Assembly: GCA_009921175.1 (NCBI GenBank)
Contig: RFYP01000002.1
Span: 1 to 64,000 of the forward strand
Origin: Flavobacteriia bacterium
Lineage (GTDB): Bacteria; Bacteroidota; Bacteroidia; Flavobacteriales; Flavobacteriaceae
DNA: 64,000 nucleotides
Direction: 5' to 3'
In this document: piece by piece, positions 1 through 64,000 of the stretch
Position numbering within the stretch: position 1 is the first letter of the stretch
How the letters are laid out: each line of letters opens with the position of its first letter
The notes under the pieces: generated by a model
Told to the model about the DNA's origin: nothing
Database searches by the model: none
What the model saw: only the letters and a program-made list of their open reading frames with translations
Made by a program: the position numbers and the translations under genes

Positions 1-798
1 ATTAACATCCTGCACCCCGTGTTCCCAACTGCGCCATTGCCAAACCACGGAATTGGTTGAGGGATCGATTTCAATGATTTTTTCAGCAAACAAATCGGTC
101 GTACGATCAACGCCATGCGCCACCGCCTCTGCAGCCGATATACGTTCCCAAACCAAAACAATCACATTGCCGTTGGGCAAAATGCTAAAGTCGTGATGTA
201 AGAGTTCATCTTCGGTGTGTAGGGCATATTCCCAAACCAAGTTATAGGCATTGTCATAACGTCTTAAAACACCTCCATACCCACCAAAATTAAAAGGGGG
301 AAGGGTTTCGGGTTTAAACAATCCCATAACTCCACCGTCAGGAAGTAATTCGAGATCATTCCCTAAATTAAGGTCAAAACTCCACTGGCGAATCTTAGTA
401 CCGGTTTTATCGACCAAATAGGCGGCTCGGCCTCCGTTTTCAATCATAAATACTAGGTTTTCGTCCATTTTCTTGGGGGTGTATAAAATCACATTTTCGG
501 ACAGTTCTGGAATGGGTTCAAAAATAGCTTTGATATAAAAATCTACCTCGGGGGTAATGACCAGTGGATTGGCTTCGCTGGAAACGCTTCCCTCCCAACG
601 TTCAAAATAATAACCCGTTGCTGCCGTAGCCGTAATCGACAGTTCCTGACCTACGGGATAGATACCGGATTCGATGTTCATGCTTCCCTCGCCAACCTGA
701 TCTAACGTCAAAAAAATATCCGTGATGGGGGCTGGTGCATCTTTTTTACAGCTTATGACAAAAAGTAAACTGAAAAGCAGTAGTATTGATTTTTTCAT
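1..798 (-). CDS. Arylsulfotransferase (ASST)-like lipoprotein with N-terminal InlB B-repeat-like domain, partial (C-terminus outside window)
   Basis: Reverse-complement translation from ATG at 798: MKKSILLLFSLLFVISCKKDAPAP (lipobox, Cys), then ITATAATGYYFERWEGSVSSEANPLVITPEVDFYIKAIF (InlB B-repeat-like), then LVWEYALHTEDELLHHDFSILPNGNVIVLVWERIS (ASST propeller-like). Open to base 1; not in the supplied ORF track. Confidence 0.75.
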   Translation of the reverse strand, partial: MKKSILLLFSLLFVISCKKDAPAPITDIFLTLDQVGEGSMNIESGIYPVGQELSITATAATGYYFERWEGSVSSEANPLVITPEVDFYIKAIFEPIPELSENVILYTPKKMDENLVFMIENGGRAAYLVDKTGTKIRQWSFDLNLGNDLELLPDGGVMGLFKPETLPPFNFGGYGGVLRRYDNAYNLVWEYALHTEDELLHHDFSILPNGNVIVLVWERISAAEAVAHGVDRTTDLFAEKIIEIDPSTNSVVWQWRSWEHGVQDVN

Positions 799-923
799 AG
801 AAAATAATATAGTTCAGCGTGTTTTTACTAAGAAAGCACTAAAATACTGTAGAAATGGCAGACCACACAAAAAACGGTTTAATATTTCAGGACATTTACT
901 ATGCAAAAGCCTAGATAATCTTG

Positions 924-931
924 TATTTTTG
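924..931 (+). promoter_or_regulatory. Putative Bacteroidota -7 box TATTTTTG upstream of the first RNA methyltransferase
   Basis: Exact TAnnTTTG match 18 bp before the ATG at 949. Confidence 0.5.
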
Positions 932-948
932 ACCTGTCAATTTTTCCT

Positions 949-1683
949 ATGGAAGCCATAACCATTTACGGTATTCACGCCATTTTAGAAGCGATTAATC
1001 ACGACAAACCCATCGAAAAGGTCTGGTTATTGAAAGGGGTAAAAAATCCCCAATTTGACCGACTGCTTAACGTCTTACAGGACCAGCATATTTCAATCAG
1101 TTTTGTCCCCGAAGAGCGACTGCAACGCTTTGAGGCCAAAAACCACCAAGGGGCAGTTGCACGGATAGCCCCGGTAAAGACCCATGCGCTTGAACCCCTT
1201 ATAGAACAAGTACTTACCCAGACCACTTCCCCACTGTTTGTATTGTTGGACGGCATTACCGATGCCCGAAATTTTGGGGCCATCCTCCGGTCTGCTGCCG
1301 CAACGGGGGTCCATGGTGTGATCATTCCCCAAAGTGGCAGTGCCCCGATCAATGGGGATGCTATTAAAACTTCGGCAGGAGCCTTGTTTAAAGTCCCCAT
1401 CGCCCGTGTAGCGCACCTTAAAGATGCGATTATGTTGCTGCACGCCTATGACATCAAAACCGTAGGCATCACCGAAAAAGCCGAAAAGCTCGTTTACCAA
1501 GAAGATTTTTCCGGAGCACTCGCCCTAGTCATGGGTGCCGAAGACAAGGGCATCTCCAAAGGAGTTTACGCATTATTACAACAGCAAACCAAACTACCTA
1601 TGGTCGCTGATATGGACTCACTCAATGTTTCGGTGGCCTGTGCGGTTAGCCTCTATGAGGTTGTCCGTCAACGCTTGGGCTAG
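949..1683 (+). CDS. rlmB: 23S rRNA (guanosine-2'-O-)-methyltransferase, RlmB/TrmH (SpoU) family
   Basis: IYGIHAILEAI, LDGITDARNFGAILRSAAATGVHGVI, VMGAEDKGIS, LNVSVACAVSLYEVVRQR motifs of SPOUT/TrmH enzymes. Confidence 0.9.
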   Translation: MEAITIYGIHAILEAINHDKPIEKVWLLKGVKNPQFDRLLNVLQDQHISISFVPEERLQRFEAKNHQGAVARIAPVKTHALEPLIEQVLTQTTSPLFVLLDGITDARNFGAILRSAAATGVHGVIIPQSGSAPINGDAIKTSAGALFKVPIARVAHLKDAIMLLHAYDIKTVGITEKAEKLVYQEDFSGALALVMGAEDKGISKGVYALLQQQTKLPMVADMDSLNVSVACAVSLYEVVRQRLG

Positions 1684-1709
1684 TCAGCTTGTTTTAGTAC
1701 TTTTAAACG

Positions 1710-2759
1710 ATGGAAACTACCCCTCTTGCTGCACGTGTGCGTCCTGAAAGCTTGGACGAATATATCGGTCAGGAACATCTGGTAGGGCACAAAGGTAGCC
1801 TGCGCAAGGTACTCGATTTGGGGCAGTTGCATTCCATGATTCTTTGGGGACCTCCGGGGACCGGAAAAACGACCCTGGCTCATTTATTGGCCAAGGTGCA
1901 GCAACGCCCTTTTTATGAACTTTCGGCCATCCATGCCGGGGTCAAAGAAGTACGCGAGGTCATTGAAAAAGCGAAAAATGCCCTAAAAAAAGACCGTTAC
2001 CTCCAAGAACTTGATATTCGGCTGGAAGAAGTCGAAGCGATACTTCAGCTTTCGGGAGGAGATGCCCGTAAATTACTCTCCATTCTCGAATTGGTCGTGC
2101 AGAGCATGAGCAGCGAAAAAGTCATTCGATTGACCAATGCCCGTGTACAAGAATTGATCGAAACCAATCGGGTGCTTTTTGACAAAAACGGCGAATTTCA
2201 TTACGATATCATTTCGGCTTTTATAAAATCCCTACGGGGGAGTGACCCCCATGCGGCCGTCTACTGGCTTGCACGAATGTTAAACGCCGGGGAAGACATC
2301 AAATTTATCGCCCGCAGGATGTTGATTTTGGCCAGTGAAGATATCGGAAATGCCAATCCCAATGCCTTGTTGATGGCCAAAACTACCTTTGATGCCGTGG
2401 CCATTGTGGGGATGCCCGAGGCCCGCATTATTTTAAGTCAGTGCGCGACCTATCTTGCCAGTTCACCCAAAAGCAACGCCGCTTATCTAGCCATTAACAA
2501 AGCACAAGCAACCGTTGACAAAACGGGAAATTTATCCGTGCCCTTACACCTGCGTAACGCACCTACAGCCTTGATGAAAGAGTTGGATTATGGTAAAAAC
2601 TATCTTTATCCCCACGATTACCCCAACCACAGTGTAGCGCAAGAATATATGCCCGACGAACTGCAGGGAACCCCTTTTTACATACCGGCTTCAAATCCTG
2701 CAGAACTGCGTTTACGTGACTACCTTAAAAATATTTGGGGGGATAAATATCCGCTTTAA
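1710..2759 (+). CDS. rarA: Replication-associated recombination protein A (RarA/MgsA) AAA+ ATPase with internal in-frame gap
   Basis: LAARVRPESLDEYIGQEHLVG, Walker A GPPGTGKTT, ELSAIHAGVKEVREVIEKA, SGGDARKLLSILELVV and the C-terminal RarA domain; Walker B/sensor-1 stretch absent (see findings). Confidence 0.9.
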   Translation: METTPLAARVRPESLDEYIGQEHLVGHKGSLRKVLDLGQLHSMILWGPPGTGKTTLAHLLAKVQQRPFYELSAIHAGVKEVREVIEKAKNALKKDRYLQELDIRLEEVEAILQLSGGDARKLLSILELVVQSMSSEKVIRLTNARVQELIETNRVLFDKNGEFHYDIISAFIKSLRGSDPHAAVYWLARMLNAGEDIKFIARRMLILASEDIGNANPNALLMAKTTFDAVAIVGMPEARIILSQCATYLASSPKSNAAYLAINKAQATVDKTGNLSVPLHLRNAPTALMKELDYGKNYLYPHDYPNHSVAQEYMPDELQGTPFYIPASNPAELRLRDYLKNIWGDKYPL

Positions 2760-4255
2760 CGACGTAGCCAAAAGAAAGGAGTAAACAAAATCAGAACCGT
2801 AAACAGCTCCAAACGACCCAACAACATCAAAAACGAAGACCACCACAACCCAATGGTGGGCATAGCGGTATAGGTCTGATCCGGGCCAAAACTCCCCAAA
2901 GCCGGACCCACATTACCCAAGGTCGCTGCAGCCACTCCCAGGGCTGACTGAAAGTCTAGACCCATTAAGGCAAAACCCAACGACCCGAGGATAAAGGAAA
3001 GCATATAGAGGATAAAAAATCCGAGAATATTGTAAACAATCCCCTCGTTGACGATTTTTTTATTGTAGCGGGTTTGCAAGATGGCATTGGGATGCAAGGC
3101 ACGCTTAAATTCCAAAAAGCCATTTTTTATCATCAATAGATGCCGTACAATTTTAACACCTCCCGCAGTCGAACCTGCAGAACCCCCCAAAAACATCAAA
3201 CCAAACATTATCAGCGTGAGTAGGGGAAAAATACTCACCATATCGGCTGTCGCAAAACCCGTTGTGGTGATGATGGCCACCACCTGAAACAAAGTATGCC
3301 GAAAAGTACTTTCTATAGGACCTAATACCTGTGGATACGTAAAACCCCTGCCTAAAGAAAGGTCAGCAAAAAGGATAATCGAAGCAGTAATCAGTGTAAA
3401 AGCAGCGATAAATCCCAAATAGGTTTTAAATTCTTGGTCTTTGAGTATGGATTGCACCTTTCCGGTAAACGCAAAATAGCTCAACACAAAATTGGTCCCA
3501 GCTATAACCATAAAAAAGATGATGATATACTGCACCAAAGGGGTGTCGTTCCAATAGGCCACACTAGCGTTTTTGGTCGAAAATCCACCGGTTGACAAGG
3601 TACTCATCGCATGGTTTACCGCATCAAACAGAGACATCCCTGCCAAATGAAGGAGCAAGGTCTCGGCAATGGTATAGCCAAAATATATCAGCCATAAGCG
3701 TTTGGCCGTATCGGTAATTCGTGGGTGTAGCTTGTCACTATTGGGCCCGGGAGCCTCAGCACTAAACAACTGCATCCCTCCGATACCCAACAACGGCAAT
3801 ACGGCGATGGCCAAAACAATAATTCCCATCCCCCCAATCCAATGGGTCATGCTTCGCCAAAAAAGAATGCTTTGGGGCAATGCCTCTAAGTCTTGAATGA
3901 CCGATGCCCCGGTGGTGGTATATCCGGATAATGTTTCAAAAAAGGCGGCAGAAACCGAAGGCAAGGTTTGGGTAATTAAAAAGGGTAACATACCCGTTAA
4001 GGTCATGGCTATCCAGCCAAAAACCACGATAAAATAACCCTCTCTTTTTTGGATTTGCGGGGCTTCTTCGGTACGGGTCAGCAACATGGCCGTTCCTCCT
4101 AGGCCCAAAACCAAAAAGGCCGATAAGGTCATCGGATACAGCGCACCGTCGCGGGTCAGCATGCTCACCAACACGGCAAACAACATCAACCCGCCGTTGA
4201 ACACAAGCAAAACGCCCAACAATTGCCCGATTACCTTAAAGTTTAATTTGTTCAT
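2756..4255 (-). CDS. trkH: TrkH family potassium uptake protein
   Basis: Selectivity-filter-like segments (LSGYTTTGAS, STLSTGGFSTKN, TTTGFATADM, TLGNVGPALGSFGP) and multi-pass hydrophobic profile. Confidence 0.93.
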   Translation of the reverse strand: MNKLNFKVIGQLLGVLLVFNGGLMLFAVLVSMLTRDGALYPMTLSAFLVLGLGGTAMLLTRTEEAPQIQKREGYFIVVFGWIAMTLTGMLPFLITQTLPSVSAAFFETLSGYTTTGASVIQDLEALPQSILFWRSMTHWIGGMGIIVLAIAVLPLLGIGGMQLFSAEAPGPNSDKLHPRITDTAKRLWLIYFGYTIAETLLLHLAGMSLFDAVNHAMSTLSTGGFSTKNASVAYWNDTPLVQYIIIFFMVIAGTNFVLSYFAFTGKVQSILKDQEFKTYLGFIAAFTLITASIILFADLSLGRGFTYPQVLGPIESTFRHTLFQVVAIITTTGFATADMVSIFPLLTLIMFGLMFLGGSAGSTAGGVKIVRHLLMIKNGFLEFKRALHPNAILQTRYNKKIVNEGIVYNILGFFILYMLSFILGSLGFALMGLDFQSALGVAAATLGNVGPALGSFGPDQTYTAMPTIGLWWSSFLMLLGRLELFTVLILFTPFFWLRR

Positions 4256-4264
4256 CTTGCAAGA

Positions 4265-5614
4265 CTAAAGAAACAAGCTCTCTATACGTTTGATCGATCG
4301 CGGTAGACAACAAACCACCACCCGATCACCGGCCACAATTTGGTAATCACCCAAAACGATTCTTCCTTTTCCAGCTTTGATCACCCCACCAATCGTTGCG
4401 GTTCGTGGAAAATCAATATCCCGAATTTTCAGTCCATTGACTTTTGAAGACTCATGCACCTGGAACTCCAAAATCTCCACATTTAAGTTGTTTAGGGTAG
4501 TCATGTCCAATACATCTCCACGGCGGATATAACGGAAAATCGTGTTGGCTGTGAGGAGTTTTTTATTGATCAATGTATCGATACCGATGGATTGAGAGAG
4601 TTGGAAATAATCCATGTTTTCGACCAGTGCTATGGTTCGTTTCACCGCCTTAGACTTGGCCATGAGGCAAGACATGATATTGGTTTCCGAATTTTCGGTG
4701 ACCGAGATAAAGGCATCCATCGATTCGATATTTTCTTCTTCCAGTAGTTCGGCGCTTCGGCCGTCACCATGAATGACCAATATGTTTGGAAGCTCTTCGA
4801 CCAAATCGTAGGCCCGTTGTTTGTTTTGCTCAACCAGCGTCACATTGAATTTTTTTTCACTCAGTTCACGTGCGGTTGACATCCCAATTTTCCCCCCTCC
4901 CAAAATCAATACATCTTTGATGGGTGTTTTGGTCTTACCGGCCAATTTGTATATTTCTTCGACACCGGCTTTGAGTGTAATAAAAAACACATGATCATCG
5001 GCCTCAAAAACCGTGTCTCCACGAGGTATAATCGAGTACTGTGTCCCTTTGCGTTGTAGGGCGATGGGCATAAAATGTAAATCGGGGAAAAAGGCAGCCG
5101 CCTCTTTGACAGAACGACCAACAAAAGGGACATTGGGACCCAAAGTAGTCCCGATAAGCGTAAGCTCACCCTCTTCAAATTCGTAGGTATTGCTAAAGGC
5201 CGACTGGTCCAACAACTGCTGAATTTCAGTCGCGGCCAAGGCCTCGGGAGAAATTAGTTCATCCACCCCCAATTTTTCGAAATCTATACAACAATCTTCT
5301 TTGATGTATTCGATGGTCGAAATACGGGCAATGGTCCGTTTACAACCCAATTGTTTAGCCAAACTACAAATCATGATGTTAGTCGATTCTTCAGAGGTCA
5401 CGGCTATAAAAAGGTCCGAAGTCGAAACGTTGGCCTCTTTGATCAACTGCAAGGAACCGGCATTTCCACGCAGGGTTTTGATGTCCAAATGGCTTTCTGC
5501 ATAGTTAAGCCGTTCTTTGTCGATATCGATCAAGGTGATGTCTAAGGACTCAAACGATAAGAGTTTGGCCAAATGAAAGCCAACTTCTCCTGCACCGGCG
5601 ATAATTATTTTCAT
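4265..5614 (-). CDS. trkA: Trk system potassium transporter TrkA (two RCK/TrkA-N + TrkA-C)
   Basis: MKIIIAGAGEVGFHLAKLL and VLILGGGKIGMSTARELSEKKFNVTLVE Rossmann motifs; paired with trkH. Start chosen at 5614 rather than 5653. Confidence 0.92.
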   Translation of the reverse strand: MKIIIAGAGEVGFHLAKLLSFESLDITLIDIDKERLNYAESHLDIKTLRGNAGSLQLIKEANVSTSDLFIAVTSEESTNIMICSLAKQLGCKRTIARISTIEYIKEDCCIDFEKLGVDELISPEALAATEIQQLLDQSAFSNTYEFEEGELTLIGTTLGPNVPFVGRSVKEAAAFFPDLHFMPIALQRKGTQYSIIPRGDTVFEADDHVFFITLKAGVEEIYKLAGKTKTPIKDVLILGGGKIGMSTARELSEKKFNVTLVEQNKQRAYDLVEELPNILVIHGDGRSAELLEEENIESMDAFISVTENSETNIMSCLMAKSKAVKRTIALVENMDYFQLSQSIGIDTLINKKLLTANTIFRYIRRGDVLDMTTLNNLNVEILEFQVHESSKVNGLKIRDIDFPRTATIGGVIKAGKGRIVLGDYQIVAGDRVVVCCLPRSIKRIESLFL

Positions 5615-5636
5615 TGAATAGCTAGAAAATACGGGA

Positions 5637-5644
5637 CAAATATA
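5637..5644 (-). promoter_or_regulatory. Putative -7 box (TATATTTG on minus) for trkA-trkH
   Basis: CAAATATA on plus strand, 23 bp upstream of the trkA ATG. Confidence 0.45.
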
Positions 5645-5674
5645 CAAAAACACAACCTCCTGCTACAAATCCTT

Positions 5675-5682
5675 TATATTTG
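5675..5682 (+). promoter_or_regulatory. Putative -7 box TATATTTG for ubiE/menG
   Basis: Exact TAnnTTTG directly upstream of the ATG at 5689. Confidence 0.45.
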
Positions 5683-5688
5683 CATGCT

Positions 5689-6420
5689 ATGAAAAAAGAG
5701 ATTCGCCCGTATAAAAATCAAACCAACTCCAAAAAAGATCAAATCATCACCATGTTTGATGCGATTTCTAAGGAGTATGATTTCCTAAACCGGGTTATTT
5801 CATTGGGCATCGACCTCCGCTGGCGCAAACGCCTGGTCCAAAAAGTAGCTGCCCTTCAACCCGACCGCGTCTTAGACATCGCCACAGGTACAGGCGACTT
5901 GGCCGTGGCCCTGACCGCTACCTCTGCCCGTCAAATTGTGGGACTCGACATATCGCCCGGTATGCTGGCCATTGGACAAGAAAAAGTTCGGGCCAAAGGA
6001 CTGGATCAAAGAATCAGTATGGAGCTGGGTGACAGTGAAAATCTCGCTTATGCAGACCATAGCTTTGATGCCGTAACCGTCGCGTTTGGGGTGCGAAACT
6101 TTGAAAACCTTGAAAAAGGGCTCTCCGAAATTTTTCGGGTACTCAAACCCGGTGGGCAACTCGCCATCCTCGAAACTTCCGTCCCTACCCAATTTCCCTT
6201 TAAGCAAGGCTATCGAATCTATGCTGGCTTCCTCATGCCTATGATCGGCAAACTGTTTTCAAAAGACAAAGCCGCCTACGGTTATTTGTCCGATTCGGCC
6301 GCACAATTTCCCTTTGGTCAGGCCTTCAACAATATTTTACAAAATATTGGGTTTATAGATTTAGTAGCCGACCCACAAACCTTAGGGGTAGCTACCCTCT
6401 ACAGTGCCAAGAAACCCTAA
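5689..6420 (+). CDS. ubiE: Demethylmenaquinone methyltransferase (UbiE/MenG)
   Basis: MFDAISKEYDFLNRVISLGIDLRWRK, VLDIATGTGDLA, VAFGVRNFENLEKGLSEIFRVLKPGG; canonical UbiE. Confidence 0.95.
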   Translation: MKKEIRPYKNQTNSKKDQIITMFDAISKEYDFLNRVISLGIDLRWRKRLVQKVAALQPDRVLDIATGTGDLAVALTATSARQIVGLDISPGMLAIGQEKVRAKGLDQRISMELGDSENLAYADHSFDAVTVAFGVRNFENLEKGLSEIFRVLKPGGQLAILETSVPTQFPFKQGYRIYAGFLMPMIGKLFSKDKAAYGYLSDSAAQFPFGQAFNNILQNIGFIDLVADPQTLGVATLYSAKKP

Positions 6421-7144
6421 CTTGAAATATTACTGCCTCCTCGGGGTGTTTTTACTCAGCAGTGTGCTCTATGGACAGTACCCAACGGTTCGGGAACGCA
6501 TCATCAACTTGCCTAATTTTGATGAAAGAACGGTGCATTACGGTTATTTTATCGGCCTTAATCAATACGATTTTAGAATCGATTATGTCGCAGACTACTA
6601 CAAGATCTATGGATATGAAGATATCGAGGTATTGCCCAAAAAAGGATTTAACATCGGAATGATCGGTGACCTGCGAATCAATCAATTCGTGAGTCTACGC
6701 CTTGAGCCGGGTCTCTATTATAGCCAACGCGAACTATTTTACCCCGAACTTCCGGAATTTGACACCGAACAAGACCGCCTGCGTGAATTAAAATCTACCT
6801 ATATCCACCTGCCCTTTTATGTGAAATTCAATGCCAAGCGCATCAATAATTTTAGGCCTTTTTTGCTTTTTGGTATTTCGACCGATTTTAACCTCTCCAG
6901 CAATTTTAAAAACATCGACGACAACACCACCGGGGTATTTAGAACCATAACGCAATCCCTCAACTATGAAATTGGATTAGGCTTTGAATTTTACTTATTC
7001 TACTTCAAATTCAGCCCCTCAATTCGCGGTATATTTTCGTTTGAAAACGAACTAGTGCCCGACAACGACCCTAACAGCCCCTGGACCCGTCATATCAGCA
7101 ATATGTTTAGCCGTGGGGTGGCTATCAACATCACGTTTGAATAG
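6404..7144 (+). CDS. porT: PorT/SprT family outer-membrane beta-barrel protein (type IX secretion / gliding)
   Basis: N-terminal signal, NLPNFDERTVHYGYFIGLNQYDF, DLRINQFVSLRLEPGLYYSQREL; location immediately after ubiE is typical of flavobacterial sprT/porT. Confidence 0.88.
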   Translation: MPRNPNLKYYCLLGVFLLSSVLYGQYPTVRERIINLPNFDERTVHYGYFIGLNQYDFRIDYVADYYKIYGYEDIEVLPKKGFNIGMIGDLRINQFVSLRLEPGLYYSQRELFYPELPEFDTEQDRLRELKSTYIHLPFYVKFNAKRINNFRPFLLFGISTDFNLSSNFKNIDDNTTGVFRTITQSLNYEIGLGFEFYLFYFKFSPSIRGIFSFENELVPDNDPNSPWTRHISNMFSRGVAINITFE

Positions 7145-7862
7145 TCCCGATCCATTGCCGCTGTGCCTCGGCCAGGACTACTGCAGCAGCCACGGCAACA
7201 TTAAGGCTTTCGGCTCCTGAAGTGGCCGCGGCCGGAATGGTAATTTCTTCAGTAATCAATCTGCTCAGGGAGGGGTCTATGCCGTGGGATTCACTCCCAA
7301 AAATAAATGAACAGGGTTGCTTTAGGGGTTCGGCATACAACGACTTTCCGCCCAAGACTGCGCCATAAACAGGTAGTCGATGCGCTTTTAGATAGGCATC
7401 TAAAGCCGTGTAGTGACACTGAACCCGAGCCAATGAACCCATGGAGGCCTGAACGACCTTGGGGTTAAAACAGTCCACTGTTGTCGGGCTACAGATAAGG
7501 GAAGAATACCCAAACCAATCGGCTAAACGTATCAGGGTGCCTAAATTTCCGGGATCCGAGATACCGTCCAAAATCAACGCGGCTTGTTGCGTATCCCAGG
7601 TGGGCAAAATGGGCAAGACAAAAATACCCAAAGCAGGACTGGGATTGGCAAAATGGGTTATCCGTTCCATCTGTGCATTGGTGATTTGAGTTGCCGGAAA
7701 AGGGCAATCATCGCGTGTGGTGAATAGTGCATGGACTTTCCAACCTGTTTCATAAAATTCCTGCACCCCTTTAAGCCCCTCTACCACAAAAAGCCCTTGT
7801 TGGAGTCGGTGCTTTTTATGTTTAAGCTGTTGGATTTGTTTCTGTTGATTTTTGCTTACCAT
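7131..7862 (-). CDS. Second TrmH-family (SpoU) RNA methyltransferase
   Basis: MVSKNQQKQIQQLKHKKHRLQQGLFVVEGLKGVQE, LILDGISDPGNLGTLIRLADWFGY, FIFGSESHGID, SLNVAVAAAVVLAEAQRQ. Confidence 0.9.
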   Translation of the reverse strand: MVSKNQQKQIQQLKHKKHRLQQGLFVVEGLKGVQEFYETGWKVHALFTTRDDCPFPATQITNAQMERITHFANPSPALGIFVLPILPTWDTQQAALILDGISDPGNLGTLIRLADWFGYSSLICSPTTVDCFNPKVVQASMGSLARVQCHYTALDAYLKAHRLPVYGAVLGGKSLYAEPLKQPCSFIFGSESHGIDPSLSRLITEEITIPAAATSGAESLNVAVAAAVVLAEAQRQWIGTIQT

Positions 7863-7872
7863 CCAAATGATG

Positions 7873-7880
7873 TATTTTTG
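7873..7880 (+). promoter_or_regulatory. Putative -7 box TATTTTTG for tamL-like gene
   Basis: Exact TAnnTTTG just upstream of the proposed TTG start at 7899. Confidence 0.45.
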
Positions 7881-7898
7881 GTATTAATTCTTATTAAT

Positions 7899-10442
7899 TT
7901 GCGGCACTTTCCAACAAAATTAAGCATTCTTGGGCTTTCAGCCCTTCTTTTTTTGGGGTGTAGTGGGGTAAAAAAATTGCAGGAAAACGAAATCCTGTTG
8001 CTGCAAAATAATGTGGTTCTTGACGGTAAAAAACTGGGCAATGACCCCGTCAAAAAACTCATTCGGCCGCAACCCAACAGTACACTACTGAGTATCCCTA
8101 TCAAGAGGAATCTCTATTTACGTGCTGATAAACAGCCCGATTCTTTGTTTGACCATTGGCTCAACGAAGATCCCAATCGAAAAAATAGACTTGAAAAATT
8201 ATGGTCCCCAAAACAACTCTACCAACTTAAAAAATATAAAATAGGCTGGAACCAATGGCTGATTGATAACGGTGAGCCCCCTGCGTTCATCGACAGTACA
8301 GAAATTAAAAATTCGACCCAGCGAATCAATCAATACTATAAAAACCGGGGGTATTTCAATGCAAACAGCAGTTTTCAAGTCGTTCCTAAAGCCAAACAAA
8401 AAGCGGCCGTAACCTATCAAGTCCAGGCAGGGCCACGCTATAGTCTGGATGCGATTAGCTTTGAGAGTCCATCGGAAGAAATCGGAGAATTGTTAAAAAA
8501 CAACCAACAACAGAGTTTTTTAAAAACCGGAGAACCTTTTAAAATCGAAGATTTTGAAGCCGAAAGAGAGCGTCTTACCCGCCTGTTGCAAAACAATGGG
8601 ATTTATAATTTTCAGCAAAATAGCCTGAATTTTGTGGTGGCCATTGACAGTGCTGGGTCAGACCTCAAAGTACCGGTTCAAATTAAGGTGGAGGACTTTA
8701 AAACCCGTTCAGGAGACAGTCTGATTGACAAGCCCTATCGGTTGTCTCGTATCCAAAAAATCGACCTCTATTTGCTCAATCCCAAATACGAAAATCTTCC
8801 CCGCTGGGACAGCATCAGTTATGATGGTGTTACTATTTTTTATAAAGGCAAGTTGGGTTACCGACCCCAAGCCTTGACCGATGCGATTTTTATCCGCAAG
8901 GACAGCCTTTATAGCGAACAACAACGCAACCTGACGTATCGCTATTTTAACCAGTTACAAAATTTTAAATACCCCAGCATTGTTTTTTCTCCCCAAGAAG
9001 ATACGGCTGACTTGGCCTCAACCATTTACCTCAATCCCAAAGAACGCTTTTCGTTAGGACTCGATTTAGATCTTTCGCACTCCAACATTCAAGATTTTGG
9101 AATTGGTAGTGGGGTGTCGCTAGCCATCCGCAATCTTTTTAAAAGCACCGATGTTTTGGAACTCAGTCTAAAAAACACCTTGGGTGCTTCCAAAAATGCA
9201 GCCAACCCCAACGATCAGTTTTTTAACCTGTTTGAATTGGGCTTGGATGCCAAACTCAAATTCCCAAAAATCATTGTACCCTTTGATGTGGAAGGGGTAA
9301 TTCCCAAAACAATGAATCCCCAAACCGATATCAGTATCGGAACCTCCTTGCAAAACAATATTGGTCTAGACAAACAATATTTTGGCGCGGGTTATGCCTT
9401 AAATTGGACACCCTCAGCTACTACCAAAATACAATGGCAACTCTTGGATGTGGAATACATCAACAACCGAAATGTGGCCAACTATTTTAATGTGTACAAC
9501 AATGCCTACGACCGTCTCAATGCCATTGCCCAAAAAATTGATGTTGCCCCTGCCCTCATGGACAATAGTGGAAATTTGAGAATCCCCGAAGGAGCCGATC
9601 GTTTTTTGGATCAAGTCCTTGGACTACAAACCTCGATCAGTGCCGAGCAAGAGGACTACATCTTGGCCAACCGCATCCGGGAGCGAAAAGACCGCCTGAC
9701 GGTTAACAATTTTATCATGGGGTCTTCTTTTGGGTACACCCGAAACACACAAGCAGACCTCTTGGATGATGACTTTTCGCAATTTCGGTTTAAGGTAGAA
9801 TGGGTCGGAAATTTGTTGATGGCCCTGTTTGAATTGACCGGTCGTACTAAAAATGAAAACAATCAATTCAGTGTTCAAGGGGTCGTCCCATCGCAGTATC
9901 TCAAGACCGAATTTGACTACATCAAGCATTTTCGGGTGGGTAACGAACGGGTATTGGCTTTACGGTTTTTTGGAGGCATAGCACTACCTTATAACAATGC
10001 GACTAATATTCCTTTTTCTCGGTCGTATTTTGCTGGAGGGGCCAATGACAATAGAGCTTGGCGACCCTACCGCCTGGGGCCGGGAGGAACCAACAATATC
10101 AATGAATTTAACGAGGCCAACCTTAAACTAGCGTCCAATCTAGAATATCGCTTTCCACTCTTGGGCAGCCTCAAAGGAGCCCTCTTTGTCGATGCCGGAA
10201 ATATTTGGAATGCCCTTGATGATGTCACCGACCCTCAGGCGCGCTTTGATGGCTGGCAAGATCTGGACGAACTAGCTTTGGGATCGGGTTTTGGGCTTCG
10301 TTACGATTTTGATTTTTTTGTGTTTCGTTTTGATACGGCTTTTAAGACCTACAATCCTGCTTTGCCCAGCACCCAACGGTGGTGGAGCGAATATGCGCTT
10401 AATAAAGCCGTGTTTAATGTGGGAATAAATTATCCCTTTTAA
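7899..10442 (+). CDS. BamA/TamA-family outer membrane lipoprotein (TamL-like; POTRA + surface antigen D15 barrel)
   Basis: LRHFPTKLSILGLSALLFLGCSGVKKLQENEILL lipobox, POTRA-like segments, C-terminal SRSYFAGGANDNRAWRPYRLGPGG barrel motif and terminal F. Start (TTG 7899) inferred; the listed ORF start at 7731 overlaps the opposing gene. Confidence 0.85.
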   Translation: MRHFPTKLSILGLSALLFLGCSGVKKLQENEILLLQNNVVLDGKKLGNDPVKKLIRPQPNSTLLSIPIKRNLYLRADKQPDSLFDHWLNEDPNRKNRLEKLWSPKQLYQLKKYKIGWNQWLIDNGEPPAFIDSTEIKNSTQRINQYYKNRGYFNANSSFQVVPKAKQKAAVTYQVQAGPRYSLDAISFESPSEEIGELLKNNQQQSFLKTGEPFKIEDFEAERERLTRLLQNNGIYNFQQNSLNFVVAIDSAGSDLKVPVQIKVEDFKTRSGDSLIDKPYRLSRIQKIDLYLLNPKYENLPRWDSISYDGVTIFYKGKLGYRPQALTDAIFIRKDSLYSEQQRNLTYRYFNQLQNFKYPSIVFSPQEDTADLASTIYLNPKERFSLGLDLDLSHSNIQDFGIGSGVSLAIRNLFKSTDVLELSLKNTLGASKNAANPNDQFFNLFELGLDAKLKFPKIIVPFDVEGVIPKTMNPQTDISIGTSLQNNIGLDKQYFGAGYALNWTPSATTKIQWQLLDVEYINNRNVANYFNVYNNAYDRLNAIAQKIDVAPALMDNSGNLRIPEGADRFLDQVLGLQTSISAEQEDYILANRIRERKDRLTVNNFIMGSSFGYTRNTQADLLDDDFSQFRFKVEWVGNLLMALFELTGRTKNENNQFSVQGVVPSQYLKTEFDYIKHFRVGNERVLALRFFGGIALPYNNATNIPFSRSYFAGGANDNRAWRPYRLGPGGTNNINEFNEANLKLASNLEYRFPLLGSLKGALFVDAGNIWNALDDVTDPQARFDGWQDLDELALGSGFGLRYDFDFFVFRFDTAFKTYNPALPSTQRWWSEYALNKAVFNVGINYPF

Positions 10443-10452
10443 TAATTATTAA

Positions 10453-10460
10453 TATTTTTG
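10453..10460 (+). promoter_or_regulatory. Putative -7 box TATTTTTG for fbaA
   Basis: Exact TAnnTTTG 17 bp before the ATG at 10478. Confidence 0.5.
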
Positions 10461-10477
10461 CCTCAAACTTAAATTGA

Positions 10478-11548
10478 ATGAAAACGACCCTTCATGCTGG
10501 TGTACTTACCGGCAAACAAGTCCAAGAAACTTTTGCCTTGGCCAAACAAAAATCTTTTGCACTTCCTGCTGTAAACGTTACGGGAAGCAACACCATCAAT
10601 GCCGTACTGGAAACCGCTGCAGAACTCAACAGCCCAGTAATTATCCAATTTTCCAATGGAGGGGCGCAATTCAATGCCGGTAAAGGGTTGACCAACGAAA
10701 ATGAAAAAGCCGCCATAGCCGGGGCGGTCGCCGGGGCCAAACACATCCACCAATTGGCCGAGGCCTACGGTGCCCGTGTGATCTTGCATACCGACCACTG
10801 TGCCAAAAAATTACTCCCCTGGATCGATGGTTTGCTTGAGGCCAGTGAAACCCATTTTGCCCAAACAGGCAAACCTTTGTTTAGTTCACACATGATTGAC
10901 CTCTCTGAAGAACCACTGGAAGAGAATATTGCCATCTGTAAAGCATACTTAAAGCGAATGTCCAAAATGGGCATGACCCTAGAAATCGAACTCGGTGTGA
11001 CCGGGGGCGAAGAAGACGGAGTTGACAATACCGATGTCGATCAGTCCAAACTCTACACTCAGCCTGAAGAAGTAGCCTACGCCTATGCTGAACTGAGTGA
11101 AGTTAGTGCACAATTTACCATAGCTGCTGCATTTGGTAATGTGCATGGGGTGTACAAACCCGGAAATGTGGTCCTAACGCCCAAAATTTTAAAAAATTCA
11201 CAAGAATACATCAGCCAAAAATTTGGGGTAGCACCCAATACCGTGGACTTTGTGTTTCATGGAGGTTCCGGTTCTTCGATAGAAGAAATTCGGGAATCCA
11301 TTGGCTATGGGGTCATCAAGATGAATATTGATACCGACCTTCAATTTGCTTTAACCGAGGGAATTCGCGACTATATGACCGCACAAATCGACTACCTTAA
11401 AACCCAAATCGGAAACCCCGAGGGGAGTGAGGTACCCAACAAAAAGCACTACGATCCTCGCAAATGGCTCCGCTTGGGAGAGGAAACTTTTAAAGCTCGA
11501 CTAAAAAAAGCTTTTGAAGATTTAAATAATGTCAATACTTTAGACTAA
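10478..11548 (+). CDS. fbaA: Class II fructose-bisphosphate aldolase
   Basis: VILHTDHCAKK, AAAFGNVHGVYKPGNV, DFVFHGGSGSS metal/substrate motifs. Confidence 0.95.
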   Translation: MKTTLHAGVLTGKQVQETFALAKQKSFALPAVNVTGSNTINAVLETAAELNSPVIIQFSNGGAQFNAGKGLTNENEKAAIAGAVAGAKHIHQLAEAYGARVILHTDHCAKKLLPWIDGLLEASETHFAQTGKPLFSSHMIDLSEEPLEENIAICKAYLKRMSKMGMTLEIELGVTGGEEDGVDNTDVDQSKLYTQPEEVAYAYAELSEVSAQFTIAAAFGNVHGVYKPGNVVLTPKILKNSQEYISQKFGVAPNTVDFVFHGGSGSSIEEIRESIGYGVIKMNIDTDLQFALTEGIRDYMTAQIDYLKTQIGNPEGSEVPNKKHYDPRKWLRLGEETFKARLKKAFEDLNNVNTLD

Positions 11549-11563
11549 TTCAAACGCCTTACA

Positions 11564-12424
11564 ATGAGTTGGTTCAAACGAAGCGAGAAAGGAATTCAGA
11601 CCAGTACGGAAGAAAAAAAAGACACGCCCAAGGGCTTGTGGTACAAAACACCTTCGGGTAAAATTGTCGACACCAAAGAGTTGGCAGACAATTATTATGT
11701 CAGTCCCGAAGATGATTATCACGTGCACATTGGGAGCAAAGAGTATTTTGAAATTCTTTTTGACGACAATCAGTTTGAAGAGCTGGATGCCGGTTTGCGG
11801 TCCACCGATTTTTTAAAGTTTAAGGACACCAAAAAATACATTGATCGACTCAAAGCTGCCTACAAAAAAACCGACCTTAACGATGCCATTCGAGTGGCGG
11901 TAGGTCCATCGTATGGTGAAAAAATTGTAATCGCCTGTATGGACTTTGCCTTTATCGGCGGTTCGATGGGATCGGTAGTTGGGGAAAAAATTACCCGTGC
12001 AGCCAAATATGCCTTGGGCCACAATCTGCCCTTGGTGGTAATTTCCAAATCTGGCGGTGCCCGAATGATGGAATCGGCGACTTCGCTGATGCAAATGGCC
12101 AAAACTTCGGCCATGCTAGCCGAATTGGCCGAAGCCAAAGTACCCTATATATCTATTTGTACCGATCCGACAACAGGAGGTACTACGGCCTCTTTTGCTA
12201 TGCTAGGTGATATTAATATTGCCGAGCCTGTAGCACTCATCGCCTTTGCGGGACCCCGAGTGGTCAAAGACACCACCGGAAAAGACCTCCCCGTTGGTTT
12301 CCAAACCAGTGAGTTTTTAAAAGAAAAAGGGTTTTTGGACTTTATTGTCCACCGAAAAGCCCTAAAAAAACACATCAATCACTATTTGGACCTGATCCTT
12401 AACAAACCCCTTCGTGCATTTTAA
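11564..12424 (+). CDS. accD: Acetyl-CoA carboxylase carboxyltransferase subunit beta (zinc-ribbon cysteines absent)
   Basis: [60 protein letters not shown]; AccD core. Confidence 0.94.
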
Positions 12425-12456
12425 ATTTTGTCACTTGCTATATTGACAAAACAATG

Positions 12457-12464
12457 TATCTTTG
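12457..12464 (+). promoter_or_regulatory. Putative rpsO promoter -7 box TATCTTTG (TTG at 12435-12437, 19-bp spacer)
   Basis: TAnnTTTG with upstream TTG at suitable spacing, 46 bp before rpsO ATG. Confidence 0.5.
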
Positions 12465-12509
12465 CCCCGCCTTCGGGCAATACATAAAAATCATTTAAAT
12501 AATATTGGA

Positions 12510-12779
12510 ATGTATCTAACAAAAGAAGTAAAAGCCGAGATTTTTAAGAAACACGGCAAATCAGAAAAAAACACCGGTTCTGCTGAAGGCCAAATCGCCT
12601 TGTTTTCGCACCGTATTGAGCACCTGTCCAATCACCTAAAAAACAACCGTAAGGATTTTAACACCGAGCGTTCGTTGGTTCGATTGGTTGGTAAGCGTCG
12701 TAGTCTTTTGGACTACCTCAAAAACAAAGACATTGAGCGCTACCGTGCTATTGTTAAAGAACTCGGATTACGTAAATAA
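12510..12779 (+). CDS. rpsO: 30S ribosomal protein S15
   Basis: MYLTKEVKAEIFKKHGKSEKNTGSAEGQIALFSHRIEHLSNHL ... KRRSLLDYLKNKDIERYRAIVKELGLRK; start set at 12510 inside ORF 12462. Confidence 0.97.
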   Translation: MYLTKEVKAEIFKKHGKSEKNTGSAEGQIALFSHRIEHLSNHLKNNRKDFNTERSLVRLVGKRRSLLDYLKNKDIERYRAIVKELGLRK

Positions 12780-12869
12780 AAATTCCCTGACTTAGCTACA
12801 GGCTGAATCATTGCGTTTCATTGGTTGCTGCAACACACAACACCAAGCATTAACCTAAAAAATGAATCC

Positions 12870-15011
12870 ATGATTCCACAAACATTTACACAAACCATCA
12901 CCTTAGGAGATGGTCGAACCATTACCCTAGAAACGGGAAAACTAGCCAAACAGGCCGACGGATCGGTTGTGGTACGTATGGGCAACTGTATGTTACTCGC
13001 TACCGCTGTGTCTGCACGGCAAGCCAGTCCTGTCGATTTTCTACCCTTGACGGTCGATTATCGTGAAAAATTTGCCGCCGCCGGACGTTTTCCTGGTGGC
13101 TTCTTTAAGCGTGAGGCCCGTCCGAGCAACGAAGAAATCCTAACCATGCGTCTGGTCGATCGTGTTTTGCGTCCCCTTTTCCCTAAGGACTACCACGCCG
13201 AAACACAAATCATGATCCAACTGATGTCCCACGACGAAAACGTTATGCCCGATGCATTAGCAGGCTTGGCGGCTTCTACAGCGCTACAGCTTTCGGACAT
13301 CCCTTTTGAAACAGCAATTTCAGAAGTACGGGTTGGCCGCGTAGAAGGACAGTTTATAATCAATCCAAGCATGGCACAACTCGCTGAATCCGATGTTGAT
13401 ATCATGATTGGTGCCAGCGAAGATTCAGTCGCTATGGTCGAGGGTGAATTTGATGAAATATCGGAAGAAGAAATGGTCGAAGCCATTGCCTTTGGTCACG
13501 AAGCCATCAAGGCACAGATCAAAGCACAGAGAGATTTGGCCAAAGCAGCAGGACTTAAACCAACCCGTGAATACGAACAAGAAGACAACGATCCTGCGCT
13601 AAAAGAGAAGATTCATGGACTGGCCTATGATGCCTGTTATAACATCGCCAAGAAAGGATCTTCAAAGAATGAACGCTCTGAACAGTTTAGTGCACTTAAA
13701 GACGAAATCTTGGCCACCTTTAGCGAAGAGGAGTTGGAAGAAAAAAAGGAACTGATTGGGCGCTATTTTGGCGAAGCCCAAAAAGAAGCCGTTCGCACCC
13801 TCTTGTTAAACGAAGGTATTCGTTTGGACGGTAGAAAAACCGACGAGATTCGTCCTATCTGGTGTGAGGTTGATTATTTGCCTTCCACCCACGGCTCATC
13901 CATTTTTACCCGTGGAGAAACTCAGGCGTTGGCGACAGTAACCTTGGGTACCTCACGTGAGGCCAATGTGATCGATTTGCCCACCTTACAAGGAGAAGAA
14001 AACTTCTATCTACATTATAATTTCCCTCCTTTTTCGACCGGAGAAGCACGCCCATTGCGTGGTACCTCTCGTCGGGAAGTAGGACATGGAAATTTAGCGC
14101 AACGCGCCCTTAAAAAAGTGATGCCCGAAAGCTGTCCCTACACTGTACGGGTAGTTTCGGAAGTCTTAGAATCCAACGGATCTTCGTCCATGGCCACAGT
14201 ATGTGCCGGGACCATGGCCCTGATGGATGCCGGTGTACAACTCAAAAAACCCGTATCGGGAATCGCTATGGGCTTGATTACAGACGGAGATAAATACGCT
14301 GTGCTTTCGGATATATTAGGCGATGAAGATCACCTCGGTGATATGGACTTTAAAGTAACCGGAACCGAAGACGGTATCACGGCCTGCCAAATGGATATCA
14401 AAATTAAAGGGCTTAGCTACGAAATTTTGACCAAAGCCTTGATGCAAGCCAAAGCGGGGCGTTTGCACATTCTTAAACACCTAACGGATACTATCGCAGT
14501 TCCAAACCAAGATGTTAAAGAGCACGCACCAAAAATCATCATGCGTCGTATTCCTAACGAGTATATCGGTGCGCTTATTGGACCTGGTGGTAAGGTGATT
14601 CAAGAGCTTCAAAAAGCATCTGGCTGTACCATCGTAATCAACGAAGACCCTGTTACCGAAGAAGGAATCGTCGAGATTTTAGGAACATCTCCTGCCGGCA
14701 TCGCTATGGTAGAAGATAAAATTGATGCCATCACCTTTAAGCCCGAAGTAGGCAATACCTACCGGGTGAAAGTGATCAAAATGCTCGAATTTGGTGCCGT
14801 GGTAGAATACCTCGATGCTCCAGGTAACGAAGTTTTGCTCCATGTGAGCGAACTCGCTTGGGAACGCACCGAGAATGTAAGCGACGTGGTCAATCTTGGC
14901 GACGAACTCGATGTCAAATACTTTGGTATTGATTCGAGAACCCGCAAAGAAAAAGTTTCGCGTAAAGCACTTTTACCTAGACCTCCAAGAGAGGATCGTA
15001 AAAAGAATTAA
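12870..15011 (+). CDS. pnp: Polyribonucleotide nucleotidyltransferase (PNPase)
   Basis: Two RNase PH cores ([50 protein letters not shown]), KH ([16 protein letters not shown]) and S1 domains; follows rpsO. Confidence 0.97.
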
Positions 15012-15075
15012 TTTTTTTCACCTTTCGTGAAACAATTTTTGATTTTAGTCGTATAAGTAAGTATACCGAGCAACT

Positions 15076-15939
15076 ATGAGACAATTAAAGATAACCAAAC
15101 AGGTTACCAACCGCGAAACCGCCTCCCTAGACAAATATCTTCAAGAAATTGGCAAAGTAGATTTGATTACGGCCGAAGAAGAAGTAGAGCTGGCGCAGCG
15201 GATTAAGGCAGGGGATCAAATTGCCCTAGAAAAATTGACCAAAGCCAATTTACGATTCGTTGTATCGGTTGCTAAGCAATACCAAAACCAAGGACTTACA
15301 CTACCCGATTTGATCAATGAGGGAAACCTAGGGCTAATCAAAGCGGCACAACGTTTTGATGAAACCCGAGGATTTAAGTTTATTTCCTATGCCGTTTGGT
15401 GGATTCGTCAATCCATTCTCCAGGCCTTAGCCGAACAATCGCGTATTGTCCGCCTGCCGCTCAACAAAATTGGTTCGATTAATAAGATCAATAAGACCTA
15501 TGCTTTTTTGGAACAGGCACACGAACGTGCACCCTCGGCTGAGGAAATTGCCAAAGAGTTGGATATGACCGTCAATGACGTCAAAGAATCTCTCAAAAAT
15601 TCGGGCAGACACGTATCCATGGATGCGCCTTTGGTTGAAGGTGAAGACTCTAACCTCTATGATGTTTTGAACAGCGGTGAGTCTCCCAATCCAGATAAAA
15701 CCTTATTGCATGAATCGCTTCGCACCGAAATTGAACGTGCCTTAGAAACCTTGACACCGAGAGAGGCAGACGTTGTTCGTTTGTATTTTGGTTTGGGCAA
15801 CCAGCATGCAATGACGTTGGAGGAAATTGGTGAAACCTTTGATTTGACCCGCGAGCGTGTTCGTCAAATCAAGGAAAAAGCCATCCGTAGATTAAAGCAT
15901 ACTTCACGAAGTAAAATTTTAAAAACCTATTTAGGATAA
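15076..15939 (+). CDS. rpoD: RNA polymerase primary sigma factor (RpoD/SigA, short Bacteroidota form)
   Basis: [98 protein letters not shown]. Confidence 0.97.
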
Positions 15940-15941
15940 TG

Positions 15942-15971
15942 AAAAGGCAGTCCCCGGACTGCCTTTTTTTA
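15942..15971 (+). terminator. Rho-independent terminator after rpoD
   Basis: AAGGCAGTCC-CC-GGACTGCCTT perfect inverted repeat followed by TTTTT. Confidence 0.85.
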
Positions 15972-15983
15972 TAGACTACTATT

Positions 15984-16637
15984 ATGGCAACACGCATAGC
16001 ACCTTCTTTACTAGCCGCCGATTTTGGCAACTTAGAAAGGGATTGTAAAATGGTCAACGACAGTCAGGCCGATTGGTTTCATATCGACATCATGGACGGG
16101 GTTTTTGTTCCCAATATATCGTTTGGTATGCCAGTGCTGAAAGCCATTGGCGTACATGCCAAAAAGCCTTTGGATGTGCATTTGATGATTGTCGATCCGG
16201 ATCGCTACATCGCTACTTTTGCCGCATTAAATGCCCGTGTACTGACCGTCCATTATGAAGCCTGTATTCACCTACACCGAACGATTCAAAGCATAAAGCA
16301 ACATAAAATGCTCGCCGGTGTGGCCCTAAACCCCCATACGCCAGTAGCACTTTTGGCTCCCCTACTTAAAGATCTGGACCTGGTTTGTTTGATGAGTGTA
16401 AACCCGGGTTTTGGCGGGCAATCTTTTATAGAAGAAACCTATCAAAAAGTGACCGAATTAAAGGAAATGATTGTAGCACAGGGGGCCTCGACTCAAATCG
16501 AAATAGACGGAGGGGTTACCGATCAAAATGCAGCGCAACTGGTTGCATGTGGTGCTGATGTTCTAGTTGCCGGAAGCCATGTCTTTAAAGCAACTAATCC
16601 AAAAGCAGCAATCGCCAAGCTCAAAGCAATAGGATAA
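15984..16637 (+). CDS. rpe: Ribulose-phosphate 3-epimerase
   Basis: APSLLAADFGNLERDCKMVNDSQADWFHIDIMDGVFVPNISFG, DVHLMI, MSVNPGFGGQSFI, EIDGGV. Confidence 0.97.
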   Translation: MATRIAPSLLAADFGNLERDCKMVNDSQADWFHIDIMDGVFVPNISFGMPVLKAIGVHAKKPLDVHLMIVDPDRYIATFAALNARVLTVHYEACIHLHRTIQSIKQHKMLAGVALNPHTPVALLAPLLKDLDLVCLMSVNPGFGGQSFIEETYQKVTELKEMIVAQGASTQIEIDGGVTDQNAAQLVACGADVLVAGSHVFKATNPKAAIAKLKAIG

Positions 16638-16676
16638 GCAGGCCGTTTATCGGGTAAGTACCCCAAGTCTCTTCTT

Positions 16677-18074
16677 TTAATATTTCGCCTTAAACTGCAC
16701 CCTTCTATTTTGGGCGCGTCCACGGGGTGTGGAATTGTCGTCGATGGGAGCGGCCTCACCAAAACCTATGGTTTCGAGGCGGCTAGGGTCGACACCCAAT
16801 TCGATCAGGTAATTTTTGACGGCCTCTGCCCGGCGAAGGCTAAGGGCTTTGTTGTAACGTTCACTTCCATCCTCTGAGGCATAACCCTCAATGATGAGAA
16901 CGCCAGAGGGATTTTCTTGCAAAAGGGCTTTGATTTTTTGTAAGGTTTCTAGGGTTTTGGATCCCAATAGTCGATCACTCTCTGCCATAAAGTTGATGGT
17001 TGACCCATAATCGTTAATGGTTTGAATCACCGCCTCGGCTAAAGCGGGGCATCCGTTGTTATCCATGTTTCCTTTTTCGTCCGGACATACATCGTCTTTA
17101 TCGGGCACACCATCACCATCGGTATCTGGCCATGGGCAGCCGTTATTTTCAGCATCACCTTTTTCTTCAGGACATTCATCAATTCCGTCGTGTAACGTAT
17201 CAGCATCAGTGTCGGGACATCCCTCCATTTCCAGGGTTCCGGCCTGTTGTGGGCATCGGTCGTCTTTATCGGCTATACCATCTTGGTCAGTATCGGGACA
17301 TCCTTGCATTTCGGCCGTTCCGGGTTCTTCGGGACATAGATCTTCGCTATCGGGTATACCGTCTTCATCTGTGTCGGGGCATCCATTAAAGACCTTAAGT
17401 CCAGGCTGGTCGGGGCATTGATCTTTTTTATCTGCTATCCCATCGCCATCCCTATCGTTGTGGCCAAAGTCATAACTCAAACCAAATTCGTTTTGAAAAT
17501 GCTTGATTCCAAAACTTTCAACTGCGTTTTTATAGGAGGATTGTAGCGTAAAGTACCATTGTTCTCCCAGTCTGACATCTAGACCAAGCCCACCCAAATA
17601 GGTTTTCGAAGCATTTTTGGATAGCAAATAAGGATTATCCCCTTGTCCATTGGTAGTATCAAAGCTGCTTAAACCATAACCCATGATGAAGTACGGTTTG
17701 ATTTTTTTATTAAACGGGCTGTATGTTATAAATCCATCCAGGGAGTAGTAGGGATATTCTACGTTAGAAACTCCTTCTATATTGGTCAACGTATTGACGG
17801 CTGCTTGCATACCCAGCGAAAAACCACCTTTGACATGGCGGGATAAAGCAATCGACGGACCACCAAAACTCCAATGGTCGCCTACCCGAAAAAAACCTTC
17901 AAAAAAGGCTCCTTGGGTACTGGCGAAAGGGGCATCGGCATCAGGGTTGGTCGGAAAAATATCAATCGCGTTAAATGCCCAGCGAACACGCCAAGGGTTT
18001 TCGGCGGTCTGCGCCATACTAAATTCACCCGTCAAGGCACTTATCAACAAAAGAGAGAAAACGATTCTTTTCAT
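16677..18074 (-). CDS. OmpA-family outer membrane protein with thrombospondin type 3 repeats
   Basis: Signal peptide, barrel region, TSP3 repeats (DTDxDGIxDxxDxCPxxxG...GCP), C-terminal OmpA domain ([50 protein letters not shown]). Confidence 0.92.
17047..17460 (-). repeat. In-gene tandem TSP3 (calcium-binding) repeats, about 5 copies
   Basis: Repeated D-x-D-x-DGIxDxxDxCP...GCP units in the OmpA-family protein; one copy ([15 protein letters not shown]) is degenerate. Confidence 0.85.
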
Positions 18075-18161
18075 GTCTATACAGTAGTACTAATAACTGC
18101 AATTTAAGGGATTTATTGTACCTCTTAGAGAACCTAAAGGGCTTTGACTAGAAATAAAAAC

Positions 18162-19265
18162 TCAAAAAATAGTGTAAACCATCCGAACGACTCCTATCAA
18201 GGCGTTAGGAATAGCTTCCATAGCTCCAGGTGTATACACCCATTGCAAATTGGGCTTTATCGCCAAGCGGTCATTAAACGGATAGGTGTAATGTATTTCG
18301 AGCACACCCTCTGTAGTACTACCCGACACCTCCCGCTGATAAGATGGACTTGTTTGGGCTTGTGCATAGGCTATCCCCAAAACATCTGGCTTTTGAGGGG
18401 CCAGCAGTCCGGTAAAAACTAGTCCGATGCTGTAATAATTAGCGAGTACAGGAGCTGATGGTGAGGCCGTACCCCATTGCATAAACGCCCCTAAGGTTCG
18501 ATTAGGCTGACGGGGATGCTGGTACAATTGTTGATCTAAAATTCCATAGAGACCATATACCGATGGTCGACTCGGTGAAGCACTGCTTTTCCAATAGCCC
18601 AGCTTATAAACACCCTTTAATTGCTTGGCGTTGGTTTGGTATTGGAGTTCGGAGATATGGAGTAAACCGTCGCGAGCACCCAAATAAAAATCAATAGAAT
18701 GGGGATTATCCGACTCCGAACCAGGGTCACCATCGTATAGGGCTGTAGAAAATTTTAAAGCATGGTTGAGTTCCCATTCTAAAACAATACCCGGACTTGC
18801 CACGGGAAAGATGGGAAAAGGAGCATTGGTTGATAGATCAGGTTGGATACCAAATGAACTATTGATGAACGTACTTCCATTGTCGGTGATGGCAAAAACC
18901 GAATTTAAATCATGCTGACCTATCGTTAGTGATAGTGTGTTCCAAGACCGACGATACCAAAATTGATATAAGCGTAACTTTGACAAGGCCTCAATGTTGT
19001 TGGTAACTTGCAAGTCGCCCACCCAAGCAGAAGAGGGCGCACCGTAGTTGTACAATCCATATACGAACCATTCTCCCGGTCCAAGGTTCCCCGCTACAAT
19101 CAAATCGATATTACCAAGATGACCACTCGCCTGTTGTAACCCGCCCTTAAAATTTGAGGTGAGGTCCTCAGTCAAGGTTAAGGAAGTATGAATCCCTTTG
19201 TTTTGCGCTATAACAAACTGATAAATCAGGCTAAAAAGAAGAAAAAATAAGCGTTGTTGCTTCAA
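18162..19265 (-). CDS. Carbohydrate porin, OprB-like family
   Basis: Signal peptide; LTEDLTSNFKGG, IGQHDLNSVFAITDNGSTFINSSFGIQPDLS, FPVASPGIVLEWE, PFNDRLAIKPNLQWVYTPG barrel motifs. Confidence 0.75.
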   Translation of the reverse strand: MKQQRLFFLLFSLIYQFVIAQNKGIHTSLTLTEDLTSNFKGGLQQASGHLGNIDLIVAGNLGPGEWFVYGLYNYGAPSSAWVGDLQVTNNIEALSKLRLYQFWYRRSWNTLSLTIGQHDLNSVFAITDNGSTFINSSFGIQPDLSTNAPFPIFPVASPGIVLEWELNHALKFSTALYDGDPGSESDNPHSIDFYLGARDGLLHISELQYQTNAKQLKGVYKLGYWKSSASPSRPSVYGLYGILDQQLYQHPRQPNRTLGAFMQWGTASPSAPVLANYYSIGLVFTGLLAPQKPDVLGIAYAQAQTSPSYQREVSGSTTEGVLEIHYTYPFNDRLAIKPNLQWVYTPGAMEAIPNALIGVVRMVYTIF

Positions 19266-19361
19266 AGTAATAGTGTAATTGGGTCAAAACTACCACAAAT
19301 CCCAATTAAAGAAGTCATTATTTTTAATAAAATAAACACCTGACTCCAGAGGATTAATAAT

Positions 19362-19390
19362 AAAAAAAGCACCATGATATATCATGATGC
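19362..19390 (-). terminator. Rho-independent terminator of the tRNA-Arg transcript
   Basis: On minus strand GCATCATGATATATCATGGTGC (core palindrome CATGATATATCATG, one mismatch further out) followed by TTTTTTT, just 3' of the tRNA. Confidence 0.7.
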
Positions 19391-19398
19391 ATGGTTAG

Positions 19399-19472
19399 TG
19401 ACCCAGGGAGGATTCGAACCCCCAACCCTCAGAGCCGAAATCTGATATTCTATCCAGTTGAACTACTGGGCC
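19399..19472 (-). tRNA. tRNA-Arg (anticodon TCG)
   Basis: Minus-strand GGCCCAG...TCAGA-TTTCGGC-TCTGA...GGGTTCGAATCC...CTGGGTC-A: acceptor, anticodon and T arms fold; anticodon TCG. CCA not encoded. Confidence 0.9.
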
Positions 19473-19518
19473 AATGGTTAGGAAATATTTAACCGAAAAA
19501 CGTCGATTAAATTTCAAG

Positions 19519-19526
19519 CAAATTTA
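19519..19526 (-). promoter_or_regulatory. Putative -7 box (TAAATTTG on minus) for tRNA-Arg
   Basis: CAAATTTA on plus strand, ~47 bp upstream of the tRNA 5' end. Confidence 0.35.
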
Positions 19527-19633
19527 CGCATAAAATTGGATCAATGTCACCCAAAATCGCTTTTAAATAACTCGAGCCAAAAGCCGAAAAAGTTTTACTA
19601 TCTTCCCTATACCATAAATAAAAAGAATCTATC

Positions 19634-20548
19634 ATGCAAAGAAGGGCTTTTATCAAATCGGGAACCTTGGGTGCCGTCGGGCTAAGTACTGCTGGTTTTT
19701 TATCGGCACAGATACAACCCACCAAAAGTCCCCTGAAAATTTCATTAACGCCCTGGTCTCTGATCCGTGCAAGCTATGGGGACCTTGACCCCGAGGGCAT
19801 GGATGTTTTTGATTTTCCCGTGGCAGCCAAGTCTCTGGGGTTTGATTATATCGACCACGAAATGTTTCACCTCCCTCGCCCCCTAACTACCGAACATCTG
19901 GAGAAGATGCGAGCCCGATGCGAAGCCGCAGGGGTGGGCAGTGCTGTTTTGCTTACCGGAGGGATTGGAGATCTAGGGGATCCTGATGCTACAAAACGAA
20001 AGAAAGCCATCACTAACTACCAGTATTGGGTCGATGTGGCTGCCGCTCTCGATTGTAGAGCCATGCGCAATGTTTGCGCGGACTTTATTACGATTGATTA
20101 TAAAGAAAAACTCAAATACACCACCGAAGGTGTACACCAACTAGCGATTTATGCCCAAGAAAAAGGCATAGACCTATTGATTGAGAACCACAACGGCTAT
20201 ACCTCCGATCCAGAATGGTTGGCCCAGCTAATGGAAGATGTAAATGAACCCAATGTGGGGGTTTTGGGCGATTTTAGCAATTGGCGTATCCAACAAAATC
20301 CCGATCGCTTTTATCCTGATCCCTATAAAGGCATTGAAATACTGGCACCATATATCCGTGCAGTAAGTGCTAAATCCGAAGATTTTACCCCAGAGGGAGA
20401 AGAGTCACGTATCGATTACCAAAAAATGCTAAAAATCCTTCACAATGCCCCTCACTTAATGTTTGCGGGAGTAGAGTTTTTTGGAACTGAAATAACCCGA
20501 AATGAGGGAGCGCTCAAAACCAAGGCCTTGCTGGAAAAATATTGGTAG
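19634..20548 (+). CDS. Sugar phosphate isomerase/epimerase (AP endonuclease 2-like TIM barrel) with Tat-like signal
   Basis: MQRRAFIKSGTLGAVGLSTAGFLSAQ twin-Arg leader; KGIDLLIENHNGYTSDPEWLAQLM, VGVLGDFSNWRI typical of this fold. Confidence 0.8.
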   Translation: MQRRAFIKSGTLGAVGLSTAGFLSAQIQPTKSPLKISLTPWSLIRASYGDLDPEGMDVFDFPVAAKSLGFDYIDHEMFHLPRPLTTEHLEKMRARCEAAGVGSAVLLTGGIGDLGDPDATKRKKAITNYQYWVDVAAALDCRAMRNVCADFITIDYKEKLKYTTEGVHQLAIYAQEKGIDLLIENHNGYTSDPEWLAQLMEDVNEPNVGVLGDFSNWRIQQNPDRFYPDPYKGIEILAPYIRAVSAKSEDFTPEGEESRIDYQKMLKILHNAPHLMFAGVEFFGTEITRNEGALKTKALLEKYW

Positions 20549-20557
20549 CTAATTCAA

Positions 20558-21007
20558 CTAGGAAAGTCTTTGCTTTACAAACATAGCAATGGTCTTACCA
20601 TCGGCTTTCCCGGCCATTTTTTGATTGGCCATACCCATCACTTTTCCCATATCTTTCATACTTGAGGCACCCACCTCAGCAATGATTTGATCAATGACTG
20701 CTGCCACTTCTTGTTCCGAAAGCTGCTCGGGCAAAAAGGCCTCAATCACCTGGGCCTGGGCTTCTTCGGGTTCGGCTAAATCGACACGGTTTTGTGCTCT
20801 AAAAATCGAAGCACTTTCTTTACGTTGTTTAACCAATTTTTGCAAAAGTTTAATTTCGTCATCCTCAGTCAACTGGGCAGATCCTCCACTTTGGGTTTTG
20901 GCCAAAAGCAAGGCTGATTTTATCGCGCGAAGCGATTCTAATTGAAGGCTGTCTTTGGCCCGCATGGCCGCTTTGAGTGCAGTGGTTATTTGTTCTTCTA
21001 GGCTCAT
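20558..21007 (-). CDS. GatB/YqeY domain-containing protein
   Basis: MSLEEQITTALKAAMRAKDSLQLESLRAIKSALL ... LSEQEVAAVIDQIIAEVGASSMKDMGKVMG. Confidence 0.92.
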   Translation of the reverse strand: MSLEEQITTALKAAMRAKDSLQLESLRAIKSALLLAKTQSGGSAQLTEDDEIKLLQKLVKQRKESASIFRAQNRVDLAEPEEAQAQVIEAFLPEQLSEQEVAAVIDQIIAEVGASSMKDMGKVMGMANQKMAGKADGKTIAMFVKQRLS

Positions 21008-21009
21008 AA

Positions 21010-23181
21010 TCAATCAACGTTGTCGTGTAAATAGGAGTTATTGGAGCGCAACTGAATGTCATCATTGCTGTCGCGATCTACAGAGATACGCGACCCGGTT
21101 TGTTCTTCCGAAAAAGCATCCAAATCAATTCCTTGACGTTTATAGGCCGGCTGGCGTTCTAATTCCTCAATCTTGTGCAAATTGGCTTTAAAAACATAAT
21201 TGAACTTTTTCAATTGGGCTTTACGCTTTTCGTTTTCTATTCGTACCGTTTTCTGAATGGTCCGGTCAAAGGGATGGTTTGTTTGCTCCTCGGCAGGTGT
21301 ATCTTCCGAAGTAGTTTCTTCTTCTTTCAGCTGTTGGACTTCAGTGGTAGCCTTGGGCGAGAAAGTAATTTCTTCAGTATCCTGAAATACCGTTTCTAAA
21401 TCGTGTTTTACTGGGTTGGGCTCTTCGGCCTGGTTTTCGTCGATGGGTTCGGGTGCAACGTCATTTGCTTCTTCAAAAGTTGCGGCCAGGGGAAGGTCAA
21501 AATCAAAGGTGATTTGTGTTTCTGGTTCGGCAACAATTTCTTCTTCATCAAGCACTTCCATTTCCATCACCGCTTCATCCAAATCATTGATGATAAATGC
21601 TTCGGCTTGGGCAGGGGGTTCAAAATCCAAAACAATGGCTTCTTCTTCCAGGTCCTCAGAAACCGTTTCTGCATTGGTAGTTTCTTCAAGGGATTGTTCA
21701 AATTCATCCACCGGTGACATAAACTGAGGTTCTTGCTCTGCAGCTATAATTTCATAAACAACCTCCAAATTATATAGGGCTTCTTCAGAAAGTAATTCAG
21801 CGGATGTCTCTTCATTGGACACTTGGGTGTCATTTAAATCTTCCGCAACAATATGATTATCAATTGTATTGATTTCTTCTAAAGAAACTTCGTATGCTTC
21901 TTCATCGGTTAGAGAAAACATTTGAGGTGCTTCCATTGGGTCTTCTTCAGCCGCGATCACTTCTTCCTCTGTGGTGGGATTTGATTCTTCCTCTAACTCA
22001 GTATCGTCTATGAGTAGATGAGTTACTTCGGGTTGGGCTTTGGGAAAAAGTGGCTTGTCCAAGGGGTCCATTTCGTTGGAACTAGTATCTGATCCAACTT
22101 TGGTGTTTTGCAGGTCTCCCAAATCGTGCTGCATCACCTGATCTTCTTCGAGGTTATGAATGATTTTTTTGGCCTCGCTATTGACGATTTCATGTTGTTG
22201 ATCGGCATTAAAACCTGTGGCTATCACTGTTACAGATATGGCCGCATCGAGGCTTTCGTCTTCACCCACTCCCATGATGATGTTGGCATTATGCCCTGCT
22301 TCGTCTTGGATAAAATCGTTGATTTCACCGATTTCGTCGATGGTGATTTCTTCGGTACCCGAAACAATCAAAAGCAACACATTTTTACAGCCCTTAATTT
22401 TATTGTCATTGAGCAAGGGAGAATCTAAGGCTTTTACGATTGCTTCTTGCGCTCTTTGAGCACCAGATGCCTGTGCTGAACCCATGATGGCCGTACCACT
22501 ATTGGTCAGTACGGTTTTGGCGTCCTTAAGGTCAATATTTTGGGTATAGTGATGGGTGATTACTTCGGCTATACCTCTTGCGGCAGTAGCCAAAACTTCG
22601 TCTGCTTTGGCAAAACCGGTTTTAAAACCTAAGTTGCCGTACACCTCGCGGAGTTTATTGTTGTTGATGACAATCAGCGAATCAACCTCAGCACGAAGCT
22701 TATCAAGTCCATCCTGGGCCTGATCGAGGCGTAATTTTCCTTCGAATTGAAAGGGCATGGTGACGATCCCCACCGTAAGAATATCCATTGCTTTGGCCAT
22801 TCGAGCCAAAATAGGCGCGGCACCCGTACCGGTTCCACCACCCATTCCGGCAGTGATAAAGATCATTTTGGTATGGGTTTCCAACAACGCCTGAAGGGTT
22901 TCCATACTCTCCTCGGCCGCCTTGGCCCCAACTTCGGGATTTGCACCGGCTCCTAGCCCCTCGGTCAGGGTGGCCCCTAACTGAATTTTTATCGGTACAG
23001 GACTTTCTTGCAAGGCTTGTGCATCGGTATTACAAACCACAAAATCTACCCCATTGATTCCTTGCTGAAACATGTGGTTGATGGCATTGCTACCTCCGCC
23101 TCCCACACCGATTACTTTGATGACGTTGCTTCGGTTTTTGGGTAAATCAAAACTGAAATTGCTGTTCGAAATCTCTTCCAT
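21010..23181 (-). CDS. ftsZ: Cell division protein FtsZ with long acidic C-terminal linker
   Basis: IKVIGVGGGGSNAINHM, GMGGGTGTGAAPILA, tubulin-like GTPase core; C-terminal tail LRSNNSYLHDNVD. Confidence 0.96.
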   Translation of the reverse strand: MEEISNSNFSFDLPKNRSNVIKVIGVGGGGSNAINHMFQQGINGVDFVVCNTDAQALQESPVPIKIQLGATLTEGLGAGANPEVGAKAAEESMETLQALLETHTKMIFITAGMGGGTGTGAAPILARMAKAMDILTVGIVTMPFQFEGKLRLDQAQDGLDKLRAEVDSLIVINNNKLREVYGNLGFKTGFAKADEVLATAARGIAEVITHHYTQNIDLKDAKTVLTNSGTAIMGSAQASGAQRAQEAIVKALDSPLLNDNKIKGCKNVLLLIVSGTEEITIDEIGEINDFIQDEAGHNANIIMGVGEDESLDAAISVTVIATGFNADQQHEIVNSEAKKIIHNLEEDQVMQHDLGDLQNTKVGSDTSSNEMDPLDKPLFPKAQPEVTHLLIDDTELEEESNPTTEEEVIAAEEDPMEAPQMFSLTDEEAYEVSLEEINTIDNHIVAEDLNDTQVSNEETSAELLSEEALYNLEVVYEIIAAEQEPQFMSPVDEFEQSLEETTNAETVSEDLEEEAIVLDFEPPAQAEAFIINDLDEAVMEMEVLDEEEIVAEPETQITFDFDLPLAATFEEANDVAPEPIDENQAEEPNPVKHDLETVFQDTEEITFSPKATTEVQQLKEEETTSEDTPAEEQTNHPFDRTIQKTVRIENEKRKAQLKKFNYVFKANLHKIEELERQPAYKRQGIDLDAFSEEQTGSRISVDRDSNDDIQLRSNNSYLHDNVD

Positions 23182-23189
23182 TTCAATAA

Positions 23190-24512
23190 TTATGCGTTAT
23201 CTAAAAAATTTTTAAACTTGTCGGCCCACCGTTCAAGGATGGTTTTGCGATTCAGGGCAATGGGATCTTCCACCGGGTCGGCTTCGGTCTCCGTTAGCTG
23301 TACTTCTTCGCCTACTGGGGCTGTTGCAACTTGGGGAGCTTGGTGTTTCGCATCGGTCTCCAGGGCATTCATCAAAAGTCCAACCGCCGTGGCAAAAACA
23401 GGACTGGTTTGTGTAGTGGGGGTTTCCCCCGCCAAATGCTCACCGGGATAACCTATACGGGTATCCATACCGGTAATGTATTCGACCAGTTGCTTTAGAT
23501 GTTTGAGTTGGCTTCCTCCACCGGTGAGTACAATTCCGGCGATGAGTTTTTTCTTTTGCTCGTTATGGCCGTAGTTTTTGATTTCCAAAAAGACTTGCTC
23601 GATAATCTCTACCACTCGTGCATTGATGATTTTTGAAAGTGTTTTTAGTGAAATTTCTTTGGGATCTCTTCCTTGCAAGCCGGGGATAGAGACAATCTCG
23701 GTTTCGCGATTTTCACCCGGCCAGGCAGAACCAAATTTTACTTTCAACAGTTCGGCTTGCTTTTCGATAATCGAACAACCTTCTTTGATGTCTTCGGTGA
23801 TGACATTTCCTCCAAAAGGAATTACGGCCGTGTGGCGGATGATGCCATCTTTAAAAATGGCCAAATCTGTTGTACCACCACCGATGTCGATAAGGGCAAC
23901 ACCGGCTTCTTTTTCTTCACGACTTAAAACTGCTTCCGAAGAGGCCAAAGGCTCCAAGGTGATATTGCTCAGCTCTAGGTCGGCACTTTTGATGCATCGC
24001 CCAATATTGCGAATCGAAGATACTTGTCCGACCACCACATGGAAATTGGCTTCCAGACGGCCCCCATACATCCCGATGGGTTCTTTGATCTCTGCTTGGC
24101 CATCGACCTTGTATTCTTGAGGAAGTACATGAATAATTTCTTCCCCCGGAAGCATCACCAGTTTATAGACTTGCTGAATCAGGGCTTCAATATCTTTCTC
24201 ATCGATAACTTCTTCGGGGTGTTGTCGGGTGATATAGTCACTGTGTTGTAGACTTCTGATATGCTGTCCGGCTATACCCACTACAACACGTTCGACCGGC
24301 ATACCCGAATTGATTTTAGCTTCGTCCACCGATTGTTGAATAGACTGAATGGTTTGGGTGATGTTATTGACGACCCCTCGGTGAACACCCAAGCTTTTGG
24401 ATTTTCCAATGCCTAAGATTTCAACCTTACCAAATTCGTTTTTCTTGCCAACCATGGCGACGATTTTGGTCGTTCCGATGTCGAGTCCTACAGAGATATT
24501 TTCTTGTTCCAT
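23190..24512 (-). CDS. ftsA: Cell division protein FtsA
   Basis: ISVGLDIGTTKIVAMVGK, ALIDIGGGTTDLAIFKDG, IAGIVLTGGGSQLKHL; upstream of ftsZ. Start set at 24512. Confidence 0.95.
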   Translation of the reverse strand: MEQENISVGLDIGTTKIVAMVGKKNEFGKVEILGIGKSKSLGVHRGVVNNITQTIQSIQQSVDEAKINSGMPVERVVVGIAGQHIRSLQHSDYITRQHPEEVIDEKDIEALIQQVYKLVMLPGEEIIHVLPQEYKVDGQAEIKEPIGMYGGRLEANFHVVVGQVSSIRNIGRCIKSADLELSNITLEPLASSEAVLSREEKEAGVALIDIGGGTTDLAIFKDGIIRHTAVIPFGGNVITEDIKEGCSIIEKQAELLKVKFGSAWPGENRETEIVSIPGLQGRDPKEISLKTLSKIINARVVEIIEQVFLEIKNYGHNEQKKKLIAGIVLTGGGSQLKHLKQLVEYITGMDTRIGYPGEHLAGETPTTQTSPVFATAVGLLMNALETDAKHQAPQVATAPVGEEVQLTETEADPVEDPIALNRKTILERWADKFKNFLDNA

Positions 24513-24516
24513 AACG

Positions 24517-25233
24517 TTATAAAACTGAGGCAACCACTTGTTGTGCTACGGTCAAATCGATTTTGTGCACATCGGGTTGCGGGTTATTTAATTTATAATA
24601 GGCACAAAAGGCCTTGATTTTTTTGGTTTTTTCGTTCATCTGGGTTGCGGTTCCAAAATAGACATCAAAGCCAAATGAGCGTAGCTGAAGCGTATAGCCT
24701 TGGCCATTTTTTTGGAGTCCCACCAGTTCACCCATCCAAAAAGGATCGGCTTGCAAATCTTCAACAAAGGCCACCACCTCGGGGGCCAGTTCAGGGGCCA
24801 AGTCTCCAAAAAATAGGGGAACATCTGCCGTGTATTTTTTTGATAAAGCAAACGCTTGCGAATGCATATCGAGGTAATAACTACGAGAACCTTGGACACG
24901 TATGTAGGGTTTGCGTTCTTCAATAAAAATTTTTAGAGTTCCTTCCGGAGTAGCGTAAACAGCTGCATTTTGTACCGATTCTACAGCACCTATCAGCCCC
25001 TCTACTCTATTCAAATCTAAGCTATCTTTTGCTCCTACAGGAAACTGCCCTAATTTTTGTTTTAAAAAGTTTTCAACGAAAGGGCGGTCTAAAAATTTAG
25101 GCACTTCTTCTTGAAAATAAATGTTAAACGTATGGTATTTTCTCAGGTCATTTTGCCACCTACTAAAGAGGGATAAGCCAATCAATAGCAGGGCCATCAG
25201 ACTACAAAAAACGATTTGATGGATTTTTTTCAT
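24517..25233 (-). CDS. ftsQ: Cell division protein FtsQ/DivIB
   Basis: N-terminal TM, POTRA-like segment, position between murC and ftsA. Confidence 0.85.
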   Translation of the reverse strand: MKKIHQIVFCSLMALLLIGLSLFSRWQNDLRKYHTFNIYFQEEVPKFLDRPFVENFLKQKLGQFPVGAKDSLDLNRVEGLIGAVESVQNAAVYATPEGTLKIFIEERKPYIRVQGSRSYYLDMHSQAFALSKKYTADVPLFFGDLAPELAPEVVAFVEDLQADPFWMGELVGLQKNGQGYTLQLRSFGFDVYFGTATQMNEKTKKIKAFCAYYKLNNPQPDVHKIDLTVAQQVVASVL

Positions 25234-26549
25234 GCCGTCTTGATTAGGTTTTGAAAATGAGTACCGATATCCCCTGCGCCCAAAACTGCGATCAGGTCAC
25301 AAGAAGAGGTTTGTATATAAGTCTCCAATTGGTCTGGATGGAGCTTTGTTTTTTCTTGATGTGATAGGGCATCCAAAAGTCGGTCGGTGGTGATTCCGGC
25401 TATGGGCCGTTCACGGGCCGGATAGATATCCATCAGGGCCACGGTATCAAAAAGTTCCAACACCTGACAAAAAGCAGTCCAAAAGTCTTGGGTTCTTGAA
25501 AACAAATGGGGTTGGAACACTACACCTATTTTTAGGTCCGTATAATGGGTTCGTAAAGCATTATAAACCGCCTGTATTTCTTCAGGATGATGAGCATAGT
25601 CGTCAATCAAAATTTTGTTTTGCCAAGTAAAGCGATTCATTCGGCGTTGTATCCCCTGAAAATCAGCAAGTGCATTGGCCATAGTCGCGACATCAAAGCC
25701 AAGTTGATGTCCGAGGGCTAAGGCACCAAGCGCATTCATCAAATTGTGCTGCCCCAGCATAGGGAGTCGTGTTTTGGAAAAAGTTCCTCCGGGGGTAATC
25801 AAGGTAAATTCAAACCCCTCTTCAGTTCTAGACAAATCCTTTGCACGGTAGTCCACCGATGCCCCAAAACCATAGGTCAACCCCGAAAGCGGGAGGCCCT
25901 CTGCATGGACTAACCCCTCGGAGGTGCTTTGACTAAAAGTAACAAAGGTATCCCTGAGATTTTGAGCGGTAGTGTATATGTCCAAATGATCGGCATCCAT
26001 CGAGGTAATGGCAATTTGAGCAGGGTGTAACTGTAAAAACGAACGGTCGTATTCATCGGCCTCAACCAACAGATAATCGGTACCCGTAGCGATATAATTC
26101 GATTCAAATCCCTTTAAAATACCCCCTACAAAAGCGGTAAACGATTGGTTGGTCGCGTGCATCAAGTGGGCCAAAAGTGCCGTGGTAGTGGTTTTTCCAT
26201 GGGTACCTCCCACAGCAATGGTGTAAATGGATTTGGATAAACTGCCGAGGACCTCAGCACGTTTTTTTACCGAATAGGAATGTTTCTGAAAATAGACCAA
26301 CTGGGGATGTGTCTTGGGCAATGCCGGAGTATAGATGATTTGGGTTTCGGTTGACATGCATGCGCTGGGAATTGCGTCTACACCCTCGTCATAGGTGATG
26401 GTGATGCCCAAAGCTTCCAAATCACGGGTGAGGGATGTGGAGGTTTTGTCATAACCATAAACCCGATGTTGCTGGTGTAAGAAATGACGGGCCAAAGCCG
26501 ACATGCCGATACCGCCAATTCCCAAAAAGTAATAGGTGGTTTTGGTCAT
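25230..26549 (-). CDS. murC: UDP-N-acetylmuramate--L-alanine ligase
   Basis: YFLGIGGIGMSALARHF, AVGGTHGKTTTTALLAHLM, DDYAHHPEEI. Confidence 0.96.
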   Translation of the reverse strand: MTKTTYYFLGIGGIGMSALARHFLHQQHRVYGYDKTSTSLTRDLEALGITITYDEGVDAIPSACMSTETQIIYTPALPKTHPQLVYFQKHSYSVKKRAEVLGSLSKSIYTIAVGGTHGKTTTTALLAHLMHATNQSFTAFVGGILKGFESNYIATGTDYLLVEADEYDRSFLQLHPAQIAITSMDADHLDIYTTAQNLRDTFVTFSQSTSEGLVHAEGLPLSGLTYGFGASVDYRAKDLSRTEEGFEFTLITPGGTFSKTRLPMLGQHNLMNALGALALGHQLGFDVATMANALADFQGIQRRMNRFTWQNKILIDDYAHHPEEIQAVYNALRTHYTDLKIGVVFQPHLFSRTQDFWTAFCQVLELFDTVALMDIYPARERPIAGITTDRLLDALSHQEKTKLHPDQLETYIQTSSCDLIAVLGAGDIGTHFQNLIKTA

Positions 26550-27637
26550 GCGGCGCGGAGTTTTTCTAGTTCATCAACGATAGTCTTCGCCGCATCGGGG
26601 CGCCCTAACTTTTGAATTTCTTGTCCCATTTTCTCACGCAATACATCGTCTTTCCAAAGGGATTCAAAAGCGTGTATAAATTCTTTTTCCAAGTCTTTTT
26701 CGGCCAGTACTTGGGCGGCACCTTTTTGGGCCAGGGCTTGGGCATTGTGCATTTGATGGTTTTCGGCCACATTGGGGGATGGAATCAACAAACAGGGTTT
26801 CCCGGCGATACAAAGCTCAGAGAGGGTCCCCGCCCCGGATCGGGAGATAATCAAATCGGCGGCAGCATACAATTGATCCATTTCGGCCACAAAAGGTACT
26901 ACCGTACAATTTGTATTCTGATAAGATTTGTAGGTGTCATAGTAAAGGCTTCCACATTGCCAAATGAGCTCTATTTGATGCGTTGCAAAATAGCTATTGT
27001 GATCGGCCACAATTTGATTAATTTTTCGGGCGCCCAGGCTCCCCCCAAGCACCACAAGGGTATTGGAATTGGGGTTTCGCCCAAAAAAGGCCTTAGCCTT
27101 TTTGGAATCTATACCGTGTTGGGTTAGGTTTTTTCTAATTGGATTACCTGTAATTACCAGTTTATTAGATGGGAAAAAGCGTTCCATGCCCTCATAGGCT
27201 ACGGCGATTTTCTTTACCCTTTTTCCCAAAATCTTATTAGTAATTCCGGGGTATGAATTTTGTTCTTGAATCAGTGCCGGAATCCCTAACCACGATGCAA
27301 CAAACAAAAGGGGTCCACTGGCAAAACCTCCGGTTCCCACGACCATTTGGGGTTTAAAGCGAACGATTATGACCAGAGCTTGCACTAAACTCACCAGCAG
27401 TTTGATTGGGAAAAGCAGGTTACGCAATGACAAAGACCGTTGTAAACCATCGATCCACAGGCCTTTGATAGGGTAGCCATTTTGAGGTATTTTTTCCATT
27501 TCCATACGACCCAAAGCACCAACAAACAAGATATCGGCATCCTCTTCCCGTGCTTGTAAGGCTTGGGCTATGGCCAGTGCCGGGTATATATGCCCGCCGG
27601 TTCCTCCTCCTGATATGATAATTTTAGACGGTTTCAC
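26546..27637 (-). CDS. murG: UDP-GlcNAc:undecaprenyl-PP-MurNAc-pentapeptide GlcNAc transferase
   Basis: IISGGGTGGHIYPALAIAQAL, VGTGGFASGPLL, SRSGAGTLSELCIAGKPCLLIPSPNVAENHQ. Confidence 0.96.
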   Translation of the reverse strand: MKPSKIIISGGGTGGHIYPALAIAQALQAREEDADILFVGALGRMEMEKIPQNGYPIKGLWIDGLQRSLSLRNLLFPIKLLVSLVQALVIIVRFKPQMVVGTGGFASGPLLFVASWLGIPALIQEQNSYPGITNKILGKRVKKIAVAYEGMERFFPSNKLVITGNPIRKNLTQHGIDSKKAKAFFGRNPNSNTLVVLGGSLGARKINQIVADHNSYFATHQIELIWQCGSLYYDTYKSYQNTNCTVVPFVAEMDQLYAAADLIISRSGAGTLSELCIAGKPCLLIPSPNVAENHQMHNAQALAQKGAAQVLAEKDLEKEFIHAFESLWKDDVLREKMGQEIQKLGRPDAAKTIVDELEKLRAA

Positions 27638-28823
27638 TCAATACGGCTAAAGGGTTATTTTCATCCATTTCAATCGGGCTTGCTGGGGTCGAATCTAAGG
27701 ATCGACTGACACTCAAAATCATCCCTAGCGCGATACAGGTCATCCATGCCGAAGTTCCTCCACTACTAATCAGTGGTAGAGTTTGGCCCGTTACCGGGAA
27801 AACCTGTAACGCTACTCCGATATTGACAAAGGCTTGCAATACGATGGGGATACCAATACCCATAACCAATAGTTTAGCAAACGGGTGTGCCGCCTTATGG
27901 GCAATGACCACAATCCGAAACAACAACAATAGGTAGAGGACAATTAACAAGGTACCACCTACAATCCCCCATTCTTCAACAATAATGGCATAGATAAAAT
28001 CGGAGGAGCTTTGTGGTAAAAAGTTTTTCATCACACTTTTTCCCGCACCTACGCCCAGTATCCCTCCAGTCGCTACGGCAATTTTGGCGCGTTCGATTTG
28101 ATAATTTCCCGATGCCGCATCGCCTTGACTAAAATTTTCTATCCGATTGATCCAGGTATCGATGCGGTTGGGCACTACATTGGGAAAAGCTTTGGCCAAC
28201 AAAACAAATAACAAGCCCATACCCACGCCACTGGCCAAAATAGCAGCAAGGTATTTAATAGGGTATCCACTGATAAAAATCAATACTCCGGACATAAAAA
28301 ACAGCAAGGCTGCGGTCGAAAAGTTGGAGGGAAAAATAAGTAAGACCACCAGTAAAACTGGGAGCCATAGATAAAGAGCGGTACTTTTGAAAGTGGCCGA
28401 TTGCACTTTTCCTTTGGAGAGGTAATTGGCCAAATAGGTCAAAAGGGTTAGCGAGGCCAAGGTTGACGTCTGGAAACTCAACCCGATAAGCGGAATGCGA
28501 ATCCACCGGCTAGCATTGGCCCCTTCAATTACGGTACCTTGTGAGGCGGTATATAATAATAGTACAATGGACACCGGTAGCATCAGAATTGAAATCCCTT
28601 TAAAATAATGAAAGGGCACCCGATGAATCGCCAACATGAATCCAAAACCAAAAAGCATGATAAAAAAATGCTTGATCAAATAGCCCATAGGCGTACCCTT
28701 GCCCACGACATAGGCCAGGTTGGTGCTCGAACTGTAAACAGGTAAAAAAGAAAATACCGCAAGCAGTGCTATGATGCCCCACAAAACCCGATCTCCCTGA
28801 AAAAATGCAAAACCTGTTTTCAT
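27624..28823 (-). CDS. ftsW: Peptidoglycan glycosyltransferase FtsW (SEDS)
   Basis: Multi-TM SEDS protein; GVGAGKSVMKNFLPQSSSDFIYAIIVEEWG, TGQTLPLISSGGTS. Confidence 0.95.
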   Translation of the reverse strand: MKTGFAFFQGDRVLWGIIALLAVFSFLPVYSSSTNLAYVVGKGTPMGYLIKHFFIMLFGFGFMLAIHRVPFHYFKGISILMLPVSIVLLLYTASQGTVIEGANASRWIRIPLIGLSFQTSTLASLTLLTYLANYLSKGKVQSATFKSTALYLWLPVLLVVLLIFPSNFSTAALLFFMSGVLIFISGYPIKYLAAILASGVGMGLLFVLLAKAFPNVVPNRIDTWINRIENFSQGDAASGNYQIERAKIAVATGGILGVGAGKSVMKNFLPQSSSDFIYAIIVEEWGIVGGTLLIVLYLLLLFRIVVIAHKAAHPFAKLLVMGIGIPIVLQAFVNIGVALQVFPVTGQTLPLISSGGTSAWMTCIALGMILSVSRSLDSTPASPIEMDENNPLAVLSETV

Positions 28824-28829
28824 CTTTAT

Positions 28830-30170
28830 CTATAAATTTCTTACGGCTGCTTTAAATTGATTTCCACGGTCTTCATAATTCTTAAAAAGGTCAAAACTTG
28901 CACAGGCCGGAGAGAGCAATACATTGTCCTTTTTTTCGGCAATTTTACGGGCAATCTTTACCGCCTCAGTTACCGAAGTGGTTTCGACCATGATCTCAAC
29001 AATGGGCTGAAAGGCCTCAAATAGTTTTTGATTGTCCACCCCCAAACAGATGATTGCTTTTATTTTTTCATGCACCAAGGGCAACAATGCGCTGTAATCA
29101 TTGCCTTTGTCCACTCCACCAACAATCCATACGGTTGGGGCATCCATACATTCGAGGGCATAATAGGTCGCGTTGACGTTGGTGGCTTTTGAATCGTTGA
29201 TGTAACGTACATTTTGAATGGTCAGCACCGGCTCTAAGCGGTGAGGCACCCCCTTGAATGTAGCGAGGCTTTGACGAATACTTTCTTTACTAACTTTAAA
29301 TAGGTCGGCTACTGTGGCCGCAGCCATGGCGTTGAGTAGATTGTGTCTACCTTGTAGGGAAAAGGCGTTGGTGGGTATCATTTTTTGGTCGTTTTCGTGT
29401 ATAATGTGTAAGGCATCTTCTTGATGTGTGGTATAGGGTTTGGGCATTTCGGATGTAAACCCAAAAGCGTGAATTTTGGCCGCGGTTTGATGGGCAAATA
29501 GCGCCTCTTTTAGAACGGCATCGTCTGCGTTAAAAAGCAACATGTTTTTGGAGGTTTGGTTTTTGGTAATTTTAAGTTTGGCGGCGATATACTGCTGAAA
29601 ATCGTAGTTATAACGGTCCAAATGATCGGGTGTGATATTGGTGATTACTGCAATATGGGGTTGAAACGTATGTATGTCATCCAATTGAAAACTGCTTATT
29701 TCGAGTACATACACCTCAAACTGTTCTTCGGCAACTTGTTGGGCAAAACTATAACCCACATTTCCTCCCAAACCGACATTTAAACCGGCTTTTTTAAGCA
29801 AATGATACGTCAACATCGCCGTAGTGGTTTTGCCATTGCTCCCCGTAATGCCGATGATTAGCGCATCGGTAAACTTGGCCGCAAATTCGATTTCGGATAG
29901 TATGGGACAATTCTGTTCCCTAAAATTGCTAAGTATGGGTGCATTGCTGGGAATACCCGGACTCTTGACCACCCATTGGACATTTTGCATTTTGTCTATG
30001 CTGTGTTGGGTTTCTTCCCAATCGATTTGGTATTGATCCAACAACTTTTTAGTAGCCGTATCTATGGTCGAAGCATCGGAGACAAAAACGTCCATACCCT
30101 GCTTTTTGGCCAATAGCGCGGCACCTACTCCACTTATTCCTGCACCCAATACGACTCCTCGTTCTTTCAT
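28830..30170 (-). CDS. murD: UDP-N-acetylmuramoyl-L-alanine--D-glutamate ligase
   Basis: VVLGAGISGVGAALLAKKQG, IGITGSNGKTTTAMLTYHLL, INDSKATNVNAT. Start set at 30170. Confidence 0.95.
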   Translation of the reverse strand: MKERGVVLGAGISGVGAALLAKKQGMDVFVSDASTIDTATKKLLDQYQIDWEETQHSIDKMQNVQWVVKSPGIPSNAPILSNFREQNCPILSEIEFAAKFTDALIIGITGSNGKTTTAMLTYHLLKKAGLNVGLGGNVGYSFAQQVAEEQFEVYVLEISSFQLDDIHTFQPHIAVITNITPDHLDRYNYDFQQYIAAKLKITKNQTSKNMLLFNADDAVLKEALFAHQTAAKIHAFGFTSEMPKPYTTHQEDALHIIHENDQKMIPTNAFSLQGRHNLLNAMAAATVADLFKVSKESIRQSLATFKGVPHRLEPVLTIQNVRYINDSKATNVNATYYALECMDAPTVWIVGGVDKGNDYSALLPLVHEKIKAIICLGVDNQKLFEAFQPIVEIMVETTSVTEAVKIARKIAEKKDNVLLSPACASFDLFKNYEDRGNQFKAAVRNL

Positions 30171-31390
30171 TATCTGATTTTTAGGGTTACAATGGATAGT
30201 ACGGCCAACAAGATGCCCATGATCCAAAATCGAGCGACAATCTTACTTTCGTGAAAGCCTTTTTTCTGGTAATGATGGTGCAGAGGTGCCATCAACAACA
30301 GGCGTTTACCGCTACCTGTTTTTCTTCGGGTATATTTAAAATACCCCACTTGCAGGGCCACTGAGAGGTTTTCGATGACAAAAATTCCACATAAAACAGG
30401 AATCAAAAGTTCTTTACGAACTATGATCGCAATCACGGCTATCAGGGCGCCTATGGTCAAACTACCGGTATCGCCCATAAATACCGAAGCAGGATAGGTA
30501 TTGTACCACAAAAAACCAATCAAAGCCCCTAAAAAGGCCGCTACAAAAATGGTGATTTCGCCCGCGCGGGGAATAAACATGATGTTGAGGTAGTCTGCAA
30601 AAATGACATTTCCCGAGACCCAGGCAAAAATTCCTAACGAAAAGACCATGATGGCCGAACTGCCTGCGGCTAAACCGTCAATGCCATCGGTGAGATTGGC
30701 CCCGTTGGAAACCGCAGTGGTGATAAAAACCACGATAGGAATAAACAACAGCCACGCCCATTGGTAGGCCTCATTGTCTGAAGTAGGCAACAATGCAGTA
30801 TAGTCAAATTCATTATTCTTTAATAAGGGGATTGTGGTGATCAACGATTTTTCTTCTGCTCCAAAAAGTGAAGCATCCGGGTTTTGTGCTTGCACGGCTT
30901 GTGGCACTTCTTGACGCACAGTCACCTCGGGATGAAGATACAGCACACCACCGATGACACAGCCCAAAATAATTTGACCAATAATTTTAAAAACGCCTTT
31001 GAGCCCCTTTTTGTCTTTTTTGAAAATCTTGATATAGTCATCAACCCAGCCGATGGTTCCCATCCAAAGCGTCGTGAAAATCAATAATTGGATGTAGATG
31101 TTGGTCAGGTCAGCGATTAACAGGACAGGCAAAAGGGTCCCCAAAATTATCATGATTCCCCCCATGGTCGGTGTTCCGGCTTTTTCCATTTGTCCGTCTA
31201 AGCCAAGATCACGAATGGACTCACCCACCTGATTTTTGCGAAGTTGCTCTATGATTTTTCGGCCAAAAAGGAGCACAAACAACAGGGAACCAGTCACAGC
31301 AAACAAGGCTCTAAAAGACAAAAAACCAAACAAGCCCGCGCCGGGGATGTCGTAAAAGTTTTGGAGGTAGTCAAACAAATGGTAGAGCAT
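30170..31390 (-). CDS. mraY: Phospho-N-acetylmuramoyl-pentapeptide-transferase
   Basis: [13 protein letters not shown]-type motif ([11 protein letters not shown]), [37 protein letters not shown]. Confidence 0.97.
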
Positions 31391-31391
31391 G

Positions 31392-32852
31392 TCAGTCTTT
31401 TTTTAGAAAGATGGTTTGGGCAATTTTATAATCGTCAAAAGGATGGCGTTCTCCTTTAATCTCCTGATAGGTCTCGTGGCCTTTACCGGCAATCAGTATA
31501 ACATCTTTGGGCTGCGAAAGATGATGCGCAACATTGAGGGCCTCGCGGCGGGAAACCACATTGAGCACCTTCTTATAATCTTCGGGAGCAACCCCGGCCA
31601 CCATTTGTTTAATGATCAACTCAGGGTCTTCGTCTCGGGGATTGTCTGAGGTAAAAATGACTTTGTTGCTGTACTTAGCGGCAATCTCTCCCATGAGTGG
31701 ACGCTTTTCACGGTCTCGGTTTCCACCGCATCCCACAACAGTAATCAACGATTCGTTGTTGGTTCGGATTTTATTGATGGTTTGTAAAACGTTTTCTAGG
31801 GCATCGGGAGTGTGGCAATAATCAACCACAACGACTACTTTGTCCGGTGATTCAAAAGTTTGAAAACGCCCCGCCACATTTTGTAATTTACTCACGTACT
31901 GTAGCAAGTCCATACGGTCTAATCCCATCAAAAGCCCACAACCATAGACGGCTAGTAAATTGGCTGCATTAAAAGATCCTACCAAGGTAGTCCACACCTC
32001 GGTATTGTCCATTTTTAATAACATTCCTTGAAACTGATTCTCCAAAACAGCCCCTTGGAAATCGGCATAATTCTGCAGGGCATAACTGTACTTTTTGGCT
32101 GGGGTGTTTTGAAGCATAAAAGCCCCGTTTTTGTCATCCCAATTCACCAAGGCAAATGCGGAAGCGGGCAATTGGTCAAAAAATCGTTTTTTGACATCCC
32201 GATATTCGGCAAAGCTTCCGTGATAATCCAGATGATCGTGAGTTAAATTGGTAAAAATTCCCCCGCTAAAATGAAGCCCTGTCGTTCGTTCTTGATCGAT
32301 ACCATGTGAGGACACTTCCATAAAACAATGGCTGACACCCCCCTCGACCATCGCATGTAAATGTTTGTTAATCACCATAGGGTCGGGTGTGGTGTGCGTT
32401 GCAAGGTATTCTTGGTCCAAATAGGTGATGGCTACCGTGGAGATCAATCCGGTTTTATGGCCGGCATAGCTAAAAACCTTGGACAACAAGCTGGTGACTG
32501 TGGTTTTCCCATTGGTACCGGTAACGCCTACTAATTCGAGTTTTTTAGACGGGTTGTCATAAAAATTAGCAGCCATGATACTCAATGCCTTATGTGCATT
32601 GTCCACTTGAATCACGACTTGTTCATCGGCAAGACCGGTAGGAATGTCTTCAACAACGACTGCAACGGCGCCCTTCTCAATAGCCTTGGAAATAAAGTCA
32701 TGCCCATCGACCTGGGTGCCTTTTAGGGCTACAAATACAGCCCCCTCTTTCACCGCTCTTGAGTCAAAACAAACCGTTGTAATCGGTGTTTTGATATTCC
32801 CTATAGTCGCCTCTAAAGGAACGCGGTACAAAATATCTTGTAGTGTTTTCAT
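31392..32852 (-). CDS. murE: UDP-N-acetylmuramoyl-L-alanyl-D-glutamate--2,6-diaminopimelate ligase
   Basis: [30 protein letters not shown] (DNPR, mDAP specificity motif), [10 protein letters not shown]. Confidence 0.96.
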
Positions 32853-34843
32853 GAGAGTTTAAGCGTTACTTTAGCGATGGTTTGCAATTCGGTTCCGGGC
32901 TTGATTGACTGTTGAGTGACCTTGCCTTTTCCGATCAACTCGACTTCGATTCCCCACTGTTCCAAGAGTTGTAAAGCCGACCGAGGGTCTAGGCCCTGGA
33001 GATTGGGCATCACGGAGTTTTCGGTTGAAACTTCTAGGGACTGTTTACCCCCTAGTTGGCCCAGTGATTGGCGGGGAACAGTGACCTCTACCGGGGTGCT
33101 GTTGTATATTTTTTTAGCGATTTTTTTAAAAACCGGAGCGGCTACAGTGGCCCCATAATAGCCTTTCTTTTTATTGGGACGATGAATTACAACGATACAA
33201 GAATACTTGGGTTTTTCGGCCGGAAAATAACCAACAAAACTAGATACATACTGCACATCGTCTGTCGTATAATCCACCTGACAGGTACCTGTTTTACCCG
33301 CCATAGAGAGTTGTTCATCTTTGATACCATGAGCCGTTCCCCATTTTTTGTCCACCACATTAAACATCATTTTTTTTACGGCCGTCAGGGTGGACTTTGA
33401 GCAAATCGATGGATTGAGAATTTGGGGAGAAAAACTTTGTTCGGGGGCAGCACCTAGGTTGCTGATTTTATGAATAAACTGGGGCTTAACCATGACACCA
33501 TCATTGGCGATGGCGTTGTAAAACGTCAAGGTTTGCAAGGGGGTTAGTGCCACGCCGTAGCCGTAGGCCATCCAGGGCAAGTCTAGCCCATCCCAATCAG
33601 CATCTGTGGGGTACGGAATTTTGGGGATCGCCTCGCCTTTGATGTCGATTTTCAAGGGTTTGTCGAGCCCCATGTGATAGAGTCGGTCCACAAACTTTTG
33701 AGGGTTATCACCATAATTTTCGGTGATGATTTTAACCATACCGGTATTGGATGATACCTCAAATACTTCGGCAGCTGTCAGCGTTCCATAGCCGCCGCGT
33801 TTAGAATCTTTTACTTTATATTTTCCAAAAAATTTCAACTCCCCCTTACCGGTCTCTACTAAGGTTTCTTCTTGGACAACATCGTCTTCCAGTGCAGCGA
33901 CCATGGCCATAAGCTTAAAGGTAGAACCCGGTTCATGGGCTTCGCCCACCGCATAATTGAGTTTTTCGTAATAGGTGCCTTCTGAAGTTCTACCCAAATT
34001 GGCCACAGCTTTTACGGCCCCGGTTTGGGTTTCCATGACCACCGCCGTGCCATGATCGGCTTCAAAGGCTTCGAGTTGGGCCAAAAGCGCATTATGGGCC
34101 ACATCCTGAATATTGATATTAAGGGTGGTGTGGATATCAAAACCGGCAGTGGGTTCTTTTTCGTTGCTATCATTGATGGGTTTCCATTGGCCATTGGCGA
34201 TTTTTTGCTTGAGTCTTCGGCCTTCATCTCCTCGAAGGTATTGACTGTAAGCCCCCTCTAGGCCTACGCGTAGATAACTGCCGTCGGCATCTTGCATTTC
34301 ATAGCCTACCGTCCGTTCGGCAACTTTTCCCAGTGGGTGTTCTCGGATGATGTTTTGTTCAACGATAAGGCCACCTTTATAGATGGGTTGATTAAACAGG
34401 GGTAGTGCTTTAATTTTTTTATACTGGCTATAGGTGAGGTTTTTGGCAACAAGCAGGTAACGATTTTGTTGTTGTTTTGCCCGATCAAACTTTTGGAGGA
34501 TGTCCTCTTTGGCTTGTCCAATGATTTGTGCAAGTCCAAGCGCCATGGCTTCACGATGCGCCTGGTATAGGGCTGTGGCGGGTACTTTGGCGTCCCATCG
34601 CAATTCGAAGCGCGGAACCGATGTAGCCAAAATACTCCCGTCATCAGCATATACATTTCCTCGGCTGGGTTCGAGCTTTACATTTTTTACGGTACGCTGC
34701 AAAGCGATTTGCTGGTAATGCTCTCCCTGTACTGTATGAATATACAGGAGCTTTCCGATGAGGACAAAAGCCAACAAACCGAGGACAATTCCTACTAAAT
34801 AGGTCCGGTTCATTATTTTTTTAAGCAATTGAGCATCCATCAT
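32849..34843 (-). CDS. ftsI: Penicillin-binding protein (FtsI/PBP3-type transpeptidase) with C-terminal PASTA domain
   Basis: SxxK EPGSTFKLM, SxN SSNTG, KTGT AGKTGTCQ; PASTA-like VMPNLQGLDPRSALQLLEQWGIEVELIGKGKV. Confidence 0.94.
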   Translation of the reverse strand: MMDAQLLKKIMNRTYLVGIVLGLLAFVLIGKLLYIHTVQGEHYQQIALQRTVKNVKLEPSRGNVYADDGSILATSVPRFELRWDAKVPATALYQAHREAMALGLAQIIGQAKEDILQKFDRAKQQQNRYLLVAKNLTYSQYKKIKALPLFNQPIYKGGLIVEQNIIREHPLGKVAERTVGYEMQDADGSYLRVGLEGAYSQYLRGDEGRRLKQKIANGQWKPINDSNEKEPTAGFDIHTTLNINIQDVAHNALLAQLEAFEADHGTAVVMETQTGAVKAVANLGRTSEGTYYEKLNYAVGEAHEPGSTFKLMAMVAALEDDVVQEETLVETGKGELKFFGKYKVKDSKRGGYGTLTAAEVFEVSSNTGMVKIITENYGDNPQKFVDRLYHMGLDKPLKIDIKGEAIPKIPYPTDADWDGLDLPWMAYGYGVALTPLQTLTFYNAIANDGVMVKPQFIHKISNLGAAPEQSFSPQILNPSICSKSTLTAVKKMMFNVVDKKWGTAHGIKDEQLSMAGKTGTCQVDYTTDDVQYVSSFVGYFPAEKPKYSCIVVIHRPNKKKGYYGATVAAPVFKKIAKKIYNSTPVEVTVPRQSLGQLGGKQSLEVSTENSVMPNLQGLDPRSALQLLEQWGIEVELIGKGKVTQQSIKPGTELQTIAKVTLKLS

Positions 34844-35145
34844 TTCACGATAATTTTAACCGGTGGCTTGGTGGCGGGCTTAACCCCTCGATCACGAAGT
34901 TGGGCAATGATTTTACTTTCCATTTTGCGTTCCATCAGTTGGGAGCGCCCCTCTATAAATTGACTTTTAAGGGATTTGATTTCATCGTTAAGTTGTGCAA
35001 TTCGAAAAATTTTACCGTCAGCACTGTGGCCACTGCCAATCATGATCAAGGCCAATGTTGAAAGGAAAATGATCATCCGCCAATTTTTAAAAGCACCTTC
35101 CTTGACGAGAAAATCAATGTTCAATAAAGCGATGATTTTTTTCAT
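34840..35145 (-). CDS. ftsL: FtsL-like cell division protein
   Basis: Short single-TM protein with coiled-coil-like C-terminus between rsmH and ftsI. Confidence 0.8.
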   Translation of the reverse strand: MKKIIALLNIDFLVKEGAFKNWRMIIFLSTLALIMIGSGHSADGKIFRIAQLNDEIKSLKSQFIEGRSQLMERKMESKIIAQLRDRGVKPATKPPVKIIVK

Positions 35146-36050
35146 AGGCGTTCGGCTATTCGGAGTTTGGCACTTCGTGCACGATTATTTAAATGGATTT
35201 CTTTCGAGCTAGGCACAATTAATTTTCCCACTGCCTTAAAAGGCACTTTTTTGCGACCATAAAGGTCGGTTGCACTTTCACCTTCAAAACAACCGTCGCG
35301 AACGTAGCGTTTGACCAAGCGATCTTCGAGTGAATGATAGGCAATACACACCAAGCGTCCATGGGGTTTGAGGATCTCAGTGGATTGCGCCAAAAAAGAA
35401 ACTAAGACTTCTAGTTCCTGATTCACCTCGATGCGGAGGGCCTGAAACACCTGAGCTACTCTTTTATTGAGGATATGCCCAGGGAAAAAGGGCTGTAAAA
35501 CACCTACTAAATCGGTTGTCGTGACCAAGGGTTGTTGTTGACGGGCTACATACAACGCATCGGCAATCGCTTTGGCGTTGGTCAATTCCCCATACAATCG
35601 AAAAATCTTTTGCAAGGCCTTGACATCATACGTATTTACGACTGTGGCAGCATCCAATGGCTGACTGGTATTCATTCGCATATCCAACGGTCCTTCCATA
35701 CGGGTCGAAAAGCCCCGATCTGCCGTATCAAACTGATAGGAAGACACACCAAAATCAGCCAATACACCATCGACTTGTTCGATTTGATAAAACTTTAAAA
35801 ATCGTTTTAGATGACTAAAATTCGCCTGAATCAAGGTAAATCTCGGATCTTCAATTTGGTTTTGCGCAGCGTCTGCATCTTGGTCAAAAGCCAACAAACG
35901 GCCGTCCTCATTTAGTTTTGCTAAAATAGCGCGCGAATGCCCGCCGCCGCCAAAAGTCACATCCACATAAACCCCGTTGGGACGTATCGCCAAACCAGCA
36001 ATCGCCTCCGAACACATAACCGGTTTATGATAGGCTGTCATCATTGGCAT
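35142..36050 (-). CDS. rsmH: 16S rRNA (cytosine(1402)-N(4))-methyltransferase
   Basis: YHKPVMCSEAI, YVDVTFGGGGHSRAIL, DGVLADFGVSSYQFDTADRGFSTRMEGPLDMRM, CIAYHSLEDRLVKRY. Confidence 0.96.
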   Translation of the reverse strand: MPMMTAYHKPVMCSEAIAGLAIRPNGVYVDVTFGGGGHSRAILAKLNEDGRLLAFDQDADAAQNQIEDPRFTLIQANFSHLKRFLKFYQIEQVDGVLADFGVSSYQFDTADRGFSTRMEGPLDMRMNTSQPLDAATVVNTYDVKALQKIFRLYGELTNAKAIADALYVARQQQPLVTTTDLVGVLQPFFPGHILNKRVAQVFQALRIEVNQELEVLVSFLAQSTEILKPHGRLVCIAYHSLEDRLVKRYVRDGCFEGESATDLYGRKKVPFKAVGKLIVPSSKEIHLNNRARSAKLRIAERL

Positions 36051-36492
36051 CTCCCATTACTTCTTCGGCTAATGCAGCAAAATCTAAAGTGGCTGCATCG
36101 ATGGCTGCTTCGTAATTGTCTTTGTCCCACAACTCCAAAATATTGACCGCTGAGGAAATCACAATTTGTTTTTTCATGGCTGCATGCACAACCAAGTCTT
36201 TGGGAATCAATAGACGACCCGAAGCATCGATTTCGACCAACTTTACCCCGGCCGTAAAACGCCGGATAAAGTCGTTATTTTTCTTGTTGAAGCGGTTCAA
36301 TTTATTGACACGCTCCATCAAAGCTTCCCATTCTTTGAGGGGATACAATTCTAAACAACGGTTAAAAACTGCACGTTTAAGGACAAAACCATCTTGCATC
36401 TGCGCCGCCAGTTGCTTCTTCAACGCCACCGGAATCATGATCCGGCCTTTGGTGTCGGCTTTGCATTCATATGTCCCTATAAAATGTTGCAC
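36025..36492 (-). CDS. mraZ: Transcriptional regulator MraZ (GTG start)
   Basis: GTYECKADTKGRIMIPVALKKQL and VEIDASGRLLIPKDLV duplicated SpoVT/AbrB-like domains; first gene of dcw cluster. Confidence 0.93.
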   Translation of the reverse strand: MQHFIGTYECKADTKGRIMIPVALKKQLAAQMQDGFVLKRAVFNRCLELYPLKEWEALMERVNKLNRFNKKNNDFIRRFTAGVKLVEIDASGRLLIPKDLVVHAAMKKQIVISSAVNILELWDKDNYEAAIDAATLDFAALAEEVMGDANDDSLS

Positions 36493-36516
36493 CCGTGATT
36501 ATGAATTAGTTAGTAC

Positions 36517-36524
36517 CAAATATA
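36517..36524 (-). promoter_or_regulatory. Putative mraZ (dcw) promoter -7 box TATATTTG on minus
   Basis: CAAATATA on plus, 25 bp upstream of the mraZ GTG and next to the GTGG array. Confidence 0.55.
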
Positions 36525-36534
36525 AAATTATTTT

Positions 36535-36580
36535 ACCACATTTTACCACTTAATACCACTTTGTTAATAACTTTTTCCAC
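36535..36580 (-). promoter_or_regulatory. Putative MraZ operator: GTGG direct repeats with 10-nt phasing
   Basis: Minus strand GTGGAAAAAGTTATTAACAAAGTGGTATTAAGTGGTAAAATGTGGT: GTGG at relative positions 0, 21, 31, 41. Confidence 0.7.
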
Positions 36581-36639
36581 TCGTGTATCTAGACTTTCTA
36601 CCCCATGAAAGTATTTTGATATCCTAAATGGGAAATACC

Positions 36640-36647
36640 TATATTTG
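36640..36647 (+). promoter_or_regulatory. Putative -7 box TATATTTG for alpha/beta hydrolase (TTG at 36616-36618)
   Basis: TAnnTTTG with TTG 21 bp upstream. Confidence 0.5.
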
Positions 36648-36669
36648 CATTCATTGAAAGCACAATGAA

Positions 36670-37434
36670 ATGACTCAGGAACTGGTAGAGAAAGACGGTT
36701 TTAGGTATGTAGAAAAAGGCACCGGCCAACCGCTGATTATATTGCACGGTCTCATGGGTGGGCTGAGCAATTTTAAAGGAGTTTACGAACACTTTTCAGA
36801 AAAGAATTACCGGGTAATTATCCCCGAATTACCAGTCTATGACCTTCCGCTTCTCAAGACCACAGTCAAAGATTTTGCGCTTCACTTAGACAAGTTTATC
36901 CAGATGATGGCCCTTGACCAAGTCGTTCTGTTAGGCAATTCACTGGGTGGGCATATCGGTCTTTTGTACACCAAACTTTTTCCAGAAAAAGTGCGAGGAC
37001 TCATCATTACTGGTAGTTCAGGCCTATACGAAAATTCAATGGGAGATGGTTATCCCAAGCGGGGAGATTACAACTACATCAAGATGAAAAGCGAAGAGGT
37101 TTTTTATGACCCGAGTGTAGCAACCAAAGAAATTGTAGACGATGTCTATGAGACGGTCAATGACCGAAATAAATTGGTAAAAACTTTAGCCATCGCCAAA
37201 AGTGCCATTCGCCATAACATGGCCAAGGACTTACCCAAAATGAAAACCCCCACTGCCGTGATATGGGGCGCACAAGACTGTGTAACACCACCCAATGTGG
37301 CCGAAGAATTCGAAAAATTGCTTCCTAACGCTACCTTGTATTGGATTGACAAATGCGGACATGCGCCCATGATGGAACATCCTGATCGCTTTAACGAAAT
37401 CACCGAGCAGTGGCTTCAGGCCAATAATATCTAA
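36670..37434 (+). CDS. Alpha/beta hydrolase
   Basis: IILHGLMGGLSNF, LLGNSLGGHIGLLY nucleophile elbow, CGHAPMMEHPDRF catalytic His. Confidence 0.92.
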   Translation: MTQELVEKDGFRYVEKGTGQPLIILHGLMGGLSNFKGVYEHFSEKNYRVIIPELPVYDLPLLKTTVKDFALHLDKFIQMMALDQVVLLGNSLGGHIGLLYTKLFPEKVRGLIITGSSGLYENSMGDGYPKRGDYNYIKMKSEEVFYDPSVATKEIVDDVYETVNDRNKLVKTLAIAKSAIRHNMAKDLPKMKTPTAVIWGAQDCVTPPNVAEEFEKLLPNATLYWIDKCGHAPMMEHPDRFNEITEQWLQANNI

Positions 37435-37439
37435 ATCCC

Positions 37440-38054
37440 ATGCAGATCAAATCTGCTGTTTTTGTCGAGAGTAACACCAATGTCGCACAATGCCCACAAG
37501 GGCCTTTTCCTGACTTTGCGTTTATTGGACGTTCGAACGTGGGTAAATCTTCGTTAATCAACGCGCTTTGCCAACGAAAAAACCTGGCCAAGACCTCTTC
37601 AAGACCCGGTAAAACACAGCTTATCAATCATTTTTTAATCAACGAAAAATGGTATTTGGTCGATCTGCCCGGCTATGGCTATGCGCGGGTATCCAAAAAA
37701 ACCAAAGAAAAATTCCAATCCTATATCACCGCCTATTTTAAAGCACGTAAACAATTGGTTTGCGCCTTCGTCTTGGTGGATGTTCGGCATGAGCCCCAAC
37801 CGATCGATATCGACTTTTTGACTTGGTTGGGCAATGAACAACTGCCCTTTGCACTGGTTTTTACCAAAGCCGATAAACTAAAACCCAAGGCATTGACAAA
37901 CAAAGTGGACCACTATTTGGAACACCTAAAAGCTCAATGGGAAAGCCTGCCGCCCTATTTTGTAACTTCTGCCAGTCAGGCAATAGGACTCGATGCACTC
38001 AAAGCGTATATCGATCAAGTCCTGACAGAACTCGAAGGACTTAATGTTTTTTAA
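37440..38054 (+). CDS. engB: Ribosome biogenesis GTP-binding protein YihA/YsxC (EngB)
   Basis: FIGRSNVGKSSLINALCQRKNLAKTSSRPGKTQLINHFLIN, VDLPGYGYA, FTKADKL. Confidence 0.96.
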   Translation: MQIKSAVFVESNTNVAQCPQGPFPDFAFIGRSNVGKSSLINALCQRKNLAKTSSRPGKTQLINHFLINEKWYLVDLPGYGYARVSKKTKEKFQSYITAYFKARKQLVCAFVLVDVRHEPQPIDIDFLTWLGNEQLPFALVFTKADKLKPKALTNKVDHYLEHLKAQWESLPPYFVTSASQAIGLDALKAYIDQVLTELEGLNVF

Positions 38055-38379
38055 GGCCTAGCTGTTCGGCAAAAAAAGCAGAAAAATCTTTTAACGCCCC
38101 CGTCATTTTTTCATCTCCAGTGGCTCGTTGATAGGTATCGCTCATCGTCAACAGAGTTTGATGAAAAAAGTGTTGCATCTGATCCATCGGCATATCCTTT
38201 ACCCATAAATCCATTCGCAGGGTTTCTTGTTGGTCACCGTCCCAAAGCGCCAATAACATCGCTTTAGCGTCTTCATCAACCACTCCTCCATCGGGAGCAG
38301 ACCACTTTATGTGTTCAGGAATTTTGTTTTCGTCCAAACTCACTTCTATAGTAATCGGACTAACTTTAGTTGCTGCCAT
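38041..38379 (-). CDS. gldC: Gliding motility protein GldC
   Basis: VSPITIEVSLDENKIPEHIKWSAPDGGVVDEDAKAMLLALWDGDQQETLRMDLWVKDMPMDQMQHFFHQT; adjacent to gldB. Confidence 0.93.
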   Translation of the reverse strand: MAATKVSPITIEVSLDENKIPEHIKWSAPDGGVVDEDAKAMLLALWDGDQQETLRMDLWVKDMPMDQMQHFFHQTLLTMSDTYQRATGDEKMTGALKDFSAFFAEQLGLKKH

Positions 38380-39377
38380 TAGCGCTTGGGTTTATAATTA
38401 GATGCGTTAAATAAGGTTTGTGCAGGAAGACCCATCCACGCATTAAGCGATTCGGGGTTGTTTTTTTCGACATAGGAAAGGATGATTTGGGCCCCCAGCC
38501 AGCGACCGATACGTCCGGGCGATTCATTGTCGATTTCTAAATAAAATTTGGAAAAGGGCGCCGGGGCGACAAAGCGATCTTGCAGTTCGGGGTCGGGATC
38601 AAACAAGATTTGCTTTTCGATAAAATATTGCCAAATATAGCGTTCATTGTCTTGAACCCATTGCTCTTGTTCAGCGGTATATCCATGCAAATCTGCAGTA
38701 GCCGTATGCGGCAAAAAAAGGGATTGGATATAAAACAACTTTCCGTAATAGAGCATCGCAGCGAGCAGGCTTCGTTCTTGAGGTTGAGGAACCATCGTTT
38801 CGGCAATCTTTTCAGCCACATGAACCGGGATGAACCGGGCATCCATTTGTTCCCGGACATAGCTTGGAATCCCCTCATAAAGCGAATGATTTTCACCTAA
38901 ATAGGTGTCTAAAGAAATCAGTAAAAGGCTATCGGCAAAGAGGGTTTTACTTTGATAATCTACATTATTGATCAATCCGATGGTATGAGGAACCCGAAAT
39001 TTGGGATACCTATGGGTAATGTGCTTAAAGAGATGGGTTAGCGCTTCTTCTAACGCATGGGCTTGGTCAAATTTTTCATTTACAGCGGCTTGTAGCAAAA
39101 GTTGCAAACTGTCTTTTTGCCGTCGAATCCATACGCTGTCAGAAAACTGCTCCGGAAACAGGTAAGGATATCGTGCTTTAAGTGCGGGGATGTCTTCGGG
39201 TTCCGCCTGATGAAATTGAAGGTCAAAACGATCAATTTTCAATTGGATGGGGAGTGCCTCTAAAGCTTGTTCATTTTCATCTACCCCAGCACAGCCCACC
39301 AAAAATGAAAAAATCAAAATCGACACGTAGCGGCATTGCGAAAAACACAATTCCTTAAGAAACATCAGCTTTATCAT
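38379..39377 (-). CDS. gldB: Gliding motility lipoprotein GldB
   Basis: Lipobox VGCAGVDE; RFDLQFHQAEPEDIPALKARYPYLFPEQFSDSVWIRRQKD; GRIGRWLGAQIILSYVEKN. Confidence 0.92.
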   Translation of the reverse strand: MIKLMFLKELCFSQCRYVSILIFSFLVGCAGVDENEQALEALPIQLKIDRFDLQFHQAEPEDIPALKARYPYLFPEQFSDSVWIRRQKDSLQLLLQAAVNEKFDQAHALEEALTHLFKHITHRYPKFRVPHTIGLINNVDYQSKTLFADSLLLISLDTYLGENHSLYEGIPSYVREQMDARFIPVHVAEKIAETMVPQPQERSLLAAMLYYGKLFYIQSLFLPHTATADLHGYTAEQEQWVQDNERYIWQYFIEKQILFDPDPELQDRFVAPAPFSKFYLEIDNESPGRIGRWLGAQIILSYVEKNNPESLNAWMGLPAQTLFNASNYKPKR

Positions 39378-39440
39378 GGGCTAGAACAAGTGAAAGGCTT
39401 ATTTTTACACAAAAATATAAAGGAAAATACGTATTCCGCT

Positions 39441-40238
39441 ATGAAATCTCCCGAAAAAGTAAAAGATCATATTGTGCAATGGTTGATCGACTATGCGCAA
39501 AATGCCCAAATGAAAGGTTTTGTCGTAGGTGTTTCAGGCGGAATTGACTCTGCGGTTACTTCGACCCTCTGCGCTTTAACAGGTCTGGAGGTGCTTTGCT
39601 TGGAAATGCCCATACATCAGCATCCCGATCAAGTGTCAAGGGCCCAGCAACACATCAACCTGCTTACAGAGAACCATCCGAATGTCAAGGGGCAAACCGT
39701 CGACCTCACGCCCTTGTATGATCAATTTGTAAGTATGCTCCCCCCTTTATCCGATGAACAAGCGGCCGATCAATTTTTGAGCTTGGCCAATACCCGCGCC
39801 CGACTGCGCATGAGCACCTTGTATTATTTTGCGGGTTTGCTCCGCTATTTGGTGGCCGGTACCGGAAACAGAGTTGAAGACTTTGGTGTAGGTTTTTATA
39901 CCAAATACGGAGACGGAGGTGTGGATCTCAGCCCCATTGCTGATCTGCTCAAAACACACGTATTTGCCCTAGGCAAACACCTCGGTGTAGATCAAAGCAT
40001 ACTCGACGCACCACCCACAGACGGGCTTTGGGAAGACAACCGTACTGACGAACAACAAATAGGCACCAGTTATAGCGCACTTGAGTGGGCCATGGAATCA
40101 CAAGCTAAAAAACTCGACCCTGCACAGATGACGTCCCAACAAAAAAAGGATTTTGACATCTATCTCACATTCAACCGGCAAAACCAACACAAAATGTTGC
40201 CCATCCCCGTTTGCCAAATTCCAAAGGCTTTTTTGTAA
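39441..40238 (+). CDS. nadE: NAD+ synthase (ammonia-dependent)
   Basis: GFVVGVSGGIDSAVTSTLCALTG, GTGNRVEDFGVGFYTKYGDGGVDLSPIADLLKTHV. Start set at 39441. Confidence 0.94.
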   Translation: MKSPEKVKDHIVQWLIDYAQNAQMKGFVVGVSGGIDSAVTSTLCALTGLEVLCLEMPIHQHPDQVSRAQQHINLLTENHPNVKGQTVDLTPLYDQFVSMLPPLSDEQAADQFLSLANTRARLRMSTLYYFAGLLRYLVAGTGNRVEDFGVGFYTKYGDGGVDLSPIADLLKTHVFALGKHLGVDQSILDAPPTDGLWEDNRTDEQQIGTSYSALEWAMESQAKKLDPAQMTSQQKKDFDIYLTFNRQNQHKMLPIPVCQIPKAFL

Positions 40239-40294
40239 TACCCCAACCTTAAAGCAAGCTTCTGGGTTAATTTTTAACCAAAGTACTAAATCGT

Positions 40295-42259
40295 CTAAAG
40301 CACCCGATCCAACCGTTTGGAAACCAAGGTTCGCAAGGTCAAATAACTTTTGATTTCCTCCAGTTGCTCACTGTGATCTAGTATCGCTGCTTCTTCCTGG
40401 GTTTGCTTTTGAAGCTCATGTATCTTTTGATCGATCAAATGCCGACGTAAGGACAGAATGGTTTCGGACACCATCCGAGCAAGTTCTTTTTCTTTGGGTT
40501 TGACAAAAATATTTTTGCGGTCCCAGCGATCCAAACGATAGTTTTCGTCTTGCATCAAGATATCCGAAATCACCTGATTAAACTGCATGTCATCGGACTG
40601 CATCAGTCTTTCGGGCAGTACTTTTTCCTCTTTTTGATAGGTCTGTATAAGGCTATAGTACAAGGACTTAAAATTGGGGTCGGCAAATTCAATTTCATCT
40701 TGTTGTAGGTCTAAAAATATCTTTTCATACACCTTAGATGAGATTTTTTGAGCGGTCTCGGCCAGGGCACCTTGGTCATTTTTTTGAAGAAAAACTTCTT
40801 CAAACTCGACCTCTGCACCCCCGTACTGTAACAACAAAGCGATGATTTGACGTTCCAGTTCATAGGCGCGGTTGATTTTGGTCGGAGCAACCGGCGGAGA
40901 AACCACCTGCATTTGTGGGGTCGCTTGAGGGCGTCTTGACGTAGGTTTATCTTTTTGGTGCAACAATTGGGCCAGTGCACTAAACAACACCCCTTCGGAA
41001 ACGCCTAACAAACTAGCACATCGCTGCACATATAGCTCCCGTTGGATTCCGTCCGGTATCTTGGAAATACTGGTCACAATTTCTCGAATGGTCTGGGCTT
41101 TTTGGGCGGGGTCGTCTGCGGCATCGGCCACCAGCAGCGAGGCCTTAAATTGTATAAAATCTTTGGCTTCTTCTTGTAGGTATTCTTCTATGGCCTCTTT
41201 AGAACGGTTTTTACAAAAACTATCCGGGTCTTCCCCTTCGGGAAAAGCACATACCTTGACGTGCATTCCCTCTTCGAGGATAAGGTCTATTCCTCTGAGC
41301 GATGCGCGCAATCCGGCCGCATCACCGTCGAACAGGACCACGATCTGGTTTGTAAGTCTGCGAATAAGCCGAATTTGTTCAGCCGTTAGGGCCGTTCCCG
41401 AAGAAGCCACCACATTTTCGATACCCGACTGATGCATTTGAAGCACATCGGTATAACCCTCTACCAAATAACAACAATCTTCTTTGGCGATGGCCTTTTT
41501 GGATTCAAATAAGCCATAAAGCACTTTACTTTTATGGTAAATGGGGCTTTCGGGCGAATTGAGGTATTTGGCTACTTTGGTTTTGGAGGAAAGGATACGC
41601 CCGCCAAATCCTTGGATACGCCCCGACATGGAGCGTATGGGAAACATCACCCGTGCACGAAAACGATCGATGGGTGGGCCCTGAGCTTCATTGACCAAAC
41701 TCAGTCCGGTCGCTTCGAGAAATTCCAACGAATAGCCCTTTGACTGGGCGGCTTCAGTTAGGGCTGTTTTGGATTCGGGCGCATAGCCCAACCCAAAGGC
41801 CTTGATGGTCTGCTCGGTAAACCCTCGTTCTTGAAAGTACGACAAGCCAATCGACTTGCCTTCTTGGGTGTCCCAAAGTTGTTCTTGATAAAAAGTTGCC
41901 GCATATTGCGCCACCAAATACATACTCTCCTGCTGGCTACGCTGTTCTTTTTCGGCATCGGATTGTTGGGTTTCTTCAATCTCGATATTGTATTTTTTGG
42001 CGAGATAACGAATGGCTTCGGGATAACTAAAATGTTCGTGCTCCATCAGAAAGGCAATCACGTTACCTCCTTTGCCACTACTGAAGTCTTTCCAAATTTG
42101 CTTGACCGGTGATACCATAAAGCTCGGGGTGCGCTCTTGTGAAAACGGACTGAGACCTTTGTAATTGGATCCTGACTTTTTAAGCGCCACAAAATCACCG
42201 ATTACCTCCTCTACACGAGCGGTTTCATATACCTGATCTATGGTGGATTTACTGATCAA
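40295..42259 (-). CDS. dnaG: DNA primase (zinc-ligand-less N-terminal domain), proposed TTG start
   Basis: ISKSTIDQVYETARVEEVIGDFVALKKSGSNYKGLSPFSQERTPSFMVSP, TOPRIM YLVEGYTDVLQMHQSGIENVVASSGTAL, VVLFDGDAAG. Confidence 0.94.
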   Translation of the reverse strand: MISKSTIDQVYETARVEEVIGDFVALKKSGSNYKGLSPFSQERTPSFMVSPVKQIWKDFSSGKGGNVIAFLMEHEHFSYPEAIRYLAKKYNIEIEETQQSDAEKEQRSQQESMYLVAQYAATFYQEQLWDTQEGKSIGLSYFQERGFTEQTIKAFGLGYAPESKTALTEAAQSKGYSLEFLEATGLSLVNEAQGPPIDRFRARVMFPIRSMSGRIQGFGGRILSSKTKVAKYLNSPESPIYHKSKVLYGLFESKKAIAKEDCCYLVEGYTDVLQMHQSGIENVVASSGTALTAEQIRLIRRLTNQIVVLFDGDAAGLRASLRGIDLILEEGMHVKVCAFPEGEDPDSFCKNRSKEAIEEYLQEEAKDFIQFKASLLVADAADDPAQKAQTIREIVTSISKIPDGIQRELYVQRCASLLGVSEGVLFSALAQLLHQKDKPTSRRPQATPQMQVVSPPVAPTKINRAYELERQIIALLLQYGGAEVEFEEVFLQKNDQGALAETAQKISSKVYEKIFLDLQQDEIEFADPNFKSLYYSLIQTYQKEEKVLPERLMQSDDMQFNQVISDILMQDENYRLDRWDRKNIFVKPKEKELARMVSETILSLRRHLIDQKIHELQKQTQEEAAILDHSEQLEEIKSYLTLRTLVSKRLDRVL

Positions 42260-42304
42260 TGCACGGGTTTTGTATAAAAATAAACTTTTTGTCAAAAAGC
42301 AGCA

Positions 42305-43282
42305 CTAATGCTTACGGTCTATGACATAATTAAGCATGAGTTCAAGGGATTCACGGTAGTCACTTTGGGGATAATCGGCCAAAATATCCAGGGCTTTTTG
42401 TTGGTAAATTTTCATTTGGGCAACCGCATAGTCTAGTCCACCCAGGGTTTTGACTTGTTCGATGAGTTGTTTCACCGCCGCTTTGTCGGTATTTTTGTTT
42501 TTGACCACATTGATCATCTGTTTGCGTTGGCTGGCTGACGCTTGCTGCAGGGCATGAATCAAAGGGAGTGTCATCTTTTGTTCTTTGATGTCTATGCCTA
42601 GTGGTTTACCGATTTTGGCTGTGCCGTAGTCAAACAAATCGTCTTTAATCTGAAAGGCCATCCCAATGGTTTCGCCAAACAAACGCATTTTTTCTACATC
42701 GGTGGCAGGAGCATTGACCGATTGGGCGCCCATTTCACAGCACGTAGCCAAAAGAGTGGCTGTTTTTTGTCGGATGATTTCGTAGTACACCTCCTCTGTA
42801 ATGTCCAAATGCCTAGATTTTTCGATTTGTAGCAATTCACCTTGACTCATTTCGCGAACTGCCACAGAAATGATTTTTAGCAGATCAAAGTCTTCGTGCT
42901 CGACGGTGAGCAACTGGCCTTTGGACAATAGAAAATCACCGACCAAAACGGCAATTTTATTTTTCCATAGGGCGTTAACCGAAAAAAATCCACGCCGTTG
43001 GTGGCTGTCGTCAATCACATCGTCATGGACCAAAGTCGCTGTATGAATCAGTTCGATAACTGCGGCTCCACGATAGACCCGTTCGGTTACTTTGCCCTTG
43101 CCCAGCATTTTGGCCACCAAAAAAACAAACATAGGGCGCATTTGCTTGCCTTTTCTATTCACGATAAAGTGGGTAATTCGATTGATTAGGGCGACATTCG
43201 AAGACATCGAAGCGGTAAACTTTTGTTCAAAAAGTTCCATTTCTTCATAAATCGGGGCTTTTATCCTTTCAACAGCTTTCAT
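42305..43282 (-). CDS. Polyprenyl (octaprenyl-type) diphosphate synthase
   Basis: ELIHTATLVHDDVIDDSHQRRG (FARM) and IKDDLFDY (SARM). Confidence 0.92.
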   Translation of the reverse strand: MKAVERIKAPIYEEMELFEQKFTASMSSNVALINRITHFIVNRKGKQMRPMFVFLVAKMLGKGKVTERVYRGAAVIELIHTATLVHDDVIDDSHQRRGFFSVNALWKNKIAVLVGDFLLSKGQLLTVEHEDFDLLKIISVAVREMSQGELLQIEKSRHLDITEEVYYEIIRQKTATLLATCCEMGAQSVNAPATDVEKMRLFGETIGMAFQIKDDLFDYGTAKIGKPLGIDIKEQKMTLPLIHALQQASASQRKQMINVVKNKNTDKAAVKQLIEQVKTLGGLDYAVAQMKIYQQKALDILADYPQSDYRESLELMLNYVIDRKH

Positions 43283-43291
43283 ACGACTTCC

Positions 43292-43299
43292 CAAATATA
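43292..43299 (-). promoter_or_regulatory. Putative -7 box (TATATTTG minus) for polyprenyl synthase gene
   Basis: CAAATATA on plus, just upstream of the proposed start. Confidence 0.4.
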
Positions 43300-43306
43300 C
43301 TATTCT

Positions 43307-44365
43307 TTAGGCACTTGTTTGGGTTGTCGATCGGTTGGCCAACTGACCACAGGCCGCATCGATATCCTGCCCCCTCGAATGCCGGATGGTTACCGTAATG
43401 CGTGCCGCTTCCAATTGCGACTGATAGGCTGCAATCACCGAGTGAGGTGCTTGCTTAAACCGTGGATCGCCAATGGCATTATACTGTATCAAATTGACTT
43501 TGGTGGGTACGCGACGACAAAAAGCGACCAGCGCATCTATATCTTCTTGTTGGTCGTTGATGCCTTGCCAAACGATATATTCCAAGGTGGTTTTTTTACG
43601 TTTTTGTGCATACCAATACTGTAAGGCTTCTTCAATTTCGGACAGGGGAAACTTTTGGGCAAAAGGCATCAGTTGTTCTCGCACTGCTTGTCGGGCGCTG
43701 TGAAGGGAAAGGGCCAGTTTAAAATTCAGCGGTTCATCAGCCAATTTTCGGATCATTTTGGGCACTCCGGAGGTAGAAACGGTAATCCGTTTGGGGGACA
43801 TCCCCAATCCTTGGGGTTGGGTAATTTTGTCAATGGCTTTCAACACATTGGGGTAGTTCATCAACGGCTCGCCCATACCCATAAATACAATATTACTCAA
43901 CGGACGCTGGTAATAGAGTCTGCTTTGTTGATCAATGGCTTTGACTTGGTCAAAAATCTCATCGGCATGCAGGTTACGCATACGTTTGAGCAAGGCTGTG
44001 GCACAAAAAGTACAGTCCAAACTACAACCTACTTGCGAAGACACACAGGCTGTAGTTCGAGTAGCTGTGGGTATAAGCACCGACTCCACTACCAGACCGT
44101 CATGCAAGCGTACTGCATTTTTGATGGTGCCATCACTACTTCGTTGTTGGCGGTCGATCGCAATATGATTGATGGTAAAATGCTCAGTCAACAATTCGCG
44201 TGTAGAGACCGACAAATTAGTCATCGCCTCAAAGTCGTGTACTCCTTTTTGCCAAAGCCACTGATAAACTTGGTCTGCGCGAAATGCCCGATCCCCTTGT
44301 TGCTCAAAAAAGGTACGTAGGGCTTCCTTGTCCAAGGAACGAATGTCTTTTTTGAGCGCGGTCAT
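43307..44365 (-). CDS. rlmN: 23S rRNA (adenine(2503)-C(2))-methyltransferase RlmN (radical SAM)
   Basis: SSQVGCSLDCTFCATALLKRMRNL, NIVFMGMGEPLMNYPNVLKAI, HSRGQDIDAACGQLA. Confidence 0.96.
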   Translation of the reverse strand: MTALKKDIRSLDKEALRTFFEQQGDRAFRADQVYQWLWQKGVHDFEAMTNLSVSTRELLTEHFTINHIAIDRQQRSSDGTIKNAVRLHDGLVVESVLIPTATRTTACVSSQVGCSLDCTFCATALLKRMRNLHADEIFDQVKAIDQQSRLYYQRPLSNIVFMGMGEPLMNYPNVLKAIDKITQPQGLGMSPKRITVSTSGVPKMIRKLADEPLNFKLALSLHSARQAVREQLMPFAQKFPLSEIEEALQYWYAQKRKKTTLEYIVWQGINDQQEDIDALVAFCRRVPTKVNLIQYNAIGDPRFKQAPHSVIAAYQSQLEAARITVTIRHSRGQDIDAACGQLANRSTTQTSA

Positions 44366-44373
44366 ATCGAGGG

Positions 44374-45423
44374 TTAAAGGATCAGCATGGCATCTCCGTA
44401 GGAGTAGAACTTATAATCTTCTTTAATTGCTTGGCGATAGGCCTCTTTGATAAAATCTGGGTCAGCAAAAGCAGAAATCATCATAAGCAGGGTCGATTTT
44501 GGTGTATGAAAATTGGTAATCATACAATTGGCTATCGAGAAATCATAAGGTGGAAAGATAAATTTATGCGTCCATCCGGTGTAAGGATTTAGGGTGCCCA
44601 TTGAAGAAACTGAACTTTCTAATCCACGCATGACGGTTGTCCCAACTGCACAAATCTTCTTTTTGTTTTTAAGGGCCATGTTTACTCGATCGGCTGCAGC
44701 TTGGTCAATAATCAGTTCTTCAGAATCCATTTTGTGTTTGGACAAATCTTCGACTTCGACAGGACTAAAAGTCCCCAAACCTACATGTAAGGTAAGTTCG
44801 GCCAAATCTACCCCTTTGATTTCGAGGCGTTTAAGCAAATGTTTGGAAAAATGCAAGCCCGCTGTAGGCGCTGCAACGGCCCCTTCATGTTTGGCATAAA
44901 TGGTTTGATAACGTTCTTTGTCTTGCGCTTCAACTTCACGCTTGATGTATTTGGGAAGGGGGGTTTGCCCCAGCTGTTTTAGCTTAGACCGAAACTCAGC
45001 ATAAGAACCGTCAAACAGAAAACGCAACGTACGTCCACGTGAGGTGGTGTTATCAATTACTTCAGCAACCAGGCTTTCGTCTTCGCCAAAATATAATTTA
45101 TTTCCGATCCGAATTTTTCGTGCCGGGTCGACCAACACGTCCCAAAGGCGTTGTTCTTCGTTGAGTTCACGCAACAAAAAAACTTCGATACGAGCGCCGG
45201 TTTTTTCTTTGTTCCCAAACAAACGCGCGGGAAATACCTTGGTGTTATTTAACACCATGACATCGCCTTCGTCAAAAAAATTGATGACATCCTTAAAAAT
45301 ATGGTGCTCAATGGTTTTCTTTTCGCGGTTGAGGACCATCAGGCGAGATTCGTCTCGGTCTTCTGCCGGGTGTTGCGCTAATAGGGATTTGGGAAGATTA
45401 AAATTAAAATCGGAGAGTTTCAT
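44374..45423 (-). CDS. queA: S-adenosylmethionine:tRNA ribosyltransferase-isomerase
   Basis: [71 protein letters not shown]. Confidence 0.96.
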
Positions 45424-45439
45424 ATATTTTTCAAAAGTG

Positions 45440-45447
45440 CAAATATA
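45440..45447 (-). promoter_or_regulatory. Putative -7 box (TATATTTG minus) for queA
   Basis: CAAATATA on plus, 17 bp upstream of queA ATG. Confidence 0.45.
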
Positions 45448-45483
45448 GGTTTTGACAAGGGGGGTTGTCAAGGTTTTTAGGGA

Positions 45484-46716
45484 TTATTTTGGTAAGCCCT
45501 CAAGATCAAATTGCAAGGTCCTAAGGTCGTCCCAATAGGAAGGGTAGGATTTGCTTACCACATCGGCCTCTTGTATGGATAGCGGAACCTTTAACGCCAG
45601 GGGAGCAAAAGCAAGGGCCATACGGTGATCTTTGTAGGTGGCTATAGACACTCCCGCCCGAAGATTTGCATGAGGGTGAAGGTGTAAACTATCTTGGGTA
45701 ATTTGAACTTGGGCACCCAATTTTTGCAATTCATTTTGCAGGGCCACCAAGCGGTCGGTTTCTTTGATTTTTAATGTATGTAAACCGGTTAGCGTACAGC
45801 CAACCCCCAAGGCTACACAACTCACCGCAATGGTTTGGGCAATATCCGGTGCGTTGACCAAGTCCAATCGGAGTTCTTCGGGTAACGTAAAATCGGAGAT
45901 TTTGGTCAGTACCAAGCAATCGCCATCAAACTGCGAGGCCACCCCTAGCTGTCGATAGATTTTTTGTAAAACAGCGTCGCCCTGAAGGCTATCTTTACGG
46001 TAGTGGGACAGGCGGATGCTCCCACTTTTTGCTATCGCTAAAATACTGTATAAATAAGAAGCCGAACTCCAATCGGATTCTACAGCCGTTTCTATGGGGG
46101 CAATGGATGGGGTATGGGCCACCCTAATGGTGTTGCCGACAAAAGTATTTGCTAATCCCATGCGTTCCATCAATCGACTGGTCATTTGAATGTAAGGAAT
46201 GGAGGTAATGGTTCCCTCCAAATCGATACGAAGTCCGTTGGGCAGTTTTCCGCCTATCAACATCAAGGCGGTGATGTATTGACTACTCACCGAAGCAGGT
46301 AAAGTGATATGATCAGCATTTAAAAGAGTGGGGGTGATTTCCAGTGGTGGGTAACCTGTTGTTTTGGCGTAGCTGATCTGGGCGCCCATTTTTTGGAGGG
46401 CATCGACCAATACCTCGATGGGGCGCTCTTGCATCCGTTGCGAACCCGTCAAAATCCGTTTTGTATTTCCATAGGCTGCAAAATACGCAGTAAGAAAACG
46501 CATGGCTGTACCGGCATGATGAATATCGATGGTATTTTCGGTACTGCTTAGGGCTTTTTGCAAGACCTGCGTATCATCGGAATTCGATAGATTGGTGATG
46601 GTGAGCTGAGGGTACAGGGCCTGTAAAATAAGCAAACGGTTAGATTCACTCTTGGACCCGGTAATGGTGAGCTCACATTGGCAAATTGCCGTGGGATGTT
46701 GCAGGGAAAGGGTCAT
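45484..46716 (-). CDS. aroA: 3-phosphoshikimate 1-carboxyvinyltransferase (EPSP synthase)
   Basis: ITGSKSESNRLLILQALYP, HHAGTAMRFLTAYFA, GSQRMQERPIEVLVDAL, LKIKETDRLVALQNELQKLGA, TYKDHRMALAFAPLAL. Confidence 0.93.
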   Translation of the reverse strand: MTLSLQHPTAICQCELTITGSKSESNRLLILQALYPQLTITNLSNSDDTQVLQKALSSTENTIDIHHAGTAMRFLTAYFAAYGNTKRILTGSQRMQERPIEVLVDALQKMGAQISYAKTTGYPPLEITPTLLNADHITLPASVSSQYITALMLIGGKLPNGLRIDLEGTITSIPYIQMTSRLMERMGLANTFVGNTIRVAHTPSIAPIETAVESDWSSASYLYSILAIAKSGSIRLSHYRKDSLQGDAVLQKIYRQLGVASQFDGDCLVLTKISDFTLPEELRLDLVNAPDIAQTIAVSCVALGVGCTLTGLHTLKIKETDRLVALQNELQKLGAQVQITQDSLHLHPHANLRAGVSIATYKDHRMALAFAPLALKVPLSIQEADVVSKSYPSYWDDLRTLQFDLEGLPK

Positions 46717-47051
46717 GATTTGGGGGCGTTCAACTTAGGATTGTTGTGGTGTCTGTCGTGGTCTCTCTTGGTTTTTAAGGCGAGTTTACGATCAAAGGCC
46801 GCCTGTAAGTCAACCTCGGTCTGGTTGGCCAAACAAAGTAACACAAAGAGCACATCGGCCAGTTCTTCGCCCAGGTCCTTGGATTTGTCCGATGCTTTTT
46901 CGCTTTGCTCCCCATAGCGTCGGGCAATGATCCGGGCCACTTCGCCTACCTCTTCGGTAAGCTGAGCCATATTGGTGAGTTCGTTAAAATAACGTACACC
47001 GTGTTGTTGAATCCATTGATCGACTTTTTCTTGGGCTTGCTTTAGTTCCAC
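46713..47051 (-). CDS. MazG-like nucleotide pyrophosphohydrolase
   Basis: NELTNMAQLTEEVGEVARIIARRYGEQSEKASDKSKDLGEELADVLFVLLCLANQ (EExxE...ExxD). Confidence 0.9.
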   Translation of the reverse strand: MELKQAQEKVDQWIQQHGVRYFNELTNMAQLTEEVGEVARIIARRYGEQSEKASDKSKDLGEELADVLFVLLCLANQTEVDLQAAFDRKLALKTKRDHDRHHNNPKLNAPKS

Positions 47052-47079
47052 GTTTGTTTAATTTTTTCCCGCTAAAAAA

Positions 47080-47087
47080 CAAAAATA
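47080..47087 (-). promoter_or_regulatory. Putative -7 box (TATTTTTG minus) for mazG-like/aroA
   Basis: CAAAAATA on plus, 29 bp upstream of the MazG-like ORF start. Confidence 0.4.
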
Positions 47088-47106
47088 CTACTCTTTTTGA
47101 CGTTTG

Positions 47107-47805
47107 CTATAAGAGGGCTTTGATTTCGGCCAGGGAATTGACAATTAGGCAGTGTTTATGCAGGGGCTCGTTGTGTGAATTAAAATGGATGGCTTGCATA
47201 CCCATGTCTTGAGCTCCCAGTATATCGGCCTCAAGGCTATCGCCAATCATCAGTGCGTGTTCGGGCTGGGTTGCAGTTTGCTCTAGGGCATGGGCAAAAA
47301 TTTTGGGGTGGGGTTTTTTATACCCTACTTTCTCGGCAGTAAAAATCTGACCAAAATATTGACTTAAGTCTGAGTTTGACACCTTAAAATGTTGGACCTC
47401 ATCAAATCCATTGGTGATCAGATGCAGGTCAAAAGAGGGTCGAAGATGCGTCAATAATTCAACCGTACCCTCAAAAAGGTGGGTAAACGTGCATAAATAT
47501 TGGATGTATTGAGTTGAAAAATGGGATAGTTCTGCAGGTTGGAATTGCAGTCCCAATTGTTCAAAGGTTTTTTGCAATCGCAACAAACGCAATTCTTCTT
47601 GGGTGATTTGATTGTCCCGATACAGCTTCCAATATTGATGATTGATTGGGACATAGGCGTTTAGAAAAGCGTCAAGTGGGACATCCACCTCGGCAGCACT
47701 AAATATTTTCTCAAAGGTTAAGGCCGAGTTTTTTTCGAAATCCCAGAGGGTGTGGTCCAAATCAAAAAAAATCGTCTTAATACGGCTGGTATCGATCATC
47801 GCCAC
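47107..47805 (-). CDS. YjjG-family noncanonical pyrimidine nucleotidase (HAD hydrolase)
   Basis: TIFFDLDHTLWDFEKNS, LITNGFDEVQHFKV, VGYKKPHPKIF, MIGDSLEADILGAQDMGM. Confidence 0.92.
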   Translation of the reverse strand: MAMIDTSRIKTIFFDLDHTLWDFEKNSALTFEKIFSAAEVDVPLDAFLNAYVPINHQYWKLYRDNQITQEELRLLRLQKTFEQLGLQFQPAELSHFSTQYIQYLCTFTHLFEGTVELLTHLRPSFDLHLITNGFDEVQHFKVSNSDLSQYFGQIFTAEKVGYKKPHPKIFAHALEQTATQPEHALMIGDSLEADILGAQDMGMQAIHFNSHNEPLHKHCLIVNSLAEIKALL

Positions 47806-47872
47806 AAAAATACATTAAAAAATCGGGGATGCTTGTTGGATAAAATGCTACTGAACTGGAAGAAGGTAAAAA

Positions 47873-48571
47873 TCATAAATCGTTTTCATCAGCAAAGCTA
47901 AAATAACCTTTAGACGATAGGATAAGATGGTCCAAAATACGGATGTCAAAAAGGGCTGCCGCCTGTTTAAATCGCTGGGTGATTTGACGGTCACTGGCAC
48001 TGGGCTTAAGCCCCCCAGAGGGGTGGTTGTGGACCAATATCAAGCCTGTAGCCCCTTGCTGGAGGGCATTTTTGAGCGCGAGCCGAACATCGACGATGGT
48101 TTGGGTGATTCCGCCTTTACTCAAACACGCTTTTTTGAGTAGTCGGTTTGACTGGTTAAGGTATAAGACCCAAAATTCTTCATGGGCCAACAGGGCCAAT
48201 TCGTTTTTCATTAACAAAAACACCTGTTGACTCGAAGTTATGGGCGACTTAATGGGGTGTTGCTCGCGATCTATACGGTGGGCCAAAGTCAATGCGGCCT
48301 TGATCTTTACCGCCTTTGCAGCGCCTATCCCTTTGATGGCCTTGATTTCTTCAAGCGGCAATTGCTGCAATTCTTGCAAGCGGTGATTACAGCGTAACAA
48401 AAGCTGCTGCATCAATTGAACCGCACTGATACCGGGAAGGCCACTACCGATAATAATCGCCAATAACTCAGCATTGGTCAGGTGTTGGGCTCCCTGCAAC
48501 ATTAATTTTTCGCGGGGGCGATCTTCGTCGGCCCAATGTTTAATCGAGGAGGTGTAGTTAGTTTGAGGCAT
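47873..48571 (-). CDS. radC: RadC/DUF2466 JAB-domain protein
   Basis: HhH KAIKGIGAAKAVKIKAAL; JAMM motif ILVHNHPSGGLKPSASD. Confidence 0.94.
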   Translation of the reverse strand: MPQTNYTSSIKHWADEDRPREKLMLQGAQHLTNAELLAIIIGSGLPGISAVQLMQQLLLRCNHRLQELQQLPLEEIKAIKGIGAAKAVKIKAALTLAHRIDREQHPIKSPITSSQQVFLLMKNELALLAHEEFWVLYLNQSNRLLKKACLSKGGITQTIVDVRLALKNALQQGATGLILVHNHPSGGLKPSASDRQITQRFKQAAALFDIRILDHLILSSKGYFSFADENDL

Positions 48572-48630
48572 AAAACGAGTGTAGGTTGGTATTTAAAGAT
48601 AGTTTATTTTTAGCATTGTAAAACGAATCT

Positions 48631-49254
48631 ATGAGCAACTACCCGCCTCCCCATCACCAAGAATCATCGTTCGCCAATTGTCTGGCGTTGGTCAAAGCCG
48701 CCCCCTTGGCTACCATCATTTCTTCCCAAAAGGATACAATTTGTACCACCCATACCCCCCTGGTCTATCACCCGGACGAAAACCTGGGTTATTTTATTGG
48801 GCATATCGACTGCTACAATCCGCAAGTCGCACATTTAGAAATCGGAGCATGGGTCGAAATCATCTTCCACGGACCCGAAACCTATATTTCACCCACAGAC
48901 TACCAAAGTACACAATTACCCACATGGAATTATTTTAAGGCGCATTTTGGAGGAAAGGTAGAAAGTTATCGCGATGCTGATCGATTAAGGGACAGCCTGA
49001 TCGAGATGACCACCTTTCTGGAGGGAGAAAAAGGGGGCTATATTTTGGAAAAAACCAATCCAAGAATGGAAAAAGCACTACCCTATATCGTTGGCTTTAA
49101 GATTCAAATAGCGCAATGGGAAGGCAAGTATAAAATTTCTCAAGACAAACACCCAAAAGATCAACGTTTGGCCAAAGACAAAATGCTAAGCGAATTCCCT
49201 TCCAAAAAAGCCCTGATCGACCAACTCTATCAAAACCACCAAACTAAGCGGTAG
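48631..49254 (+). CDS. FMN-binding negative transcriptional regulator (PaiB-like)
   Basis: THTPLVYHPDENLGYFIGHIDCYNPQ, FHGPETYISPTDYQSTQLPTWNYFKAHFGGK. Confidence 0.9.
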   Translation: MSNYPPPHHQESSFANCLALVKAAPLATIISSQKDTICTTHTPLVYHPDENLGYFIGHIDCYNPQVAHLEIGAWVEIIFHGPETYISPTDYQSTQLPTWNYFKAHFGGKVESYRDADRLRDSLIEMTTFLEGEKGGYILEKTNPRMEKALPYIVGFKIQIAQWEGKYKISQDKHPKDQRLAKDKMLSEFPSKKALIDQLYQNHQTKR

Positions 49255-50629
49255 CCACTGCTTGTTTGAGCAATGTCCAGTCCAACTGACTGTAATTTCC
49301 TGAACTCATCATCAACAAGACGGTTTGCTGATAATTGTGCGTCAATAAATGCTGATGCAAAGTGGCCGGTTCTGTAAAAACAGTAAGCTGAGGGTGAGCA
49401 AACGCATTGATGATCGTTTCGGGAGGAATAACGGTTCTTTGCTTGATTTTAAGTGCGGCAGGGTCATAAAAAACCAACACCTCATCGGCCGCTGCTAAGC
49501 TGTTTTTATAGTTATCGATAAAAGCTGGATCCAGGCTACTATAGGTATGCAATTCTAGACAGGCCAGTAGTTTTTTATCGGGAAATTGTTTTTTGACGGC
49601 CGTCGTTGTCGCCTTGACCTTACTCGGGGCGTGGGCAAAATCTTTGAATAAAAGACTACTGGGGCCGTGATACATTTTTTCTAAGCGACGAGCAGCTCCT
49701 TTAAACGAGGCGATGGCTTCGTAGAACGCCATAGGCTCGACCCCCATAAATTGGCATACGGCCTGAGCGCCTGCCAAATTGGATAAATTATGGTCTCCAA
49801 AAACTTCTAGAGGCACCCCTCCTTCTTCGGTTTCTAAATAGGTAATTCCTTCACGAACCTGTGACTTTGGTTTTGCATAGCCTTGTTTGCGAATTACATG
49901 CGTACTGTTCAAAGCCAGCTGTTCAACCTTTTGGTCTTCTTCGTTATACACCAAAACACCCCCCGGCGTAAGGCTCTCTATAAAGGCCTTAAAGGGTGTT
50001 TCATAGGCTTCTTGGGTTGGAAAAACATTAATATGATCCCAGGCAATACCACTTATCAACGCAATTTGAGGTTGATACCATAAAAATTTAGATCGACGAT
50101 CTACCGGTGAGGAGAGGTATTCATCGCCCTCCAACACCACAAAATCATGAGTTGCGGTGATATGAACCGTGTTTGAAAAACCCGGAACGGGGGCACCCAC
50201 CATAAAATCGACGGGACGATCTAGGGCGTGCATCACATGCAAAACCATGGCCGTAATGGTGGTTTTGCCGTGGCTTCCGGCAATGACCACTCGGGTTTTG
50301 GAAGCGGTCAACTGGCACAACAATTCGGGATAAGAAAAAACGTTTAGTCCCAAGGCTTGAGCACGAAGCAATTCGGGATTGTCTGCTTTGGCATGCATCC
50401 CCAGAACAACAGCATCGAGCTCCAGATGAATTTTTTCAGGAAACCAACCCAGTGTTTCGGGCAAAAGTCCACAGGCTGCAAGTTTGGATTTTGAAGGGTC
50501 AAATATCGCATCATCACTTCCGGTCACTTCGACACCTTGTTGGTTCAAAGCAATCGCCAAGCTGTGCATCGCACTTCCTCCTAGGGCAATAAAATGTACT
50601 TTTTTCATGCGGGATTCAATATTTTCCAA
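49244..50629 (-). CDS. mpl: UDP-N-acetylmuramate:L-alanyl-gamma-D-glutamyl-mDAP ligase (Mpl, peptidoglycan recycling)
   Basis: [59 protein letters not shown]. Confidence 0.93.
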
Positions 50630-51609
50630 AGCCCGTCTTTGAGTGCCTGTAAACCGGTTTGAGCAACGGAGGATATCATAAAATGGGGGATGTCAGCAAA
50701 GTTAGCAGCCATTTCTTCTCGGTATTCTGCACGGAGTTCATCATCCAACAAATCACATTTGGATAAGGCCACCACAAAATCTTTGTCCATCAATTCGGGA
50801 TTATATCGCTTAAGCTCGTTACGCAAGACCATAAAAGCCTTTTTGACATCGGGGGTGTCGGCAGGTATCAAATAAAGCAACACTGCATTGCGTTCGATAT
50901 GCCTTAAAAAATAATGTCCCAAACCTTTCCCCTCGGCAGCCCCTTCGATGATACCGGGTATATCGGCCATCACAAAAGTTTGAAAATCGCGGTGGGCTAC
51001 AATTCCCAAATTGGGTTTTAGGGTGGTAAATTCATAATCGGCAATTTTGGGCTTGGCGGCAGTCAAGGCCGCCAATAAAGTGGATTTTCCTGCATTGGGA
51101 AACCCTACCAAACCAACATCCGCCAGGACTTTTAACTCCAGGGTGATTTGTAATTGCTCTCCTTCACGCCCGGGTTGCGCATAGCGAGGTGTTTGGTTGG
51201 TCGATGTCTTAAAATGCCAATTTCCTCGGCCTCCCATTCCGCCTTCTAACAAAACCTGCTCTTGTTGCTCCTCTGTGATTTCAAAGAGGATGTTATTAGT
51301 CGTTGTTTCACGAATGACCGTTCCCAAAGGGACTTCAATAAAAACATCTTCCCCTTGTGCACCCGAACTTCGATTTTTACTACCATCGCCTCCGTGACCT
51401 GCTGCAAAATGTCTTTTAAATTTAAACGAATAAAGGGTCCAAAGGTTTTTATTGGCCTTGACAATCACATGTCCTCCACGCCCACCATCGCCGCCGTCGG
51501 GTCCCCCTTTGGCTATGTATTTTTCACGATGCAAATGGGCAGAACCCCGCCCCCCGTTACCCGATGAAACCGTTAGTTTTACATAATCAACAAAGTTGCC
51601 TTCTGTCAT
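50605..51609 (-). CDS. obgE: GTPase ObgE/CgtA
   Basis: Obg fold Gly-rich N-terminus ([14 protein letters not shown]), [59 protein letters not shown]. Confidence 0.97.
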
Positions 51610-52185
51610 TTATCCCAGTTGATCAACGACCTCTTCGAGTCGGGCCGTAATTTCTTCGATGGCCCCCACCCCATCGATGATAAAAAATTTGTTTTGAGCT
51701 TGGTAATAGGCTTTAAGCGGGGCGGTTTTGGCATTGTATTCGTCAAAACGGTTTCGGATCTTGGCCTCGTCTTGATCATCGGTTCGTCCACTGGTTTCAC
51801 CACGCTTTAGCAAACGATCAACCAAAAGATCATCGGCGGCTTCGAGGGCCAAGGTAGCCGAAATGGCCATCCCCTGGACGTTTAGAAATTCATCCAAGGC
51901 CTGAGCCTGAGCGGTTGTACGCGGAAAACCATCAAAAATAAACCCTTTGGCTTGGGGGTTTTGCACTACCTCTTGTTCGAGCATATTGATGGTCACTTGA
52001 TCAGGCACCAAGTCACCTTGGTCCATATAGGATTGCGCCAAGGTACCCAAGGCCGTTTTTTGTTGAATATGGTGACGAAACAAATCACCGGTAGATATAT
52101 GCACCAGGTCGTAACGTTTTTTTAAAAATGCTGCCTGAGTCCCTTTCCCGGCCCCTGGCTTACCAAAGAGTATTAAATTGATCAT
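51610..52185 (-). CDS. adk: Adenylate kinase
   Basis: ILFGKPGAGKGTQAAFL, HISTGDLFRH, FIFDGFPRTTAQAQAL; short LID. Confidence 0.96.
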   Translation of the reverse strand: MINLILFGKPGAGKGTQAAFLKKRYDLVHISTGDLFRHHIQQKTALGTLAQSYMDQGDLVPDQVTINMLEQEVVQNPQAKGFIFDGFPRTTAQAQALDEFLNVQGMAISATLALEAADDLLVDRLLKRGETSGRTDDQDEAKIRNRFDEYNAKTAPLKAYYQAQNKFFIIDGVGAIEEITARLEEVVDQLG

Positions 52186-52201
52186 AGGTCTAGTATTGGC
52201 A

Positions 52202-52209
52202 CAAAGATA
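52202..52209 (-). promoter_or_regulatory. Putative -7 box (TATCTTTG minus) for adk-obgE-mpl
   Basis: CAAAGATA on plus, 17 bp upstream of adk ATG; divergent to the purK box. Confidence 0.45.
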
Positions 52210-52251
52210 TCCAAAATGTGCCGCTTTTTTCGAATCCCCAAAAGATATGCG

Positions 52252-52259
52252 TATTTTTG
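52252..52259 (+). promoter_or_regulatory. Putative -7 box TATTTTTG for purK-purE
   Basis: TAnnTTTG directly upstream of the proposed purK ATG at 52274. Confidence 0.45.
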
Positions 52260-52273
52260 CCCAAAGTACATGG

Positions 52274-53428
52274 ATGGATTTTTTTTCCTCAGATAAAGTT
52301 TTGGGTATTTTAGGCGGGGGCCAACTCGGTAAGATGTTGCTCTACACCACCCGACAGTGGGACGTGACAACCTATGTGATGGACCCAAATCCTCAAGCCC
52401 CGGCTCGACTAGCTTGCAATCGGTTTGTTACGGGAGATTTGATGGACTTCGATCAGGTGTACCAATTTGGCAAAAACGTGGATGTGTTGACCATCGAAAT
52501 TGAAAATGTCAATGTCGAAGCCCTAAAAAAACTAGCGCAAGAAGGCGTAAAAGTCTATCCACAGCCCGAGGTATTAGAAATCATTCAAAACAAATGCCGT
52601 CAAAAAAATTTTTATAAAAAACACGGTCTTCCCACTGCCCCATTTTATGAATTTTCGTCTGTAGAACAACTTAAAGAAGCAGTGGCTAAAGGACAGGTTT
52701 CTTTTCCCTTTGTCTGGAAATCAGCAGCCATGGGATACGATGGTTATGGGGTAGCGATTGTCCGGTCTAACGAAGACCTAGACACCCTTAAAGAAGGGGC
52801 TTGTATGGCCGAAGAATACGTTCCTTTTGACAAAGAATTGGCCGTGATAGTCTGTAGAAACCCACACGGACAGATCACTACCTACCCGGTGGTAGAAATG
52901 GAATTTCATCCCACCGCCAATCAGGTAGAATATGTATTGTGTCCTGCACGTATATCGGTCGAAGACGCCCAGGCTGCACGCAAAGTAGCCATGAAAGCAT
53001 CGGAGGCCTTTGGTCACGTAGGGCTGTTGGCTGTCGAACTTTTTCTTACCAAAGAAGGGGAAATCATCATCAATGAAGTGGCACCTCGCCCACATAATAG
53101 CGGGCATTACACCCTAGAGGCTTCCTACACCTCGCAATTTGAGCAACACCTCAGAGCTTTGCTAGACTTGCCTTTGGGCCAAACCGACAGTAAAGTCAGT
53201 GCGGTTATGGTCAATCTGGTGGGTAAAGCAGGACACCAAGGAGCTGTGTATTATAAAAACATCGATCAGATCATGACCCTGGAGGGAGTTAATCCCCATA
53301 TCTATGGGAAAAGAGAGACCCGTCCTTTCCGAAAAATGGGGCATGTCACGATTGTTCACCCCAAACTAGAAACAGCTAGGACCCTAGCCGCACAAGTAAA
53401 AGAAACCGTAGAAGTTATTTCAAAATAA
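52274..53428 (+). CDS. purK: 5-(carboxyamino)imidazole ribonucleotide synthase
   Basis: VLGILGGGQLGKMLLYTTRQW, ATP-grasp motifs, EVAPRPHNSGHYTLEA. Start 52274 preferred over 52178. Confidence 0.95.
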   Translation: MDFFSSDKVLGILGGGQLGKMLLYTTRQWDVTTYVMDPNPQAPARLACNRFVTGDLMDFDQVYQFGKNVDVLTIEIENVNVEALKKLAQEGVKVYPQPEVLEIIQNKCRQKNFYKKHGLPTAPFYEFSSVEQLKEAVAKGQVSFPFVWKSAAMGYDGYGVAIVRSNEDLDTLKEGACMAEEYVPFDKELAVIVCRNPHGQITTYPVVEMEFHPTANQVEYVLCPARISVEDAQAARKVAMKASEAFGHVGLLAVELFLTKEGEIIINEVAPRPHNSGHYTLEASYTSQFEQHLRALLDLPLGQTDSKVSAVMVNLVGKAGHQGAVYYKNIDQIMTLEGVNPHIYGKRETRPFRKMGHVTIVHPKLETARTLAAQVKETVEVISK

Positions 53429-53432
53429 GATT

Positions 53433-53918
53433 ATGGCACAAGTAGCAGTTATTATGGGCAGTCAATCGGATTTACCGGTGATGCAAGCCGCCATCGACAT
53501 GCTGAAAAGTTTTGATATCGAGACCGAAGTAGATATCGTTTCAGCCCATCGCACACCCGAAAAAATGGTTCAATTTGGCAAAGAAGCCCATCAAAGAGGG
53601 ATTCAAGTCATTATTGCCGGCGCTGGGGGTGCTGCTCACCTTCCCGGCATGGTAGCCTCTTTAAGTCCATTGCCGGTTATCGGTGTACCCGTTAAGTCAA
53701 GCAATTCTATCGATGGTTGGGATTCGGTCTTGTCTATTTTACAAATGCCCGGCGGAGTACCGGTAGCTACTGTGGCGTTGAATGGAGCAAAAAACGCTGG
53801 AATTCTAGCTGCTCAAATCATCGGGGCCTCGGATGCCTCAGTTCGTCAAAAAATAGAATCCTTTAAAAAGGGATTAGAAGAAAATGTACTTAAAAGTGCA
53901 CAAAACCTAAAAGGCTAA
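53433..53918 (+). CDS. purE: 5-(carboxyamino)imidazole ribonucleotide mutase
   Basis: VAVIMGSQSDLPVM, SAHRTPEKM, AGAGGAAHLPGMVA, GWDSVLSILQMPGGVPVATVA. Confidence 0.97.
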   Translation: MAQVAVIMGSQSDLPVMQAAIDMLKSFDIETEVDIVSAHRTPEKMVQFGKEAHQRGIQVIIAGAGGAAHLPGMVASLSPLPVIGVPVKSSNSIDGWDSVLSILQMPGGVPVATVALNGAKNAGILAAQIIGASDASVRQKIESFKKGLEENVLKSAQNLKG

Positions 53919-53921
53919 CCT

Positions 53922-55940
53922 TTGGAAAACCCCCTTTTATCTCCCTTTGATACGCCCTTTGAGTCGGCCCCCTTTGATCAAATTAAGTACGAACACTATG
54001 TGCCGGCCATCGAACAAAACATCGCGCAGGCCCTAGAAGAAGTTCAAGCCATCGCCCAACAAAGTGCTGCGCCCACCTTTGAAAACACCCTGGAAGCCCT
54101 CGAAGACTGTGGTGCTCAACTAGGACGGAACACAAGCCTGTTATTCAACCTCAACAGTGCGGCTACCTCGACCGAATTACAACAGCTGGCCCAAAAACTC
54201 GCACCCCAATTGGCGGCCTTTCAAAACAGTATCCGCAGCAATACCGTATTGTTCGAACGGATTGAACATGTATATAAAAACACGGATCGCCACCGCCTAA
54301 ACCCAGAACAAATCACTCTTTTGGAAAAAGAATACAAGGGGTTTGTTCGAAATGGCGCCCGACTTACCCAAACAGAAAAAGAACAACTCAAGACATTGGA
54401 CACCCGCCTGGCACAATGTAGCCTTAGCTTTGGGGAACATACCTTGGCCGACACCCATGCTTTTGAACTACTAATCGAAGACCTCGACCTGCTTAAAGGA
54501 TTGCCCGAAAACAACCTGCATCAGGCCGCAGAAACTGCCAAAGAGAGAGGAAAAGAGGGATGGGTTTTTACCCTGGATTATCCGAGTTATGTTCCCTTCA
54601 TGACCTATGTTGAAAACCGAGAACTTCGTCAAAAAATGAGTTTGGCGTATGGTAAAATTGGTTTTCAACAAAACGAAAACAACAACGAGACCATTATCCA
54701 AGAAATCGTCCATCTTCGACAAGAACGTGCATCCTTATTGGGGTACAGTTCTCACGCAGCCTATGTCCTCGAAGAGCGAATGGCCCAAGACGAAGCCACG
54801 GTAGTTTCTTTTTTAAATCATTTACAAGAAAAAGCTCGACCCTCGGCGGAGAGAGAATGGAAGGCTTTGGAAGCCTTGGCCAAAGGATATAATTGTTACC
54901 CCATCGAAAAATGGGACACCGCCTTTTTGACCGAAAAACTTAAACAACAGGAACTCGAATTGGACGATCAAGCACTTAGGGCGTACTTCCCCCTTGAGCA
55001 GACCCTACAAGGATTGTTTACTGTTGCAAAACGCCTATTTCAAATTGAATTTGAACCCCTCGAAAATGTAGCGCCCTATCATAAAGAGGTCAGCGTGTAT
55101 AAGGTGTCAAAAATCAATGGAAAGTTTATGGCACTTCTCTACCTGGATTTTTATCCCAGAGAAAGCAAAAGAAGTGGAGCGTGGATGACCTCCTACCGAA
55201 GTCAAAAGGGCAGCGAAAGGCCACATGTTTCCATAGTGTGTAATTTTTCAAAGCCAACCAAAGACACCCCCTCTTTGCTCACCTTTAATGAAGTAACTAC
55301 TTTGTTTCATGAATTTGGTCATGCCCTCCATGGGATGTTGGCCGATACGCAATATAGCGGGTTGAGCGGCACCCACGTCTTTTGGGATTTTGTCGAACTA
55401 CCGAGCCAAATCATGGAGAACTGGTGCTATCAAAAAGAGGCCTTACACCTGTTTGCCAAACACTACCAAACCCAAGCCTTATTACCGGAACATTATCTCG
55501 ATAAGATTCAAAAAGTAGCGCAATTTCAACAAGGTCTCCAAACCTTGCGCCAATTGAGTTTTGCCCAACTCGATCTCGCTTATCACACCCAACAAAAACA
55601 TCCAATCACCGATATCAAAGCGCATGAAAAAGCGGTGATGGCGCCCTTTAGTTTTACACCGGATCATGACGAAAATTGCCTAAGCACCAACTTTTCTCAT
55701 ATCTTTCAAGGGGGGTATGCTGCGGGATATTATAGCTATAAATGGGCCGAAGTTTTGGATGCCGATGCCTTTGATTTGTTTTTGGAAAAAGGAATTTTTG
55801 ACTCAGCTACGGCCCAGGCCTTTGAAAAACACATTCTTTCCAAAGGCGGGACAGAACATCCTATGGAACTCTATAATCGTTTTCGTCAAAAAGCGCCCAA
55901 TCCAGAGGCTTTGCTCAAAAGGGCAGGTTTGTTGGTTTAG
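53922..55940 (+). CDS. M3-family oligopeptidase (Dcp/PrlC-like), TTG start
   Basis: Zn motif FHEFGHALHGML; MENPLLSPFDTPFESAPFDQIKYEHYVPAIEQ. Confidence 0.94.
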   Translation: MENPLLSPFDTPFESAPFDQIKYEHYVPAIEQNIAQALEEVQAIAQQSAAPTFENTLEALEDCGAQLGRNTSLLFNLNSAATSTELQQLAQKLAPQLAAFQNSIRSNTVLFERIEHVYKNTDRHRLNPEQITLLEKEYKGFVRNGARLTQTEKEQLKTLDTRLAQCSLSFGEHTLADTHAFELLIEDLDLLKGLPENNLHQAAETAKERGKEGWVFTLDYPSYVPFMTYVENRELRQKMSLAYGKIGFQQNENNNETIIQEIVHLRQERASLLGYSSHAAYVLEERMAQDEATVVSFLNHLQEKARPSAEREWKALEALAKGYNCYPIEKWDTAFLTEKLKQQELELDDQALRAYFPLEQTLQGLFTVAKRLFQIEFEPLENVAPYHKEVSVYKVSKINGKFMALLYLDFYPRESKRSGAWMTSYRSQKGSERPHVSIVCNFSKPTKDTPSLLTFNEVTTLFHEFGHALHGMLADTQYSGLSGTHVFWDFVELPSQIMENWCYQKEALHLFAKHYQTQALLPEHYLDKIQKVAQFQQGLQTLRQLSFAQLDLAYHTQQKHPITDIKAHEKAVMAPFSFTPDHDENCLSTNFSHIFQGGYAAGYYSYKWAEVLDADAFDLFLEKGIFDSATAQAFEKHILSKGGTEHPMELYNRFRQKAPNPEALLKRAGLLV

Positions 55941-56284
55941 TCTTTGGTGGCTCCAGTCCAATCGAGGTAACCACCCCCTAACTCAAAAAGGTGTTTAAAA
56001 CCCAACGAATCCATGATTTGGGCCGCGCGGGTACTTCTGCGACCCGAACGACAAAACAGCAACAAGGTGTCTTGCTTATTTAGCCTGTTTATCTTTTGGA
56101 TAAAATCATCCTTCTTGACATCAACGAGTAGCGCACCCTGTATCGTGCCTGCATCAAACTCCTCCGCGGTACGTACATCGATCAAGACATACTGCTGGTC
56201 GATTAGTTTTTGAAACTCGTTTTTGGATACGGTACTATGGGTGAATTGTTGAATAAAAAGTAAAAAGACGATCAAATATGGCAT
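55937..56284 (-). CDS. Secreted rhodanese-like protein
   Basis: Signal peptide; LIDVRTAEEFDAGTIQGALLVDV, active-site loop FCRSGRRS. Confidence 0.9.
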   Translation of the reverse strand: MPYLIVFLLFIQQFTHSTVSKNEFQKLIDQQYVLIDVRTAEEFDAGTIQGALLVDVKKDDFIQKINRLNKQDTLLLFCRSGRRSTRAAQIMDSLGFKHLFELGGGYLDWTGATKD

Positions 56285-56289
56285 AAACT

Positions 56290-57096
56290 TTAGATTGTAC
56301 TCAAAGTAAAAAATTCTATCAGCAACCACCAAACAATCGGCAAGGATTCAACCCAGAAACTGCTGTAAAATTCCGATTGCTTTGTCCTACTTTTCCACAA
56401 AAAAGCAACTAAAATAACAGCCATCAATAAAGACAAGAAAAAATAATCAAGGTCTGGAACCAACTTGTATTCTATACCAACAAATCCCATGAGCGCCATA
56501 GTACCGCGGATTTTAGTGCCCTTAATCCCGTATTTTTGAGGCCATGTAGCCAAATGAACCGCATCTGCATGCAGGTCTCTAAGTTCAAAAGGCAAGGTCG
56601 CCACCAAGACAAATAACAGCCGGCTAAACAGTAAGTAAATTAATGAGTATTCGAAGGCATCCCCGCTGTAAACAACCGGTAAAAAAACACTTACCAATGT
56701 CCATGCCGCAGCAACCATATATATTTTAAGTCCATGACGATCCCTAAAGTTTTTATGGTTTGCCCGCAAAGGAAAAGTATAAAAGCCGCTGAGCAATGCT
56801 ATTGACAGCAAAACCATCCATTGCCAAGGGTCGGTAGGAAACAATAGCATCACGGCCACGGCCAAAGCCAAAAGACTCATCACTTTGAGCCTATCTAGGG
56901 GCCATAGCGGTTTTTTCCACCACAATGGGCTGTTTTTAATAAGGTTATACCCAAAAACCGTCAGGCAAAACACGCCCAACCAAAAAGAATTTGCCAAGCT
57001 TATCTCGCGGTAGTGCGCAGTAATTTTGGTCAATGCAACAACAGCAAAACCTACATGAAGACTGGACTGAACATAAAACCGAAGGAGAGAACGCAT
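56290..57096 (-). CDS. Uncharacterised multi-pass membrane protein, distantly UbiA-prenyltransferase-like
   Basis: About eight hydrophobic segments; PFELRDLHAD...PQKYGIKGTK resembles the second Asp motif of UbiA; first NDxxDxxxD motif not seen. Confidence 0.6.
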   Translation of the reverse strand: MRSLLRFYVQSSLHVGFAVVALTKITAHYREISLANSFWLGVFCLTVFGYNLIKNSPLWWKKPLWPLDRLKVMSLLALAVAVMLLFPTDPWQWMVLLSIALLSGFYTFPLRANHKNFRDRHGLKIYMVAAAWTLVSVFLPVVYSGDAFEYSLIYLLFSRLLFVLVATLPFELRDLHADAVHLATWPQKYGIKGTKIRGTMALMGFVGIEYKLVPDLDYFFLSLLMAVILVAFLWKSRTKQSEFYSSFWVESLPIVWWLLIEFFTLSTI

Positions 57097-57223
57097 GATG
57101 AATTTAAAAGTAAAATTAAACTGTTAATAAATACGATAATACGTTGAAAAAAAATAGTGAATCTCAGCTTTTACGGACAATTTTTGAGGCTGAAATGCCC
57201 TATTTTAGCAAAAAAAATGTGGG

Positions 57224-60076
57224 ATGGAATTATCGGGATTCGAAAAGCGGCATATTGGGCCAAATCTGAAAGAAATAAACGCACAACTTCAAGCCATAGG
57301 CGTAGACAATATCGAAGCCTTGATTGCACAAACGGTACCGGATTCTATCCGTATGAAAAAGCCTCTCAACCTCCCCGAAGGGATTGATGAACATGTGTTT
57401 TTAAAGCACCTCCACGACCTCGCAGAAAAGAATAAGCTCTATGAAACCTTTATTGGTTTGGGCTATCATGCGGCCATCACCCCAGCTGTGATTCAGCGCA
57501 ATATACTCGAAAACCCGGGTTGGTATACCGCCTATACCCCCTATCAGGCCGAAATTGCTCAGGGAAGACTGGAAGCTATTTTTAATTTTCAAACCGTTGT
57601 GAGTGACCTGACCGGTATGGAGCTAGCCAACGCTTCATTGTTGGACGAAAGTACGGCCGCTGCCGAAGGAATGACCATGTTGTTTAGTGCCCGTAGTCGG
57701 GAACAGAAAAAACAGGGAGCAGTTCGGTTTTTTGTCGATGAAAATATTTTGCCTCAAACCCTTTCTCTACTTCAAACACGCGCACTCCCATTGGGCATTG
57801 AACTGGTAGAGGGCAACTGGGAAACTATCGCTTTTGATGCAACCTATTATGGGGCAATTCTTCAGTATCCCGGCATGCATGGGGCCATTCCCGATATTGC
57901 CGCCTTTGCCACCAAAGCACAAGATGCGGGCATGACTACCGTTATCGCCGCTGATTTGTTGAGCCTGTGTCTATTGGAAGCACCCAGCACCTATGGTGTG
58001 GATGTGGTCATAGGCACCACCCAACGTTTTGGTATTCCCCTGGGATATGGAGGTCCACACGCGGCCTTTTTTGCTACCAAAGAAATCTATAAAAGAAATA
58101 TTCCCGGACGGATCATTGGACAAACGATCGATATGGACGAAAATCCGGCCTTGCGTATGGCATTGCAAACCCGCGAACAACATATCAAAAGAGACCGGGC
58201 AACATCCAACATCTGTACAGCCCAGGTGCTTTTGGCGGTTATGGCAGGGATGTATGCGGTGTATCATGGACCCGAAGGCCTAAAATCCATTGCCCAAAAC
58301 ATCCACCGTAAAACCCAAGCATTGGCCCAAGCGCTTTCTCAAATGGGATATCGTCTGCAAAACACCAGCTATTTTGATACCCTTTCCATTGCATGTGAGG
58401 CGGACACTATACTAAATAAGGCCTGGGAACAGGAGATGAATTTTTTGAAGATAGACGATCAACATGTGGGTATCGCGATTAACGAAACAACCACACTGGC
58501 CTCCCTCAATCGTATTCTAACGGTCTTTGAAACAGCCTCTGCCCAATCTATTCCTGTAAAGGAACTACCTACAACAGGTGTTGCCCTACCCCAAGACCAA
58601 ATGCGCCAAACCCCCTACCTGACCCACCCTGTTTTTAATGCCTACCACTCCGAATCGGCCTTGATGCGATACATCAAATCGTTGGAAAGAAAAGACTTGT
58701 CGCTGACCCATTCGATGATATCATTAGGCTCATGCACCATGAAGTTAAATGCCGCAGCCGAGATGCTACCATTAAGTTGGGCCAAATGGGGGAACCTCCA
58801 CCCTTTTGTACCGCTGATTCAGGCGCAAGGCTATCAAACCGTTTTACAAGCACTGGAAAAACAATTGAATGAAATAACGGGTTTTGCCGCGACCTCCTTA
58901 CAGCCTAACTCCGGGGCCCAAGGAGAATATGCCGGGCTTATGGTAATTCGTGCCTATCATCAATCACGGGGCGATCACCACCGTAACATTTGTCTTATTC
59001 CCGCTTCGGCACATGGTACCAACCCTGCTTCGGCGGTGATGGCCGGTATGCAAGTAGTGGTAACCAAGACCGATGAAAAAGGCAATATCGATTGGGAAGA
59101 TATTTTTGAAAAAGCGCACCAACATAAAGAAAATCTGGCGGCTTTGATGATTACCTATCCGTCAACCCACGGTGTTTTTGAAAGCCATATCCAAGAAATT
59201 ACCCAATTGATTCACGCCTGTGGTGGACAGGTTTATATGGACGGGGCCAACATGAACGCTCAGGTGGGTATTACTAGCCCAGCCATTATCGGGGCCGATG
59301 TATGTCACCTGAATTTACACAAGACTTTTGCCATTCCCCATGGAGGAGGTGGACCAGGTGTAGGGCCCATTTGTGTGGCCGAACACCTCAAGGATTTTCT
59401 TCCCGGAAATCCTGTCATTCCAACCGGAGGGTCTGCAAGCATCACCGCCATATCCGCTGCACCCTGGGGGTCGGCACTAGCGTGTCTGATTTCTTACGGA
59501 TACATTAAAATGCTTGGAGCCGCCGGCCTTCAAAAAGCAACCCAAATTGCTATTCTTAATGCCAACTATATTCAAGAACGGCTTAAAGGGGCCTATGAAG
59601 TGCTTTATACCGGAGAAAAAGGGCGAAGTGCCCATGAGTTAATCATCGATTGTCGACCCTTTAAAGCCAATCATATTGAAGTGACTGATATCGCCAAACG
59701 ACTCATGGATTATGGTTTTCATGCGCCAACCGTTTCTTTTCCTGTACCTGGAACAATGATGATTGAACCCACAGAAAGTGAAAACAAAGCCGAAATTGAT
59801 CGTTTTTGTGAAGCCATGCTTTCGATCCGTAAAGAAATTGATGCACCAACCGAGGAAGAGCGTGAAATTTTGAAGAACGCACCCCATACTTTGGCTATGA
59901 TTACCCAAGATGCCTGGCCCTACCCCTACAGCCGTCAACAGGCTGCTTTCCCCTTGCCTTTTGTTCGGGAGAACAAATTCTGGCCCAGTGTGCGGAGGGT
60001 CGATGAAGCCTTTGGCGATCGTAATTTGATTTGTAGCTGCGTACCGGTTTCTGAATACGAATCTGCTGAATATTAA
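57224..60076 (+). CDS. gcvP: Glycine dehydrogenase (decarboxylating), P protein
   Basis: HIGPNLKEINAQLQAIG, PLGYGGPHAAFFAT, NICTAQVLLAVMAGMYAVYHGP, HLNLHKTFAIPHGGGGPGVGPI (PLP Lys). Confidence 0.97.
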   Translation: MELSGFEKRHIGPNLKEINAQLQAIGVDNIEALIAQTVPDSIRMKKPLNLPEGIDEHVFLKHLHDLAEKNKLYETFIGLGYHAAITPAVIQRNILENPGWYTAYTPYQAEIAQGRLEAIFNFQTVVSDLTGMELANASLLDESTAAAEGMTMLFSARSREQKKQGAVRFFVDENILPQTLSLLQTRALPLGIELVEGNWETIAFDATYYGAILQYPGMHGAIPDIAAFATKAQDAGMTTVIAADLLSLCLLEAPSTYGVDVVIGTTQRFGIPLGYGGPHAAFFATKEIYKRNIPGRIIGQTIDMDENPALRMALQTREQHIKRDRATSNICTAQVLLAVMAGMYAVYHGPEGLKSIAQNIHRKTQALAQALSQMGYRLQNTSYFDTLSIACEADTILNKAWEQEMNFLKIDDQHVGIAINETTTLASLNRILTVFETASAQSIPVKELPTTGVALPQDQMRQTPYLTHPVFNAYHSESALMRYIKSLERKDLSLTHSMISLGSCTMKLNAAAEMLPLSWAKWGNLHPFVPLIQAQGYQTVLQALEKQLNEITGFAATSLQPNSGAQGEYAGLMVIRAYHQSRGDHHRNICLIPASAHGTNPASAVMAGMQVVVTKTDEKGNIDWEDIFEKAHQHKENLAALMITYPSTHGVFESHIQEITQLIHACGGQVYMDGANMNAQVGITSPAIIGADVCHLNLHKTFAIPHGGGGPGVGPICVAEHLKDFLPGNPVIPTGGSASITAISAAPWGSALACLISYGYIKMLGAAGLQKATQIAILNANYIQERLKGAYEVLYTGEKGRSAHELIIDCRPFKANHIEVTDIAKRLMDYGFHAPTVSFPVPGTMMIEPTESENKAEIDRFCEAMLSIRKEIDAPTEEEREILKNAPHTLAMITQDAWPYPYSRQQAAFPLPFVRENKFWPSVRRVDEAFGDRNLICSCVPVSEYESAEY

Positions 60077-60189
60077 TGGCTTATATTTTTTAAATTATAA
60101 ACTAAATAGGTTTTTTATGATTTTGGGCATCGTAGCAAAATCTATGTTTATTAGTTTGTCTATTGCATAAAAAGGAAATTGCAGCCTCA

Positions 60190-61251
60190 ATGAGCACGAC
60201 CAAAATCATAGGATCTGGCACGTACTTACCGGAAGTCGTTCGGGCCAATACCGCTTTCCTCAATCATAAATTTTACGATACCGAAGGAGCCGCTATCGAC
60301 AGCAATAATGAAGAAATCGTAGCCAAGTTCCAGGCGATTACCGGAATCGAAGAACGGCGTTATGCACCCGAAAATATGAAGTCCTCAGATTTGGCCACCC
60401 AAGCATCACTGCGAGCCATTGAGGCAGCGCAAATTGACCCCGAAACCTTAGACTACATTATCGTCGCGCACAATGTTGGCAACATCCAATCGGATTCGAT
60501 GCAGGTGGATATCCTACCCAGTGTAGCTTCGCGGGTCAAAACCAACTTGGGTATTCAAAACCCACGCTGTGTTGCTTATGACTTGATTTTTGGTTGTCCA
60601 GGCTGGATCGAGGGAGTGATTCAGGCACATGCTTTTATCAAAGCCGGTATGGCCAAAAAATGCTTGGTGATCGGTTCCGAAACGCTCTCGCGTGTCGTGG
60701 ATGCATCGGACCGAGACTCGATGATTTTTGCCGATGGTGCGGGAGCAACCGTCATAGCCGCTTCGGAAGAGGAAGGTGGCATTTTATCCCACTTATCTAC
60801 GACCTTTACTGCCGAGGGCGAGGCCGATTATATTTTTTATGGCACGGCAAACCGCGAAACCAAAGACACCACCAAATACATCAAAATGCAGGGCCGCAAA
60901 GTATATGAATTTGCGCTGGTGCATGTTCCACAAGCCATGAAAGACTGTCTGGAGCTTTCCGGGGTAGAGGTCGATCAGGTGAAAAAAATATTTATCCATC
61001 AGGCCAATCAAAAGATGGATGAAGCCATCGTCAAACGTTTCTACCGTTTGTTCAAAGCTTCAGCCCCTGAGGCCGTACTGCCAATGAACATCGAAAAATA
61101 CGGAAACAGCTCTGTAGCCACCGTACCCACCTTATACGATTTGGTAGTCAAAACCAATTTCAAAGGACACTCTTTAAATAAGGGAGATCTAGTCCTGTTT
61201 GCCAGTGTCGGTGCCGGAATGAATATCAACGCCATTACTTACCAGGTGTAA
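60190..61251 (+). CDS. 3-oxoacyl-ACP synthase III family (thiolase fold) protein
   Basis: ITGIEERRYAPENMKSSDLATQASLRAIE, catalytic-Cys region FGCPGW, IHQANQKM His, EKYGNSSVATVP Asn. Confidence 0.9.
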   Translation: MSTTKIIGSGTYLPEVVRANTAFLNHKFYDTEGAAIDSNNEEIVAKFQAITGIEERRYAPENMKSSDLATQASLRAIEAAQIDPETLDYIIVAHNVGNIQSDSMQVDILPSVASRVKTNLGIQNPRCVAYDLIFGCPGWIEGVIQAHAFIKAGMAKKCLVIGSETLSRVVDASDRDSMIFADGAGATVIAASEEEGGILSHLSTTFTAEGEADYIFYGTANRETKDTTKYIKMQGRKVYEFALVHVPQAMKDCLELSGVEVDQVKKIFIHQANQKMDEAIVKRFYRLFKASAPEAVLPMNIEKYGNSSVATVPTLYDLVVKTNFKGHSLNKGDLVLFASVGAGMNINAITYQV

Positions 61252-61295
61252 AATCCTTATCGGATCGCGTTTAAATTGCTACCTTTATACCGACA

Positions 61296-62033
61296 ATGAA
61301 CATGCTTTTTCATATCGGAAATTATTTTTTGATGCTGGCCAAAGTCTTTGGGAAATTCACCAAATGGTCGGTACTCAAACGCCTTATTTTTGCCGATATC
61401 GAAAGCCTAATTATCGGGTCGATGGGCATCGTTTCGTTTATTTCCTTTTTTGTAGGAGGAGTTGTCGCCATACAAACAGCACTCAACCTTGACAACCCCT
61501 TGCTCCCCGATTACTTGGTAGGCTATGCAACCCGACAATCGGTTATTTTAGAATTTGCTCCCACCTTTATCTCGATCATTATGGCGGGCAAGGCGGGATC
61601 TTTTATCACCTCAAGCATTGGTACTATGCGGGTTACAGAACAAATTGATGCCCTCGAAGTGATGGGAATCAACACCTATAACTATTTGATTTTTCCCAAA
61701 ATAGTAGCCCTGATGCTGTATCCTTTTGTCATCACCTTTTCCATGTTTTTGGGAATTTTTGGGGGCTATATGGCCTGTGTCTATGGGGGATTTTCATCGA
61801 CCGCAGGTTTTATCGATGGGATTCAATTGGATTTTATTCCCTTCCACATCACCTATGCCTTTGTCAAAACCGTATTATTTGCCTTTATCCTGGCCACCAT
61901 CCCTTCCTATCATGGGTATCACCTCAAAGGGGGTGCTTTGTCGGTCGGTAAAGCAAGTACCACCGCCTTTGTCTGGTCGAGCGTGCTGATTATTTTGCTC
62001 AATTATATAATTACCCAATTACTGCTGACCTGA
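61296..62033 (+). CDS. MlaE/YrbE-type ABC transporter permease
   Basis: SFISFFVGGVVAIQTA, VILEFAPTFISIIMAGKAGSFITSSIGTMRVTEQIDALEVMGIN. Confidence 0.94.
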   Translation: MNMLFHIGNYFLMLAKVFGKFTKWSVLKRLIFADIESLIIGSMGIVSFISFFVGGVVAIQTALNLDNPLLPDYLVGYATRQSVILEFAPTFISIIMAGKAGSFITSSIGTMRVTEQIDALEVMGINTYNYLIFPKIVALMLYPFVITFSMFLGIFGGYMACVYGGFSSTAGFIDGIQLDFIPFHITYAFVKTVLFAFILATIPSYHGYHLKGGALSVGKASTTAFVWSSVLIILLNYIITQLLLT

Positions 62034-62794
62034 TGATTGTTGTCAAAGATTTGTATAAAGCATTTGAAGAAGTTCCTGTATTAAAAGGAATTAGCACCTC
62101 TTTTGAAAAAGGTATCACCAATCTGATCATCGGACGAAGTGGTTCAGGTAAGACCGTTTTTTTAAAATGCCTGTTGGGTCTGCATCATCACGACCGCGGG
62201 AGCATCAACTTCGACGGCTTGGAACTAAATGACCTCTCGCCCAAAAAACACCGTGAATTGCGAAAAAAAATGGGGATGGTTTTTCAGGGAAGTGCTTTGT
62301 TTGATTCGTTAACCGTCGAAGAAAACGTCATGTTTCCTATGGAAATGTTTACCAAAAAATCCAAGTCCGAAATGCGGGATCGGGCCAATGCCGTTATCAA
62401 ACGAGTGAATCTAGTGGATGCCAACCACAAATTACCCGCTGAAATTTCTGGGGGAATGCAAAAAAGGGTGGCAATCGCCCGAGCCATTGTGATGAATCCA
62501 CAATTTTTATTTTGTGACGAACCCAACTCGGGGCTCGACCCCAAAACCGCTATCGTGATTGATAACTTGATTCGGGAAATTACTGATGAATACAACATCA
62601 CCACCGTGATCAACACCCACGACATGAATTCTGTCATGGAAATCGGAGAGAAAATTATTTTTTTAGATCAGGGTGAAAAAGCCTGGGAGGGCACTAATAA
62701 AGATATTTTTAAAACCGACAACAAGGCGGTAACAGATTTTGTTTACTCCTCTAATTTGATGAAAAAAGTACGTCAAGTGTACCTCAAGGCCTAA
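62033..62794 (+). CDS. MlaF-type ABC transporter ATP-binding protein
   Basis: IIGRSGSGKTVFLKCLLGL, AEISGGMQKRVAIARAIVMNPQFLFCDEPNSGLDP; overlaps permease stop by 1 nt. Confidence 0.95.
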   Translation: MIVVKDLYKAFEEVPVLKGISTSFEKGITNLIIGRSGSGKTVFLKCLLGLHHHDRGSINFDGLELNDLSPKKHRELRKKMGMVFQGSALFDSLTVEENVMFPMEMFTKKSKSEMRDRANAVIKRVNLVDANHKLPAEISGGMQKRVAIARAIVMNPQFLFCDEPNSGLDPKTAIVIDNLIREITDEYNITTVINTHDMNSVMEIGEKIIFLDQGEKAWEGTNKDIFKTDNKAVTDFVYSSNLMKKVRQVYLKA

Positions 62795-62802
62795 TCGTTG
62801 GG

Positions 62803-63402
62803 TCAAACAACAGGTTCTACTTCCGCATGGGGACTTATCCTGTATCGTCGCTGAGTAGCCCGCTCTATACATTCGTAGCGGGTTCGCATTTTGGGTCCTT
62901 TGGTAAAAATCTTCCCGTTGTACAATTTAAACACTGCGCCTTCGGGGAGCTCAAAAACATAAGAGGCGCTGGTTTTTTCGATGGTTTTTAGGGCCATCAC
63001 CAATTGAAAGTCACTGTCGGTAGTTGCCTTGGGATTTTTCATGTGCCGGGCCAAAACTCCAAGGATGGGCTCGGGAAAAATAGTGGGTTGCAAAAAAGGA
63101 AGCATCAGTGTTTTGTAAGTGCTTTTCCATTCAAGGCCGTGGGGTTTAATCCGTCCACCATAATTTTTAAAAGCGACCAAATGCGCCAATTCATGGATGA
63201 GTGTGATTAAAAAACGCTGGGGATTTTCGGTACGGTTAAGGGTAATGAGGTGTCGGCCGTTGGCCAATCGACGGTAGTCGCCATGCTTTGTTTTTCTTTT
63301 GTTTTTGACCAAAAATTCTACGGCATATTGCTCGACTATACTTGCAAGAAGTGGACTTGCCACCGGGGGAATTTGTCGATTAATTTCAGTCCACACATCC
63401 AT
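62803..63402 (-). CDS. SprT-like zinc metallopeptidase-domain protein
   Basis: FLITLIHELAHLVAFKNYGGRIKPHGLEWKSTYKTLM (HExxH ... H). Confidence 0.85.
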   Translation of the reverse strand: MDVWTEINRQIPPVASPLLASIVEQYAVEFLVKNKRKTKHGDYRRLANGRHLITLNRTENPQRFLITLIHELAHLVAFKNYGGRIKPHGLEWKSTYKTLMLPFLQPTIFPEPILGVLARHMKNPKATTDSDFQLVMALKTIEKTSASYVFELPEGAVFKLYNGKIFTKGPKMRTRYECIERATQRRYRISPHAEVEPVV

Positions 63403-63403
63403 A

Positions 63404-64000
63404 TTAGGGGGTGCTAAGGGCTACGGGCAAGACTTTTCCGTTGTAGAATTGATGTCCCTCAAGGGCAAACTTTAGGATGTATTCCGCCATTTTTTCGGGA
63501 GTAACCGGTGCAGTATATCCCGGGAATGCGTCAGCCAACATTTCGGTTTGTACTGCTCCCAAAGCCAATGCATTAAAGGCCGGGCCAGTGGCTTTGTATT
63601 CTTCGGCCAATAATTCCGTTAGGGTGATGAGTGCCCCCTTACTACTACTGTAGGCGGCCAATCCGGGGAATTTGGCACTACCCAGCACCCCACCCATACT
63701 GCTGATGTTCACGATATGCCCTGTGGGGTCAATATGAGGCAAAAGGGCTTGGGTCAATGCGGCTACTGCAAAAAAGTTTACCGCAAAGGTGGTTTGAAAA
63801 TCGGCCTGACTGGTTTGGGCAAAAGGGCGGTTGATTAAGACCCCTGCGTTGTTAATCAAAACATCTACTTTTTCAAACCGACTTTTGATCTGTTCCACAC
63901 CGTCTGACAGCGCAGCAGTGTCCGTTAGGTCAACCGAAAAAGGGGTAATTCCTTTAGTGTTTTCGAGTGGAGCACTATTTCTTGTAAGGGTGATGACCGT
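63404..64000 (-). CDS. SDR-family oxidoreductase, partial (N-terminus beyond window)
   Basis: VDVLINNAGVLINRPFAQ, VNISSMGGVLGSAKFPGLAAYSSSKGAL (Y-x3-K). Frame stays open from 63898 to the window edge; the listed ATG at 63898 is internal. Confidence 0.9.
   Translation of the reverse strand, partial: TVITLTRNSAPLENTKGITPFSVDLTDTAALSDGVEQIKSRFEKVDVLINNAGVLINRPFAQTSQADFQTTFAVNFFAVAALTQALLPHIDPTGHIVNISSMGGVLGSAKFPGLAAYSSSKGALITLTELLAEEYKATGPAFNALALGAVQTEMLADAFPGYTAPVTPEKMAEYILKFALEGHQFYNGKVLPVALSTP

Follow-up and report, generated by a model that had tools for sequence, protein, structure and literature searches.

An in-frame gap in the rarA gene of a Flavobacteriaceae draft genome is probably one of a class of assembly deletions

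Proteins of the RarA/MgsA/Mgs1/WRNIP1 group are AAA+ ATPases, and the best solved relative of the protein described here is the RarA of E. coli (PDB 3PVS, E=9e-79). The hydrolysis-dead E. coli allele rarA K63R was found to reproduce, when ruvB is also mutated, the phenotypes of a strain deleted for rarA (PMC8735627).

The window analyzed here is a stretch of 64,000 nucleotides from one contig of a Flavobacteriaceae draft genome (G000), and the ORF at positions 1710-2759 of the forward strand, which translates without interruption into 349 aa, is the rarA/mgsA gene of this genome. Its product resembles the described group in having Walker A, a sensor-2 lid, a complete MgsA_C domain and the gene order of the genus, and it shows 77% identity with the same-genus orthologue at the positions that align. 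In contrast to the group, the protein as assembled is without 78 residues that hold Walker B, sensor 1 and an arginine-finger motif. Given a real deletion, the protein would share with E. coli K63R the inability to hydrolyze ATP; however, the fold is preserved in K63R, a point change, whereas the window protein is without three of its five core strands.

The rarA locus and its missing block

The features of the locus are listed below by their coordinates in the window.

949..1683, + strand: rlmB (23S rRNA methyltransferase), upstream of rarA; synteny shared with G002 and G001
1710..2759, + strand: rarA/mgsA, internally deleted; 349 aa plus stop; Pfam AAA, AAA_assoc_2 and MgsA_C
1710..1979, + strand: AAA+ N-terminal part that is kept (residues 1-90), with Walker A; 79% identity to G002 residues 1-90
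1979..1980, + strand: deletion junction, with 234 nt (78 codons) absent here and present in G002, from the alignment with G002
1980..2237, + strand: AAA+ lid that is kept, with the sensor-2 region GGDARKLL (AAA_assoc_2); Pfam match at residues 100-176
2238..2756, + strand: MgsA_C C-terminal (tetramerisation) domain, intact; Pfam residues 177-343, profile 1-167 of 167
2756..4255, - strand: TrkH-type potassium transporter-like membrane protein, downstream of rarA; named from its sequence, without a profile; 85% identity in G002

The order of the neighbors of rarA is the same in G001 and G002, both of the same genus, and orthology is thus supported by gene order. The lid matched AAA_assoc_2 (PF16193) with 79.9 bits against a cut-off of 34.3, and the C-terminal domain matched MgsA_C (PF12002) with 236.8 bits over the whole profile.

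The reference for the missing block was the same-genus orthologue L004 (= G002:C15), a 427-aa RarA from a Flavobacteriaceae MAG. In the alignment to G002, the window RarA is without exactly 78 residues between N90 and A91 (bases 1979/1980). The Walker A P-loop (GPPGTGKTT) is present at residues 47-55, and farther on EKAKN is joined directly to ALKKDRYLQELDIRLEE. The lost block contains Walker B (DEIHR), sensor 1 (TTENP) and, at the arginine-finger position, an LLSR motif that is conserved among related RarA proteins, and all three are absent from the window RarA as assembled.

A previous reading of this DNA from its letters (the sequence-only reading) had described a Walker A that runs straight on with the Walker B and sensor 1 stretch missing, which is borne out by the alignment to G002, and had put the loss at about 70-80 residues, in agreement with the 78 measured. 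Its description of a frame and a C-terminal domain that are intact through to the stop agrees with the 349-aa ORF and the complete MgsA_C profile, and the junction is A-rich, as it said; the loss of the LLSR motif was not mentioned there. A direct repeat that could explain the slippage favored by the sequence-only reading was sought across the junction within the window, and none was found.

RarA in relatives and the predicted effect of the gap

A rarA match was present in 141 of 151 Flavobacteriaceae genomes, and the open frames listed for this family were 424-532 aa long, except for the window gene and one fragment of 130 aa. Both DEIHR and TENP were found in all 79 of the related loci that were read (417-519 aa). 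No short rarA was found among the matches listed for 248 genomes of the phylum, the weakest matches lying outside that listing. Because the motifs of the block occur in 79 of 79 loci and no other RarA listed is short in this way, the absence of the block from the window RarA is not due to chance.

The missing block is present in both other genomes of the genus. The sequence-only reading had named a full Walker B in sister genomes as evidence against a natural deletion, and this is what both G001 and G002 have. The rarA of G001 has intact Walker B and sensor 1, and the loss at its C-terminal end is only apparent, coinciding with a run of unknown bases (G001:C59:73079-73176) that is probably a scaffold gap. 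A known class of short RarA proteins was also considered: the window protein scored 192 bits against the NCBIfam family PRK14700 (300-aa RarA), the cut-off of which is 570, and no member of a known short class was found among the family or phylum matches listed.

The remainder of the protein is, as judged by its residues, free of decay and without acceleration on the window lineage. With G001 as the outgroup, there were 15 lineage-unique amino-acid changes in the window RarA and 24 in that of G002, and among 112 columns with conservation in 95% or more of the relatives, the window RarA departed at 4 and the intact sister from G002 at 3. An old deletion under relaxed selection is rejected, there being no relaxation in the rest of the gene. 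Therefore, either the deletion happened very recently or it is not real, and with dS near saturation the event can be dated only loosely.

The effect of the gap on the fold was evaluated with models of the window RarA and of its intact sister, each built on 30 sequences. The sister model has five core strands (residues 43-46, 68-72, 101-105, 128-133 and 150-153) and a mean pLDDT of 82. Three of these five β strands are missing by sequence from the window RarA, and the two that are left over are not formed in its model, in which residues 1-100 have block pLDDT values of about 49-71; the C-terminal domain is largely confident, and it is in the C-terminal region that Foldseek matches of the model were best. 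According to the models, a protein of this sequence would lack ATPase activity and would probably not bind nucleotide properly either. The sequence-only reading, which had proposed a protein that binds nucleotide and is dead in hydrolysis, was too mild on this point if the deletion is real, because the deletion takes away three of the five core strands and the model leaves the strands of the P-loop region unformed. Because the K63R allele behaves like a rarA deletion in the ruvB background, the model and the literature together suggest that a real deletion would be expected to give a functional null.

Deletions elsewhere in the same genome

An earlier scan was limited to the intact ORFs of the genome's own assembly and was therefore blind to deletions that break the frame; it yielded only rarA and ActD, the latter with an in-frame deletion of 39 codons. 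We then have the reverse scan, in which intact G002 genes were the queries against the window's own genome and deletions of at least 14 nt were counted. It gave eight deletions in 251 genes (14, 16, 22, 55, 91, 117, 121-124 and 234 nt), as follows.

rarA, window contig, junction 1979/1980: 234 nt, in frame; the longest of the eight
gyrB (DNA gyrase B), G000:C6 (locus L136), ~3000-3010: 14 nt, frameshift
malate dehydrogenase, adjoining gyrB, G000:C6 (L136), ~828, on a 3.8-kb contig: 22 nt, gene split
ActD of alternative complex III, G000:C36 (locus L146), 10506-10934: 117 nt, 39 aa lost in frame
multihaem cytochrome, 5 kb from ActD, G000:C36 (L146), ~15790: 121-124 nt, frameshift
amidohydrolase, C3: 91 nt, frame-breaking
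porV (PorV, type IX secretion system), G000:C2:66864-66870 (locus L102, 2864-2870): 55 nt, frame-breaking
acetyltransferase-like gene, C1: 16 nt, frame-breaking; alignment less clear

The reverse scan changed the conclusion, because the scan of intact ORFs, in which rarA looked nearly alone, misses frame-breaking deletions. The reciprocal scan of 254 genes found no deletions in G002, and the comparison of 8 in 251 with 0 in 254 gives a Fisher p=0.004. Two of the eight, rarA and ActD, are in frame, relative to a chance expectation of 1/3 (the probability of 2 or fewer is 0.47), the number being small. The porV deletion lies shortly after the end of the window, on the same contig; the sequence that it removes is present in both G001 and G002, and G001 as the outgroup agrees with a deletion. 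The gyrB gene is single-copy in its genome, the only other gyrB-like match being 38% identical and probably parE.

Left out of the count were 1-nt breaks near ORF starts, upstream of likely start codons, and one 1-nt break near a gene end on contig C248. A gene at G000:C47:18406-19377 (locus L202) is without about 59 codons relative to G002, in two or three in-frame gaps, and it is not among the eight because none of the gaps reaches the 25 codons that the final scan required. Contigs C35, C37, C124 and C159 of the same genome read as N throughout, being either masked or withheld.

These lesions resemble deletion errors of draft genomes in being clean, indifferent to frame, spread over several genes that include indispensable ones, and absent from the sister assembly; unlike typical homopolymer errors, they are 14-234 nt long.

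Origin and meaning of the gap

Gyrase B is indispensable, and the frameshift in gyrB is a lesion of the same kind in a gene that cannot be lost. Because a living cell with all of these lesions is not credible, we attribute the deletions as a class to amplification, reads or assembly, and because a cell could hardly live with the gyrB frameshift, an assembly artefact is the simplest explanation for the class. The kind and rate of the lesions suggest that rarA shares its origin with the seven other deletions (14-124 nt), and we infer that the cells are not at fault, the error having arisen in amplification, reads or assembly. Our preferred explanation, with a probability of about 0.87, is that the rarA gap belongs to a class of sequence or assembly deletions of this draft genome and is no biological feature. 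The living organism would then most likely have a full-length RarA of the ordinary kind, about 427 aa long, with AAA+ ATPase, lid and tetramerisation domain, of which 234 nt would have been lost during the building of the contig. The main uncertainty is whether rarA belongs to the class, because one of the eight deletions could in principle be natural. Like a natural deletion that a cell tolerates, that of rarA preserves the frame; its junction showed no assembly repeat that would account for a collapse; and none of the other seven is as long, the joint cause being deduced. The genome is also small, and rarA is often absent from small genomes of the family, so that natural loss is plausible in itself.

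The sequence-only reading had offered both a natural deletion and an assembly deletion, and of these it is the latter that gains from the sister genomes with the block and from the gyrB-type lesions, and the former that is disfavored. It is unlikely that a recent in-frame deletion inactivated rarA as an early step toward loss of the gene in a small-genome lineage, leaving a protein with lid and tetramerisation domain and no working ATPase core that would act as a null, perhaps as a dominant-negative subunit. The junction is clean, in frame and open to the stop, and a null would be tolerable, as with E. coli K63R (PMC8735627). Moreover, rarA is missing from 8 of 17 family genomes of at most 1.9 Mb as opposed to 2 of 134 larger ones (Fisher p=1.8e-7), with sizes that are rounded and several genomes that are incomplete, which suggests that rarA was lost repeatedly with genome reduction in the Flavobacteriaceae. 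One of these eight small genomes without rarA is 99% complete, and a literature search for loss of rarA during genome reduction found nothing relevant. However, comparable lesions without frame preference occur in the same assembly in genes that are not plausibly dispensable, and the rest of rarA is conserved, so the event would have to be very recent. We consider it doubtful that the protein is an ATPase-dead RarA that keeps its tetramerisation domain and marks a stage on the way to losing the gene in marine Flavobacteriaceae with small genomes. Far less probable is a functional RarA without ATPase that is maintained by selection, for example as a structural or regulatory subunit whose lid and C-terminal domain do the work. 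In its favor, the rest of the protein shows purifying selection, and nothing is missing from the C-terminal domain, whose model has fair to high confidence; however, such a form is unseen in any relative listed, the predicted relaxation of a useless P-loop half does not appear, and the modelled N-terminal half loses strands and confidence relative to the intact sister. The least credible reading is that the block is encoded elsewhere, through a split gene, an insertion or a second intact rarA. The genome is 89% complete, which leaves some room for this, but searches that used the block and the gene as queries against the window's own genome, including the check for a second intact rarA that the sequence-only reading had advised, found neither a second rarA nor a copy of the block in the part that is assembled; the matches (38-43% identity) were all distant AAA+ proteins, probably RuvB and DnaX.

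The preferred reading, an assembly deletion, carries a caution for draft genomes, in which in-frame deletions pass the test of an intact ORF and mimic variants with a lost domain, whereas their frame-breaking siblings are visible only by genome-wide comparison with a sister genome. As biology, the rarA gap is probably unimportant, RarA being most likely normal in the organism. A real deletion, on the other hand, would illustrate the disappearance of a conserved repair ATPase during genome reduction.
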